Positions 1-39,901 of a stretch of DNA of 39,901 nucleotides are shown here, piece after piece; the stretch's first letter is position 1; the number at the start of each line of letters is the position of its first letter. Source of the DNA: a virus; IMG/VR virus record IMGVR_UViG_3300030119_000996, positions 1 through 39,901 of that record. One strand, 5' to 3'. The position numbers and the translations under genes were made by a program. Under the pieces are notes generated by a model. It saw only the letters and a list, made by a program, of their open reading frames with translations, was not told the DNA's origin and made no database searches.

Positions 1-288
1 TCAAGCGCGGCCGCGCCACGACATCACTCGTTGGACGAGGTGCGTGAACCATTGCGCCAGCGCGCTCAGAAACAGAATCGGCAGCCCGCACCACCCCGCA
101 CGGTTCATCGCTGCCACGCGCGATTTGCACCCGGCGCAGGGACGAACCAAACCAAAGGTGACGACTTGCATGAGCATCGACAACCAGTCGCCAGGTGGTA
201 AGAGACGGTGTATGAATGATGCACCCACGGGCGAGTTGCCCTGCCGAGCGGCGCTCTGATCGTGCAGTTTGTGATGGTGCGGTTTCAT
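1..288 (-). CDS. small distal-tail-region protein with a Cys pair
   Basis: A 95-residue protein, the last tail-region gene visible in the window; its stop codon is the first three bases. The start at 288 overlaps the stop of the upstream gene (ATGA), which indicates translational coupling. A Cys-Ala-Gly-Cys pair followed by basic residues (about residues 51-57) and a short hydrophobic segment (about 69-82) are the only recognisable points. Small proteins with a PC-x-x-C-x-x-R element at the end of tail operons are familiar to me from planctomycete prophages, but I know no function. A longer reading frame extending to 552 overlaps the upstream gene antiparallel to its codon pattern and has the low-complexity Arg/His composition of a shadow frame, so the short start is preferred. 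Confidence 0.6.
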   Translation of the reverse strand: MKPHHHKLHDQSAARQGNSPVGASFIHRLLPPGDWLSMLMQVVTFGLVRPCAGCKSRVAAMNRAGWCGLPILFLSALAQWFTHLVQRVMSWRGRA

Positions 289-935
289 GCAATCGTGACC
301 GTCGCGGTGCCGCCTGTGGCTGATGATCGATATCCGGATGGGTCGAACCACACGTTGGTCGCGCGTTCGAAGCACGAGGGATTCTGATTGGACACGACGT
401 GCGTGCCGTGGCAAGGTCCGGGGGCGTTGGTGATGTCGATGACGCCCGCGAACGGACAATCGCCGCCGACAAGCGCAACGCCAAGTTTCAGGCCGGGGTT
501 GAGACCGTAGTCCTCGCCCATGAAGAACTCGGCGACGACGGATAGATCCCACAGGCTCGGACTTTGCCAGTGCTGCGGATCGGTGCAGGTCGGATTAAAC
601 CAGAACTCGAGCTTGTAGTATTGCAGCACGGCGCGGTAGGCGTCGTAGTAGCACGGCCAACCGCCGTCCTTCGGCAGCGTGTAGCTGCCGTTGACGTCGG
701 TGAGAATCGTCGCCCGAAAACTGTGCCCTGACGCTTCGCGGCACATGACAGCGCACGGCGTGATGCCCGCGACGTCCACCTGAATGGTCGACGGCAGCGC
801 TCCGTCCGGGCAGATCGGACACGGAGGTCCGCCGCAGCATTCACCGCAGATCATGAAACGCCCGTCTTCATCAACGCCAAACGTACCGCCCCCGGAAGTC
901 CGGGGGTCGATGTCGAACTGACCGTTGCTGCCCAT
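285..935 (-). CDS. Cys-rich distal tail protein, unknown function
   Basis: A 216-residue protein in the distal tail block downstream of the tape measure gene. Its start overlaps the preceding stop (TGATG) and its end overlaps the next start (ATGA), so it is a member of one tightly packed tail operon. Near the N-terminus lies a Cys cluster (Cys30, 33, 34, 39 and 42) with Gly and Pro between the cysteines, which could bind a metal. The rest is rich in Trp, Tyr, Asp and Pro, compatible with a beta-rich virion protein. By position it could be a baseplate or tail-fibre component, but no domain is recognisable. The inverted 11-mer pair at 889-906 lies inside its N-terminal coding region and encodes Thr-Ser-Gly-Gly-Gly. 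Confidence 0.65.
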   Translation of the reverse strand: MGSNGQFDIDPRTSGGGTFGVDEDGRFMICGECCGGPPCPICPDGALPSTIQVDVAGITPCAVMCREASGHSFRATILTDVNGSYTLPKDGGWPCYYDAYRAVLQYYKLEFWFNPTCTDPQHWQSPSLWDLSVVAEFFMGEDYGLNPGLKLGVALVGGDCPFAGVIDITNAPGPCHGTHVVSNQNPSCFERATNVWFDPSGYRSSATGGTATVTIA

Positions 936-1795
936 CAGTCACATGCCTCCACGTCGAGCGTTTCATTCGCGTCGTAGAGCACGAAGTCCGGGCCGTTGAA
1001 GTAACCCGTACCGGTTTCGCCAGCGCCGAGATTGGATGGAACGGACAATTTGCCGCGCACGGGGCGGCGCTTCTTCGGTGCGAGGTTCGTACCGAGTAGA
1101 GCTCCACCTGTACTCGGTCCTGTCGCGTCGATCGTTCGAACGCGATAGGTGCGGTTGCACTGCTGCGTCTTGCTGCCGTCGGTGGTGCCGCCGTCGCGCC
1201 AGACCTTCACGGGGACCAGTCCGGCCGCAGGTGCGGAGCCGAAACGGACGATGGCCCACTTTATTCCGGTGCCGGCGTCTATCCACAAGATGGTGATGGG
1301 TCCGCTGGACGCGGCCTTGAGCGCCGTGGCGTCGCCATCCTGCAACTCGGCGAACATGAAGGTTTCGTCATCGACTGCGACCTGGACGGGGCAGACGCCG
1401 CCGGCCCAGGCGCGGCCGATCGCGCCGGCACGCACGGGTTCGCTGAGGATCACGAAGCGGTCCGCGTGTTCGTCGAGGACGGGCACGACACATGCGAGTG
1501 CGATCTGGCGTTGGAATTCTTCGAGATGATCGGCCGGCAGGAACACAGGCGCATCGATGCCGAGAATCTCGAAGCGCTGGCGGTCCTGACCGCTGTCGTT
1601 GCGGATGAGCACCACGTTGCCGGCGTTTGGCGATGCATCGCCAGCCATGGATCGTGGCGGCGCGGTGGTCTGGCTCGATCGCTGTCGGTGCTGATGGTCG
1701 ATCGCGGCATCGACGAACGCATTGAACGTCCGCGCCGGGATGCGCAGCGGGTCGCCGGGTTTCACCTTTTGAAGGATGTCACTTCCGGGGGTCAT
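935..1795 (-). CDS. distal tail protein, unknown function
   Basis: A 286-residue protein, coupled at both ends by stop/start overlaps with its neighbours (ATGA at 1792-1795, TGATG at 933-937). It opens with a Lys-Pro-Gly-Asp-Pro-Leu segment and contains several beta-strand-like stretches; the C-terminal third is basic and then acidic. Nothing resembling a catalytic motif is visible. Position after the tape measure gene and before the Cys-rich protein suggests a structural tail or host-contact role. The start codon is followed at once by a copy of the dispersed 11-mer (1781-1791), read here as Thr-Pro-Gly-Ser. Function is inferred from position only. Confidence 0.65.
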   Translation of the reverse strand: MTPGSDILQKVKPGDPLRIPARTFNAFVDAAIDHQHRQRSSQTTAPPRSMAGDASPNAGNVVLIRNDSGQDRQRFEILGIDAPVFLPADHLEEFQRQIALACVVPVLDEHADRFVILSEPVRAGAIGRAWAGGVCPVQVAVDDETFMFAELQDGDATALKAASSGPITILWIDAGTGIKWAIVRFGSAPAAGLVPVKVWRDGGTTDGSKTQQCNRTYRVRTIDATGPSTGGALLGTNLAPKKRRPVRGKLSVPSNLGAGETGTGYFNGPDFVLYDANETLDVEACD

Positions 1796-2604
1796 GTTCC
1801 AATCCCCAAGGCCGCGAAGTCGCCTTCATCGTAGACCTTCTCGACGTAGACGGCGACTGGTTTCTTCACGATGACCAGCGCCGCTGTGTCCTCGACGTCG
1901 GCGTAGCGCACCCAGATGTACTCCCAGCCCTTCTTGTCGACCCCCGGAATACTTCCGACCGTCATGCCGGTGCGGTTCGGCGATGCCGCGAACCGGAACG
2001 TGATCTCCCAGTCGCCCTGGCCACGCTTCGAGCCGGATGCGCCGAGGAACAAACACTCGCCAGGGTTCAAGCCCTTGAACGCGCCAGCATTGACCTTGCC
2101 CGTGAGATTGAACAGCGTGCCGCGATAGGCGAGCGTGACGGCGCTGTCATCAATGTAGTGCGTCTCGCCGAACTGATACACGGGCACGGTGATGTCGACG
2201 CCTTCGATGGACGACTGGCTGACGCCGATCGCGCCCTGGAAGTCAGGCGCTGTCATCCCCGCGGCTGCGTAACCGCCGACGGTCTGCAGCGACTGGGTGA
2301 TGTGCTGCGTGCCGCCGCCGGTGTCGAAGCTGAACGACGACTCGCCCGTCTCAGGCGGCGGCGCATTGCTGCCACCGGGCATCCCGTAGCGAACCGTGGC
2401 TTCCCACAGTTCGGGGCCGATGGGCTCGATGTGGATGCTTTGTTTTTCGAGACCGTCGTAGTCGTGCGGTGAGTTGGTATCCGCCGTGCTCTTCACCACC
2501 AGGTCGTCATCCGTACCCCGCACCGTGTAGACGAGGTCCACCGAGGCGTTCTGCCCCGTGGTGGACTGGCGGCTTTCGATCTTCTCCTCGATGGTGACGG
2601 GCAC
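1792..2604 (-). CDS. tail protein following the tape measure gene
   Basis: A 270-residue protein that starts with GTG at 2604; a GGAG motif eight bases upstream supports this choice. In siphovirus gene order the position directly after the tape measure protein is that of a distal tail or baseplate protein. The sequence is rich in Gly, Thr, Ser and aromatic residues, with short alternating hydrophobic stretches as expected for a beta-sandwich virion protein. The stretch with Phe-Lys-Gly-Leu-Asn-Pro-Gly-Glu-Cys-Leu-Phe-Leu-Gly (residues about 174-187) recurs, from memory, in uncharacterised planctomycete prophage tail proteins. The stop overlaps the next start (ATGA). Confidence 0.65.
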   Translation of the reverse strand: MPVTIEEKIESRQSTTGQNASVDLVYTVRGTDDDLVVKSTADTNSPHDYDGLEKQSIHIEPIGPELWEATVRYGMPGGSNAPPPETGESSFSFDTGGGTQHITQSLQTVGGYAAAGMTAPDFQGAIGVSQSSIEGVDITVPVYQFGETHYIDDSAVTLAYRGTLFNLTGKVNAGAFKGLNPGECLFLGASGSKRGQGDWEITFRFAASPNRTGMTVGSIPGVDKKGWEYIWVRYADVEDTAALVIVKKPVAVYVEKVYDEGDFAALGIGT

Positions 2605-2639
2605 GGACGGGTCTCCAACTGGTGGTCTTACTTCCGGGG

Positions 2640-4994
2640 TCAGGCGAATGTCAGTCCGCTGCGCTGGGCTTCTGTGAGCAGGCGCTTGGTGTTCCTGGCG
2701 GTTTCTTCGGTGGCTTTGGCGGTGCGGTCGGCGGTGCCGTCGGAGGTCATCAGGCTCTGGATGGCGGCAGCATTGAACGTACCGCGCACCTCGACGGTGC
2801 GCTGACCGATACCGTTGAGCAGGTCGCCCAGGCCGGCGAGGCGGTTCTTTAGTTCCTCGAAGAGATCGGGTTGTTCGCTGGAGGACTTACCCTGTTCGGA
2901 GTCGCGGCGCTTCTGCGCGGCCTCGTCCAGGGCGGCGCGGTATTGCTTCCGCGCCTCCTCCAGCGCCGCCATCGATTCGTCGATCTGTTGCTGGTAGCGG
3001 GACCGCCGCTCGTCGTGCGCCTTCTTCGCCGCCTGGTCGATCGCCTGCTTCTCGGACTCGTACTCGGTGCCGATCTTGGCCAGGTCGGTTTGGCGCTGCT
3101 GCTCATTCTCGTTGAGCGCCTGCTGCTTCTGCAGCTGAATGTTCCGTTGATCGGCCTGCTCGTTGGTGCGGGCGATCTGGATCGCCTGATCGACGTCATA
3201 GTTCTCATCAAGCATGCCCGCGATGTGGTGCAGGCCCTCCTCCACCTTGAGCTGCGCCTTGCGGAACGTGGACTGGAGGCCGGAGGTGAACTGGGTCCAT
3301 ACCTTATAAAGGAAGGACGTGGTCTCGACCCACACGGCGCGAAGGCCGTGCCATGCGGCGGCCAGGGCCTTCACCGCACCATAGAAGGCATCCACGGCGA
3401 TGCTCATGAAGGTCTCTTTGAAGCCGATCCAGAGGCTTTCGAGGTAGTTGATGCCGCGCTGCCATTCGACCTTCAGGGCGAGCCACAGCACTTTGGCTGC
3501 CAAGGCGATGTCGCCGGCGGCCAGTGCGTCGGCGATACCCTGGTAGGCGACCAGCGCCCGGTCCTTGAGCCCCTGGAACTGGTCCGCCAGCCACTGGAGC
3601 GCTTGCGCCGCTGCGCCGGTGGCGTGCAGGATGACGCCGGCGAGGATGACCGCCCCCGCGATGACCAAGCCGATCGGCGACAGCAGCGCAGCCAGCGCCG
3701 AGCCGATGATCCCGATCACGGTGCCGACACCGGACATGATCGACACGATGCCACCGAAGACAAAGGCCAGCGCCTGCCCGGCCACACCGACAGCGACCAT
3801 CGCACCGCCGACCAGGGCGACGATGGCGATCACCTTGGCCGCCACAGTCACCAGGCCCCGGTTCTTCTGGATCAGATCGGTGACCATCTGCGCGTAGCGC
3901 GTCACCGCAGCGGCCGCTTTCGACACCGGCTCTGCGATCGCTTCGCCGATGACTGACAGCGCCACCAGGCCTGCTTGCTTCATGCGGCTGAACGCGAACG
4001 TCAGCGTCTTGGTCATCTTCTCGTAGGCCGACTGCGTCGCGCCGGAACGCTTGGCCATCGCCTCCATGTCCTCGCCGAACCCCCGGAAGTTTTTCAGGGC
4101 GGGAATGACGCCGCGCAGGGCCGATGAGTCGGGGAACAGTTTGGCCAGGGCATCCGGCGGCAACTGGCTGATGCGCTCGAAGACCCCACGCAGCCCTTCG
4201 CTCTGGAGCGTGGCGGTGCTCATCTCAAAGCCCAGCTCGCGGGCGACCTTGGCCGCTTCGTCGCCGGGCTTGAGGAACGAGCGGATGATGCCGTTGACCG
4301 AGTCGATGGCCGTGGTGGTACGCAAGCCATTGCGCGTCAGCGTGGCGATCATCGCGCCCAGTTCATCAAGCGGTAATCCCGCACTGGCAGCGGTGGACGC
4401 GACCATGCCGATCTGCGGTGCCAGTTCGGCAAACGTCGTTTTGCCACGTTGCACAATACCAAACAACCAGTCAGAGACATCACCAGCCTGTTCCGCAGCA
4501 AGGCCATAACTGTTAAGCACCGTGGTGATGGCATCGGCAGCGGTTTGCGTATCAGTGAGTCCCGCCTTAGCAGACTTGGCCGCAACGCCCAATACATCCA
4601 GCGCCTTGGCTGGTGCAATCGACGCTGAAAGAATGTCATACAAACCACCCGACAACGCTTCGGTGGATTCACCAAAACTCACCGCCATCTTGCGGATGCC
4701 TTTGGTGAAACTGTCCATGTATTTTTCAGCATCAGAATCCGAGAGCATGGTGGCGACGGTGGCCATCTGCTGCTGAAAATCCGCATAGATTTTCAGGCCA
4801 GAGAGCAGAGGCACCGCCGCCACGGCCGACACAGCGGTGAGTCGCTTGCCAATCTCGCCCACAGACTTGCCGAAGGCTTTGACACGCTTCTGCGCCTGAT
4901 CAAGGCCACGCACGAGCTTGCTGTCCTGCGTGGTCAGCTCAATGTACGCAGCCCCAGCACGAATGTTCCGACTGTTGGCAATACCTGGCGACAT
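2640..4994 (-). CDS. phage tail tape measure protein
   Basis: A 784-residue tape measure protein, which sets tail length and takes part in DNA ejection. It has the family layout: an N-terminal helical region with a Gln-rich coil, a conserved block containing SFGESTEALSGGLYDILSAS (about residues 108-127) and Ala-rich repeats typical of the PhageMin_Tail (TIGR01760) domain, a long hydrophobic central stretch with several membrane-spanning segments (about 390-480), and a charged C-terminal coiled coil rich in Gln, Glu and Arg (about 640-720). It is the longest gene of the tail block and sits in the expected place between the tail chaperone genes and distal tail genes. Base composition is visibly more GC-rich in the downstream part of the gene than around 4.43-4.68 kb. 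The start at 4994 has only a weak ribosome site. Confidence 0.92.
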   Translation of the reverse strand: MSPGIANSRNIRAGAAYIELTTQDSKLVRGLDQAQKRVKAFGKSVGEIGKRLTAVSAVAAVPLLSGLKIYADFQQQMATVATMLSDSDAEKYMDSFTKGIRKMAVSFGESTEALSGGLYDILSASIAPAKALDVLGVAAKSAKAGLTDTQTAADAITTVLNSYGLAAEQAGDVSDWLFGIVQRGKTTFAELAPQIGMVASTAASAGLPLDELGAMIATLTRNGLRTTTAIDSVNGIIRSFLKPGDEAAKVARELGFEMSTATLQSEGLRGVFERISQLPPDALAKLFPDSSALRGVIPALKNFRGFGEDMEAMAKRSGATQSAYEKMTKTLTFAFSRMKQAGLVALSVIGEAIAEPVSKAAAAVTRYAQMVTDLIQKNRGLVTVAAKVIAIVALVGGAMVAVGVAGQALAFVFGGIVSIMSGVGTVIGIIGSALAALLSPIGLVIAGAVILAGVILHATGAAAQALQWLADQFQGLKDRALVAYQGIADALAAGDIALAAKVLWLALKVEWQRGINYLESLWIGFKETFMSIAVDAFYGAVKALAAAWHGLRAVWVETTSFLYKVWTQFTSGLQSTFRKAQLKVEEGLHHIAGMLDENYDVDQAIQIARTNEQADQRNIQLQKQQALNENEQQRQTDLAKIGTEYESEKQAIDQAAKKAHDERRSRYQQQIDESMAALEEARKQYRAALDEAAQKRRDSEQGKSSSEQPDLFEELKNRLAGLGDLLNGIGQRTVEVRGTFNAAAIQSLMTSDGTADRTAKATEETARNTKRLLTEAQRSGLTFA

Positions 4995-5019
4995 GTGAAA
5001 ATTCCGAAGGTTAGTTTTT

Positions 5020-5137
5020 TAACACGAAGGACACAAAGGCACGAAGGTCACGAAGTCCCGAAAAGACAGTCAGAATGAATCAGCAAAAACAAATGCTTTT
5101 TCTTCGTGTCCTTCGTGACCTTCGTGCCTTCGTGTTA
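5020..5137. repeat. inverted pair of CACGAAGG tandem-repeat arrays
   Basis: Two arms of about 36 bp (5020-5055 and 5102-5137) consist of tandem units of the form CACGAAGG plus one or two bases. The right arm is the reverse complement of the left apart from unit order, so transcripts can form a long hairpin with a 46-base loop. The element fills the gap between the tape measure gene and the lipoprotein gene. From memory, CACGAAGG-type tandem repeats are common between genes in planctomycete and related genomes; here the array has entered a phage tail operon. A degenerate trace occurs at 11158-11178. A role as transcript processing site or terminator is possible but not shown. Confidence 0.8.
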
Positions 5138-5151
5138 AATCTCAAGCCCAT

Positions 5152-5631
5152 TTAGGCAGTAGCAGCAGTGATACCAGTTGCCCCCGGAAGTGCAGTGGTT
5201 TTTCTGCCTTCGTCCAGGCCCTTGTTGAAGGAGTCTTCTTTTTCCTTGCGGAGTTTGCTTGCACCCAGGAACAGGCCGAGTAAACCCGAAGCCGCTGGCA
5301 GCAGCGGGCCGAGCATGGGGACACCGGCGACTGTCGGGCCCACCTGGTCCAGCGCAGACAGCGAAAGCTGGTTAATCATGTTGCGGATTTCGTTGGCGTG
5401 TTCGATGTTGGATTTCCACTGACTGCCAGCGGTTTGCATGTGCTGATACCAGAGTTGGTACTCACTTTCGGCTTCATTGAGCGTGATGGTGCTGGCCAGG
5501 CCGGTTTGCTGCTGGATCGTGTTGGGCGTCTTGACGTGAATCATGTCGCCCATATCGCAGCCTGCAAAACTCAGCAGGCCAAGGACGAGGAAGGTGATGA
5601 CGAACAGGAAGATGAAGTGATTGGTTTTCAT
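5152..5631 (-). CDS. phage-encoded lipoprotein in the tail operon
   Basis: A 159-residue protein with a clear lipoprotein signal: basic start, hydrophobic core (residues 6-21) and lipobox Ser-Phe-Ala-Gly-Cys with the modified Cys at 25. Immediately after comes a short Asp/Met-rich segment and Val-Lys-Thr-Pro-Asn-Thr. A second hydrophobic Gly/Leu-rich segment lies at about 107-124. Such lipoproteins between tail chaperones and tape measure are unusual in classical siphoviruses; possible roles are superinfection exclusion (as for phage lipoproteins that block DNA entry) or a virion-membrane contact. The start at 5631 is supported by an AAGGAAAG ribosome site and overlaps the upstream stop by four bases. 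Confidence 0.75.
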   Translation of the reverse strand: MKTNHFIFLFVITFLVLGLLSFAGCDMGDMIHVKTPNTIQQQTGLASTITLNEAESEYQLWYQHMQTAGSQWKSNIEHANEIRNMINQLSLSALDQVGPTVAGVPMLGPLLPAASGLLGLFLGASKLRKEKEDSFNKGLDEGRKTTALPGATGITAATA

Positions 5632-5915
5632 TGTGTTTCTTTCCTTGAGGAGACAAAGGTTCTTTTGAGTAGTGCCATGGCATCTTCGGTGTTCAACGGG
5701 ATCACGGACGATGTTTGGCTTTGGGCAAACGGATCAAAGTCCGCTGCTTTGAACGTGTGGGAACGATTGAACGTGAGTAAGTTGGCAAGTAAGGCCATCA
5801 GGTTGGAGGTGTGTTGCCAATCCTGTTTCTGGCGAGACTGGGCCATCTCGTACAACTCCCGTAAGGTGAAACTTCCGGGATGGACACCGAGGATGCCAGC
5901 CAGTTGCCAGATCAT
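5628..5915 (-). CDS. tail assembly chaperone-like protein (second frame)
   Basis: A 95-residue protein immediately upstream of the lipoprotein and downstream of the first tail chaperone gene, with ATGA overlaps on both sides. It contains a Thr-Leu-Arg-Glu-Leu-Tyr-Glu-Met-Ala motif (about residues 17-25), a Trp-Gln-His-Thr segment and a C-terminal Phe-Lys-Ala-Ala-Asp-Phe-Asp-Pro-Phe. This arrangement recalls the GT-type second tail chaperone cistron placed between the tail tube and tape measure genes; in this phage the second cistron starts by its own overlapping ATG rather than, as far as visible, by a programmed frameshift. Functional assignment rests on gene order and on resemblance remembered from planctomycete prophages. 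Confidence 0.65.
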   Translation of the reverse strand: MIWQLAGILGVHPGSFTLRELYEMAQSRQKQDWQHTSNLMALLANLLTFNRSHTFKAADFDPFAQSQTSSVIPLNTEDAMALLKRTFVSSRKETQ

Positions 5916-6385
5916 GTCCTGGCAGGTTGCAGCAGGTGTTCGAGTTGCTGTTGCAGTTCCGGACTGTCCAGTTGGGCACTGGCGATTTGAAGCGCTTTCT
6001 CTTCCACCTCGCGAAGCTTTGCTAATGCTTTGCGGAGCACTTGCCGCTTCGCTGCGGGGAAAAAATCTGCAAGTTCCTGGAGCAATGCCGTGGTGGCATG
6101 ATCGATCACATCACCGGCCAGAGCTTGGCCGAACTGTTCATCCGTGATGTTGGCACTCTCGGCCTGCTGCTGACAGATGGCATACAACACATCGCAGAGC
6201 AGGATCGGATCAGTGGAGAGTTTTTCCAACAGGTGGGACTTGCTGTCCAACACATCCAGCAGGTTGACACCGACGAGGGCTTGGACACGCTTGATGGTGG
6301 CGACGGTGATCTGCACCGTCCATACGTTGTTGCCGTTGTTGCCGGGGCCTGGACTTCCGGGGGCGGGGGCGGTGAAGGTTTGCAT
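5912..6385 (-). CDS. tail assembly chaperone-like protein (first frame)
   Basis: A 157-residue, helix-rich, acidic protein directly after the tail tube gene, in the place of the gpG-type tail chaperone that loads the tape measure protein. Its ATG at 6385 overlaps the tail tube stop (TAATG), so translation is coupled. After a Pro/Gly/Asn-rich N-terminal stretch (residues 7-20) comes a region with VQALVGVNLLDVLD and Leu-Cys-Asp-Val-Leu-Tyr-Ala-Ile-Cys, a pattern typical of phage tail chaperones, then a Gln/Glu/Leu-rich helical tail. A longer start at 6409 would run into the tail tube gene and has no better ribosome site. Confidence 0.7.
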   Translation of the reverse strand: MQTFTAPAPGSPGPGNNGNNVWTVQITVATIKRVQALVGVNLLDVLDSKSHLLEKLSTDPILLCDVLYAICQQQAESANITDEQFGQALAGDVIDHATTALLQELADFFPAAKRQVLRKALAKLREVEEKALQIASAQLDSPELQQQLEHLLQPART

Positions 6386-6813
6386 TAGCTGCCACCTCCA
6401 TCTACCCAAGTGGGTGCGCGACTGACATAGGTCGGTTTGACGGTGACGTTGACGGTGATGGCTTCTTCGAGCGGCTCGTTGCGTGTGAAGTTGGTCACCG
6501 AGAAGTCGGCGTCGAGGCCACTGCCGCCTTCACCATCCAATACAGCCAGAGCAATGGCGGTGTTGTTGAAATAGGCGTTTTTGATGGCGGTGAAGCCTGC
6601 GTCCTCGGTATCCCAGATTAAAGTGAATTCAACGCTGCCATTCTTGAGTGTGGCGATGGTGGCACGCCAACCATTGCTGGCTCGCGTCGTCACGTCGGAT
6701 TCGCCGGTTTCCAGGTTGAGTGTGACGTCCTTGACGTTGCTCAACTCGGTGGTTGCGGTTGCGCCGGCCGCGCCGTGGTACAGCTTGGCCTGCATCCCTA
6801 AACGGATGGACAT
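6385..6813 (-). CDS. major tail tube protein
   Basis: A 142-residue protein with the features of siphovirus tail tube subunits: the N-terminal Gly-Met-Gln-Ala-Lys-Leu-Tyr with a following VKDVTLNLETGESDVTTR segment (about residues 27-44), and the Trp-Arg-Ala-Thr-Ile-Ala-Thr-Leu-Lys-Asn motif that in this family precedes a beta-hairpin. It lies between the tail completion genes and the tail chaperones, as expected. The start at 6813 has a strong AAGGAG ribosome site. The group II intron ends about 100 bp upstream, so this gene's own leader is intact but any transcript from the head genes must pass through the intron. Confidence 0.85.
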   Translation of the reverse strand: MSIRLGMQAKLYHGAAGATATTELSNVKDVTLNLETGESDVTTRASNGWRATIATLKNGSVEFTLIWDTEDAGFTAIKNAYFNNTAIALAVLDGEGGSGLDADFSVTNFTRNEPLEEAITVNVTVKPTYVSRAPTWVDGGGS

Positions 6814-6950
6814 GGTTTTCTCCTTGTTTTATGGGGTATTTGTGTGGTTTTTATCGAATCGAGCCTGCCCAGAACCGAGGCAGACGCGGTAGGTTTTTAC
6901 TCAGTGCCGGTCGGGTAGGCAGGAGCTGTTACCAGCTCCCACCCCCCTCA

Positions 6951-6984
6951 GAACCGTACGTGACGGTTTCCCGTCATACGGCTC
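6951..6984 (-). ncRNA. group II intron domain V
   Basis: Reading the minus strand, the 34-base catalytic hairpin begins GAGCCGTATG, has a GAAA-type tetraloop between CGG and CCG, and closes with CGTACGGTTC. This is the most conserved part of group II introns and fixes the strand and 3' side of the element. It overlaps the last bases of the reverse transcriptase stop codon (6983-6985). Domain VI follows at about 6911-6945 as a hairpin with complementary GGGAGCT and AGCTCC arms. Confidence 0.92.
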
Positions 6985-8734
6985 AAGCCTCTGTAAGGCA
7001 CGACCGTGGTCGCACCCGGTGCAGCGGGGCAGTCATCCCGGTTTGTTTGTGATGACATGCCGTATGCATAAGACAAGATTTTTCCGGTTCGTCTTGATCT
7101 GCGGGATTGTCGGACATGACGGTGTAAACACCCAGATCATTCTGGAATGTACCCGTATCATCCATCGTTCCCAGGGGCAGACCACAGATCGGACAGAGTC
7201 CTCCCTGCAAGAACCAGAGTGCGCGAGCACTCAATGAATGCCACGAAACGCGCTTCATACGCTGTCTTTCGCGGTTGATAAAGTAGTCATACCAATCCGG
7301 GTCATAAGGGTTGGCATCCATCTTTATCTTTGAGTGCCTGACAATCCGAATTCTGGTGGGCAACAGAATGACCCTGAGTCTCTTATCAGGGTCACGACCC
7401 TGAAAGATCCAGTCCCGTGTACCGATACGGGAGAAGTACCTGTCATGAATCCACCGTGCGCCTTTATTGCGATGTCTGCGCACGGCCCACCGCCATAGGG
7501 ATTTCCAGATCGCGTTTTCAACTGCGGAGAAGGTATCACTACTGACGACATGACGATAATAATTACACCATCCCCTTATCTTGGGGTTGAGTATTTTGAT
7601 CATCGAATATGCCGGAATAGTGGGATTACTCTTGATCGTTCCTCGAATCTCTTTCAAGAATGCCTTTACGCATTTGCGTGCAGGTCGGACAAACAACTTG
7701 CCGTCGGTCTTCTTGAAATTGAAACTAAGAAAATCAAAGCCTTCGTCGATATGCGTGATGACGGTCTTTTCTTCCGAGAGAGTCAATCCTCTTTCGGCCA
7801 TAAAATCCCGCACCAACGGTTGAACTTCATTTTCAAGGAGTTCCTTTGAATCTCCCGTAATAATGAAGTCATCCGCATAGCGCACCAAATGAATCTTTGG
7901 ATTCGTCCGGATGCGACGCCGACCCCAAGTACTGATGCGGCCTGCGAGCATTCCTTGTCGCATGAACTCCTCAAAAAGAAGGCGTTCAAGCCCGTCCAAA
8001 GCCATATTGGCCAGAATCGGTGAAATGATACCGCCTTGCGGTGTTCCCGATTCCGTATCGAAGAAGTTGCCTTCTTCCATATATCCCGCCTTCAACCACT
8101 GTCGGAGAATTCGTTTCTCCATGGGCACGTTATTCACGAGCCATTGATGGCTGATGTTGTCGAAGCAGCCTTTGATGTCCCCTTCAAGTATCCACTGCGC
8201 ACAGTTTTTGCGACTAAGCGTTGCAAAACAGTATTCCTCGGCATCCGCACAAGATCGCTTGCGACGAAATCCGAAAGAACCTTTGTCCGCAGTACATTCC
8301 GCCACGGGGTCCAGTGCCAGCCGGTATAGTGCCTGCATGGCTCGGTCCGTCATGGTGGGGATACCCAAGGGACGTTTCTTGCCGTTCGACTTGGGAATAT
8401 ATACGCGGCGGAGCGGCTTGGCTTTGTACCTTTCAGGGCGCAATTCCCGAATGGCCTTCGCCTTCTTCCTCGGCGAGTTCCAAAGCTTGCCGTCCACCCC
8501 AGCAGTTCTCCTGCCTTTGTTTTCCGTCACCCGTTTAACCGCCAATGCCTTGGCAGCAAACGAGCGAGTCAGGATGCGTGACAAGGCCTTGACCTTGCCG
8601 TAGCGTCCTTGCTTCTGCGCCTTCACGATTCGAGCTTGAAGACGCTGGATGATCTTGTCGACTTTGCGCCAGTCAATGGCATTCCAGTCCGCAAGCTCAG
8701 AGGCGCGCACGTCGGAGTTGCCTTCGACGTTCAT
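6983..8734 (-). CDS. ltrA: group II intron reverse transcriptase/maturase
   Basis: A 583-residue intron-encoded protein. Visible in order: RT0-RT1 segment, [10 protein letters not shown]...[11 protein letters not shown] (about 106-131), RT motif with [10 protein letters not shown] (152-161), DIKGCFDNI (186-194), GTPQGG (230-235), the catalytic YADD (286-289), a maturase X domain with Gly-Trp-Cys-Asn-Tyr-Tyr (388-393), and a C-terminal segment with CPICGLPL (514-521) and CHHK (560-563). The last part resembles the HNH-type endonuclease region of chloroplast-like introns, but the usual central His-His pair is missing and a second-strand nuclease may be inactive. The ATG at 8734 is chosen because upstream codons lie in the structured intron RNA; the frame stays open to 8905. 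Confidence 0.93.
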
Positions 8735-9317
8735 TGTTTCGCTTTCCTTGATTCTCATTCCACGACTCCAATCGTAATCGTGATCAGTTACCTGTCCGAA
8801 GTCTGCTCCCTTTCGGGCGGGGCAACGCACCCCTATCCCTTCCATTACAGAAGGGCATTCGCTTTTTCGGACCTCCTTTACCCGCACCCGGTCAGCTCGC
8901 CTCACGGCGATCTGTCCCTGGGATCTGTCGTTGCGCGATCCGCGGGAACGAATACGGGCTTACTGCGTTACGCTTATGCACCCGAGTTGGGTTAGGTCCT
9001 GCCTCTCCGCCGGGGAGACTGTGTTCCGCGAAAGCCGGATGGGACAGCCAGCTTTCCCGCTCCCATGCCCTGTTTGGGCTGAGCCTGTCAGCACCTTTGG
9101 CTCATTCCTTTTGACGACGTTTCAAGCAGTTCACTTACATTGACCATACCACTCAAGCCTTGCCTCCCGTCGCATCGGTGCTTGCGACTGCGGCTCACCT
9201 CACGGTTTGCCTTATAAGGAGTACGTTGTCTCCGGGGCTTCACACAAACGGATTACTCCAAATGCATGCCCGGGTAGGCTACCGCTGGCGGAACAGCGGC
9301 TCTGATCACTCTCCTTT

Positions 9318-9716
9318 CTAGCGAATCGAATCGCGCCAGAGAGGTGCAATAAGCGTCTTACGCATCGCACGGCCCATCAACGGGCGTTTTGGGTAACGAT
9401 GCCCACGGAAGCGACCGCCGAATTCATGGGCCATCGCCGAGGGGCCAACGTGGGCGAATCCGGGGCCGATCAGTACACGGTCGTTACCTTCTCTGGCATA
9501 GACGATGGCACGCCGCAGTTGGCCGTGTCGCGTATGCGGTGGCGATCCAGGCAACGCATACCGCTTGCTCACGCGGATGCTGCGCCGGGCAGTCAACCGA
9601 ATCGCCGCGCCGGCATGGCCCAAGCTTTGGAAACTCGCCTGGGCCATTTTTTGCCGGAGGAGTTTCTTGTTGATCCCCCCGGAAGCCCCCGGAGGTTTAA
9701 AGTGAACGCGCAGCAT
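9318..9716 (-). CDS. HK97 gp10-like head-tail/tail completion protein
   Basis: A 132-residue basic protein. The block Ala-Arg-Arg-Ser-Ile-Arg-Val-Ser-Lys-Arg followed by Pro-Gly-Ser-Pro-Pro-His-Thr-Arg and later His-Glu-Phe-Gly-Gly with Arg-Pro-Leu-Met-Gly-Arg-Ala-Met is characteristic of the HK97 gp10 / Mu gpG-like morphogenesis family that completes the head-tail joint or tail. The start at 9716 has a GAGGT ribosome site four bases upstream. The stop (9318-9320) is followed by AAAGGAGA and then, within about nine bases, by the proposed 5' end of the group II intron, so the intron separates this gene from the tail tube gene that would otherwise follow. Confidence 0.75.
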   Translation of the reverse strand: MLRVHFKPPGASGGINKKLLRQKMAQASFQSLGHAGAAIRLTARRSIRVSKRYALPGSPPHTRHGQLRRAIVYAREGNDRVLIGPGFAHVGPSAMAHEFGGRFRGHRYPKRPLMGRAMRKTLIAPLWRDSIR

Positions 9717-9723
9717 CAATACC

Positions 9724-10155
9724 TCACTTGGTAATCCGGTACGTCAACGTCAGCACCGATGTGAACACCCGCTGTTGAGCAAGATGCGATGAGTCATACA
9801 CCGGCTCATTTTCAATCTTGATCCAAATGGCATACGGCATCTCGGTCAGTGGCTGGCGTTGCAGGTATTCAGCAATCTGCTGAACCAATCCACTCAATTC
9901 CTTAACGGCAGTATCGATTTCATCCTGCGGCACGGTGAGTTTTTGCTGAATGCCGATATCGACCTGACAGTCATATTGGCTGAGTTTTCGTGTAATGCTC
10001 TGAACCTGCACACCACGAGGAACCACGCTGATGGTCAACTCACGCAACTGCGACAGATCGTGAATCGGCAACACCTGTCGTTTTGCATGGGTGATGATCT
10101 CCGATTGATTGAGTTGTGATGTGACTGCATCAGCCAGATCAATGGTCATTTGCAT
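9724..10155 (-). CDS. tail completion/terminator-like protein
   Basis: A 143-residue protein between the connector genes and the gp10-like gene, a position usually held by head-tail joining and tail terminator proteins. No catalytic motif is visible; the middle has a Val-Gln-Gln-Ile-Ala-Glu-Tyr-Leu-Gln helical element and the end has Phe-Thr-Ser-Val-Leu-Thr-Leu-Thr-Tyr-Arg, a beta-strand ending I have seen in such proteins. The ATG at 10155 is favoured by a GGGAGGG ribosome site seven bases upstream; a GTG at 10161 lies too close to it. The upstream gap contains G-rich runs resembling the dispersed 11-mer. Confidence 0.6.
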   Translation of the reverse strand: MQMTIDLADAVTSQLNQSEIITHAKRQVLPIHDLSQLRELTISVVPRGVQVQSITRKLSQYDCQVDIGIQQKLTVPQDEIDTAVKELSGLVQQIAEYLQRQPLTEMPYAIWIKIENEPVYDSSHLAQQRVFTSVLTLTYRITK

Positions 10156-10174
10156 ATTCACCCTCCCCCCCGGA

Positions 10175-10408
10175 TTAACCCCGGAAAATACTAAAAAGAA
10201 TGTTCACCAGACTCGTGACACCTGCACCGGCAATGAGCCACATCCAACGTGCGTGACGAATCGCATTCTGTTCCAGACGATCCAGACGAATGTTGATGCC
10301 CGGTTCACCATTGCCACGGATGGCATGATCGAGTCGGTCGAGTTTGTTGTGCAGTTCATCGAACTGCGAACAACTGGAATCGAATCCTTGATGCGTTGGG
10401 TTGGTCAT
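10175..10408 (-). CDS. small membrane protein with coiled coil, holin-accessory-like
   Basis: A 77-residue protein with a helical, heptad-like N-terminal half (FDELHNKLDRLDHAI, about 16-30; RLDRLEQNAIRHARW, 41-55) and one C-terminal transmembrane segment (about 55-73) ending in a short basic tail. This topology matches XhlA-type phage membrane proteins that assist holins, though it could also be a virion-associated membrane protein. Its ATG overlaps the stop of the upstream gene (ATGA at 10405-10408). No separate endolysin gene is visible in the window, so a lysis role is uncertain. Confidence 0.6.
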   Translation of the reverse strand: MTNPTHQGFDSSCSQFDELHNKLDRLDHAIRGNGEPGINIRLDRLEQNAIRHARWMWLIAGAGVTSLVNILFSIFRG

Positions 10409-10770
10409 GTATTTGTGTCTCCCAGTAAACGAGTGTGGATACGTAGGGTTGTGTGGTACGGATCGCAGTAGCGAAAGCAACCATCGTCACCAAAGTTGGC
10501 GATCTCATATTGCTTACTGTCCATCGTCAGAACATCGCCGGGCGTGGGTTCAAACTCTGCCGGGAAGTCATCAGCATTGATTAAAAAATCCCACATGCTC
10601 GATTCGATGGCCACGCCACCGACAGTGGATTTTTCATACTTACTGATGCCCGGCGAAGCATGGACGGTGTACGAGGAGTCGCCTTGTTTATAGACGACCT
10701 CCTGCGTACACCATCCCACCCTCACCCTGGCGAGCCACTGCATGCCTTCTTTCATGTAGTCTCTGGCCAT
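10405..10770 (-). CDS. head-tail connector-like protein
   Basis: A 121-residue protein downstream of the DUF2190 gene. It contains Asp-Asp-Phe-Pro-Ala-Glu-Phe-Glu-Pro-Thr-Pro-Gly-Asp-Val (about 67-80) and near the end Cys-Phe-Arg-Tyr-Cys-Asp-Pro-Tyr-His-Thr-Thr-Leu-Arg-Ile-His-Thr. This ending is one I recall from uncharacterised planctomycete prophage proteins found at exactly this place in the head block. Position between capsid decoration and tail completion genes suggests a head completion or connector protein. An AAAGGCG ribosome site supports the start at 10770. Confidence 0.6.
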   Translation of the reverse strand: MARDYMKEGMQWLARVRVGWCTQEVVYKQGDSSYTVHASPGISKYEKSTVGGVAIESSMWDFLINADDFPAEFEPTPGDVLTMDSKQYEIANFGDDGCFRYCDPYHTTLRIHTRLLGDTNT

Positions 10771-10785
10771 ACAGTTCGCCTTTGA

Positions 10786-11118
10786 TCATGCGGTGAGTTT
10801 GACGCGAACGGTGGCATCATTGTCACCGGCATCAGCCACAGCCTTGCCCATGTACTTGCCTTCGATTTCGGTGGGAGTCACGTATTTGTTGGCCGAATCC
10901 CAGTAGAGCTTGGTGCCCGTGGTGATGGCCATGCCTGGGCCACCGATCTTGGGGACATCAAAGATGCCGGTCAGCGACAGACTGCCGAGGGTGTCAGCCG
11001 GAATGTCGAGTTTGGCAATACCCACCAGGTCGCCTTGGACAACCACATCGCCTGCGGCCACATCAGCGGCTGGGGTGTAGTCGATACTGTCACCTTTGTG
11101 AACGTAAGTTGCGGTCAT
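10786..11118 (-). CDS. DUF2190 family capsid decoration-like protein
   Basis: A 110-residue protein with the DUF2190 pattern: N-terminal Tyr-Val-His-Lys-Gly-Asp, then Ala-Gly-Asp-Val-Val-Val followed by Leu-Val-Gly-Ile-Ala (about 22-36), and a C-terminal Asp-Ala-Thr-Val-Arg-Val-Lys-Leu. Members are commonly encoded next to the major capsid gene and several are thought to be capsid decoration or fibre-anchoring proteins. It lies 63 bp downstream of the capsid fusion gene. An AGGAG ribosome site precedes the ATG at 11118. Confidence 0.8.
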   Translation of the reverse strand: MTATYVHKGDSIDYTPAADVAAGDVVVQGDLVGIAKLDIPADTLGSLSLTGIFDVPKIGGPGMAITTGTKLYWDSANKYVTPTEIEGKYMGKAVADAGDNDATVRVKLTA

Positions 11119-11181
11119 GTATGAATACTCCTGTTGAAATTGAGTGGATCAGAAAATGTCACGAAGTCACGCGAAGACAAA

Positions 11182-13263
11182 TCATGCTTCACCCTTCATC
11201 TTTAGTGCGCCACGGTGGTCCTGTTCGCGGACGCCGAAGTCGATGTAGCCACGGAACTGGATACCCAACGTGTTGAAGTCGGCATCGGTTTTTTCAACGG
11301 TGGGACGATCCACGCCGTTGAGAAATGCCACTTCAATCGAGGGCAGACGATTGGGGTCGGCCAACAGATACCATGCCTTGCTGCTGGCTCCGGTGAAGCT
11401 GGCATTGGCCAGGTAGACGCTGGAGACCACGTCGAACTTGCCCACGTGCGGATTGGTCGACGGTTTGGCCTTGTTGGCAGTGGTGGTTTCGTTGAGCTGG
11501 ATGCTCTTCATGAGCAGTTCAGCCGCGACCTTCAGGGCTGTGGGTACGAGCAGGACGTTGGCAGGCATGCCCAGGGGCTTGCCATTGGGCTTGATCTGTT
11601 CGCTGAATTTGACTTCAGCAGCGGTCAGGCCATCGACGGACAAGGCAGTATCCACGCCTTCGAGATAGTTGTTGTGATCAGCGTGAAAGAAGGACTTGTT
11701 GTCGGACTGGTTGGGGTTGCGCAGCCACAGGCCCCATACCGCATCGGCGATGGCCTCTGCAGCACCCATGCCAATCTGACGCGGGATGTCAGTGAACGCG
11801 CCCATGTCATCGTTGATGATCATCTGGCGAGTGAGGGCAAACATGATGCCATGAGTGTCGGCACGCTGACCGAACTTCTGTTCATCGAGCTTGCCGTGCT
11901 TCAGTTCACCGTCGGGACCGACCTGCTCGAACTTGAACGCACCGGTCATGCGGTAACGGCTGTGTTCCTTGAAGTCGTTGACGCTGGCGATCTTGGCGAT
12001 GCGACGCCAGGCATCTTCAACGTAGTTGTAGCCTTCGAGCAACATCTTGTTGGCGATGTTGCTGAGAATCCCCGGAAGGGACGCCGTGCTGAAGGCAGCC
12101 TGCAACCAACCGGTAGCATCACGACGGAAGCGCGGCAGTTGCTGGCCGGATACCAGTTCGCAGAACTCCTGCACACCGATGCCACGAAGTTTGTCGGCAG
12201 CTTCGAGGACAGGTTCAGCGTACATCGCTTCGATGCGGGTATTGGGCAAACCACTGGCCATCATGGCGACCGCTTCGAACACCTGCGGGTTGTTGGGACG
12301 CTGATTGGCATGGGTATGAACTGCAACAGGGAGTTGCGGACGCGACGCGCGGAGAACATGCAGTTCGGTCTTGGTCACATCCCAACCCTCCTCGATAGCC
12401 TGGGCTTCGATGTCCGGATGTTTGCCATCGCAGGTGCTGCGGATGGCCTGGATGCGACGGGTTTCCTCAGCCATCTGCTTGCGCATCTGCATCATCGGGT
12501 TTTGATCAGCCGGGGCGTTCGTGCTCGGGGCATCCGACACATCTTGCGTTGCACGCGCGGCGATGGCGGCAGGACGTAAGGACGACGGGGTCGGCGCTTT
12601 GGGCGGCGTGGGGTCGGTGGTCGGAGGTGTGGCCGGTTTGGGATCGGTGGCGACGGTGGTGGTTGCTTGGCTCTGTGTACCATGCGGCATAGACGATTGC
12701 TCCTTGCTGTTTGCTGCGATACGGGCAGACGTAGACGAGTCTGCCCCGTTATCGACGAATGAGATTTCTTTGAGGGTTGCTTTGCGGACGACGTGGATGG
12801 GGCCATCGAACGTCCGGCCATTGACGGTGACGTTCTGGCCATTGGGAATGAATTGGGCATCGATCACGGCTGCGCCGATGCTGGCCTGCCAGGGAAAACC
12901 GTTCTGGCCGCTACGAATCACGTCACGCGCCCAACTGGTATCACGGCTGACAAGACCTTCGGCCACCAACGATCCGTTTTCGACGGCGACGCGCTGCGTG
13001 TGGCCGACGCCCTGACGCGATTGATGATCCAGCCGAACCGGGATGTCCTGACGGTCAATGGCCAGCCCTTCCAGATCCACGACAACAGGATGCGGAAAGC
13101 CCTCGATTCGCATTAGGCCACCGGTGTAGGCGACCATCCGAAACTGCGGCACCCCGGAAGCCCCGCCCCCGGATTGTTTTTCACCGGCGGCTTCGATGGT
13201 CAATGGGCAGATGAACGACAGTTGATCAGGCAATTGTTGAGTTGACGACAGTGTCATCGGCAT
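11182..13263 (-). CDS. prohead protease-major capsid protein fusion
   Basis: A 693-residue fusion. The N-terminal part (about 1-185) is like phage prohead proteases, with Arg-Leu-Asp-His (77-80), Glu-Gly-Leu-Val-Ser, Pro-Trp-Gln-Ala-Ser-Ile-Gly (124-130) and Lys-Glu-Ile-Ser-Phe-Val-Asp (165-171), the last two matching the region around the catalytic Ser of the family. A Pro/Thr/Ala-rich linker and a short coil (about 190-290) could act as scaffold. The C-terminal part (about 330-693) resembles the Mu gpT-type major head subunit, with FFHADHNN and VLLVPTALK. The portal gene overlaps its start by 38 bp. A well-spaced AAGGAG before the internal Met192 (12690) suggests an additional, shorter product. 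Confidence 0.88.
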   Translation of the reverse strand: MPMTLSSTQQLPDQLSFICPLTIEAAGEKQSGGGASGVPQFRMVAYTGGLMRIEGFPHPVVVDLEGLAIDRQDIPVRLDHQSRQGVGHTQRVAVENGSLVAEGLVSRDTSWARDVIRSGQNGFPWQASIGAAVIDAQFIPNGQNVTVNGRTFDGPIHVVRKATLKEISFVDNGADSSTSARIAANSKEQSSMPHGTQSQATTTVATDPKPATPPTTDPTPPKAPTPSSLRPAAIAARATQDVSDAPSTNAPADQNPMMQMRKQMAEETRRIQAIRSTCDGKHPDIEAQAIEEGWDVTKTELHVLRASRPQLPVAVHTHANQRPNNPQVFEAVAMMASGLPNTRIEAMYAEPVLEAADKLRGIGVQEFCELVSGQQLPRFRRDATGWLQAAFSTASLPGILSNIANKMLLEGYNYVEDAWRRIAKIASVNDFKEHSRYRMTGAFKFEQVGPDGELKHGKLDEQKFGQRADTHGIMFALTRQMIINDDMGAFTDIPRQIGMGAAEAIADAVWGLWLRNPNQSDNKSFFHADHNNYLEGVDTALSVDGLTAAEVKFSEQIKPNGKPLGMPANVLLVPTALKVAAELLMKSIQLNETTTANKAKPSTNPHVGKFDVVSSVYLANASFTGASSKAWYLLADPNRLPSIEVAFLNGVDRPTVEKTDADFNTLGIQFRGYIDFGVREQDHRGALKMKGEA
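12690..12705 (-). promoter_or_regulatory. internal ribosome binding site in the protease-capsid gene
   Basis: On the minus strand AAGGAG (12705-12700) stands nine bases before an in-frame ATG (12690-12688) that is Met192 of the fusion. This falls exactly at the border between the protease-like part and the Pro/Thr-rich linker. Initiation here would give a product of about 502 residues containing linker and capsid domain without the protease, comparable in logic to the nested protease/scaffold genes of lambda. Confidence 0.55.
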
Positions 13264-14725
13264 TGGCAGTAGGCTCCTGTGTGGGTAAAGAAGAAGCAGG
13301 TTGGACAGGCTGACTCTCCGAAACGGTCAGCCCGAGTTGGACCATGAGTTTGGTTTCCTTGGCACGCTGGCGAAGTTCGGTTTCCCAATCCTTGCCTTGA
13401 CGGGCATATTCAGCGGCCAGCGTGGTGGTGTGGCTGCTCAGACGTTTGGCCTGAGCATTGGCTTCCTTGGCTGGATCGACATGCTCGGTGCCGTCGAAAA
13501 ACCAGCCCTTGTTGAGTCGAACCGGTCGCAAGCCACGCAAAATCGAAAACTCTGGCGTCAACATGGCTTCACGTATCCACGCATTGAAGATTTGATCCAG
13601 CACAATCTCAGCCAGATTCGCTTGTTCCACCCGAATGGACTTGTAGTAGGTCTGATGATCGAGTCGGCCCGATGCATAGTTGTAGCCCGACGAATTGCAG
13701 GCCGCGATGTTGTAGGGAAGGTTCAAACAGCGCGCGATTTCGTTAAGAATCTCGCGTTTGAATTCGGCATACGTAGTGGCTGGTTGCTGCGAATCGATCT
13801 GCCCCAAGCGCCAACCATCGGGCAATACGGTGGCCATACGTTTTTCAAGATTGACGATGTCCATTGGATCAAGCGGTTGTGCTTCACCGTTAGCTGGTGA
13901 ATCGGTGTACAACACGGCAGCAAAATCGGCAGCGGTTTCGGCTGCAGCGATCACCGCCAGGGTATACCGACGCAACTGGGCAAACAGTGGCAGCGCAGGG
14001 GTGATCTCAGGAATCCCGCGATGTTGTTCGGGCCGATCCGTTCGGAACCAGTGGATCACTGAAGCTGCAGGCACCTCATCGTACTGCGACATCCATGTGG
14101 AGTAGTTGCCCATGCCGCCGGGATGCTGACGCAGAATGGAATAGAACTGAGGATTACCAAAGCTGTCGAGGATCACGCCATCGACGTCGTTGCGAGTGGG
14201 CAACATCACCGGTGACGATGATGTGATGCGGTCGGCCTCGATGAGTTGAAGATCAAGAGCAACCGGTGAATCGACATTGGGATTGAAATTCAAAACACCA
14301 AACGCTTCACCGTCCGTACTCTTTGCCATCCGCATGGTTCGGAGCTTGGCAGCCAAGTTGACGGCCTTGCTCCACTGGTCAAAGGCATCTTCAATCTGCC
14401 GGTTAAGCGTGTCGTACTTGGTGAGCAACTGCAAACGCGGTCCAGTACCGATGCAGTCGTTGGCCATCGTCAGCACAATGCCCTTGGCATAGCTGTTGTT
14501 GGCTACCTCGTACCGGGCACGCTCACGCAGCTTCTTGCGGATGTCCGCAGACGCAGCACAATCAGCTGACATCGCGTCAGCCATCGCCCAATGCCGGGCA
14601 TTCTCCGCCGTGGTCTGCGCCGCGTCGTAACGTGCCCGTACCACGTTGGCCACCGGCACGCTGCGCATCTGCTGTTGGCGTTGCGTCTGCGGTTTGGATT
14701 TTTTGAACCAATTCAGAAGTTGCAT
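13226..14725 (-). CDS. portal protein, lambda family
   Basis: A 499-residue portal protein, the ring through which DNA enters and leaves the head. It shows the lambda-gpB-type N-terminus (Arg-Ala-Arg-Tyr-Asp-Ala-Ala followed by Asn-Ala-Arg-His-Trp), the conserved Asn-Asp-Cys-Ile-Gly-Thr-Gly-Pro-Arg-Leu-Gln (about 89-99), and His-Trp-Phe-Arg-Thr-Asp-Arg-Pro-Glu-Gln-His-Arg-Gly-Ile-Pro (about 224-238), plus a late Gly-Tyr-Asn-Tyr-Ala-Ser-Gly-Arg. The start ATG overlaps the stop of the preceding gpW-position gene (TAATG) and the end overlaps the capsid fusion gene. Confidence 0.92.
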   Translation of the reverse strand: MQLLNWFKKSKPQTQRQQQMRSVPVANVVRARYDAAQTTAENARHWAMADAMSADCAASADIRKKLRERARYEVANNSYAKGIVLTMANDCIGTGPRLQLLTKYDTLNRQIEDAFDQWSKAVNLAAKLRTMRMAKSTDGEAFGVLNFNPNVDSPVALDLQLIEADRITSSSPVMLPTRNDVDGVILDSFGNPQFYSILRQHPGGMGNYSTWMSQYDEVPAASVIHWFRTDRPEQHRGIPEITPALPLFAQLRRYTLAVIAAAETAADFAAVLYTDSPANGEAQPLDPMDIVNLEKRMATVLPDGWRLGQIDSQQPATTYAEFKREILNEIARCLNLPYNIAACNSSGYNYASGRLDHQTYYKSIRVEQANLAEIVLDQIFNAWIREAMLTPEFSILRGLRPVRLNKGWFFDGTEHVDPAKEANAQAKRLSSHTTTLAAEYARQGKDWETELRQRAKETKLMVQLGLTVSESQPVQPASSLPTQEPTANADDTVVNSTIA

Positions 14726-14919
14726 TAAACCGTGCCCCCGGGATTGATCTTGAAAATCTTCACACCCAATCCCTTGGACTGAGCAGCCTTCTTCGATGCC
14801 AGGTAACGATCCACGGCGATCTGATCCTTCAGTGAATGCTGCTTGACGTGTTGACCGTCGACCGACACCTCAGCCGGTGCGGCAGCGTTTTCTTCAAGGT
14901 TGTTGTTGGTTTCAGTCAT
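14725..14919 (-). CDS. gpW-position small head protein
   Basis: A 64-residue protein between the terminase and portal genes, the place of lambda gpW. It has an acidic N-terminus and a middle with Gln-His-Ser-Leu-Lys-Asp-Gln-Ile-Ala-Val-Asp-Arg-Tyr-Leu-Ala-Ser-Lys, a helix shared with head-tail joining proteins of this size, and ends Lys-Ile-Phe-Lys-Ile-Asn-Pro-Gly. The start at 14919 is chosen for its GGAGAAAG ribosome site; a GTG start at 14940 would place initiation inside the conserved upstream repeat. It is the first gene after the bipartite repeat at 14944-14975 and so may be the first gene of a late head transcript. Confidence 0.7.
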   Translation of the reverse strand: MTETNNNLEENAAAPAEVSVDGQHVKQHSLKDQIAVDRYLASKKAAQSKGLGVKIFKINPGGTV

Positions 14920-14943
14920 GGGTTTTTCTTTCTCCGTCACCCT

Positions 14944-14975
14944 CTATATCTGCAGTTGGGCTTAAAACGTTGCGC
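14944..14975 (-). promoter_or_regulatory. bipartite repeat, copy A (candidate phage promoter)
   Basis: Read on the minus strand this is GCGCAAC, nine variable bases, then CCAACTGCAGATATAG. The same two conserved blocks with the same nine-base gap occur at 32477-32508 and 38400-38431, always on the minus strand. Here it lies between the terminase stop and the first head gene, 25 bp before the ATG. Constant blocks around a variable spacer of fixed length suggest a protein-binding site; GCGCAAC and GATRTAG are 18 bp apart, a spacing suitable for -35 and -10 elements. Confidence 0.55.
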
Positions 14976-14990
14976 TGTCATTAAGATTTT

Positions 14991-17279
14991 TTACCGACGG
15001 CCTTGTTGCAGGTCTGACAGTTTCAAACGTTTGGCAGGCGCACGGTTCGTACCGGCAATTCCGTTGAGATTTGCACCTTGAATGCTAGCTGCCACGGCAC
15101 AACCCACTAAACAATCCAACCAGTGGTTATCAGGGCGGGTGGCACGCAACTTCCACTCATCGACAATGCGGTCACGAGCAGTGGTCTTCACACGAAACTC
15201 CGCAGTGAGATGATCAGCAAGCAGGCGGTGCTTCACCGAATCCCGGCCAAAGAGGCTCAAGCATCCGGGATCACCCATGGACACAGCCAACCGGGCATGA
15301 ACAAAACTTTTCCAGTAGTTGGTATCCACCAGGACATGCCGAATCTGTCGACGCCCTGTGGTATTGGGAATCCGCCAGTGATGTCCAACCCGATCACCGC
15401 GTTTACGTTTGTATTCACTGAATGGAATACCCGAAGCACCCACATAGCGACCATGGCTGGGCAATAAGACTGACGCATAATCGCTCTGCCGACAGAACTG
15501 ATAAACCACATCCGTGGATTGGCCCCAGTTGGCATCGATCATGCAGCGGTCGATCCGCATGTCAGCACCATCTTCCCGACGGTACACCATGGGTAATCGC
15601 TCGGATGTCAATTGTTCCAAGCCGTGGAATATCTGGCCTTCCAAGCCTGCCCCGGGTTTGATGCGTTTAAGCGTGGAACGAATGTCGTTGAGTGTGAAGT
15701 AGGATCGTTTCTGATCGGGCCACGTGCCATAGTCCAGCACATAGCCGGTGAAATCATCCTCAAATCCACAGAGCATCCAGAACAAGGCTTTCTGCTGAAC
15801 GTCAATGAACATCGTCAGATGATTACAACCGATGGGAATGGCTGCTCGGGCATAGCCATTGGTCTTGGCGGCAATCTCATCGGCAGTCAGCATCTCTTCA
15901 CCGATGGCTTCGACAATCGGTTCGTTCTGATATTCCGCAAAGAATGCAGATTCATCACGCAGTCGCAGATTCATCGCATGCTGCAAAGCCGACAGTTCGT
16001 CTTCGTTGTAACGCTGCGGCCATGCGACGATACTGCCGGTGTCCATAGCCTGCCTGTGATCACGGTAAAATTCGGTCGCTTGTGAACCATCACCATCGTT
16101 GCGCAGACTGTCAGCACGAATCTCTGCGTACTTCGCCCATAGCTTGTCACTTCCGGGGGCTGGGAAGGCATACACCATCTTCGTCCGCTCGCCTTGCCAC
16201 TCTGGATGTTTGTCCCGATCTAGGATGTTGTCAGCCATGTCCGCGGGCCGGATCACCGTGCATGCCATGAGTCCGGCGATCTTCTTGCCCGGTCCGGCCA
16301 TGCCCAGCACATCGCCTGCCAGAATCGCTTCACGTCGTTGGCTTTGCGAGGGTGACCATGCCGACTCGGTTGTTTGCGGGTCGTCGACCAGAACGAGTTG
16401 CGGTCGAACCACCTGCCCATCAGCGCGGGCATAGTTCTGCCCACGAATGTCGCTGCCCTTCATGCCGCTTGATGAAATGACAATCCCCGACGACAGGCTG
16501 CCTTCGATCACCGGCAACACCACGCGATCCGATGACCAGTCGATGCGCGTGGGCACACCGTTATACTTCTGTCCCTTCTGTCGATTGGTGATCCGCTCCA
16601 AACAACGAATCGGATACGTCACCTCCGGATAATCCTCATGCAATAGCGGATTGGTCTCCAGCCAAATCTTGATGTTTTCCAGCAGATCGCGGGCACGTTC
16701 AGCGCTGGCGGCAACCAGGCAGATGAACGGTGATGCGCCAATTAACGCCGCCCATAACACGGCAGCCTGGCACAAAACTGTTTTTCCTGATCCGCGCGGC
16801 ATCGCCATGGCAAACAGCCCGCCTGTGCGCACGGCCTTTTCAATTTTGTCGATCACCCGCAGGTGATCATCCGACCATGGCAGATAAAAAACCTCGGCAA
16901 AATACGTCTCACAGAACGCTCGGAAGGATGCGATGCACCGAGCCTTGCGATCTGGATCAATGACTGCCGGTATCTCGCCAATATCCTGAGCCGAACGTAC
17001 CGCCTCTGCATTACGTTCGGCCTGACGTGCTTTCTGTTCCTCGTAACTCAACGGGCCCGACTTGGGCTTGGCATATTCCAGCGTCAGCCATGCGGCATAC
17101 CGGAACAGATCCACCGTCTGCGGATTAGATGGATCACTGATGCTGTAGCCCGCACGGTTGCGATGGCGGCGGAGCTGGAACTCTGTCAATGGATCAGCAT
17201 TGGGAATATCGATGGCGTTGACGATACGCAGTAAGTCGGCTGGCCGGAGTTGGCGTGGGTTGAATGATTTTTTACTCAT
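14991..17279 (-). CDS. terminase large subunit (gpA-like)
   Basis: A 762-residue DNA packaging motor. The ATPase domain shows a Walker A Pro-Arg-Gly-Ser-Gly-Lys-Thr (161-167) and a Walker B LVLVDDP (295-301); an adenine-binding region with a conserved Trp-Ser-Asp-Asp-His precedes it (135-139). The C-terminal half has the acidic positions expected of the nuclease domain: Thr-Met-Phe-Ile-Asp-Val-Gln at about 490, Cys-Met-Ile-Asp-Ala-Asn-Trp-Gly later, and His-Trp-Leu-Asp-Cys near the end. The pattern fits the lambda gpA-like family. The start overlaps the end of the small upstream gene by eight bases. An exact copy of the dispersed 11-mer lies inside the gene (16149-16159) and is read as Pro-Gly-Ser. 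Confidence 0.92.
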   Translation of the reverse strand: MSKKSFNPRQLRPADLLRIVNAIDIPNADPLTEFQLRRHRNRAGYSISDPSNPQTVDLFRYAAWLTLEYAKPKSGPLSYEEQKARQAERNAEAVRSAQDIGEIPAVIDPDRKARCIASFRAFCETYFAEVFYLPWSDDHLRVIDKIEKAVRTGGLFAMAMPRGSGKTVLCQAAVLWAALIGASPFICLVAASAERARDLLENIKIWLETNPLLHEDYPEVTYPIRCLERITNRQKGQKYNGVPTRIDWSSDRVVLPVIEGSLSSGIVISSSGMKGSDIRGQNYARADGQVVRPQLVLVDDPQTTESAWSPSQSQRREAILAGDVLGMAGPGKKIAGLMACTVIRPADMADNILDRDKHPEWQGERTKMVYAFPAPGSDKLWAKYAEIRADSLRNDGDGSQATEFYRDHRQAMDTGSIVAWPQRYNEDELSALQHAMNLRLRDESAFFAEYQNEPIVEAIGEEMLTADEIAAKTNGYARAAIPIGCNHLTMFIDVQQKALFWMLCGFEDDFTGYVLDYGTWPDQKRSYFTLNDIRSTLKRIKPGAGLEGQIFHGLEQLTSERLPMVYRREDGADMRIDRCMIDANWGQSTDVVYQFCRQSDYASVLLPSHGRYVGASGIPFSEYKRKRGDRVGHHWRIPNTTGRRQIRHVLVDTNYWKSFVHARLAVSMGDPGCLSLFGRDSVKHRLLADHLTAEFRVKTTARDRIVDEWKLRATRPDNHWLDCLVGCAVAASIQGANLNGIAGTNRAPAKRLKLSDLQQGRR

Positions 17280-17493
17280 CGTCCGCCTCCATCTCCGGCC
17301 GAGCCAGGAACGCTACGTATTCGATCAAGCTGAAGGTGCCATCGGCGCGGAGCAGTTGGCCATCATCGACAACCTGTTGAATCTGCTCTTCATCGATCCG
17401 GCGATTGAATGCCTTGGACAGAATCTGCGCCGCCTGCGGCACAGTTATGGCTGTGATCTTCAGCTTTTTCGAGTTGTCTGTTGGATGTGTCAT
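17272..17493 (-). CDS. small protein in terminase small-subunit position
   Basis: A 73-residue protein directly upstream of and overlapping the large terminase gene. Helical elements with Val-Pro-Gln-Ala-Ala-Gln-Ile-Leu and Asp-Glu-Glu-Gln-Ile-Gln-Gln-Val-Val-Asp-Asp, and the ending Asp-Gly-Thr-Phe-Ser-Leu-Ile-Glu-Tyr-Val-Ala-Phe-Leu, suggest a small DNA-binding fold of the kind used by small terminase subunits, which recognise the packaging site. The assignment is by position and size; the sequence alone does not prove it. It is the first gene of the leftward structural block and stands back to back with the plus-strand island that starts at 17607. Confidence 0.6.
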   Translation of the reverse strand: MTHPTDNSKKLKITAITVPQAAQILSKAFNRRIDEEQIQQVVDDGQLLRADGTFSLIEYVAFLARPEMEADDE

Positions 17494-17606
17494 CAAAATT
17501 CAAAAACACCTTAAAAATAAGTGTAAAAATGCCAAATCCGAGTTGATGATGGCGCGATTTCATTGCTCAATGTGTCTGTCACGCGAACAAGAAAGGAACC
17601 AACGCA

Positions 17607-17801
17607 ATGGCCAGAAAAACCACCAAGCGGATGCAGGCATACCAGGACGCAACGATCAACGAGATCGCACAACGCATTCTTGGCATTGACACCTTGGAGA
17701 CACGCAAAAGTGATTCATTGGATTTTCACGAGGTCGCCATCTGGAACATCAAGGAGGCGTTGGAAGCCGCCTTTGAAGCGGGACGCAAAGCCGACCATTA
17801 A
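17607..17801 (+). CDS. DUF6900 family protein
   Basis: A 64-residue protein with the DUF6900 signature Ile-Asn-Glu-Ile-Ala-x-Arg-x-Leu-Gly-Ile-x-Thr-Leu-Glu-Thr-Arg-x-Ser-Asp-Ser-Leu-Asp-Phe-His-Glu-Val (about residues 17-43) and a closing Ala-Leu-Glu-Ala-Ala-Phe-Glu-Ala-Gly helix. Function unknown; such proteins are common in prophages and plasmids, often beside other short genes. It opens a plus-strand island of five genes that runs against the surrounding phage transcription. An AAAGGAA ribosome site lies upstream of the ATG. Confidence 0.75.
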   Translation: MARKTTKRMQAYQDATINEIAQRILGIDTLETRKSDSLDFHEVAIWNIKEALEAAFEAGRKADH

Positions 17802-17826
17802 CCCCTCGCATAGGAGAAACACATAC

Positions 17827-18087
17827 ATGCGAATCACACGAATTGATTTTGAAGGACGCGAAGGCTACTTCGCCATCGCCAAACGAAAACGCGATGCCAA
17901 ACAGATTGAGGTGGAAGTATTGCAACCGAACCACCAAGCCAGCCATTGGGTGAACGCAGACGATGAAGACGAATTGTTTGCTATGGCAGCCTTCCTGCAG
18001 GAACTGCTTGATGGCTACGAAGGCAATATGGAAGAAGCATCCTGCTACTACAACGCACTGATGTCCATCAGCGACGTCGGAATTTGA
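17827..18087 (+). CDS. small acidic protein, unknown function
   Basis: An 86-residue protein, second of the plus-strand island, 25 bp after the DUF6900 gene with a GGAGAAAC ribosome site. It begins Met-Arg-Ile-Thr-Arg-Ile-Asp-Phe-Glu-Gly-Arg-Glu-Gly and has a basic patch (Ala-Lys-Arg-Lys-Arg-Asp-Ala-Lys) followed by an acidic helix (Asp-Asp-Glu-Asp-Glu-Leu). Proteins with this beginning occur, from memory, beside DUF6900 genes in mobile elements; I know no biochemical role. The ORF continues upstream in frame to 17563, but that would overlap the DUF6900 gene and lacks a ribosome site. Confidence 0.65.
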   Translation: MRITRIDFEGREGYFAIAKRKRDAKQIEVEVLQPNHQASHWVNADDEDELFAMAAFLQELLDGYEGNMEEASCYYNALMSISDVGI

Positions 18088-18096
18088 GGAACCACC

Positions 18097-18348
18097 ATGA
18101 CGACCACCAAACACAAAAAACAAACAGCCCAAGACGCCTACGCCCAACATCGCAAAGACATCACCAGCCTCATGCTCTGGCTGGAACTCGAACTGGAAAA
18201 ACATCGCATCAACGCCAAAGGTAAGACCGACAACTGGGCGATGAGCGAAGACCTTCAACTCACCCGAAAACAACTGATAGAGGTACTGTCCTCGCTCTCG
18301 CACAGCGAACAACATGAAATCGAAGCACTGCTCAGCGAAAGTCGCTGA
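18097..18348 (+). CDS. small helical protein, unknown function
   Basis: An 83-residue protein, third of the plus-strand island, with a GAGGAA ribosome site. It is largely helical: Thr-Ser-Leu-Met-Leu-Trp-Leu-Glu-Leu-Glu-Leu-Glu-Lys-His, then Thr-Arg-Lys-Gln-Leu-Ile-Glu-Val-Leu and a Ser-Glu-Gln-His-Glu-Ile-Glu-Ala-Leu-Leu ending. No known domain recognised. Its final codons form one arm of an intrinsic terminator, so gene end and transcript end coincide. Confidence 0.65.
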   Translation: MTTTKHKKQTAQDAYAQHRKDITSLMLWLELELEKHRINAKGKTDNWAMSEDLQLTRKQLIEVLSSLSHSEQHEIEALLSESR

Positions 18349-18360
18349 GCATTTTTGTTT
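18330..18360 (+). terminator. intrinsic terminator at the end of the third island gene
   Basis: A perfect nine-base-pair stem, GCTCAGCGA and TCGCTGAGC, with a three-base loop is followed by ATTTTTGTTT. The stop codon (18346-18348) lies in the right arm. It would end or attenuate plus-strand transcription before the fourth island gene, which has its own ribosome site. Confidence 0.85.
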
Positions 18361-18387
18361 ACCAATTACCACAAGGACTAAATCATC

Positions 18388-18945
18388 ATGAAACAAGAAG
18401 ACATCCAAATCGGCGGCACATATCTGGTCGGCCTTGCTGGCAACCTCGTCCCGGTCCTGATCACCGAAGACCATACCTCGGGCACCGGCTGGCTGGGCAA
18501 AACAATCAAGACAGGCAAGCAAATTACGATTCGGTCGGCCCAGCGCATTCACCAAGCCGTGGAGAGCGACAAGGACGCCAGTGCCGCCAAACAGGGCAAA
18601 CGCAAACCCAAGGCGACGGCGAATACCACCAACGCCTCCAAACGCGACACGGGCACCCCCCGAAAGAGTGCCGCGACGGGTGGCGACCAGGTCACTACTG
18701 GTAAACCCATGAGTTTGATCAACGCTGCGGCCCACATTCTGGCTCAAGATGATCAAGAGCCATTGCGATGCAAGGACATCGTCGAGAAGGCCATCAGCCA
18801 GAACCTTTGGCAACCGGGTAAGGGACTGACCCCGGCAGCAACGCTTTCGGCAGCGATGATGCGTGAGATCAAAACCAAGGGCAATGACAGCCGGTTCGTT
18901 AAAGCCGAGCGCGGCCTGTTCACCATCAAAGCAAAGGGAGCGTGA
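18388..18945 (+). CDS. HARE-HTH domain protein
   Basis: A 185-residue protein. Residues about 3-60 form a small beta-rich domain (Ile-Gly-Gly-Thr-Tyr-Leu-Val-Gly), followed by a Lys/Thr/Ala-rich disordered linker (about 62-105) and a C-terminal domain (about 108-182) with Ser-Leu-Ile-Asn-Ala-Ala-Ala-His-Ile-Leu and Met-Met-Arg-Glu-Ile ... Phe-Thr-Ile-Lys. The last matches the HARE-HTH winged-helix fold found in RNA polymerase delta, restriction enzymes and phage proteins, thought to recognise DNA or modified DNA. Could act as a regulator. An AAGGAC ribosome site precedes the start. Confidence 0.75.
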   Translation: MKQEDIQIGGTYLVGLAGNLVPVLITEDHTSGTGWLGKTIKTGKQITIRSAQRIHQAVESDKDASAAKQGKRKPKATANTTNASKRDTGTPRKSAATGGDQVTTGKPMSLINAAAHILAQDDQEPLRCKDIVEKAISQNLWQPGKGLTPAATLSAAMMREIKTKGNDSRFVKAERGLFTIKAKGA

Positions 18946-18948
18946 TCC

Positions 18949-19293
18949 ATGCCACGTCCCAACCGACAACGCGACGTGACGTTCCGTGTCATCGACGATC
19001 ACCTGGAAATGCACGTCACCTTCAAGCATCAGCCGGACCGCAATTACGTCCACCGATGCACGCGCGATGTGTTCCGCGACGTTGCTTATGCCATTGAAGA
19101 CCATGCTGCAGGCGGCACGACACATGAGCAAATCGTCCATGTCATTGACGCGCCCTGCACACAGGTCAACGTCGCGTTGGCTTTCATGAAGGAACGCGGA
19201 TGCGTCGAAACCCGTCACCGTCGCACCTTCCCGGCGTCGGACATCGTGTACGAGGACGCCATGATTGAGTTCATGCATCTGGCAGATCACTGA
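18949..19293 (+). CDS. small protein with winged-helix-like C-terminus
   Basis: A 114-residue basic protein, fifth and last of the island, starting three bases after the previous stop with a GGGAG ribosome site. The region Thr-Thr-His-Glu-Gln-Ile-Val-His-Val-Ile-Asp-Ala-Pro-Cys-Thr-Gln-Val-Asn-Val-Ala-Leu-Ala-Phe-Met-Lys-Glu-Arg-Gly-Cys-Val-Glu (residues about 57-86) looks like helix-turn-helix plus wing, followed by Arg-His-Arg-Arg-Thr-Phe. A DNA-binding role is likely from shape, not proven. Its end overlaps the end of the convergent methyltransferase gene by seven bases. Confidence 0.65.
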   Translation: MPRPNRQRDVTFRVIDDHLEMHVTFKHQPDRNYVHRCTRDVFRDVAYAIEDHAAGGTTHEQIVHVIDAPCTQVNVALAFMKERGCVETRHRRTFPASDIVYEDAMIEFMHLADH

Positions 19294-20669
19294 TCGCATG
19301 CAACCACCTCCTTCTTCACCCCGGCATCCGTCGGGGTTTTCTCAGTGGCAGCAATCCGCTGTGCCTTCCGGCCCGAAAATTCTTCCCAACGTTTCACGAT
19401 GATGTCACAATAGAGATCATCAAGTTCCATCAGGAATGCGTTGCGTCCGGTCTGCTCACAGCCGATGAGTGTCGATCCGCTGCCACCGAATAAATCCAAC
19501 ACGTTGTCACCAGGTATCGATGAATATTGGAGCGCACGGATCGCCAGTTCGACCGGTTTCTCGGTGAGGTGGGACATGGCCTGAGGATTCACCTTCTTAA
19601 TGGGCCACAGATCAAGCGCGTTGGTAGGACCCCTGAAGGTGTGACCTGCTCCCTGCTTCCAAGTATAAAAACAAATTTCGAAGCAATTCATCATATCCTT
19701 CCGTGTTAAAACAGGATGCAGCTTATTCCAGACGATGCACTGGCTGAAGTAAAACCCTGCTTCTTTGAGTGCAGCAGGATAGTTGGCGAGGTTGGCATAG
19801 CCGCCCCAGATGTAGGCGGTTTTGCCAGGCTTCATCACGCGCGATGCATTGTTGAACCATGCCCGCAGCAACCTGTCGAACTCTTCCTCGGTCACGAAGT
19901 CATTGGCCAGAGGACGATCCTTGGCACGGAGTTTTTTCTGCGTCGGCTTGTTCTTTTCCGGGTGACGAGCGACATCCATTTTTTGATGATGTGTTTGCTT
20001 GAAGGATGAATTGCCAGCGGCGATGGCATTGTTGGAACGTGGCTCCAGGCGGACATTATACGGCGGGTCGGTATGTAGCAGATCAATGGTTGCGCCATCC
20101 AACAGACGATCCAAATCTTCCTCCGAACTACTGTCGCCACACATCAGACGATGGTTGCCGAGTATCCAAATGTCACCGCGTTTGGTGGTCGCTGCATCCG
20201 GTGGCTCGGGGATGGAATCTGGATCAGTCAAGCCTTCCTGCACGCCTTGGGCGGCATTGAGCAATTGTCCGAGTTCCTCTTCATCGAAGGCCAAAATGTC
20301 CATGTCGAATCCACCCTCACGCAACTCGTTGAGTTCGATGGGCAGGATGGACATGTCCCACTCGGCGATTTCGCCAGTGCGGTTGTCGGCCAGGCGGTAT
20401 GCACGAACTTGCTCCGCTGTCAGATCGGTGGCCACATGCACCGGCACCTTGGCAAGGCCGAGTTTTGTTGCGGCTTTCCAGCGCGTGTGTCCGGCGATGA
20501 TCACGCCGTCCTCGTCCACGACGATGGGTTGCCGAAACCCAAACTCCGACAGCGATGCGGCCACGGCATCCACCGCCTTGTCATTTAGACGCGGGTTGCG
20601 TTCATAGGGTTTGACGTCCTCAATGTTGCGAAGTTCGACGGCAAAGTTGGCAGTAGCGGTATTGGTCAT
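19287..20669 (-). CDS. ParB-domain DNA methyltransferase (adenine or cytosine-N4)
   Basis: A 460-residue protein. The N-terminal part (about 10-135) is ParB/sulfiredoxin-like, with Asn-Pro-Arg and Ala-Gly-His-Thr-Arg (59-63). The C-terminal part is an amino-methyltransferase: catalytic Asp-Pro-Pro-Tyr (201-204), a target-recognition insert rich in Lys, and Leu-Phe-Gly-Gly-Ser-Gly-Ser-Thr (about 394-401) binding S-adenosylmethionine. DPPY before FxGxG is the beta-group order. No restriction enzyme gene accompanies it other than the small HNH gene upstream, so self-protection or regulation of phage DNA is likely. ATG overlaps the HNH stop; a strong AAAGGAA ribosome site is present. Confidence 0.9.
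   Translation of the reverse strand: MTNTATANFAVELRNIEDVKPYERNPRLNDKAVDAVAASLSEFGFRQPIVVDEDGVIIAGHTRWKAATKLGLAKVPVHVATDLTAEQVRAYRLADNRTGEIAEWDMSILPIELNELREGGFDMDILAFDEEELGQLLNAAQGVQEGLTDPDSIPEPPDAATTKRGDIWILGNHRLMCGDSSSEEDLDRLLDGATIDLLHTDPPYNVRLEPRSNNAIAAGNSSFKQTHHQKMDVARHPEKNKPTQKKLRAKDRPLANDFVTEEEFDRLLRAWFNNASRVMKPGKTAYIWGGYANLANYPAALKEAGFYFSQCIVWNKLHPVLTRKDMMNCFEICFYTWKQGAGHTFRGPTNALDLWPIKKVNPQAMSHLTEKPVELAIRALQYSSIPGDNVLDLFGGSGSTLIGCEQTGRNAFLMELDDLYCDIIVKRWEEFSGRKAQRIAATEKTPTDAGVKKEVVACDQ
19318..19341 (+). terminator. intrinsic terminator closing the plus-strand island
   Basis: CCCCG and CGGGG arms (19319-19323 and 19332-19336) around an eight-base loop are followed by TTTTC. It lies just past the last plus-strand gene, inside the 3' end of the convergent methyltransferase gene. 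Confidence 0.65.
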
Positions 20670-20962
20670 TTGGATTCCTTTTGATTCTTACGGGTTGCAT
20701 TCCACCGGGCCACGCCACGGCAGAGCTTGATAAATTCGTCATTGGTCATCGAGCCTTTGGCTCGGTTTACGTCTTTGTGCAGAACCTGGGTGTTTTCGAT
20801 GGCATGTTCACCACCACAGCCGATGGGAACGATGTGATCCAAAGCAGAGGAGTCAGGGGTGAGTTCACGTCCGGTCAAACTGCAACGGTATTGCTGATAC
20901 TCGAGCAAACGCAGAACATTTTCGGTGGACACATTGCCGATCGGCCTGGCGACGGTCACCAT
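20666..20962 (-). CDS. HNH endonuclease
   Basis: A 98-residue HNH nuclease: Tyr-Arg-Cys-Ser-Leu-Thr-Gly-Arg-Glu-Leu, then Ala-Leu-Asp-His-Ile-Val-Pro (about 40-46), Gly-Gly-Glu-His-Ala-Ile-Glu-Asn (50-57), His-Lys-Asp-Val-Asn-Arg-Ala-Lys-Gly-Ser-Met (62-72). The metal-binding His pair and Asn are present; instead of paired CxxC zinc knuckles there is a single Cys. The start at 20962 overlaps the stop of the preceding gene (20956-20958), which suggests coupling; the frame stays open much further upstream but reads there as low-quality sequence antagonised by the overlapping gene. Could nick DNA during packaging, replication or homing. Confidence 0.8.
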   Translation of the reverse strand: MVTVARPIGNVSTENVLRLLEYQQYRCSLTGRELTPDSSALDHIVPIGCGGEHAIENTQVLHKDVNRAKGSMTNDEFIKLCRGVARWNATRKNQKESK

Positions 20963-21288
20963 GTCCGTTTGCTCTTGCGGATGTATCGACTGCCTCCTGA
21001 TGCTCTCCGGGTCGCCCACAGATACCACGGGCTTTTTTGCGCATGATTCTTCTTGCAGGCCAGAATCGCAGCCGCCAATCGAGCGAACACTTTCCACGTT
21101 GGCCGTGGTGTGACTTTGACATTGCCTTTTGCCGGTGGACGGCTCATTCGTATCTGCCATCCCTTGGCCATGCTGTGAGCCGCGCGAGACCACGGAGCCA
21201 TTAACATGCGGCCATTTCTCAGATCGTTGTTGAGGTTGTACCGGAGTCGACCGATTACCTTTTGCCATTTTTCGTGTTGATTTTCCAT
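20956..21288 (-). CDS. small basic protein, unknown function
   Basis: A 110-residue, strongly basic protein with Trp-Gln-Lys-Val-Ile-Gly-Arg-Leu-Arg-Tyr-Asn-Leu at the start, Ala-Pro-Trp-Ser-Arg-Ala-Ala-His-Ser and many Lys and Arg towards the end. I recall proteins of this pattern (Trp, then short helix, then W-x-R-x-A) beside HNH genes in planctomycete prophages, without a known function. Chosen over the overlapping longer frame because its amino-acid make-up is protein-like and its end couples to the HNH start. Upstream, 21289-21527 (239 bp) holds no gene that I can support; it is GC-rich with short CCTGTG/CACAGG repeats. Confidence 0.55.
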   Translation of the reverse strand: MENQHEKWQKVIGRLRYNLNNDLRNGRMLMAPWSRAAHSMAKGWQIRMSRPPAKGNVKVTPRPTWKVFARLAAAILACKKNHAQKSPWYLWATRRASGGSRYIRKSKRTW

Positions 21289-21527
21289 GCATTGATTGAT
21301 CCTTATGGGTTAAAAATTTTGCGGCGCGTTCACAACAAACTGTTCCATATAACGTGGCTCGTTCCGCCGCCATCGAAAAGGCCCCTGGGGGAAGGAACCA
21401 TTGCATGATCGGCACAGGTCGCCCCCTGCGGCCGCCCGCCGTCACAGGCGGTACAGGTCTACCTGCCCAGCCCGGACGCCACAGACGCCAACCTGTGGCG
21501 ATGTAGGGCGAGCGAGTTGAGCATGGA

Positions 21528-21758
21528 TCATGAAGCTGCTTTGCGCAGACATGCGTCACAGTTTTTGTGTCCCGAGCGTGGTTCGAATTTGCCGCACCAA
21601 TCGTTTGGCCAGACAGCGGGCCAGGCGATACGGTTGGGAAGTAAGCGACACTCATCGTCTATGCTCGGAACGGGTGCATGGCGATGACAAGTACCCAATT
21701 GGTTTTTCATATCACCAAATTCAAAATATTTACAATCACGACAATGCGATTCATACAT
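21528..21758 (-). CDS. small zinc-finger-like protein
   Basis: A 76-residue protein with Cys-Arg-Asp-Cys (7-10), Cys-His-Arg-His-Ala-Pro (24-29), Trp-Pro ... Asn-Asp-Trp-Cys-Gly-Lys-Phe (about 46-58) and a terminal Cys-Asp-Ala-Cys. The spacing C-x2-C ... C-x-R-H-A-P ... W-C-G-x-F is a pattern found widely in small phage proteins and probably binds zinc. Function unknown; could be a regulator or replication accessory since it is the first gene downstream of the iteron region and the primase gene. Confidence 0.7.
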   Translation of the reverse strand: MYESHCRDCKYFEFGDMKNQLGTCHRHAPVPSIDDECRLLPNRIAWPAVWPNDWCGKFEPRSGHKNCDACLRKAAS

Positions 21759-22085
21759 TCAGTAGTTCCTTTACGTAGGTAGTTTGATATTCATTTCCGG
21801 CCACAGAGGAAGATATGATCAGGCCCCAAAAAGAAAACCGAGAAAACCGCGCCTCGCACGCGTACGCGCGCACACGCGGCGCGGGGGGTATAGTAAGAGA
21901 GAGAGTGTTTTTCTATATATATTATTCATAAGTTCTTTTTCTATTGCCCTTTGCGATTTTGAGAAAACCGTTTTTTGTTGCGCGGTTTTCTGCGGTTTTC
22001 TTCGGTTTTCTCCCCCAATTGGGGCGATTGGCGGGTATTTTGCGTGTTGATGCAGAGAAAACCGCGCGGTTTTCTCCCCGGTGTT
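21759..22085. other. candidate phage replication origin (iteron cluster)
   Basis: This 327-bp stretch has no gene. It contains eight exact copies of the 9-mer AGAAAACCG or its complement: at 21832, 21841 and 21962 and 22056 in plus orientation, and at 21983, 21993, 22003 and 22067 in the other. The three at 21983-22011 have an exact 10-bp period, i.e. one DNA turn. The copies at 22056 and 22067 form a 22-bp perfect palindrome (22055-22076). A second palindrome, CCCCAATTGGGG, lies at 22013-22024. Between the outer and inner groups is an A+T-rich run with TATATATATT (about 21914-21960), suitable as an unwinding element. It directly follows the primase-helicase gene. Iterons plus an A+T-rich region are the standard make-up of replication origins. 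Confidence 0.7.
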
Positions 22086-24359
22086 TCACAGAAGTATCCA
22101 ACCCTTTCGCGGTTTGGTACTGCCTTCAATGGTTTGAAACAGGATGCGTTTCTGCTTGGTCAGCGCTTCGATGATGTTGTCATAGGTGCTGGGACTGGTG
22201 GCCATATGTCGACGCAGACGCCAGTCGGGCATGGGATACCAATCCTCTTTGCCAGAGTGTTTGCTACGGATGAGGTAGCGCAATGCCTTCTTGCACTCGG
22301 CATCAAAATCGTTGGTACTGACATATTGATTGGCCATGTAGAGCATGCGCTGGATCTGATGCTCGACGAACGCGCTGGCCCAGCGTACGGCATCGACACT
22401 GATTTCCGGTTGGGTGTGGTTTTCACTGCATGCGTAGAGCAGCGCCAGCTTGCGGGCGTTTTCATTGGCACGGCCCCACACCGTCATCGCCACTTCGTCT
22501 TTGCGATCCTCAGCCTGGGCGTATTCACGATCAGCGCTTTGCCGGAAGTCATTGATGATTGTTTTGGCCTGGTCGCTGTAGGGCACAATGACGGGCACCG
22601 GGTAAAAACCGAGGAGGTTGCCACGATGTTCGCCTGGCTGGTAATTGCCCCACCAGCGCGCGGTTTCCACCAGGCGGTCGGGCATGCTGTCGACGAGCCC
22701 GGGTTCCTGACCTGCTGAACGTTTACCCGTATCCACGATGACCATGCGGGCGAAGAAGCCATTGGTGAGCATGCGTTCGGACATGGCCTCGTAATAGTGC
22801 GTGGGTGTCGCGGTGCCGAAAACGGTGAGATGTGGTTGATGGATGACACCGGGGATGCGCGGCTTGCCGGCCTTGGATCGCATGGAATACATCATGCTGG
22901 CTGAGGAGAACAGTTCCAGCAGCACGGTCATGATCGATTCATTGCGCGCGTCCTTGGCTTTGCTGACGGCCTGGAGAATGCCGTCGATCTCATCGGTTTG
23001 ATACATCGTGCAAGGCTGAGTAGCCAGTTGATCTTCGATGCCTTCACCGGATGCAAACTTGCGGCAAAGCGAATCGGCCATGTTGGCCGCGATGGCCAGG
23101 TGGGCGTTGATCTGGCGCGGGTAGTTCTTGCCGGCAGAGGATGAACCCAAGGCGAGCAGATAAATGTTGGTGCGCAGGTCGCCGGCTTCCCGCACCTTAC
23201 GCCCGCAGAGATAGGATTGCATGGCCAGAGCGCCACAGAATGCCATGCCCAGGGACGGGTACGGCGCATTGGCCATGCAGAAGTCGATCACCTCACCGAT
23301 GAACCCGGGAATGTAGAGCAGGTTTTCAGGGAGCGGCCCCGGATCGGGTACGGTTAATGTGGCATCATCCTGTTCATCACCAGCCAGGATGCCCGATAGG
23401 TCCACATCGGAATTGTCCTGATCATTGAGATCATTACCGAACCCGTTCTTGGCCAACGTCTTGGTCGCTGCGGTAAAGTCACCACCGTGTTCCAGCAGTG
23501 CATACACAGCAAACGGCGAGTAACCACGATTGGGCTCAAACGGGTCGGCGTTGGATGAGAAAACATAAAACACGCGATCCTTGAGCGTGGCCGACCAGCC
23601 GGTGTCTTTGCCTGGGCGACGCCAGTATTCGTTTTCACCGGGCGCGGCCAGCGTCCAGCCGTGTGTGCGTAGCAGGTCCTGCACTTCACCGCGTTTGTTG
23701 AAATCGTCACCCGGTCTGTAAGCATTGTCGGTCGCACAATGGCCATTGTCCGCAGACATCTGGCACCTGTGCGAATGGTGGGCCGATGTACTCGCACCAT
23801 CGACCACCGGTGGGCAGTATTCATTGAGTTCCCAGGCCGTTTGCAACAACGTGTCACGCTGTGCTTCAGTGAGGACGGGCAGGTGTCCCAAGTCGCTCTG
23901 CATCAGCTCATAGCCCGGTGTGGGTGAACAGAGGAATAGTCCACCTTCACCACGGGTTTCGATAAGCGTCAAGATTTTGTCGTCGGCTTTGCGCTGGGCC
24001 AGTTTGATGTTGCCGCAGACGGGCACATCGCAACGATAGATCACATGCATGCCACCGGAAGGTGTCGATTCGATCACCAGATGGTCACGTAGATCAGCGG
24101 GAATACGATCCATCCAAGCAGGGAACAATTCACCGCCACCATCGAAGTCGATGATCTCCAGATTGCCGGAGACTTGGCCGCAGATGATGCACACGGCATC
24201 GCCCCATGGCCATGAGTTGAGTTCAGCAGGCAGTGGTAACCGCTGCTGATATTGTTTCCACTTGCCAATGGCCGGACGTTTTTCCGTGCGAATCGCTGGC
24301 AGGACAGACAAGCCGACATCCAAGTAGTTTTGAGCGGTATTCATGATTGGTTCATTCAT
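22086..24359 (-). CDS. PrimPol primase-DUF3987 helicase fusion
   Basis: A 757-residue replication protein. The N-terminal bifunctional primase/polymerase domain shows Ile-Asp-Phe-Asp-Gly-Gly (70-75) with catalytic Asp residues and Glu-Ser-Thr-Pro-Ser-Gly-Gly-Met-His (97-105). A middle region with Lys-Gly-Arg-like spacing leads to a DUF3987-type helicase/ATPase domain with Walker A Gly-Ser-Ser-Ser-Ala-Gly-Lys-Asn-Tyr (405-413) and a following Tyr-Gln-Thr-Asp-Glu-Ile-Asp-Gly Walker-B-like segment. It would prime and unwind at the phage origin, which lies just past its stop codon. The ATG at 24359 overlaps the stop of the upstream gene; a second ATG five codons on is possible. Confidence 0.88.
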   Translation of the reverse strand: MNEPIMNTAQNYLDVGLSVLPAIRTEKRPAIGKWKQYQQRLPLPAELNSWPWGDAVCIICGQVSGNLEIIDFDGGGELFPAWMDRIPADLRDHLVIESTPSGGMHVIYRCDVPVCGNIKLAQRKADDKILTLIETRGEGGLFLCSPTPGYELMQSDLGHLPVLTEAQRDTLLQTAWELNEYCPPVVDGASTSAHHSHRCQMSADNGHCATDNAYRPGDDFNKRGEVQDLLRTHGWTLAAPGENEYWRRPGKDTGWSATLKDRVFYVFSSNADPFEPNRGYSPFAVYALLEHGGDFTAATKTLAKNGFGNDLNDQDNSDVDLSGILAGDEQDDATLTVPDPGPLPENLLYIPGFIGEVIDFCMANAPYPSLGMAFCGALAMQSYLCGRKVREAGDLRTNIYLLALGSSSAGKNYPRQINAHLAIAANMADSLCRKFASGEGIEDQLATQPCTMYQTDEIDGILQAVSKAKDARNESIMTVLLELFSSASMMYSMRSKAGKPRIPGVIHQPHLTVFGTATPTHYYEAMSERMLTNGFFARMVIVDTGKRSAGQEPGLVDSMPDRLVETARWWGNYQPGEHRGNLLGFYPVPVIVPYSDQAKTIINDFRQSADREYAQAEDRKDEVAMTVWGRANENARKLALLYACSENHTQPEISVDAVRWASAFVEHQIQRMLYMANQYVSTNDFDAECKKALRYLIRSKHSGKEDWYPMPDWRLRRHMATSPSTYDNIIEALTKQKRILFQTIEGSTKPRKGWILL

Positions 24360-24766
24360 CAGTTGCACAGGATTTCCTTTGTTTGATTCATGGCCGAGTT
24401 GGCTAAGGCCCAGTCTTTCCACGCGGCAATCTCCCGCCGCAACACATTGATATCTGCCAGCTCGGGCGGCGATATCTTTCCCTTCCATACAGTCCGGAAG
24501 CTGTCGACCGCCATCCGTTCCGCATCACCTTCAACGACAAACACGGTCGCCGGGCAGAGTAAAGTCAGTCGTTCAAACAAAAGTTCCTGACCTTTGCAGA
24601 TGCGTTGATGCTCTTTCCATTCGAGGAACAGGAGATTGCCACTGATTTCCGTCACGGCATCAATGTCGCTGAAGGCGATCCGACCGGGCAGACAATCGGC
24701 AAACATTTCGATCTTGGGACGTTTCTTGAGATTGAAGCAGCCCTGCCGATTACAGTTCCAGAGCAT
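24359..24766 (-). CDS. small nuclease-like protein (EWK motif)
   Basis: A 135-residue protein. The section Gly-Arg-Ile-Ala-Phe-Ser-Asp-Ile-Asp-Ala-Val-Thr-Glu-Ile (29-42) followed by Leu-Phe-Leu-Glu-Trp-Lys-Glu (47-53) and Gly-Gln-Glu (59-61) matches the D...(D/E)XK...Q arrangement of small PD-(D/E)XK nucleases such as VRR-NUC or resolvase relatives; the Asp34/Asp36, Glu49 and Lys51 would be the metal-binding and catalytic residues. Located between an N6-adenine methyltransferase and the primase, so a role in recombination or processing of replication forks is plausible. The exact family is not settled. Start chosen as the first ATG after the upstream stop. Confidence 0.65.
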   Translation of the reverse strand: MLWNCNRQGCFNLKKRPKIEMFADCLPGRIAFSDIDAVTEISGNLLFLEWKEHQRICKGQELLFERLTLLCPATVFVVEGDAERMAVDSFRTVWKGKISPPELADINVLRREIAAWKDWALANSAMNQTKEILCN

Positions 24767-24779
24767 GGGGTTGTACCCG

Positions 24780-25925
24780 TTACTTGGCGGCATAGAACAC
24801 ATCCCCCAAGTCTTCGAACGCCTTGGTAAATCCATCGATGTTGTCACCGATGTACAACACCGCCTGTCCCTGCAACGGAGCGGAGGTTTTGTCCGGATGC
24901 CAGAAACGCACGCGCCCAACGGGAAAGCACACAGCCGATGCGACGGACAACAGTGCATGGAACCACTTGGTCTCTGTCGCGTTGTTCACCAGGACGATAG
25001 CCTGCGTGACATTGCCAGCCTCGTACTCTTGGACAAGTTTTTCGCAGAACTGCTGGATCAACGGTTGGGCATACGGCGGGTTCATGAACACACGGCCATG
25101 CCAGTTCTGTTGCAAACCGTTATCGTCAGCAGTAAAGATTCGCGTTGCACCGACGACCTTGTTGGCCGCGACGCTGGATGCCGGATCGAGATCGATCCCA
25201 CCCATGACATCTGTCGCACGCTCGATGTACTGCGCCGGGGTGTACCATTCATTGTCGCCCGTGTTGTTGGCCACATGAGGCTTGGTCACCGACTCGCGTG
25301 CCTGCTGAATTTCCGATGGTGTTGGATTTTCAGGCAGGGAACGTGCGGCCTGTACCACTTCCTGACGTGCGGGTTTGATTTGGCCACTAACGATTTCACG
25401 ATTGAGATCAAGACGATCAACGGCATCCGCGAATTGACCATCACGTTCAATGGTGCAGTGACTTACACGATGCTCTTTGGCCAGGCGTTCCGAAGTTTTC
25501 AAATCCTCATTTTGAGGATTTGAAAATTCACCACGTCGATTACCACCACACGAACTCTTTAAACGGTTGTATCGTCGTCCGCGTAATAGACTCATCTGCT
25601 CAGGTGATAAATTGCGTCTGCCCAATTGATGGGTGTCGATCCAGTCGGCAGCAGCCGCACGATCCGGCAAACTGACAGGATGCAATTCGTAATCAATGCT
25701 GTACCGATCACAGATGGCTTTGCGGTTGTGACCATCAAGCAGAATGCATTGCTCAGCCCATACAATCAGCGGATCGATGCAGCCGTCGCGCAAGAGATTC
25801 TCTTCCAGGCCGGACAGTTCCTCATCCGTGAGTGGTGGAATCAGACTCTGGAATTCATCATCGATAACAACGCTCAGCGATGCATCGAGGATTGCAGGAT
25901 TGTTTTCAACATTGGTTGTATTCAT
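24780..25925 (-). CDS. dam: ParB domain-phage N6-adenine methyltransferase fusion
   Basis: A 381-residue fusion. The N-terminal ParB-like domain has Leu-Asp-Gly-His-Asn-Arg (63-68) and is followed by a helix-turn-helix (about 143-168, Ser-Glu-Arg-Leu-Ala-Lys-Glu-His-Arg-Val-Ser). The C-terminal part is a phage DNA adenine methyltransferase of the DNA_N6AMt type: Glu-Trp-Tyr-Thr-Pro (226-230), Asp-Leu-Asp-Pro-Ala-Ser (245-250), catalytic Asn-Pro-Pro-Tyr (282-285). A perfect 31-bp palindrome lies in frame just before the HTH. Start at 25925 has an AAAGG ribosome site; a TTG at 25940 is less likely. Methylation of phage DNA could counter host restriction or mark origin DNA. Confidence 0.88.
   Translation of the reverse strand: MNTTNVENNPAILDASLSVVIDDEFQSLIPPLTDEELSGLEENLLRDGCIDPLIVWAEQCILLDGHNRKAICDRYSIDYELHPVSLPDRAAAADWIDTHQLGRRNLSPEQMSLLRGRRYNRLKSSCGGNRRGEFSNPQNEDLKTSERLAKEHRVSHCTIERDGQFADAVDRLDLNREIVSGQIKPARQEVVQAARSLPENPTPSEIQQARESVTKPHVANNTGDNEWYTPAQYIERATDVMGGIDLDPASSVAANKVVGATRIFTADDNGLQQNWHGRVFMNPPYAQPLIQQFCEKLVQEYEAGNVTQAIVLVNNATETKWFHALLSVASAVCFPVGRVRFWHPDKTSAPLQGQAVLYIGDNIDGFTKAFEDLGDVFYAAK
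25496..25526. repeat. perfect 31-bp palindrome inside the ParB-methyltransferase gene
   Basis: Arms TTTTCAAATCCTCA (25496-25509) and its exact complement (25513-25526) flank a TTT. It encodes part of a polar loop (Phe-Ser-Asn-Pro-Gln-Asn-Glu-Asp-Leu-Lys) between the ParB-like domain and the HTH, a position that can accept inserts. The mRNA would form a 14-bp hairpin with a three-base loop. Confidence 0.85.
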
Positions 25926-25936
25926 AAGGTTGCCTT

Positions 25937-27688
25937 TCAAAAAGGAATGTCATCGTCATCGGGCCATTGAGTCCATGGTTGATCAGGCGACACCGCGCTT
26001 GTGTTGGCCACCAGTTCTCGTTCATCGCTGCCATCAATGCGTGGTGGAATGGACCCCAATTCGTAATTGGTAATGCGGTCGAATTTTTCGCCGGTGACGG
26101 ATCGCACGGTGATGGACAACGGTTGGGCCAAGACACCGTTTTCTGCCAACTCGACTGCGTGCTCCACGGTGTTGGGCATTGGTTCATTGGATCGGGCCTG
26201 CCACCATGTATGGGCTTTCTGCCAGGCGTAGCTGCCTTTGGGATGCGCGACGCAGATCCATTCACTGTGGTATTCGTTGAACCCGCAACGGTAATCGACA
26301 CGCAAGGTTTTGGGATGTTCAGGTGGTGCGCCGCGTTTGGTGTGGATGCTGTAATACACTGAGCTGACGTCGTAATCCGTCTCGGTGACTTCACCAGACA
26401 ACACACCTGCCGTCGAAGCACTGCCGTCATGTTTTTCCCGCTCAGGTGGTGGAAACTCATGGCCACAATCCGGGCACACGCTGTACGACGCATGGATCAA
26501 TGCCTGGCAATTGGGACATTCTTTGGCAGGCGCTTCACCACCACGGCCATCGGCTTTATCCTTAATCTGTAAGGCATCGACCGGACCATGCCGTAAGATG
26601 TTGCCACCAAAATCCAGCACCAGGCAGTTGGTTTTGGCCGGATGCAGTCGGAAGCCACGACCCAGCATTTGATAGTAGAGGCCGGGTGAGTTGGTTGGTC
26701 GCAGCAGTGCGACGCAATCAATGTTGGGGGCGTCGAACCCTGTCGTCAGCACATTGACGTTGACCAGGTATTTGAGGTCGCCATCCTTGAACCGCCTGAG
26801 GATGTCATCGCGAAAGATGCCTGAACTATCACCACAGACGAATCCACAGTCGTAGCCCATGTCACCAAGGACACGCTGCACATGTTGGGCATGCTGTACA
26901 CTGGCAGCAAAGATCAATACCGAATTGCGGTCGTGCGTCTGCTCGACGATTTCCCGGCATGCTGAATGAACAAGACCGTCATCGTCCATCAATGCTTCGA
27001 CTTCACCGGCAATGAATTCGCCAGCACGGACATGCAGACCGGACGTATCCGCCTTGCGCCGACCAGCCTTGGTTTTGAGCGGACATAGATAGCCTTGGGC
27101 GATCAGTTCACGAATGCCAACCTCATAGCAGACGTGGTTGAGGAGATTGTCAGGGCCACAAATGGTTCCGCTGGTCATGCGGTACGGTGTCGCCGTCAAG
27201 CCGATGAGTCTGATATTGGGATTGACGATCCGTGCATCCTTGATGAATTGCTGATACATGCCTTCGCCATTGGGCGGGAGCATATGAGCTTCATCAATCA
27301 GCACCAGATCAAAACGATCCAATTCCGCTGCCTTGCGGTAGACACTTTGTATGCCTGCCACAATGATCGCATGGTCTGTGTCGCGGCTTTTCAACCCCGC
27401 TGAGTAACATCCAATTTGATGCCACAGATCGGGTGCCATAACATGCAATTTATCGATGGCCTGCTCCAACAACTCCTTGACATGGGCAAGGATCAGAACA
27501 CGACCATCCCACTTCTGCACAGCGTCTCGGCAGATGGTAGCCATCACCGGGGTCTTCCCCGATGCCGTTGGCAGCACAATACAAGGATTATCATCCCGAC
27601 TGCGCAAATGCTTATACACAGCGTCCACCGCCTCAGCCTGGTACGGGCGTAAGGTGATCACAGGTTGTTGGGCGCAAGCCTGTATCAA
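25937..27688 (-). CDS. SF2 DEAH-box helicase with zinc ribbon
   Basis: A 583-residue helicase of the type III restriction/RecG-like SF2 group. Motifs: Leu-Arg-Pro-Tyr-Gln (13-17), Walker A Pro-Thr-Ala-Ser-Gly-Lys-Thr (40-46), Asp-Glu-Ala-His (132-135), Thr-Ala-Thr-Pro-Tyr-Arg (165-170), then in the second RecA domain Thr-Thr-Gly-Phe-Asp-Ala-Pro and Gln-Met-Leu-Gly-Arg-Gly-Phe-Arg. Near residues 388-412 lies a zinc ribbon Cys-Pro-Asn-Cys ... Cys-Pro-Asp-Cys-Gly-His-Glu-Phe. Likely remodels replication or recombination intermediates of the phage. The start is TTG at 27688, overlapping the upstream stop, with GAGG seven bases before it. Confidence 0.9.
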   Translation of the reverse strand: MIQACAQQPVITLRPYQAEAVDAVYKHLRSRDDNPCIVLPTASGKTPVMATICRDAVQKWDGRVLILAHVKELLEQAIDKLHVMAPDLWHQIGCYSAGLKSRDTDHAIIVAGIQSVYRKAAELDRFDLVLIDEAHMLPPNGEGMYQQFIKDARIVNPNIRLIGLTATPYRMTSGTICGPDNLLNHVCYEVGIRELIAQGYLCPLKTKAGRRKADTSGLHVRAGEFIAGEVEALMDDDGLVHSACREIVEQTHDRNSVLIFAASVQHAQHVQRVLGDMGYDCGFVCGDSSGIFRDDILRRFKDGDLKYLVNVNVLTTGFDAPNIDCVALLRPTNSPGLYYQMLGRGFRLHPAKTNCLVLDFGGNILRHGPVDALQIKDKADGRGGEAPAKECPNCQALIHASYSVCPDCGHEFPPPEREKHDGSASTAGVLSGEVTETDYDVSSVYYSIHTKRGAPPEHPKTLRVDYRCGFNEYHSEWICVAHPKGSYAWQKAHTWWQARSNEPMPNTVEHAVELAENGVLAQPLSITVRSVTGEKFDRITNYELGSIPPRIDGSDERELVANTSAVSPDQPWTQWPDDDDIPF

Positions 27689-28521
27689 TCGACCACCTCC
27701 TCAGGCAGCATGAAGTGTTCAGCCCGGACGGGACGCAAGATCGAGCGGGTCTCACCGTGGAGCCAGTGCAGGAGGACACATTCGATCTTGCCGTAAAACT
27801 CCTTCTGGATCGTTCGGTTGCGCAAGCTGCCTGTTGCCATCAACTGGTCACGCAGTTTGATAATGATGGTGTCGTCTGTGTTTTCGATCATGCCTGTGGA
27901 CAGGACCCGGCAGAATTGGGCCAGTTGATCGTGATCCACCGAATACCAGGCCCGCGCGATCACGGCACGTGTGGTCGCCGTACTCACACCCCGGACGGTT
28001 CCAACGACCGGCAGATTTTCAATGGCAAACGCAATGGCATCGTGATGGGTTCGCAGAGCCAGGGAGGTTTCTGCCGGAGACAAACTCGGTGAATTGACAA
28101 ACCCGCCGAGCATACTGCGCAAAGTTGCCAGATGTTGATGTGTCACTTCACCGTTTTTCCCGGCAATATTGAGGATATCCGCCATCGAGCGCGTCTTGCC
28201 ACAATCGATGGTCATTAACACCTCCGGGGCAACGTTGCGCCAGACATACATTTCCACAGTCACACCAGCCATGGTGATGGCCCACAAGCGGTGCTGGCCA
28301 TCGAGCAAAATACCGTTGGAATCAAAGGCAATACCAGCATGCGTCAATCGCCACTTGCCCTCGGACATGTCGCGGGCCAGGCGATGGACATGTTGGTCGG
28401 ATACCTTACGGTTGTTGGTGTTGGAAATTTCGAGCCAGCGTAGTGCCATCTCCGGCCTAATGCTGACACATTCAACAGTGGGGACGTTGTTGGCAAATTG
28501 GGTTTGTTGGGTTGCTGTCAT
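27685..28521 (-). CDS. ParB/DGQHR-like protein, unknown function
   Basis: A 278-residue protein with Leu-Leu-Asp-Gly-Gln-His-Arg-Leu-Trp-Ala (72-81), the signature of the ParB/sulfiredoxin fold (DGQHR-type), and a following Thr-Ile-Asp-Cys-Gly-Lys-Thr-Arg (about 108-115). The C-terminal two thirds are helical without known motifs. Homologues occur in phage replication regions, where they may bind nucleotides or cleave DNA, but no activity is established that I can name. Stop/start overlaps with both neighbours (ATGA) place it in one operon with the other ParB-like gene and the helicase. Confidence 0.7.
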   Translation of the reverse strand: MTATQQTQFANNVPTVECVSIRPEMALRWLEISNTNNRKVSDQHVHRLARDMSEGKWRLTHAGIAFDSNGILLDGQHRLWAITMAGVTVEMYVWRNVAPEVLMTIDCGKTRSMADILNIAGKNGEVTHQHLATLRSMLGGFVNSPSLSPAETSLALRTHHDAIAFAIENLPVVGTVRGVSTATTRAVIARAWYSVDHDQLAQFCRVLSTGMIENTDDTIIIKLRDQLMATGSLRNRTIQKEFYGKIECVLLHWLHGETRSILRPVRAEHFMLPEEVVD

Positions 28522-29249
28522 GCAGCACCTTCTTTCTGTTCCTGGAGATATTGATTCAGAGATTCGATTAATTGCTGGGCATAGTCCGTGCCCATGGCCG
28601 ACACGATGGCGCGAGCGCCAAAGGCCGGATCGTGCGGAAGATTCAGATTGGTTTGAGCCAGCGCGGGGCGTGACTGACGGATGGGATTGTGTGATTTGGA
28701 ACGATGGGCGGTGGACTTACGACTGTTTTTCTGCTTGTGCGTTTTACCGCCGCGTTTGTACTTGACGGTCTTGGGCTTGGAATCTATCTGCGGAATTTCC
28801 GCAGATAGACTTTTGCGAGTTGCGCCAACGGTCTTATCGCTCAGACCACATTGTTTGGCAATTTCACGATTGGACCACTGCGACCACTCCTCGTCTTCAA
28901 GCATGATCAATACGGATTTTCGTTTATCCGCACTTGTCCGACGCAAGCCATGTTTGGCATTGGCACCCACCGAATACAGAATCGCATCGCGTTGCGTGCC
29001 CTGGCGGATGTCGGCAAAGACATATTCGCAATCGATCTTTTTGTTGGCCCAATAGCGGTGGAAACCATCAGCCAGCCAATAGTTTGCTCCGTCAAAAAAC
29101 ACCGTCACAGGCGGCAAATTAAATCCCGAACCGTAGAGTTCGGCATAGTCGGCCACCACCTGCTCGTCGATGGCGACACGCGGTTGCGTGCCGCCATCGA
29201 TGCGAATCTGGTTGAGTTGGAGAGTCTGGGTTTGAATTTCAGTTGTCAT
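28518..29249 (-). CDS. ParB-like protein with HTH
   Basis: A 243-residue protein: ParB-like N-terminal domain with Leu-Ala-Asp-Gly-Phe-His-Arg (59-65), then a helix-turn-helix (about 124-147; Trp-Ser-Asn-Arg-Glu-Ile-Ala-Lys-Gln-Cys-Gly-Leu-Ser-Asp-Lys-Thr-Val), a Lys/Ser-rich basic linker and a C-terminal helix ending Gln-Tyr-Leu-Gln-Glu-Gln. The set suggests a sequence-specific DNA-binding protein acting in replication or partition of the phage genome. A perfect 25-bp palindrome lies in frame right after the HTH. The ATG at 29249 overlaps the RusA gene end by 11 bp; upstream codons to 29342 are inside RusA and are not needed. Confidence 0.78.
   Translation of the reverse strand: MTTEIQTQTLQLNQIRIDGGTQPRVAIDEQVVADYAELYGSGFNLPPVTVFFDGANYWLADGFHRYWANKKIDCEYVFADIRQGTQRDAILYSVGANAKHGLRRTSADKRKSVLIMLEDEEWSQWSNREIAKQCGLSDKTVGATRKSLSAEIPQIDSKPKTVKYKRGGKTHKQKNSRKSTAHRSKSHNPIRQSRPALAQTNLNLPHDPAFGARAIVSAMGTDYAQQLIESLNQYLQEQKEGAA
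28784..28808. repeat. perfect 25-bp palindrome inside the ParB-like gene
   Basis: Arms CTATCTGCGGAA and TTCCGCAGATAG meet around a single T. It codes for residues just after the HTH (Leu-Ser-Ala-Glu-Ile-Pro-Gln-Ile-Asp). It could be a binding site for the encoded protein, an mRNA hairpin, or an inserted palindromic unit. Confidence 0.85.
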
Positions 29250-29652
29250 TGAAACGTTCGCTTTCAAGGCTGGGCATCGGGCTGCCACATAACGGGCAAC
29301 GATGAAGTGGGTACTCTTGGATTCGCACGACCAGTTGGCCACCGGGGATGGGCAATTTGCGTTGCGAAATCAGCAAATCGATCTGCGAATCATCCAGGTA
29401 AATTCCGGCATGTTGCATCGAGTCCAGAGCAGCTTTCTGAATGTTGTCCAGATCGCGCCGCCGCCGATCCGGTGGGAACGCATCCATCGCCAGGGCAAGG
29501 CGACCGTCCCGCGGGGGTTGGCCACCGAAGCCCTGGCACTGCGTCACTACCTGCTGGCGATACGCCCGACCTTCACGACTGATGAGCGTTCGCCCCCGGA
29601 AGTGTCGCCAGTAGTGATTGATCGAAGGTGGGTATGGCAAGACTAATTCCAT
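29239..29652 (-). CDS. rusA: RusA-type Holliday junction resolvase
   Basis: A 137-residue protein with the RusA pattern: Pro-Tyr-Pro-Pro-Ser-Ile-Asn-His-Tyr-Trp-Arg (6-16), Pro-Pro-Asp-Arg-Arg-Arg-Arg-Asp-Leu-Asp-Asn (60-70) with the catalytic Asp residues, and Asp-Asp-Ser-Gln-Ile (87-91). RusA dimers cut four-way junctions formed by recombination. The C-terminus adds a Cys-Pro-Leu-Cys-Gly element, not part of the usual fold. In the same operon as the RecE-like nuclease and Sak4-like ATPase, so it completes a recombination set. An exact dispersed 11-mer lies near the start (29593-29603). Confidence 0.88.
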   Translation of the reverse strand: MELVLPYPPSINHYWRHFRGRTLISREGRAYRQQVVTQCQGFGGQPPRDGRLALAMDAFPPDRRRRDLDNIQKAALDSMQHAGIYLDDSQIDLLISQRKLPIPGGQLVVRIQEYPLHRCPLCGSPMPSLESERFNDN

Positions 29653-29663
29653 GCGACACCTCC

Positions 29664-30143
29664 TTAGCGTTTCCAGGGCGGCGTGTTGCCGGTAGCCGCC
29701 TGGGATTGGGCAGTGGACGCGTCGCTTGAACTGCTGACAGTCTGCTTGGCCTTCGGTTCGTAACCTTTAACCTCGTTGCTCAAATCACCTGTATCAGGCC
29801 GTTTTTTGAGCTTGACGCTGATCACCAACGGCAGGTTGTGCAGATCAACACTGTCGCGCGGTTGCATGACATTGACTGCACGACAGATGGCTGACAGGTC
29901 GCCTTGTGCGATTTTCACGGCAGTGGCATTGGGGTTTTCCAGGTTCAAGCGTGACCAGAGTTGCCTGCCTTTGTAGTCACCTTCCAGAATGCTGAAGGTG
30001 AGTTCGAGATAGCTGCCGTTCCCGGATTTTGTGGGCTTGGTTTCCGACGCGGTGATCGCTGCCAGGTACTTGCCTGCCGGGATTGGCTCGAATGAGCTGT
30101 TGGGTTCGACTTCATTTGCGTTAAAGCCATTGAGATTAGCCAT
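29664..30143 (-). CDS. DUF669 protein (probable ssDNA-binding partner)
   Basis: A 159-residue protein beginning Met-Ala-Asn-Leu-Asn-Gly-Phe-Asn, followed by Pro-Ile-Pro-Ala-Gly-Lys-Tyr-Leu and the DUF669 core Ser-Tyr-Leu-Glu-Leu-Thr-Phe ... Lys-Gly-Arg-Gln-Leu-Trp-Ser-Arg-Leu-Asn-Leu. The C-terminus is a low-complexity Ser/Ala/Gln tail ending Pro-Pro-Trp-Lys-Arg, similar in style to the tails of single-strand binding proteins. DUF669 genes usually accompany a phage RecA-like or Sak annealer, as here, where they are thought to be OB-fold binding partners. Start at 30143 has a GGAGGA ribosome site. Confidence 0.82.
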   Translation of the reverse strand: MANLNGFNANEVEPNSSFEPIPAGKYLAAITASETKPTKSGNGSYLELTFSILEGDYKGRQLWSRLNLENPNATAVKIAQGDLSAICRAVNVMQPRDSVDLHNLPLVISVKLKKRPDTGDLSNEVKGYEPKAKQTVSSSSDASTAQSQAATGNTPPWKR

Positions 30144-30200
30144 GGGATAGTCCTCCATTGATTGGAAAATGGTTTGATCGTTGAATAGGTGAGAGTGGGG

Positions 30201-30998
30201 TTAATGCTTGTGTTTGGCCGTTTGGTTCGACGTGGGTGTATCGGCCTGCGTCATCGCTTCCATCAGGGCATACCATGACAGTGGTAATTCCGCTGGCAAA
30301 CCGAAGCGATTCTTGGCCACGCAGGCTGGACTGCCCACGCAGCGGAGAATACGTTCACCACCATCCTTGCCCAGACCGGAGGCAAGCGTGCGTGTGCGAT
30401 TAAAGCCAGTGTCTTCCGTTCGCGTGATCACCTTGCGTGTGGCAAACAACACGGCGTCAGCCCATTCGGTAATCACTGCATTGGCATGTTTGTGCAATCG
30501 CGGGGAAAACCGATCATACGCACCGACTTCCGGATCGGAGAAGGTTTCCACCTTGGCATGGGCCAAGCAGATCACACACATGCTGCGATCCTTACGCAGC
30601 ACATCCAGGCCGGAGAGGATGGTTCGCCAATGCGTCAGGGCATGTGTGTAGCCTCGGGCATAACCGCCGTCGACCTTTTCGATACTGCTGACACCATACT
30701 CGCGGCAAAGACGATCCCAGACAAGGCGTTCGAGCCAGTCCAAAGAGTCGATGACAACTGTCTGGTATTCATGCTTCTCGTTGATCAAAGCATCGATGGA
30801 TTTGATCACATCATCGAACTTGGTGGCCAAGGGGAAGCTGGCACAATCGATCTGGTCCAAGCCTTCTTCCGTGGGAATGAATACCGCATTGGGTGCTTGC
30901 GATGCGGTGGTGGATTTACCGATTCCTTCGATACCGTAAAGCACCATGCGGGGCGGTTGTTGCTTGGGACCTTGATGAATCTGCTGGATTAATGACAT
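30201..30998 (-). CDS. Sak4/RecA-like phage ATPase
   Basis: A 265-residue ATPase with Walker A Gly-Ile-Glu-Gly-Ile-Gly-Lys-Ser-Thr (22-30), an acidic Pro-Thr-Glu-Glu-Gly (42-46) and Walker B Val-Val-Ile-Asp-Ser-Leu-Asp-Trp-Leu (81-89). The size and motif spacing match the AAA_24/Sak4 group of phage single-strand annealing proteins related to RecA/RadA. It would pair the single strands made by the upstream nuclease. The gene overlaps the upstream winged-helix gene by ten bases and is followed by the DUF669 gene. Confidence 0.85.
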   Translation of the reverse strand: MSLIQQIHQGPKQQPPRMVLYGIEGIGKSTTASQAPNAVFIPTEEGLDQIDCASFPLATKFDDVIKSIDALINEKHEYQTVVIDSLDWLERLVWDRLCREYGVSSIEKVDGGYARGYTHALTHWRTILSGLDVLRKDRSMCVICLAHAKVETFSDPEVGAYDRFSPRLHKHANAVITEWADAVLFATRKVITRTEDTGFNRTRTLASGLGKDGGERILRCVGSPACVAKNRFGLPAELPLSWYALMEAMTQADTPTSNQTAKHKH

Positions 30999-31288
30999 TC
31001 ATGTGCTCCTGTATTTGCGTTGATGGGAAACCATGTCATGGCACGGCGGCCGGTGATTTGGCAGTGCCGGGCCGGGCCGTTGGTGATGAAACCGGATTGC
31101 CGAAGTTCGGGCAGGCGCTTGTGTGCTTTGATGTCGATCAGGTCTTCAATCTCCCGCGCGGTCAGGCCAGGCAATGCGGTCACCGCTTCCAGGCAACGAT
31201 TGCGTTGCATTTGCGCGACACCGCTGGATTCGATCTGGCTACCGGCCAGTACGGATGTCAACGGATCGTCCGTTCGATGGTTTTGCAT
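30989..31288 (-). CDS. winged-helix DNA-binding protein
   Basis: A 99-residue protein. Residues about 28-80 (Leu-Glu-Ala-Val-Thr-Ala-Leu-Pro-Gly-Leu-Thr-Ala-Arg-Glu-Ile-Glu ... Leu-Arg-Gln-Ser-Gly-Phe-Ile-Thr) form a helix-turn-helix followed by a wing (Arg-His-Cys-Gln-Ile-Thr-Gly-Arg-Arg-Ala). Looks like a small phage regulator or DNA-binding accessory; target unknown. ATG at 31288 has GAGG nine bases upstream; the open frame up to 31375 runs into the tRNA-like RNA region and is not counted. Confidence 0.65.
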   Translation of the reverse strand: MQNHRTDDPLTSVLAGSQIESSGVAQMQRNRCLEAVTALPGLTAREIEDLIDIKAHKRLPELRQSGFITNGPARHCQITGRRAMTWFPINANTGAHECH

Positions 31289-31333
31289 CGGGGGTATCCT
31301 CGTGGTTTGATGTGGCGTTGTATGGGTTACCAA

Positions 31334-31441
31334 AGCGACGACCGGGGATCGAACCCGGATTGGACTGGAAATCACAGCTATCCAACATGAACACGGAACT
31401 AAAATCGTGATTCACACTCTCCCGTTGAGAGTTACCGTCGC
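31334..31441 (-). tRNA. tRNA-like cloverleaf, unusual or degenerate
   Basis: Seven-base-pair acceptor (GCGACGG at 31441-31435 and TCGTCGC at 31341-31335), then TA, a D-arm-like hairpin (ACTCTC and GAGAGT arms), and a canonical T arm with CCGGG/CCCGG and a TTCGATC loop directly before the 3' acceptor strand. These parts are clear. The middle is longer than normal: two consecutive hairpins occur, one with loop TTTTAGT (would give anticodon UUA) on a CACGA/CGTG stem with one extra base, and one containing TTTCCAG (would give UCC) on a TTGGA/TCCAA stem. The total is about 108 bases. CCA is not encoded. I cannot assign an amino acid; it may be a decayed tRNA or a tRNA mimic. Confidence 0.4.
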
Positions 31442-31629
31442 ATGTGCCCGGCATCACACCGGGCCAAGGTCATCCGTGGATCGGCACCCGCTTGACCAGA
31501 CGGGCGAAAGTGAGATCAGCCATATCGCGCTCTCACGGATTACGCGCCGAGCAGATTCCGGGGGTTCGGAAGTTTGAGCGGTGAAGAACAAATCCCGCTA
31601 CGTCAATCTGCCCGGACTCATGCACAACA
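31442..31629 (-). other. structured non-coding stretch upstream of the tRNA-like element
   Basis: Read on the minus strand, several short perfect hairpins follow each other: GTGAGA/TCTCAC, CCCG/CGGG and GCCCGG/CCGGGC (around 31446-31464), and an outer pairing ATCCGTG/CACGGAT (31539-31533 and 31479-31473). A short open frame of 17 codons starting at 31522 (Met-Ala-Asp-Leu-Thr-Phe) reads through part of it. A variant of the dispersed 11-mer lies at 31555-31564. Together with the tRNA-like unit it makes a structured transcript of about 230 bases between the nuclease gene and the winged-helix gene. Confidence 0.4.
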
Positions 31630-32445
31630 TCAGGAGCCCTCGAGCATGCGAATGTCTTCATAGCCGGTGGGCCAGTGATCGGTTTGTCGGCAAGCCATAA
31701 GCCGTTCGATGGCGGCTTGATTGCTAACCTGGGCTATCGCCAGGGAGACGGGTGTTAACCGCCAGACACCGCAGCGATACGGTTCTTTTTTCTCAATGGC
31801 CACGATGTGAACCGGAACCTGAATGCCAATGACTTTGGCAAGCACCGCCTGGTAAAAGGCCAGTTGATTCATATAGCGATACCGCCTGGCATCAGCTTCA
31901 AACCATGTCAGATCATCACAGGTCTTAAGGTCGACAATACCGCGATGCGGATGCAGCCAGTCGAGTCGGATTTGGCAAGGCAAACCGCAGTAATCGGTGC
32001 GCATAACACCTTCGGCACGGCCATAGAGCAGCAGGTCCACAGCCTCGTCATTCATCGAAATCCCGCTGGCCATGTTTTCAATGAGATCAATCTGGTCATT
32101 GGACAGAACAGGTTTGCCCTGGATATCAGCCCACTCACGAAATGCCTTGGTGTTGGAACCGAAGGGACGACCTGTGGACGGATTGATCGGCCCACCCAGA
32201 GCAAATTCAGATTCATACACATCACGGCCTTCAAGAATCCGGCAGTGTGTTGCACGGCCAACCAGATAGGCACTCGAATCCTGATCTGCCATCAGGCCAG
32301 TGCGTTTCTTGTGATACAGCCACGGGCATTTCATAAAATCCAGAAGCTGGTGGCTGCTGAGAAAATCCTTGGCCTTGCCGTGGTATTCAGCGGCAGGTTC
32401 GGTTTCAAGGACGTCCAGGTCGATGTGGAGAGCATTGTCATTCAT
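31630..32445 (-). CDS. PD-(D/E)XK exonuclease (RecE/DUF3799-like)
   Basis: A 271-residue nuclease. Residues Ser-Ser-His-Gln-Leu-Leu-Asp-Phe-Met-Lys-Cys-Pro-Trp-Leu-Tyr (30-44), Val-Gly-Arg-Ala-Thr-His (62-67), Ile-Arg-Leu-Asp-Trp-Leu (159-164) and Ile-Val-Asp-Leu-Lys-Thr (170-175) give the family's G-x-A-x-H, D and D-x-K catalytic positions. Such enzymes chew back duplex ends to make single strands for an annealing protein; the Sak4-like ATPase downstream fits this. The start overlaps the stop of the sigma factor gene (ATGA) and has a GAGGTG ribosome site. It is the first gene after bipartite repeat copy B. Confidence 0.85.
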   Translation of the reverse strand: MNDNALHIDLDVLETEPAAEYHGKAKDFLSSHQLLDFMKCPWLYHKKRTGLMADQDSSAYLVGRATHCRILEGRDVYESEFALGGPINPSTGRPFGSNTKAFREWADIQGKPVLSNDQIDLIENMASGISMNDEAVDLLLYGRAEGVMRTDYCGLPCQIRLDWLHPHRGIVDLKTCDDLTWFEADARRYRYMNQLAFYQAVLAKVIGIQVPVHIVAIEKKEPYRCGVWRLTPVSLAIAQVSNQAAIERLMACRQTDHWPTGYEDIRMLEGS

Positions 32446-33083
32446 TGGGTCACCTCTTTGTTACCGGGTTCACTCTCTACATCTGCAGTTGGGGCAAAAG
32501 TGTTGCGCTCTTCATTCCAAACTTCCATACCGGCCTTGATAAACCGCTCACGGATGCGACCGATGATGCGACTCATGGAACAACGGTGAACCCCGATGCG
32601 GTCAGCTACTTCGCTTGGCGAATAGACCATCAGCAACCGGGCAATATGCTGGTCGCGTTTGGAAAGACGCGTAATCGCTGACTGCATGTCCAAACGCAGT
32701 GTGCTCAGATCTTGCTCGCTGAGTTGGCCTTGCCTTGGATCGTTGCCTGTGGGTTGAAACTCAGATGCCACTTCGTCAAAGCTCAATGGGGTGTCGGACG
32801 CATGGCGCAACTGCGTGCAACGTTGCCGCATGACGTAAAGGACATAGCGATCCAGCACGCGATTGATGAACGTCTCACGTTTGGCCAGGGACGGGTTGAA
32901 CCGTCTGAACGCTGTGAGCAGTTCAATCACCATGTCGTTGCGAACGTCTTCCTGGTCCTCGTCGGACAGGTCGAACTGGAACCGCAACTTCTGAACACGA
33001 AAGTCAATTCGTGCCATCGCATAGTCGTCGATTGGTTGGGTTGTGGGGTTGGAAGAAGGGGTAAGGTTGGTGGGTAATGCCAT
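32442..33083 (-). CDS. sigma-70-like (ECF-type) factor
   Basis: A 213-residue sigma factor. Region 2 (about 23-92) includes Asp-Leu-Ser-Asp-Glu-Asp-Gln-Glu-Asp-Val-Arg-Asn-Asp-Met and an aromatic/basic helix; region 4 (about 134-182) has Ser-Pro-Ser-Glu-Val-Ala-Asp-Arg-Ile-Gly-Val-His-Arg-Cys-Ser-Met-Ser-Arg-Ile, a clear helix-turn-helix for -35 recognition. There is no region 3, as in ECF factors. The start at 33083 has GGGAG eight bases upstream; an ATG at 33113 does not. The last 20 codons contain bipartite repeat copy B. Could redirect host RNA polymerase to phage promoters. Confidence 0.82.
   Translation of the reverse strand: MALPTNLTPSSNPTTQPIDDYAMARIDFRVQKLRFQFDLSDEDQEDVRNDMVIELLTAFRRFNPSLAKRETFINRVLDRYVLYVMRQRCTQLRHASDTPLSFDEVASEFQPTGNDPRQGQLSEQDLSTLRLDMQSAITRLSKRDQHIARLLMVYSPSEVADRIGVHRCSMSRIIGRIRERFIKAGMEVWNEERNTFAPTADVESEPGNKEVTQ
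32477..32508 (-). promoter_or_regulatory. bipartite repeat, copy B (candidate phage promoter)
   Basis: GCGCAAC, nine variable bases, CCAACTGCAGATGTAG on the minus strand, inside the end of the sigma factor gene and about 32 bp upstream of the nuclease start at 32445. Same blocks and spacing as copies A and C. As coding sequence it reads Asn-Thr-Phe-Ala-Pro-Thr-Ala-Asp-Val, but the blocks are conserved at sites that are not coding, so the conservation is at DNA level. Confidence 0.55.
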
Positions 33084-33265
33084 CTGCAAAACTCCCGTAC
33101 GAGGGTCAGTCATCGCGACCCACGGCGGGCCGCACCGACCTCCGGGCGTTTTGCAGATAATGGCGCAAAAAAATCTGCAAAAAATGCAAATGGTTATTCA
33201 GATGTCATTTGCGCGCACAAAAAAAGCTTTTGCACTTGCGCATTCTGGGCGTAACTGCAAAAGCT
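33082..33265. promoter_or_regulatory. operator-like repeat cluster upstream of the sigma gene
   Basis: ATCTGCAAAA occurs exactly at 33082-33091, 33173-33182 and, inverted, at 33149-33158; CTGCAAAA follows at 33255-33262. The copies at 33149 and 33173 form a perfect 10-bp inverted repeat with a 14-base gap. A second perfect 10-bp inverted repeat, AGCTTTTGCA at 33225-33234 and its complement at 33256-33265, closes the cluster. The stretch is A+T-rich with several T and A runs and lies between the end of the unknown gene at 33288 and the sigma factor start. This is the make-up of a repressor/activator control region; the protein that binds is not identified. Confidence 0.65.
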
Positions 33266-33287
33266 CGTTGGATTGGGCACGCGATGG

Positions 33288-34250
33288 CTACTTGCCGTAG
33301 CGTAAAATCTCCTCAGGATCGTTGGCGATTTCATAGAGTATCTTGAGCTGCGGATCAGCTCTAAAGCACCGGGTGATGTTGTGCGGCTGAAGTCCTGTCA
33401 ACCTGGCCAATTCTGTCTTGGTCAGAAAGAGCACCAGCTTCGTGCCTCTGCCGGCATCACGGTTGAACACCACGCCATCTCGGGACGAACGGATATGCTC
33501 CAGCAGAGCGACCTTGACCTTTTCGGCCTTGGCCATCAATTCCGCACGCTTGGCCAAAGGTTTCTTTTTCCGGTAGTTGCTAGGCAGTGTGATCTGGACC
33601 ATCTGGGCAAACCCCTGCATGTATTTTTCCCATGCAGGGGTTTCATAAAATGCATTGTCCTCGGGCTCGATCACTTCACTCAATGGCACGAACAGCATCT
33701 TCTTCGACCGGGCCAGCGCGTCGATCTGGCTATTCCAGTTCATGCGACTGGGCGTGAGTAGAATGGCACCGGGTCGGTCACAATGGGCTTGCAACTGCAA
33801 CAACTCATCCCGAAGTATCCTTGGGTGTTGGCACAGCATCAGGTAAACCGGAAAACTCGCCGACTGTTGAGGCTCCCAGTTTCCGATCTGCAGGAACCGC
33901 GCATTCTGATCAACAGGTGTCTTGGCGATGTTGACACCATCCAACACCTTGCAGAGCATCGAACGCACATCCCGCAGATTCAACTGATATAAAACCGCAT
34001 CGGCACTGGTCAGACGAAGACGATGCCGGTAGTCATCCGGATCGATGGCCACGACATCGTCCTGCGCATGACGGATGATCTTCATCGGTTGACCATGGCG
34101 ACGCGGGTTCGGATAAGACGTGGCCATGACATCAAGCGGCTGGAGGAATGGCAGCACTGCATCCACGCAGTCGGTCGCCACCTGCTGCCATTCCACCATC
34201 ACCGCAGTTCTGTCAGAGCGCGTCTCAAGCCATCGCCAAAACGGCTTCAT
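33288..34250 (-). CDS. unknown protein, second gene of a cargo pair
   Basis: A 320-residue protein I do not recognise by name. The middle has His-Arg-Leu-Arg-Leu-Thr-Ser-Ala-Asp-Ala-Val-Leu-Tyr-Gln-Leu-Asn-Leu and Phe-Pro-Val-Tyr-Leu-Met-Leu; the C-terminus (about 280-320) has Leu-Thr-Lys-Thr-Glu-Leu-Ala-Arg-Leu-Thr-Gly-Leu-Gln-Pro-His-Asn-Ile-Thr-Arg, an HTH-like element. Lys/Arg-rich in between (about 220-250). It overlaps the upstream partner gene by 26 bp, so the two are co-translated. GGAG nine bases before the ATG at 34250 decides the start. A perfect 13-bp hairpin lies in frame (33609-33643). Cargo position suggests a defence, immunity or regulatory pair, which is inference. Confidence 0.65.
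   Translation of the reverse strand: MKPFWRWLETRSDRTAVMVEWQQVATDCVDAVLPFLQPLDVMATSYPNPRRHGQPMKIIRHAQDDVVAIDPDDYRHRLRLTSADAVLYQLNLRDVRSMLCKVLDGVNIAKTPVDQNARFLQIGNWEPQQSASFPVYLMLCQHPRILRDELLQLQAHCDRPGAILLTPSRMNWNSQIDALARSKKMLFVPLSEVIEPEDNAFYETPAWEKYMQGFAQMVQITLPSNYRKKKPLAKRAELMAKAEKVKVALLEHIRSSRDGVVFNRDAGRGTKLVLFLTKTELARLTGLQPHNITRCFRADPQLKILYEIANDPEEILRYGK
33609..33643. repeat. perfect inverted repeat inside an unknown gene
   Basis: AAACCCCTGCATG (33609-33621) and its exact complement (33631-33643) around a nine-base spacer. It encodes Thr-Pro-Ala-Trp-Glu-Lys-Tyr-Met-Gln-Gly-Phe. It is the third perfect inverted repeat of this kind found inside a coding region of this element. Confidence 0.85.
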
Positions 34251-35430
34251 CGGCATGGACTCCTTCGCCAGTGACTTTGACGAACCCACGCTTGGTCAGC
34301 CAATCATGAATCATCGAATTATCCGTCTCACGGTCAAACGTCGCGGTATTGGGCGGTGTGATTGTCACACAGCGTTCGCGCCCACCGACAAACGTGACCT
34401 TGAACTTGGCCTTGATCAGCCTGGTGCTGGACTGTTCGTCCTGCAGCTCGCGTTGCTGATGTTTTAAGGCCACAAACACGTCGTCCGCTCGCCGGATTTC
34501 AATATCTCGCTGATTGCTGCTGTGTTGAATGTGAAGCTCGTAGAGCACAATGCCGGTGATACCCGCTACATCAGCACACGTCAGTGAAGCGCGCGCGTTT
34601 TCAATCAGGGGCAGTAGTGAGTATTTTTCGATGATGTTGCCAAAGCAGAAGAAGTCATCATCAGCAAACAGGTGCCTGCCGAACAACTGGCAGTAGATTT
34701 CCCGTTCGCCTTTGGTGTCGGCATAGATCGCCAGTTCACCCGTTTGGGGGTAATAGATCAAGACATCGAATTTTTCAGGCCGATAGAAGACGCTGCCCGA
34801 ATCGCCATCCACCTCCACCGTGCCTTCACGCTTGATGCGTTGTCCATGACGCACGAGGAACCAGAACCCATCCTCACGCGGGAAAGGGAAGACCCGCGCA
34901 CCACGTCCTTTTTTCTTGAACTCGAACCATTTGTTTAGATCATTTTCCAACGCAATGACAGTGTCCGTCTCAGGAAACATCAGGCTCGGGCGATTCACCT
35001 CGGTGGTGAAGAACGACTGGAATGTCTTGGGGCGGACACGATTCTGCTCGGCATGAACACGTTCAAGAATATTCGGATCAATCAGCCATACGCGCAACGT
35101 CAGGTCTTCAGGCGTGGGGTCCTCAACACCCAGGTCGACGCCAAACTCCTGAATCTCCTCAAGGATGCGGTCGTAGCAATCGGCGTCGGCTAAGCCATCG
35201 ACAAAAAAGAGAGCATCAAGCAATGATTCAGGCGTGTCGATACTCGGCGACATCAGAATTTTGGCCAGCGAGGTGTGATCAAAATGATCGGGGTTGGCTG
35301 GCCAGGACATGCCGCGCTGGCCCGTTAAAAAATCCCGGTAAGGATTAAGAAATTGCATCAACAGTTGGGTGTTGATCCGCTTGAGAATCGCGACGTTCGT
35401 AAAACGCTTGAGTCGTAATGTTTGAGCCAC
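34225..35430 (-). CDS. unknown protein, first gene of a cargo pair
   Basis: A 401-residue protein, not recognised by name. It begins Met-Ala-Gln-Thr-Leu-Arg-Leu-Lys-Arg-Phe-Thr-Asn-Val-Ala-Ile-Leu-Lys-Arg-Ile and continues with a helical region containing Leu-Leu-Asp-Ala-Leu-Phe-Phe-Val-Asp; the middle has Trp-Phe-Glu-Phe-Lys-Lys-Lys-Gly-Arg-Gly and Phe-Trp-Phe-Leu-Val-Arg-His-Gly, then Tyr-Ala-Asp-Thr-Lys-Gly-Glu-Arg. I recall proteins with the same beginning in scattered bacteria, always uncharacterised. The GTG start at 35430 is chosen for an AAGGAG six bases upstream; earlier starts (35451, 35508) lack one. With the overlapping next gene it forms an isolated pair between recombinase module and phage control region. 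Confidence 0.65.
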   Translation of the reverse strand: MAQTLRLKRFTNVAILKRINTQLLMQFLNPYRDFLTGQRGMSWPANPDHFDHTSLAKILMSPSIDTPESLLDALFFVDGLADADCYDRILEEIQEFGVDLGVEDPTPEDLTLRVWLIDPNILERVHAEQNRVRPKTFQSFFTTEVNRPSLMFPETDTVIALENDLNKWFEFKKKGRGARVFPFPREDGFWFLVRHGQRIKREGTVEVDGDSGSVFYRPEKFDVLIYYPQTGELAIYADTKGEREIYCQLFGRHLFADDDFFCFGNIIEKYSLLPLIENARASLTCADVAGITGIVLYELHIQHSSNQRDIEIRRADDVFVALKHQQRELQDEQSSTRLIKAKFKVTFVGGRERCVTITPPNTATFDRETDNSMIHDWLTKRGFVKVTGEGVHADEAVLAMA

Positions 35431-35621
35431 CAAGGACTCCTTCCCCCGCATCGGGCAGAACAGAAACAGATTGTCCCGGACCAATCCATGGCCCACTGCC
35501 AGTGCCAAGCAAGGTGTGTGCCAAAACGGCCAAATGATTAAAGGATGTTTTGGTGTTGAGTTATAAATCCCGGCACAGGCTAGCCTATCTGCCTTGACGT
35601 GCGTTCAGCCACAATAACCTG

Positions 35622-36029
35622 TCACTGTGGCAGACACGAGGCCAACTGCTTCCACAGACGCCGTTGCTTTCGCCAATCGAATTGAGCCACGATGGGGCGC
35701 ACATCGCGCTCGGTGACTGGGTCCTTGCCTTGGGTGATGGGTGGTAGATGCAGGATGTCCTCCTGGATGTCCGGAGCCAGGTACAGCAGGTTCATGATCT
35801 GGGTGACGCGAGCGCGGGTGATGTAGCCCAACTCGGCCAACTGAGCCTGGTCGGCAATGGCACCTTCGTGGATGAGCCGATCGAACTTGATCGCCAATGC
35901 CATGAGGCGCGAAAGCCGTGGGACGCGATGATTCGGCGTGTCGCGGATCGGGGCGGGACCAGGCTTGAGCTCCCGCTTGCCCTTGTTGGCCGTCGCAAAA
36001 TGAATCTTATGCAAAACAGTGTTGGACAT
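35622..36029 (-). CDS. HTH protein of the recombinase module
   Basis: A 135-residue basic protein with Val-Pro-Arg-Leu-Ser-Arg-Leu-Met-Ala-Leu-Ala-Ile-Lys-Phe (about 36-49), a helix-turn-helix (about 58-82; Gln-Ala-Gln-Leu-Ala-Glu-Leu-Gly-Tyr-Ile-Thr-Arg-Ala-Arg-Val-Thr-Gln-Ile-Met-Asn) and Leu-Ala-Pro-Asp-Ile-Gln-Glu-Asp-Ile-Leu. The ending Trp-Arg-Lys-Gln-Arg-Arg-Leu-Trp follows. Relatives, from memory, stand next to serine recombinase and DUF2924 genes in planctomycetes and some proteobacteria; a ParB-like or recombinase-regulating role is likely. It overlaps the recombinase gene end by 23 bp and has a GGAG ribosome site. Confidence 0.75.
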   Translation of the reverse strand: MSNTVLHKIHFATANKGKRELKPGPAPIRDTPNHRVPRLSRLMALAIKFDRLIHEGAIADQAQLAELGYITRARVTQIMNLLYLAPDIQEDILHLPPITQGKDPVTERDVRPIVAQFDWRKQRRLWKQLASCLPQ

Positions 36030-37578
36030 CAGTGCTCCGTTGGTTTTCAGGTGACAGTGTGCTTATGCCAGCAGCGTGGTAAGTCAATGCAATGGTCTCG
36101 TCCTTGCCGTCATATTCGATGCGTTCAATCAGCAGGTGAACCAACTTGGCTTTGTCTGCTGGTGACATCGTCTCCCAAACCGGATGGAAGGATTCGATGG
36201 CACCCGTCAATTCATCTGGATTGAGCATGCGGTGGCGAATGGCGACGATCTGAGCATTGATCTCCTGGATAATTTCCTGCTGTTCATGAATTCGGCTCTG
36301 CAATTGATCCAATTGCCGCGTGGCCCGCTCGTCGTAACCGGCCCGTGCGGACAATTCACCAATCTGGCCGCTTAGCTGCTTGATCGTTTTCTCGACATCG
36401 GTGCGTTGTTTTTCGTGCTTGGTGATTTCATCCTGAAGATGGGCCTGCGTGGTGCAGAGCGCATCGTGCAGGATGTCCTGATCCTGGCCGAGATTTTTGA
36501 TCTGCTCGACGACAAAATCCTCCAGCTGCTTGGCGGGTAAGGATGGGGCGGGGCACTCATCCCAGCCTTTTTTCTGAGCCTTGATGCAGACGTAGTACCG
36601 ATACCGTTTGCTACCGCGTGTGGCAAAGTGATGGCTCATGGCACATCCACATGCCTTGCACCGCACCAGCCCTTTGAGCAAAGCGCCATGCTTGTTGCGG
36701 CTGTGTTTGCCCCCGGAATTCCGATTGCGTCGTAACAGCCCCTGGACACGGGCAAACAGGTCCTCGTCGATGATCGCTTCATGCTCGCCATCATGGATTT
36801 CGCTTTTGTATGTGATTTTTCCAAGGTAAACCACGTTGGTGAGTACTTTCTGCAAGGCGGATTTGTCATATTCCGCACCACCACGCATCGTGCCTTTCAA
36901 GGTTTCGTACTGCTTGGTCTTCCAGCCTCGCTTCTTGATGGCGCGAAGCGTGGGCAGCATTGAGCCGTTCTTCAGGTACATCTGATAGATGGAGCGGACC
37001 CTTTTAGCCTCCTCATCGTTTACCAGGATTCGCGTGCCACGTTTGTCGCGGACGCGGTCATAACCCAAAATCGGTGGGCCACCGGTCCATTTACCCTTGC
37101 GACGGGCCGCCGCAATCTTGTCCCGCGTGCGTTCGGAGATGATCTCACGTTCAAACTGGGCAAAACTCAACAGAATGTTCAACGTCAATCGGCCCATGCT
37201 GCTGGTCGTGTTGAACTGCTGCGTGACGCTGACAACCGACACTTTCTGAGCATCGAGCGACTCCATAATCTTGGCAAAGTCCATCAGGCTACGGCTGAGA
37301 CGGTCGATTTTGTACACGATGATGCAATCAATTTTGCCTTCAGCGATATCATTCATCAGTCGCTGAAATGCCGGGCGATCTGTGTTGCCGCCAGAGAAAC
37401 CCGCATCGTCATACCGCTCATCAAGGCATATCCAGCCCTCATGCTTCTGGCTACGGATGTAGGCTTCGCCGGAATCGCGTTGGGCATCGAGTGAATTGAA
37501 ATCGAGATCGAGATTCTCATCCGTACTCTTGCGGGTGTAGATCGCACAGCGCACCGGATCGGGCTTATCCTGGCTCAT
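36007..37578 (-). CDS. large serine recombinase (site-specific integrase)
   Basis: A 523-residue large serine recombinase. The catalytic domain (about 8-160) shows Ala-Ile-Tyr-Thr-Arg-Lys-Ser (12-18) with nucleophile Ser18, Asp-Arg-Leu-Ser-Arg (about 92-96) and Glu-Arg-Glu-Ile-Ile-Ser-Glu-Arg. The recombinase domain includes Gly-Tyr-Asp and Thr-Asn-Val-Val-Tyr-Leu-Gly-Lys-Ile; a zinc ribbon has Cys-Lys-Ala-Cys-Gly-Cys-Ala-Met ... Cys-Pro-Ala-Pro; a coiled coil (about 375-450) follows. It is the only integrase visible, so it likely inserts the element. The ATG overlaps the DUF2924 stop (ATGA), indicating a single operon. Confidence 0.92.
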   Translation of the reverse strand: MSQDKPDPVRCAIYTRKSTDENLDLDFNSLDAQRDSGEAYIRSQKHEGWICLDERYDDAGFSGGNTDRPAFQRLMNDIAEGKIDCIIVYKIDRLSRSLMDFAKIMESLDAQKVSVVSVTQQFNTTSSMGRLTLNILLSFAQFEREIISERTRDKIAAARRKGKWTGGPPILGYDRVRDKRGTRILVNDEEAKRVRSIYQMYLKNGSMLPTLRAIKKRGWKTKQYETLKGTMRGGAEYDKSALQKVLTNVVYLGKITYKSEIHDGEHEAIIDEDLFARVQGLLRRNRNSGGKHSRNKHGALLKGLVRCKACGCAMSHHFATRGSKRYRYYVCIKAQKKGWDECPAPSLPAKQLEDFVVEQIKNLGQDQDILHDALCTTQAHLQDEITKHEKQRTDVEKTIKQLSGQIGELSARAGYDERATRQLDQLQSRIHEQQEIIQEINAQIVAIRHRMLNPDELTGAIESFHPVWETMSPADKAKLVHLLIERIEYDGKDETIALTYHAAGISTLSPENQRSTDVQHCFA

Positions 37579-38090
37579 TCAGATTCCTCGCTTGTCGCTA
37601 TGTCGAAAAACTTGTACCCATTCCAATGCCCACCTGTGATTGCGTGGGCTACCGCAGACAGGCTCTTGTACCGCCTGCCATCGTAGGCAAACCCGTTATC
37701 AAGGACATCGACGACATATTGGTGGCCCTTGTAAACCCGTATGAGTTGGCCACCTGGCATCGGCAACCTTGCATCATGCGTTCTCTTGCCATATTTGCGT
37801 GCGGGTTGCTGGACATCGGCAGGTCGATCCAGCAAGGCCATTGCCATGTCCTTGGGTGGGATCACCCGCAAATCCTGATCGCGTGCCAGTTGCTTGGCAC
37901 GGCGTTGGGCTCGTTCTGACAGGCCACCTTCAGCCAGGGCCTGGATACGCCATGCACACCGTCGGATCAGCCACTGCCTGTTGCAACTGCGAGACAGTTC
38001 GCCGTACAGATCCGCATACCGCTTCCGCAGTTGCCTGGGCGGCATGTGCTTCAAGGCCAACAGTTCGTTTTCAATGGGGGTTGGTTTCAA
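37575..38090 (-). CDS. DUF2924 family protein
   Basis: A 171-residue basic protein with the DUF2924 layout: Leu-Arg-Lys-Arg-Tyr-Ala-Asp-Leu-Tyr-Gly-Glu (about 21-31), Trp-Leu-Ile-Arg-Arg-Cys-Ala-Trp-Arg-Ile-Gln (40-50), Glu-Gly-Gly-Leu-Ser-Glu-Arg-Ala, and the C-terminal Arg-Leu-Pro-Met-Pro-Gly ... Val-Tyr-Lys-Gly ... Asn-Gly-Phe-Ala-Tyr-Asp-Gly-Arg ... Ser-Leu-Ser-Ala-Val-Ala ... Gly-x-His-Trp-Asn-Gly. The family is known as a partner of large serine recombinases; its biochemical role is not established. The start appears to be TTG at 38090 with GGACG eight bases upstream. The stop couples to the recombinase start. Confidence 0.88.
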   Translation of the reverse strand: MKPTPIENELLALKHMPPRQLRKRYADLYGELSRSCNRQWLIRRCAWRIQALAEGGLSERAQRRAKQLARDQDLRVIPPKDMAMALLDRPADVQQPARKYGKRTHDARLPMPGGQLIRVYKGHQYVVDVLDNGFAYDGRRYKSLSAVAHAITGGHWNGYKFFDIATSEESE

Positions 38091-38146
38091 TGCTCAAACG
38101 TCCTTTCTCACGTTGTTAACCGCTTGGTTGTGGACACACTGAGCCA

Positions 38147-38356
38147 TTAACTGGCCGTGAGATCAAGGCCGCTTTGGACATTGGAGCAGATTTTTTGAGA
38201 GGTGGTTGTTGGGCCAGATGCCGGTGGCGATTCCGGCGTAGACATGGGGATATCGATGCCCTCATGCATTCTGGCAAGTTGACCTGCAAGCAGGTTGATG
38301 ATCTGGCGACGACGCTGCTGAGCCGTCAGTACAGGCGTGGACTTCCGTGGCCGCAT
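38147..38356 (-). CDS. small basic protein heading the recombinase module
   Basis: A 69-residue protein: a basic helix-forming N-terminal half (Gln-Gln-Arg-Arg-Arg-Gln-Ile-Ile-Asn-Leu-Leu-Ala-Gly-Gln-Leu-Ala-Arg-Met) and a Pro/Ser/Thr-rich second half. GGAGG eight bases before the ATG at 38356 supports it. It is the rightmost leftward gene and lies just after bipartite repeat copy C. Small proteins of this type head the same recombinase module elsewhere, as I remember; function unknown, possibly DNA-binding or a recombination directionality factor. Confidence 0.6.
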   Translation of the reverse strand: MRPRKSTPVLTAQQRRRQIINLLAGQLARMHEGIDIPMSTPESPPASGPTTTSQKICSNVQSGLDLTAS

Positions 38357-38399
38357 GGACAATTACCTCCGACATGCTGATTCGTGATTCGTGCAATCA

Positions 38400-38431
38400 C
38401 TACATCTGCAGTTGGAGCGTTTTTGTTGCGC
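38400..38431 (-). promoter_or_regulatory. bipartite repeat, copy C (candidate phage promoter)
   Basis: GCGCAAC, nine variable bases, CCAACTGCAGATGTAG on the minus strand, 44 bp upstream of the ATG of the first gene of the leftward recombinase operon. The gap to the ribosome site is right for a promoter whose second block acts as -10. The spacer is entirely different from copies A and B, while both blocks are unchanged apart from one base in A. Confidence 0.55.
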
Positions 38432-38502
38432 GGAGCATTTGAATTGTTTGTGTGTACATCCTCGGAAAGAAATGATATTTTACTTCATCAGTAGAATGTA
38501 TT

Positions 38503-38543
38503 GAGTTCGTAGCATCACATTGGGTTTGATAATCATTCCGGGG
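38503..38543 (+). repeat. direct repeat upstream of cassette gene 1
   Basis: Begins GAGTTCGTAGCATCACATT and ends TTCCGGGG; it recurs at 38981-39022 with 18 of the first 19 bases identical and the same end. Each copy stands before a plus-strand gene. It contains a -10-like TGATAAT. The sequence to the left (before 38503) is unrelated to that left of the second copy, so the point may mark the right edge of the phage. Confidence 0.7.
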
Positions 38544-38579
38544 ACGTTGGCATTCACCGCTCGCCAAGATTCCGCGGCT

Positions 38580-38604
38580 GGGCAACTGAGCGGAAACGTT
38601 AGGC
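38580..38604 (+). other. attC-like right half site (L'-R')
   Basis: The stretch contains GGGCAACTGAGCGG and ends in AACGTTAGGC, with the simple core GTTAGGC at 38598-38604 matching the integron consensus GTTRRRY. It stands nine bases before an ATG, as at the start of integron gene cassettes. No matching R'' partner (GCCTAAC) is found upstream, so the site is incomplete or was split. Confidence 0.45.
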
Positions 38605-38612
38605 ATAAGCAC

Positions 38613-38948
38613 ATGAAGCGTCGGAAGACCATTATCCTCGTCACCGTTGGCTTGACTGTTGCCTTAGGCGTCGTGTTTCGTATCTTCTGCGGCATTTTCG
38701 TGATTCAGCCAATTGGAGCTGTTCCCGATGGTGCCACTATCATCTACTGGCGTAGCGGCTTGAATTTGCCATTCGTTGCTTCCGCAGACGGTATCCTAGA
38801 AGACTCTGATGCCGGTGTATCTTTACTTGGTCGCGGTATTGTCCTTGCCAAGCTTGCGGAACCAATTCGCGAAAGAGAAATTACACGCTTCGTATACTCA
38901 GAGTGGCTGTATCTTTGGTCGACTGGGGGAAAGTCTTATGAGCATTGA
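38613..38948 (+). CDS. small membrane-anchored protein, cassette-like gene 1
   Basis: A 111-residue protein with a basic start and one N-terminal transmembrane segment (about 6-31), followed by a Gly/Pro-rich turn and a soluble domain of about 75 residues (Ala-Thr-Ile-Ile-Tyr-Trp-Arg-Ser-Gly; Arg-Phe-Val-Tyr-Ser-Glu-Trp-Leu-Tyr). No family recognised. It is on the opposite strand to the phage genes, has a different base composition, and lies exactly between a GTTAGGC and a GCCTAAC, the two core sequences that border an integron cassette gene. The longer open frame to 38520 would read through the half site and is not preferred. Confidence 0.6.
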   Translation: MKRRKTIILVTVGLTVALGVVFRIFCGIFVIQPIGAVPDGATIIYWRSGLNLPFVASADGILEDSDAGVSLLGRGIVLAKLAEPIREREITRFVYSEWLYLWSTGGKSYEH

Positions 38949-38949
38949 T

Positions 38950-38969
38950 GCCTAACCTCTCCACTTGCC
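38950..38969 (+). other. attC-like left half site (R''-L'')
   Basis: GCCTAAC at 38950-38956 starts two bases after the stop codon of cassette-like gene 1, followed by CTCTCCACTTGCC. This resembles the reverse complement of the right half site at 38580-38604 (both begin GCCTAAC and end TTGCC). RYYYAAC right after a stop codon is the usual beginning of an attC site. A perfect GTTRRRY partner is not visible before the next gene. Confidence 0.45.
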
Positions 38970-38980
38970 AGACGCGACTA

Positions 38981-39022
38981 GAGCTCGTAGCATCACATTC
39001 GTCTTGTAAAATACTTCCGGGG
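38981..39022 (+). repeat. direct repeat upstream of cassette gene 2
   Basis: Second copy of the repeat at 38503-38543: GAGCTCGTAGCATCACATT followed by a TTGTAAAAT stretch and ACTTCCGGGG. It lies 34 bp before the next start codon. TGTAAAAT could serve as -10. The end is a 10-of-11 match to the dispersed 11-mer. Confidence 0.7.
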
Positions 39023-39055
39023 TCTTGTCCTTAGCGGGTCTATCGGAGATACGTG

Positions 39056-39901
39056 ATGACACAGTTCTTTACGGGTGACCCAACGCCACTACTAAAAGAC
39101 CTTGGCGTTGACATCTCGCAGCCAGGCTTTTACGACGATCCTCGGTTCGTTGCACAAGAACAGTCAAATCCCGCATTTTTGGACTGCTATGCGTCTTTCG
39201 TTCGTCGGGTTGATCGAACTGCCGTATATGACCAAGAAGCGAGAGCCCGAATTCGAGCCGTCTGCGATTTCCTCTACAACCAGTTGGCGACCGATGGTAG
39301 ATTGGGTGCCTGTGTCGATATATCCATGGGCGTCTCGCGCTTTCTGGAGCTCCTTGGTGTGTGGAACTACTGCGCCCAAGGTGGGATGACCATCGAGTTC
39401 CACGACTCAGTGGGATTATCAACCATCTATCTAGCACCGGTCGGCGGGACGCAGGACAAGGCTACTGGTCATGCATGGGTCGTTGCGCCACCATTTGAGA
39501 TTGTGGACATATCCATAGGATTGCAGCCTTACAAGCGCGAGGTCGGCAATCTTCTACCGCATTACATACTGGCAGATTCAGTGCGCAAGACATCTGGGAC
39601 CGTCAATGATTGGCTCGATCCTGATGACTACATGCACTTTGTACGTCGCTTCGGACGGAAACCAACAATGACTGATCTACAGAAGCTTGTGGGATCGGAT
39701 GTGATCGACAGGTCCGTGCACTACGGCGTCCACTACGTGGATCATACCTCGTGCAAGATCAAATACCTGACTTGCGGTGTGAGTGCACCAAATGCGCCTT
39801 TTGAACGGATGGCGTGTCTGCAACTCAATGGCAGCAACACCACCGAATTGTGGGCCCACTTTCTTGAACAGTACCCAGAGTATAGGGCAGATCAGTCCTG
39901 A
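39056..39901 (+). CDS. transglutaminase-like fold protein, cassette-like gene 2
   Basis: A 281-residue protein; the stop is the last codon of the window. The order Cys86 (Gly-Ala-Cys-Val-Asp-Ile-Ser at the start of a helix), His139 (Gly-His-Ala-Trp-Val-Val) and Asp151 (Phe-Glu-Ile-Val-Asp-Ile-Ser) is the Cys-His-Asp triad order of transglutaminase-like cysteine enzymes. The rest is not recognised. Similar uncharacterised proteins with an H-A-W-V and V-D-I element occur, from memory, in integron cassettes. Start ATG at 39056 has CGGAG eight bases upstream; GTG at 39053 is also possible. No signal peptide, so probably cytoplasmic. Confidence 0.65.
   Translation: MTQFFTGDPTPLLKDLGVDISQPGFYDDPRFVAQEQSNPAFLDCYASFVRRVDRTAVYDQEARARIRAVCDFLYNQLATDGRLGACVDISMGVSRFLELLGVWNYCAQGGMTIEFHDSVGLSTIYLAPVGGTQDKATGHAWVVAPPFEIVDISIGLQPYKREVGNLLPHYILADSVRKTSGTVNDWLDPDDYMHFVRRFGRKPTMTDLQKLVGSDVIDRSVHYGVHYVDHTSCKIKYLTCGVSAPNAPFERMACLQLNGSNTTELWAHFLEQYPEYRADQS

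Follow-up and report, generated by a model that had tools for sequence, protein, structure and literature searches.

The window, that is, the whole stretch of 39,901 nucleotides that was analysed, carries a tailed-phage prophage of Phycisphaerae, and near-identical or related loci are found in Phycisphaerae genomes. The prophage encodes a serine integrase, a sigma factor, exonuclease VIII, Sak4, SSB, RusA, a helicase, a PrimPol-helicase, a ParB-N/methyltransferase, terminase, portal, capsid protease and tape measure. A reverse transcriptase gene was also seen among the structural genes (6983-8905, minus strand; phrog_1423, E 3e-103). Several related prophages can occur in one genome, as in CP087563.1 (L017-L021 and L023) and on contigs 31, 69 and 86 of the host genome, and in-frame stop codons are present in the primase copies L018, L019 and L021 and in the contig-69 copy (L177). 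The locus under study lies on the minus strand. It comprises the 800-codon PrimPol-helicase gene (22086-24488), whose product is the proposed initiator; a non-coding interval between the stop codon of this gene (22086) and the start of the next ORF (21758), which is the proposed replication origin (21759-22085); a 76-residue cysteine-rich ORF directly after the interval (21528-21758), which is not conserved with the repeats; and, on the far side of the repeats, the ParB-N/DNA methyltransferase gene (19287-20669).

The primase-helicase matched the Pfam family Prim-Pol (PF09250, E 1e-7) and the DNA primase family phrog_3022. An earlier note on this DNA had labelled it PrimPol-DUF3987; the Prim-Pol part of the label holds for the window protein, in which Pfam did not match DUF3987, and among 66 aligned homologs Prim-Pol was matched in 61 and DUF3987 in 48. 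Neither a Rep/D5 family nor a Rep_3-type initiator domain was matched by Pfam. An AlphaFold2 model built with 66 homologs (pLDDT 90) has an N-terminal primase domain whose closest structure is pRN1 ORF904 (1rni, E 2e-6), and an AAA+ part with weak resemblance to MCM. At the C-terminus the model predicts, with high confidence, a winged-helix domain (CTD; residues 726-800, 22089-22313, minus strand), proposed from the model and from co-variation to be the reader of the repeats. Its helices span residues 727-744, 755-762 (second helix, 22203-22226) and 766-778 (third helix, 22155-22193), its strands residues 782-787 and 794-799, and its wing lies at about 22110-22127; residue 756 starts the second helix, and residues 789 and 792 are in the wing. 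A structural search with the CTD alone returned generic winged helices, Zalpha Z-DNA-binding domains included, with the P4 origin-binding domain not among the matches listed, and a sequence profile of the CTD found no clear PDB relative, so these searches do not fix its nearest family.

Within the interval, from 21832 to 22075, the 9-mer AGAAAACCG occurs in eight exact copies, four on each strand (plus strand at 21832, 21841, 21962 and 22056; minus strand at 21983, 21993, 22003 and 22067), and nowhere else in the window. When the full 39.9 kb was shuffled with its dinucleotide content preserved, a mean of 0.27 copies resulted and eight were never reached, in agreement with the chance expectation of about 0.002 copies per 245 bp given in the earlier note. 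An AT-rich run (21908-21946) with TATATATATT at 21914-21923, a candidate melting region, separates six copies on the primase side (set A) from two on the far side (set B). Set A is made up of an inverted pair forming the 22-bp palindrome GAGAAAACCGCGCGGTTTTCTC (22055-22076), three minus-strand copies at an exact 10-bp period (21983, 21993 and 22003; 21983-22011) and an inverted plus-strand copy (21962-21970); set B consists of two head-to-tail plus-strand copies (21832-21849). The interval also holds a CTCTCTCTC tract (21897-21905, minus strand), common to homologs with different words, and a GC-rich alternating purine-pyrimidine tract (21855-21878). The number and orientation of the copies, the 10-bp period, the palindromic pair and the adjoining A+T-rich run were all as first read from the sequence. 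A further palindrome noted at that time, CCCCAATTGGGG, is indeed present at 22014-22025 but is lacking in L010 and L011, which are close relatives; it was rejected as an essential part and is probably incidental. An Rfam search of this region found no family matches.

Primase homologs were drawn from viral contigs and genomes and dereplicated to 131 loci, and a word was taken as significantly repeated if no more than one in 100 dinucleotide shuffles attained its 8-mer count. Such a word was present directly 3' of the primase gene in 83 of the 131 loci, and about a third of the homologs had none; in controls, four or more copies occurred in only 2/131 and 2/107 stretches. The word varies by clade and includes AGAAAACCG in the clade of the window, CACGTTTC in L012 and L013, and GTGAAGGATT, GTGACGGATT, GGTGAAAC, GGTGAAAGAAG, ACCTATTGC, AACTCATTGC and others elsewhere. 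Three further elements recur across the homologs: CTCTCTC (49/81; controls 0/81 and 0/66), the alternating GC tract (50/81; controls 1/81 and 0/66) and TATATA (31/81; controls 2/81 and 3/66). The words flank the CT tract on both sides in 44 of the 49 homologs that have it. Non-conservation of the repeats in related phages had been named in the earlier note as grounds for abandoning its reading; these comparisons show that the place is kept and that the word differs. The alternating GC tract, at 21855-21878 in the window and found in 50 of 81 loci, could form Z-DNA. At loci with an HSVLLKRMK-type CTD (for example L105, L106 and L118), the iterons overlap the 3' end of the primase coding sequence, giving the protein a repetitive tail, GVKxGGETxPGGET, which is therefore encoded by putative binding sites.

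Repeated words 3' of the primase were also found in more distant relatives, namely Sphingomonas phages Lucius and Kharn, E. coli phage Halfdan and pC, a phage-plasmid of Spartinivicinus ruber. Halfdan has an arrangement similar to that of the window, with the words GTATAAGG in the interval 30,323-30,623. Thirteen distant relatives, cultured or plasmid, were examined, and 9 of them had no repeated words. GC skew gave no clear signal in the window, pC, Halfdan or Lucius, where it is confounded by gene strand.

The comparison of related prophages proposed in the earlier note, for co-variation of the iteron with one protein, was carried out, and the word was found to track the primase CTD. Word sharing between loci was predicted by CTD identity with an AUC of 0.931, by helicase identity with 0.749 and by the PrimPol domain with 0.572; in a partial Mantel test, word and CTD remained associated given the helicase (r 0.64, p 0.001). 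Since adjacency alone could give a gradient of this kind, the ParB/methyltransferase gene was chosen as a control; its distance from the primase stop codon ranges from a few hundred bases to about 2 kb, so that the control is close but not fully symmetrical. Over the same 58 loci it reached an AUC of 0.656, as against 0.94 for the CTD, and physical linkage alone is therefore insufficient. Mere co-inheritance of word and CTD through adjacency, with repeats that have no function, would account for the drop in association from CTD to helicase to PrimPol, but it is extremely improbable given the weak association of the gene across the array, the conservation among relatives of the words but not of the spacers between them, and a repeat number far above that of shuffles. 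The residue-to-base pattern, the near-isogenic pair and the prospective prediction given below also speak against it.

Natural chimeras separate the CTD from the remainder of the protein. Between the window and L013 the PrimPol domains are 88% identical, the CTDs 14% identical, and the words different. Conversely, in L100 and L182 an L012-type helicase (72-74%) is joined to a CTD 55-59% identical to that of the window, and the word is the same as in the window, AGAAAACC. The word class of the window rests on few independent lineages: the window, L010/L011, L100/L182 and L333. Both types occur among the prophages of the host genome, with AGAAAACCG on contigs 31 and 69 and CACGTTTC on contig 86. 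Other GAGAAAACCG sites in the host genome were considered and set aside: one close inverted pair, on contig 69, proved to be the array of another prophage of this type, and the remaining sites are single.

Three candidate binders had been proposed, a ParB-like protein, a small zinc-finger protein and the primase itself, and only the last is favoured, through its C-terminal winged helix. Another phage protein (the ParB-N/methyltransferase, HNH or cysteine-rich protein) might bind the repeats as a partition or packaging site, and in 65 of 81 loci the ParB-N/methyltransferase gene is indeed found no more than 5 kb downstream. We consider this very unlikely, because the word follows the CTD and not the ParB protein, and because ParB proteins about 77-78% identical (L012 and L013) go with different words. 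In L014 the stretch from the array to the ParB gene yielded no cysteine-rich protein, and the L012 and L013 versions are very dissimilar. Comparative sequence evidence thus strongly supports the primase CTD as the favoured reader of the repeats, to which it would bind physically.

The relation between CTD residues and bases was analysed in 47 dereplicated loci with GTGA-core words, using the numbering of the window protein. At position 756, Q occurred with GTGAAG in 10/10 loci, S with GTGAAA in 28/31, and N or R with GTGACG in 6/6; at wing position 789, T occurred with G in 30/31 and R with C in 10/12. The near-isogenic pair L118 and L027, with helicases 89% and CTDs 76% identical, differs accordingly at corresponding iteron positions, S756 being found with GTGAAAGAAG and Q756 with GTGAAGGAAG. 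When independent pairs were taken from a tree of the helicase domain, the wing class went the same way in 5.5 of 6 (none opposite, p 0.03), and residue 756 offered only two well-supported independent pairs, none of them opposite. A proposal that the wing residue (TKTKTA versus TKTKPA) decides between AATCCTTC and AATCCGTC was rejected: L038 has a T-type wing and a G-type word, which its helix residues RNKLM fit instead.

The rules were fixed at this stage, on the basis of the first loci; among loci with weak arrays they gave the right word in 12 of 18 (p 0.0015). In a prospective test on 26 newly fetched loci, 17 were predictable and 13 of these were predicted correctly (permutation mean 5.3, p 0.0002); because the new loci are related to the first set, this is a test of prediction and not of independence. 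One miss, L318, has a GW wing, which had gone with C already in the first set. The new set also contained a window-type CTD (L333) with AGAAAACC and FWxL-type CTDs with ACCTATTG. These data lean towards a modular code in the CTDs of PrimPol-DUF3987 initiators, in which residues 756 and 759, where the second helix begins, would set bases 5-6 of the word and wing residues 789 and 792 bases 7-10. If this is so, origin specificity could be read from the protein sequence, and new origins could come about through point mutations or through exchange of CTD and array as one cassette. No earlier description of this co-variation of word and CTD was found in the literature searched.

Taken with the conserved place of the repeats in homologs, these results support the reading of the interval as an origin. 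We estimate a probability of about 0.86 that it is the replication origin of the prophage, with its own PrimPol-helicase as the initiator and the CTD reading AGAAAACCG; the repeat cluster is very probably a site at which replication of a bacterial virus starts. The place, the two-sided layout and the specific co-variation of word and CTD all emerge from the comparison of loci, and layout and precedent suggest how such an origin might function. The CTDs of several primase subunits would dock on both iteron sets, in both orientations, and thereby position the AAA+ helicase rings on the AT-rich core, which the rings would open; the PrimPol domain would then make the first primers at the opened core, perhaps on the CT tract.

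The CTD-bound repeats might instead serve mainly as an operator for the replication genes or those that follow, with replication starting elsewhere. The array does lie between two genes of one operon, before the next ORF, and iterons of known replicons often also regulate expression or copy number. An operator role of this kind is nevertheless unlikely, since the array comes after the primase gene and not before it, the sets stand on two sides of an AT-rich core, the CT and GC tracts are kept where the words differ, and a similar array is present on the phage-plasmid pC.

An origin with this layout is of a known kind, because the origins of PICIs likewise have two sets of repeats flanking an AT-rich core directly 3' of the initiator gene; the proposed natural initiator-origin recognition code is the new and unusual part. 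In PICIs an AT-rich region is surrounded by two iteron sets, and replication of a cloned pri-rep-ori segment is documented (PMC6092414). The C-terminal domain of SaPI Rep is described in PMC7581432 as recognising iterons directly downstream of its gene. The window shares with these elements the position of the iterons directly downstream of the (proposed) initiator gene and the two sets (A and B) flanking an AT-rich region. Initiator and origin are matched in these elements, and fold and co-variation suggest that in the window, too, a C-terminal domain would read the cognate iteron. The window differs in that primase-polymerase and helicase form one protein of archaeo-eukaryotic type, in the additional CT and alternating GC tracts, and in words of 8-10 bp that occur in both orientations and differ by clade with single CTD residues. 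In SCCmec, direct repeats situated downstream of the operon that encodes the Cch2 helicase are bound by this protein, whose C-terminal domain was assayed on them, and the primase CCPol-MP prefers start sites in the origin (PMC7581432). An initiator helicase with repeats downstream of its genes is common to both systems; in SCCmec the proteins are separate and there are three 5-nt iterons. We know of no recognition code across relatives of Cch2. The proposed initiator of the window is a Prim-Pol protein with no Rep_3 match, unlike those of the classical iteron plasmids (RepA/TrfA/pi).

The alpha protein of phage P4 (ori/crr) is a primase-helicase whose C-terminal winged-helix origin-binding domain binds iterons. 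The window protein resembles it in being a primase-helicase with a C-terminal winged helix and iterons, but the P4 helicase is of a different family. P4, whose primase is Toprim-type, has been compared with pRN1 (PMC4234260). The origin of pRN1, directly 3' of its AEP primase gene, is a 100-nt stem-loop without iterons, and stem-loops were proposed by the same authors for this protein type (PMC4234260). ORF904 of pRN1 and the window protein both combine an AEP primase, a helicase and a C-terminal winged helix with a (proposed) origin immediately 3' of the gene. The window has iterons, though the region, taken as single-stranded DNA, is also strongly folding (z -4.9), which makes a stem-loop role like that in pRN1 conceivable. 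PrimQH and related PrimPol-PV1 primases combine PrimPol, a DUF3987-type ATPase and a C-terminal winged helix, and origin recognition by the winged helix has been suggested for DUF3987-containing primases, without sites (PMC5862659). Most of the aligned homologs share Prim-Pol, and most DUF3987, with these proteins, the window protein itself Prim-Pol only; the present analysis differs in identifying candidate sites and co-varying residues. It thus provides candidate sites and reading residues for a winged helix whose part in PrimPol-DUF3987 origins had only been suggested, a large set of naturally occurring initiator-origin matches, with near-isogenic pairs and chimeras, for testing a recognition code, and a route from sequence to the replication origins of many phages and prophages that are uncultured.

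Another conserved element, also non-coding, was observed between the array and the ParB/methyltransferase gene (window about 21334-21399, minus strand; L207:5614-5681; L041:9072-9139). It consists of GGT[T/A]C[C/T]TTCC(CGGC), about 30 nt, GCGGGAACAGTCGC and then GGCA[G/C]AGTTTGTT. No Rfam match and no co-varying structure were found for it. In the window the element lies inside a called HNH ORF, the N-terminal third of which is therefore doubtful. At a near-constant length of 66-69 nt it recurs in about 35 loci whose iteron words differ, and it is possibly a packaging (cos-like) or recombination site.
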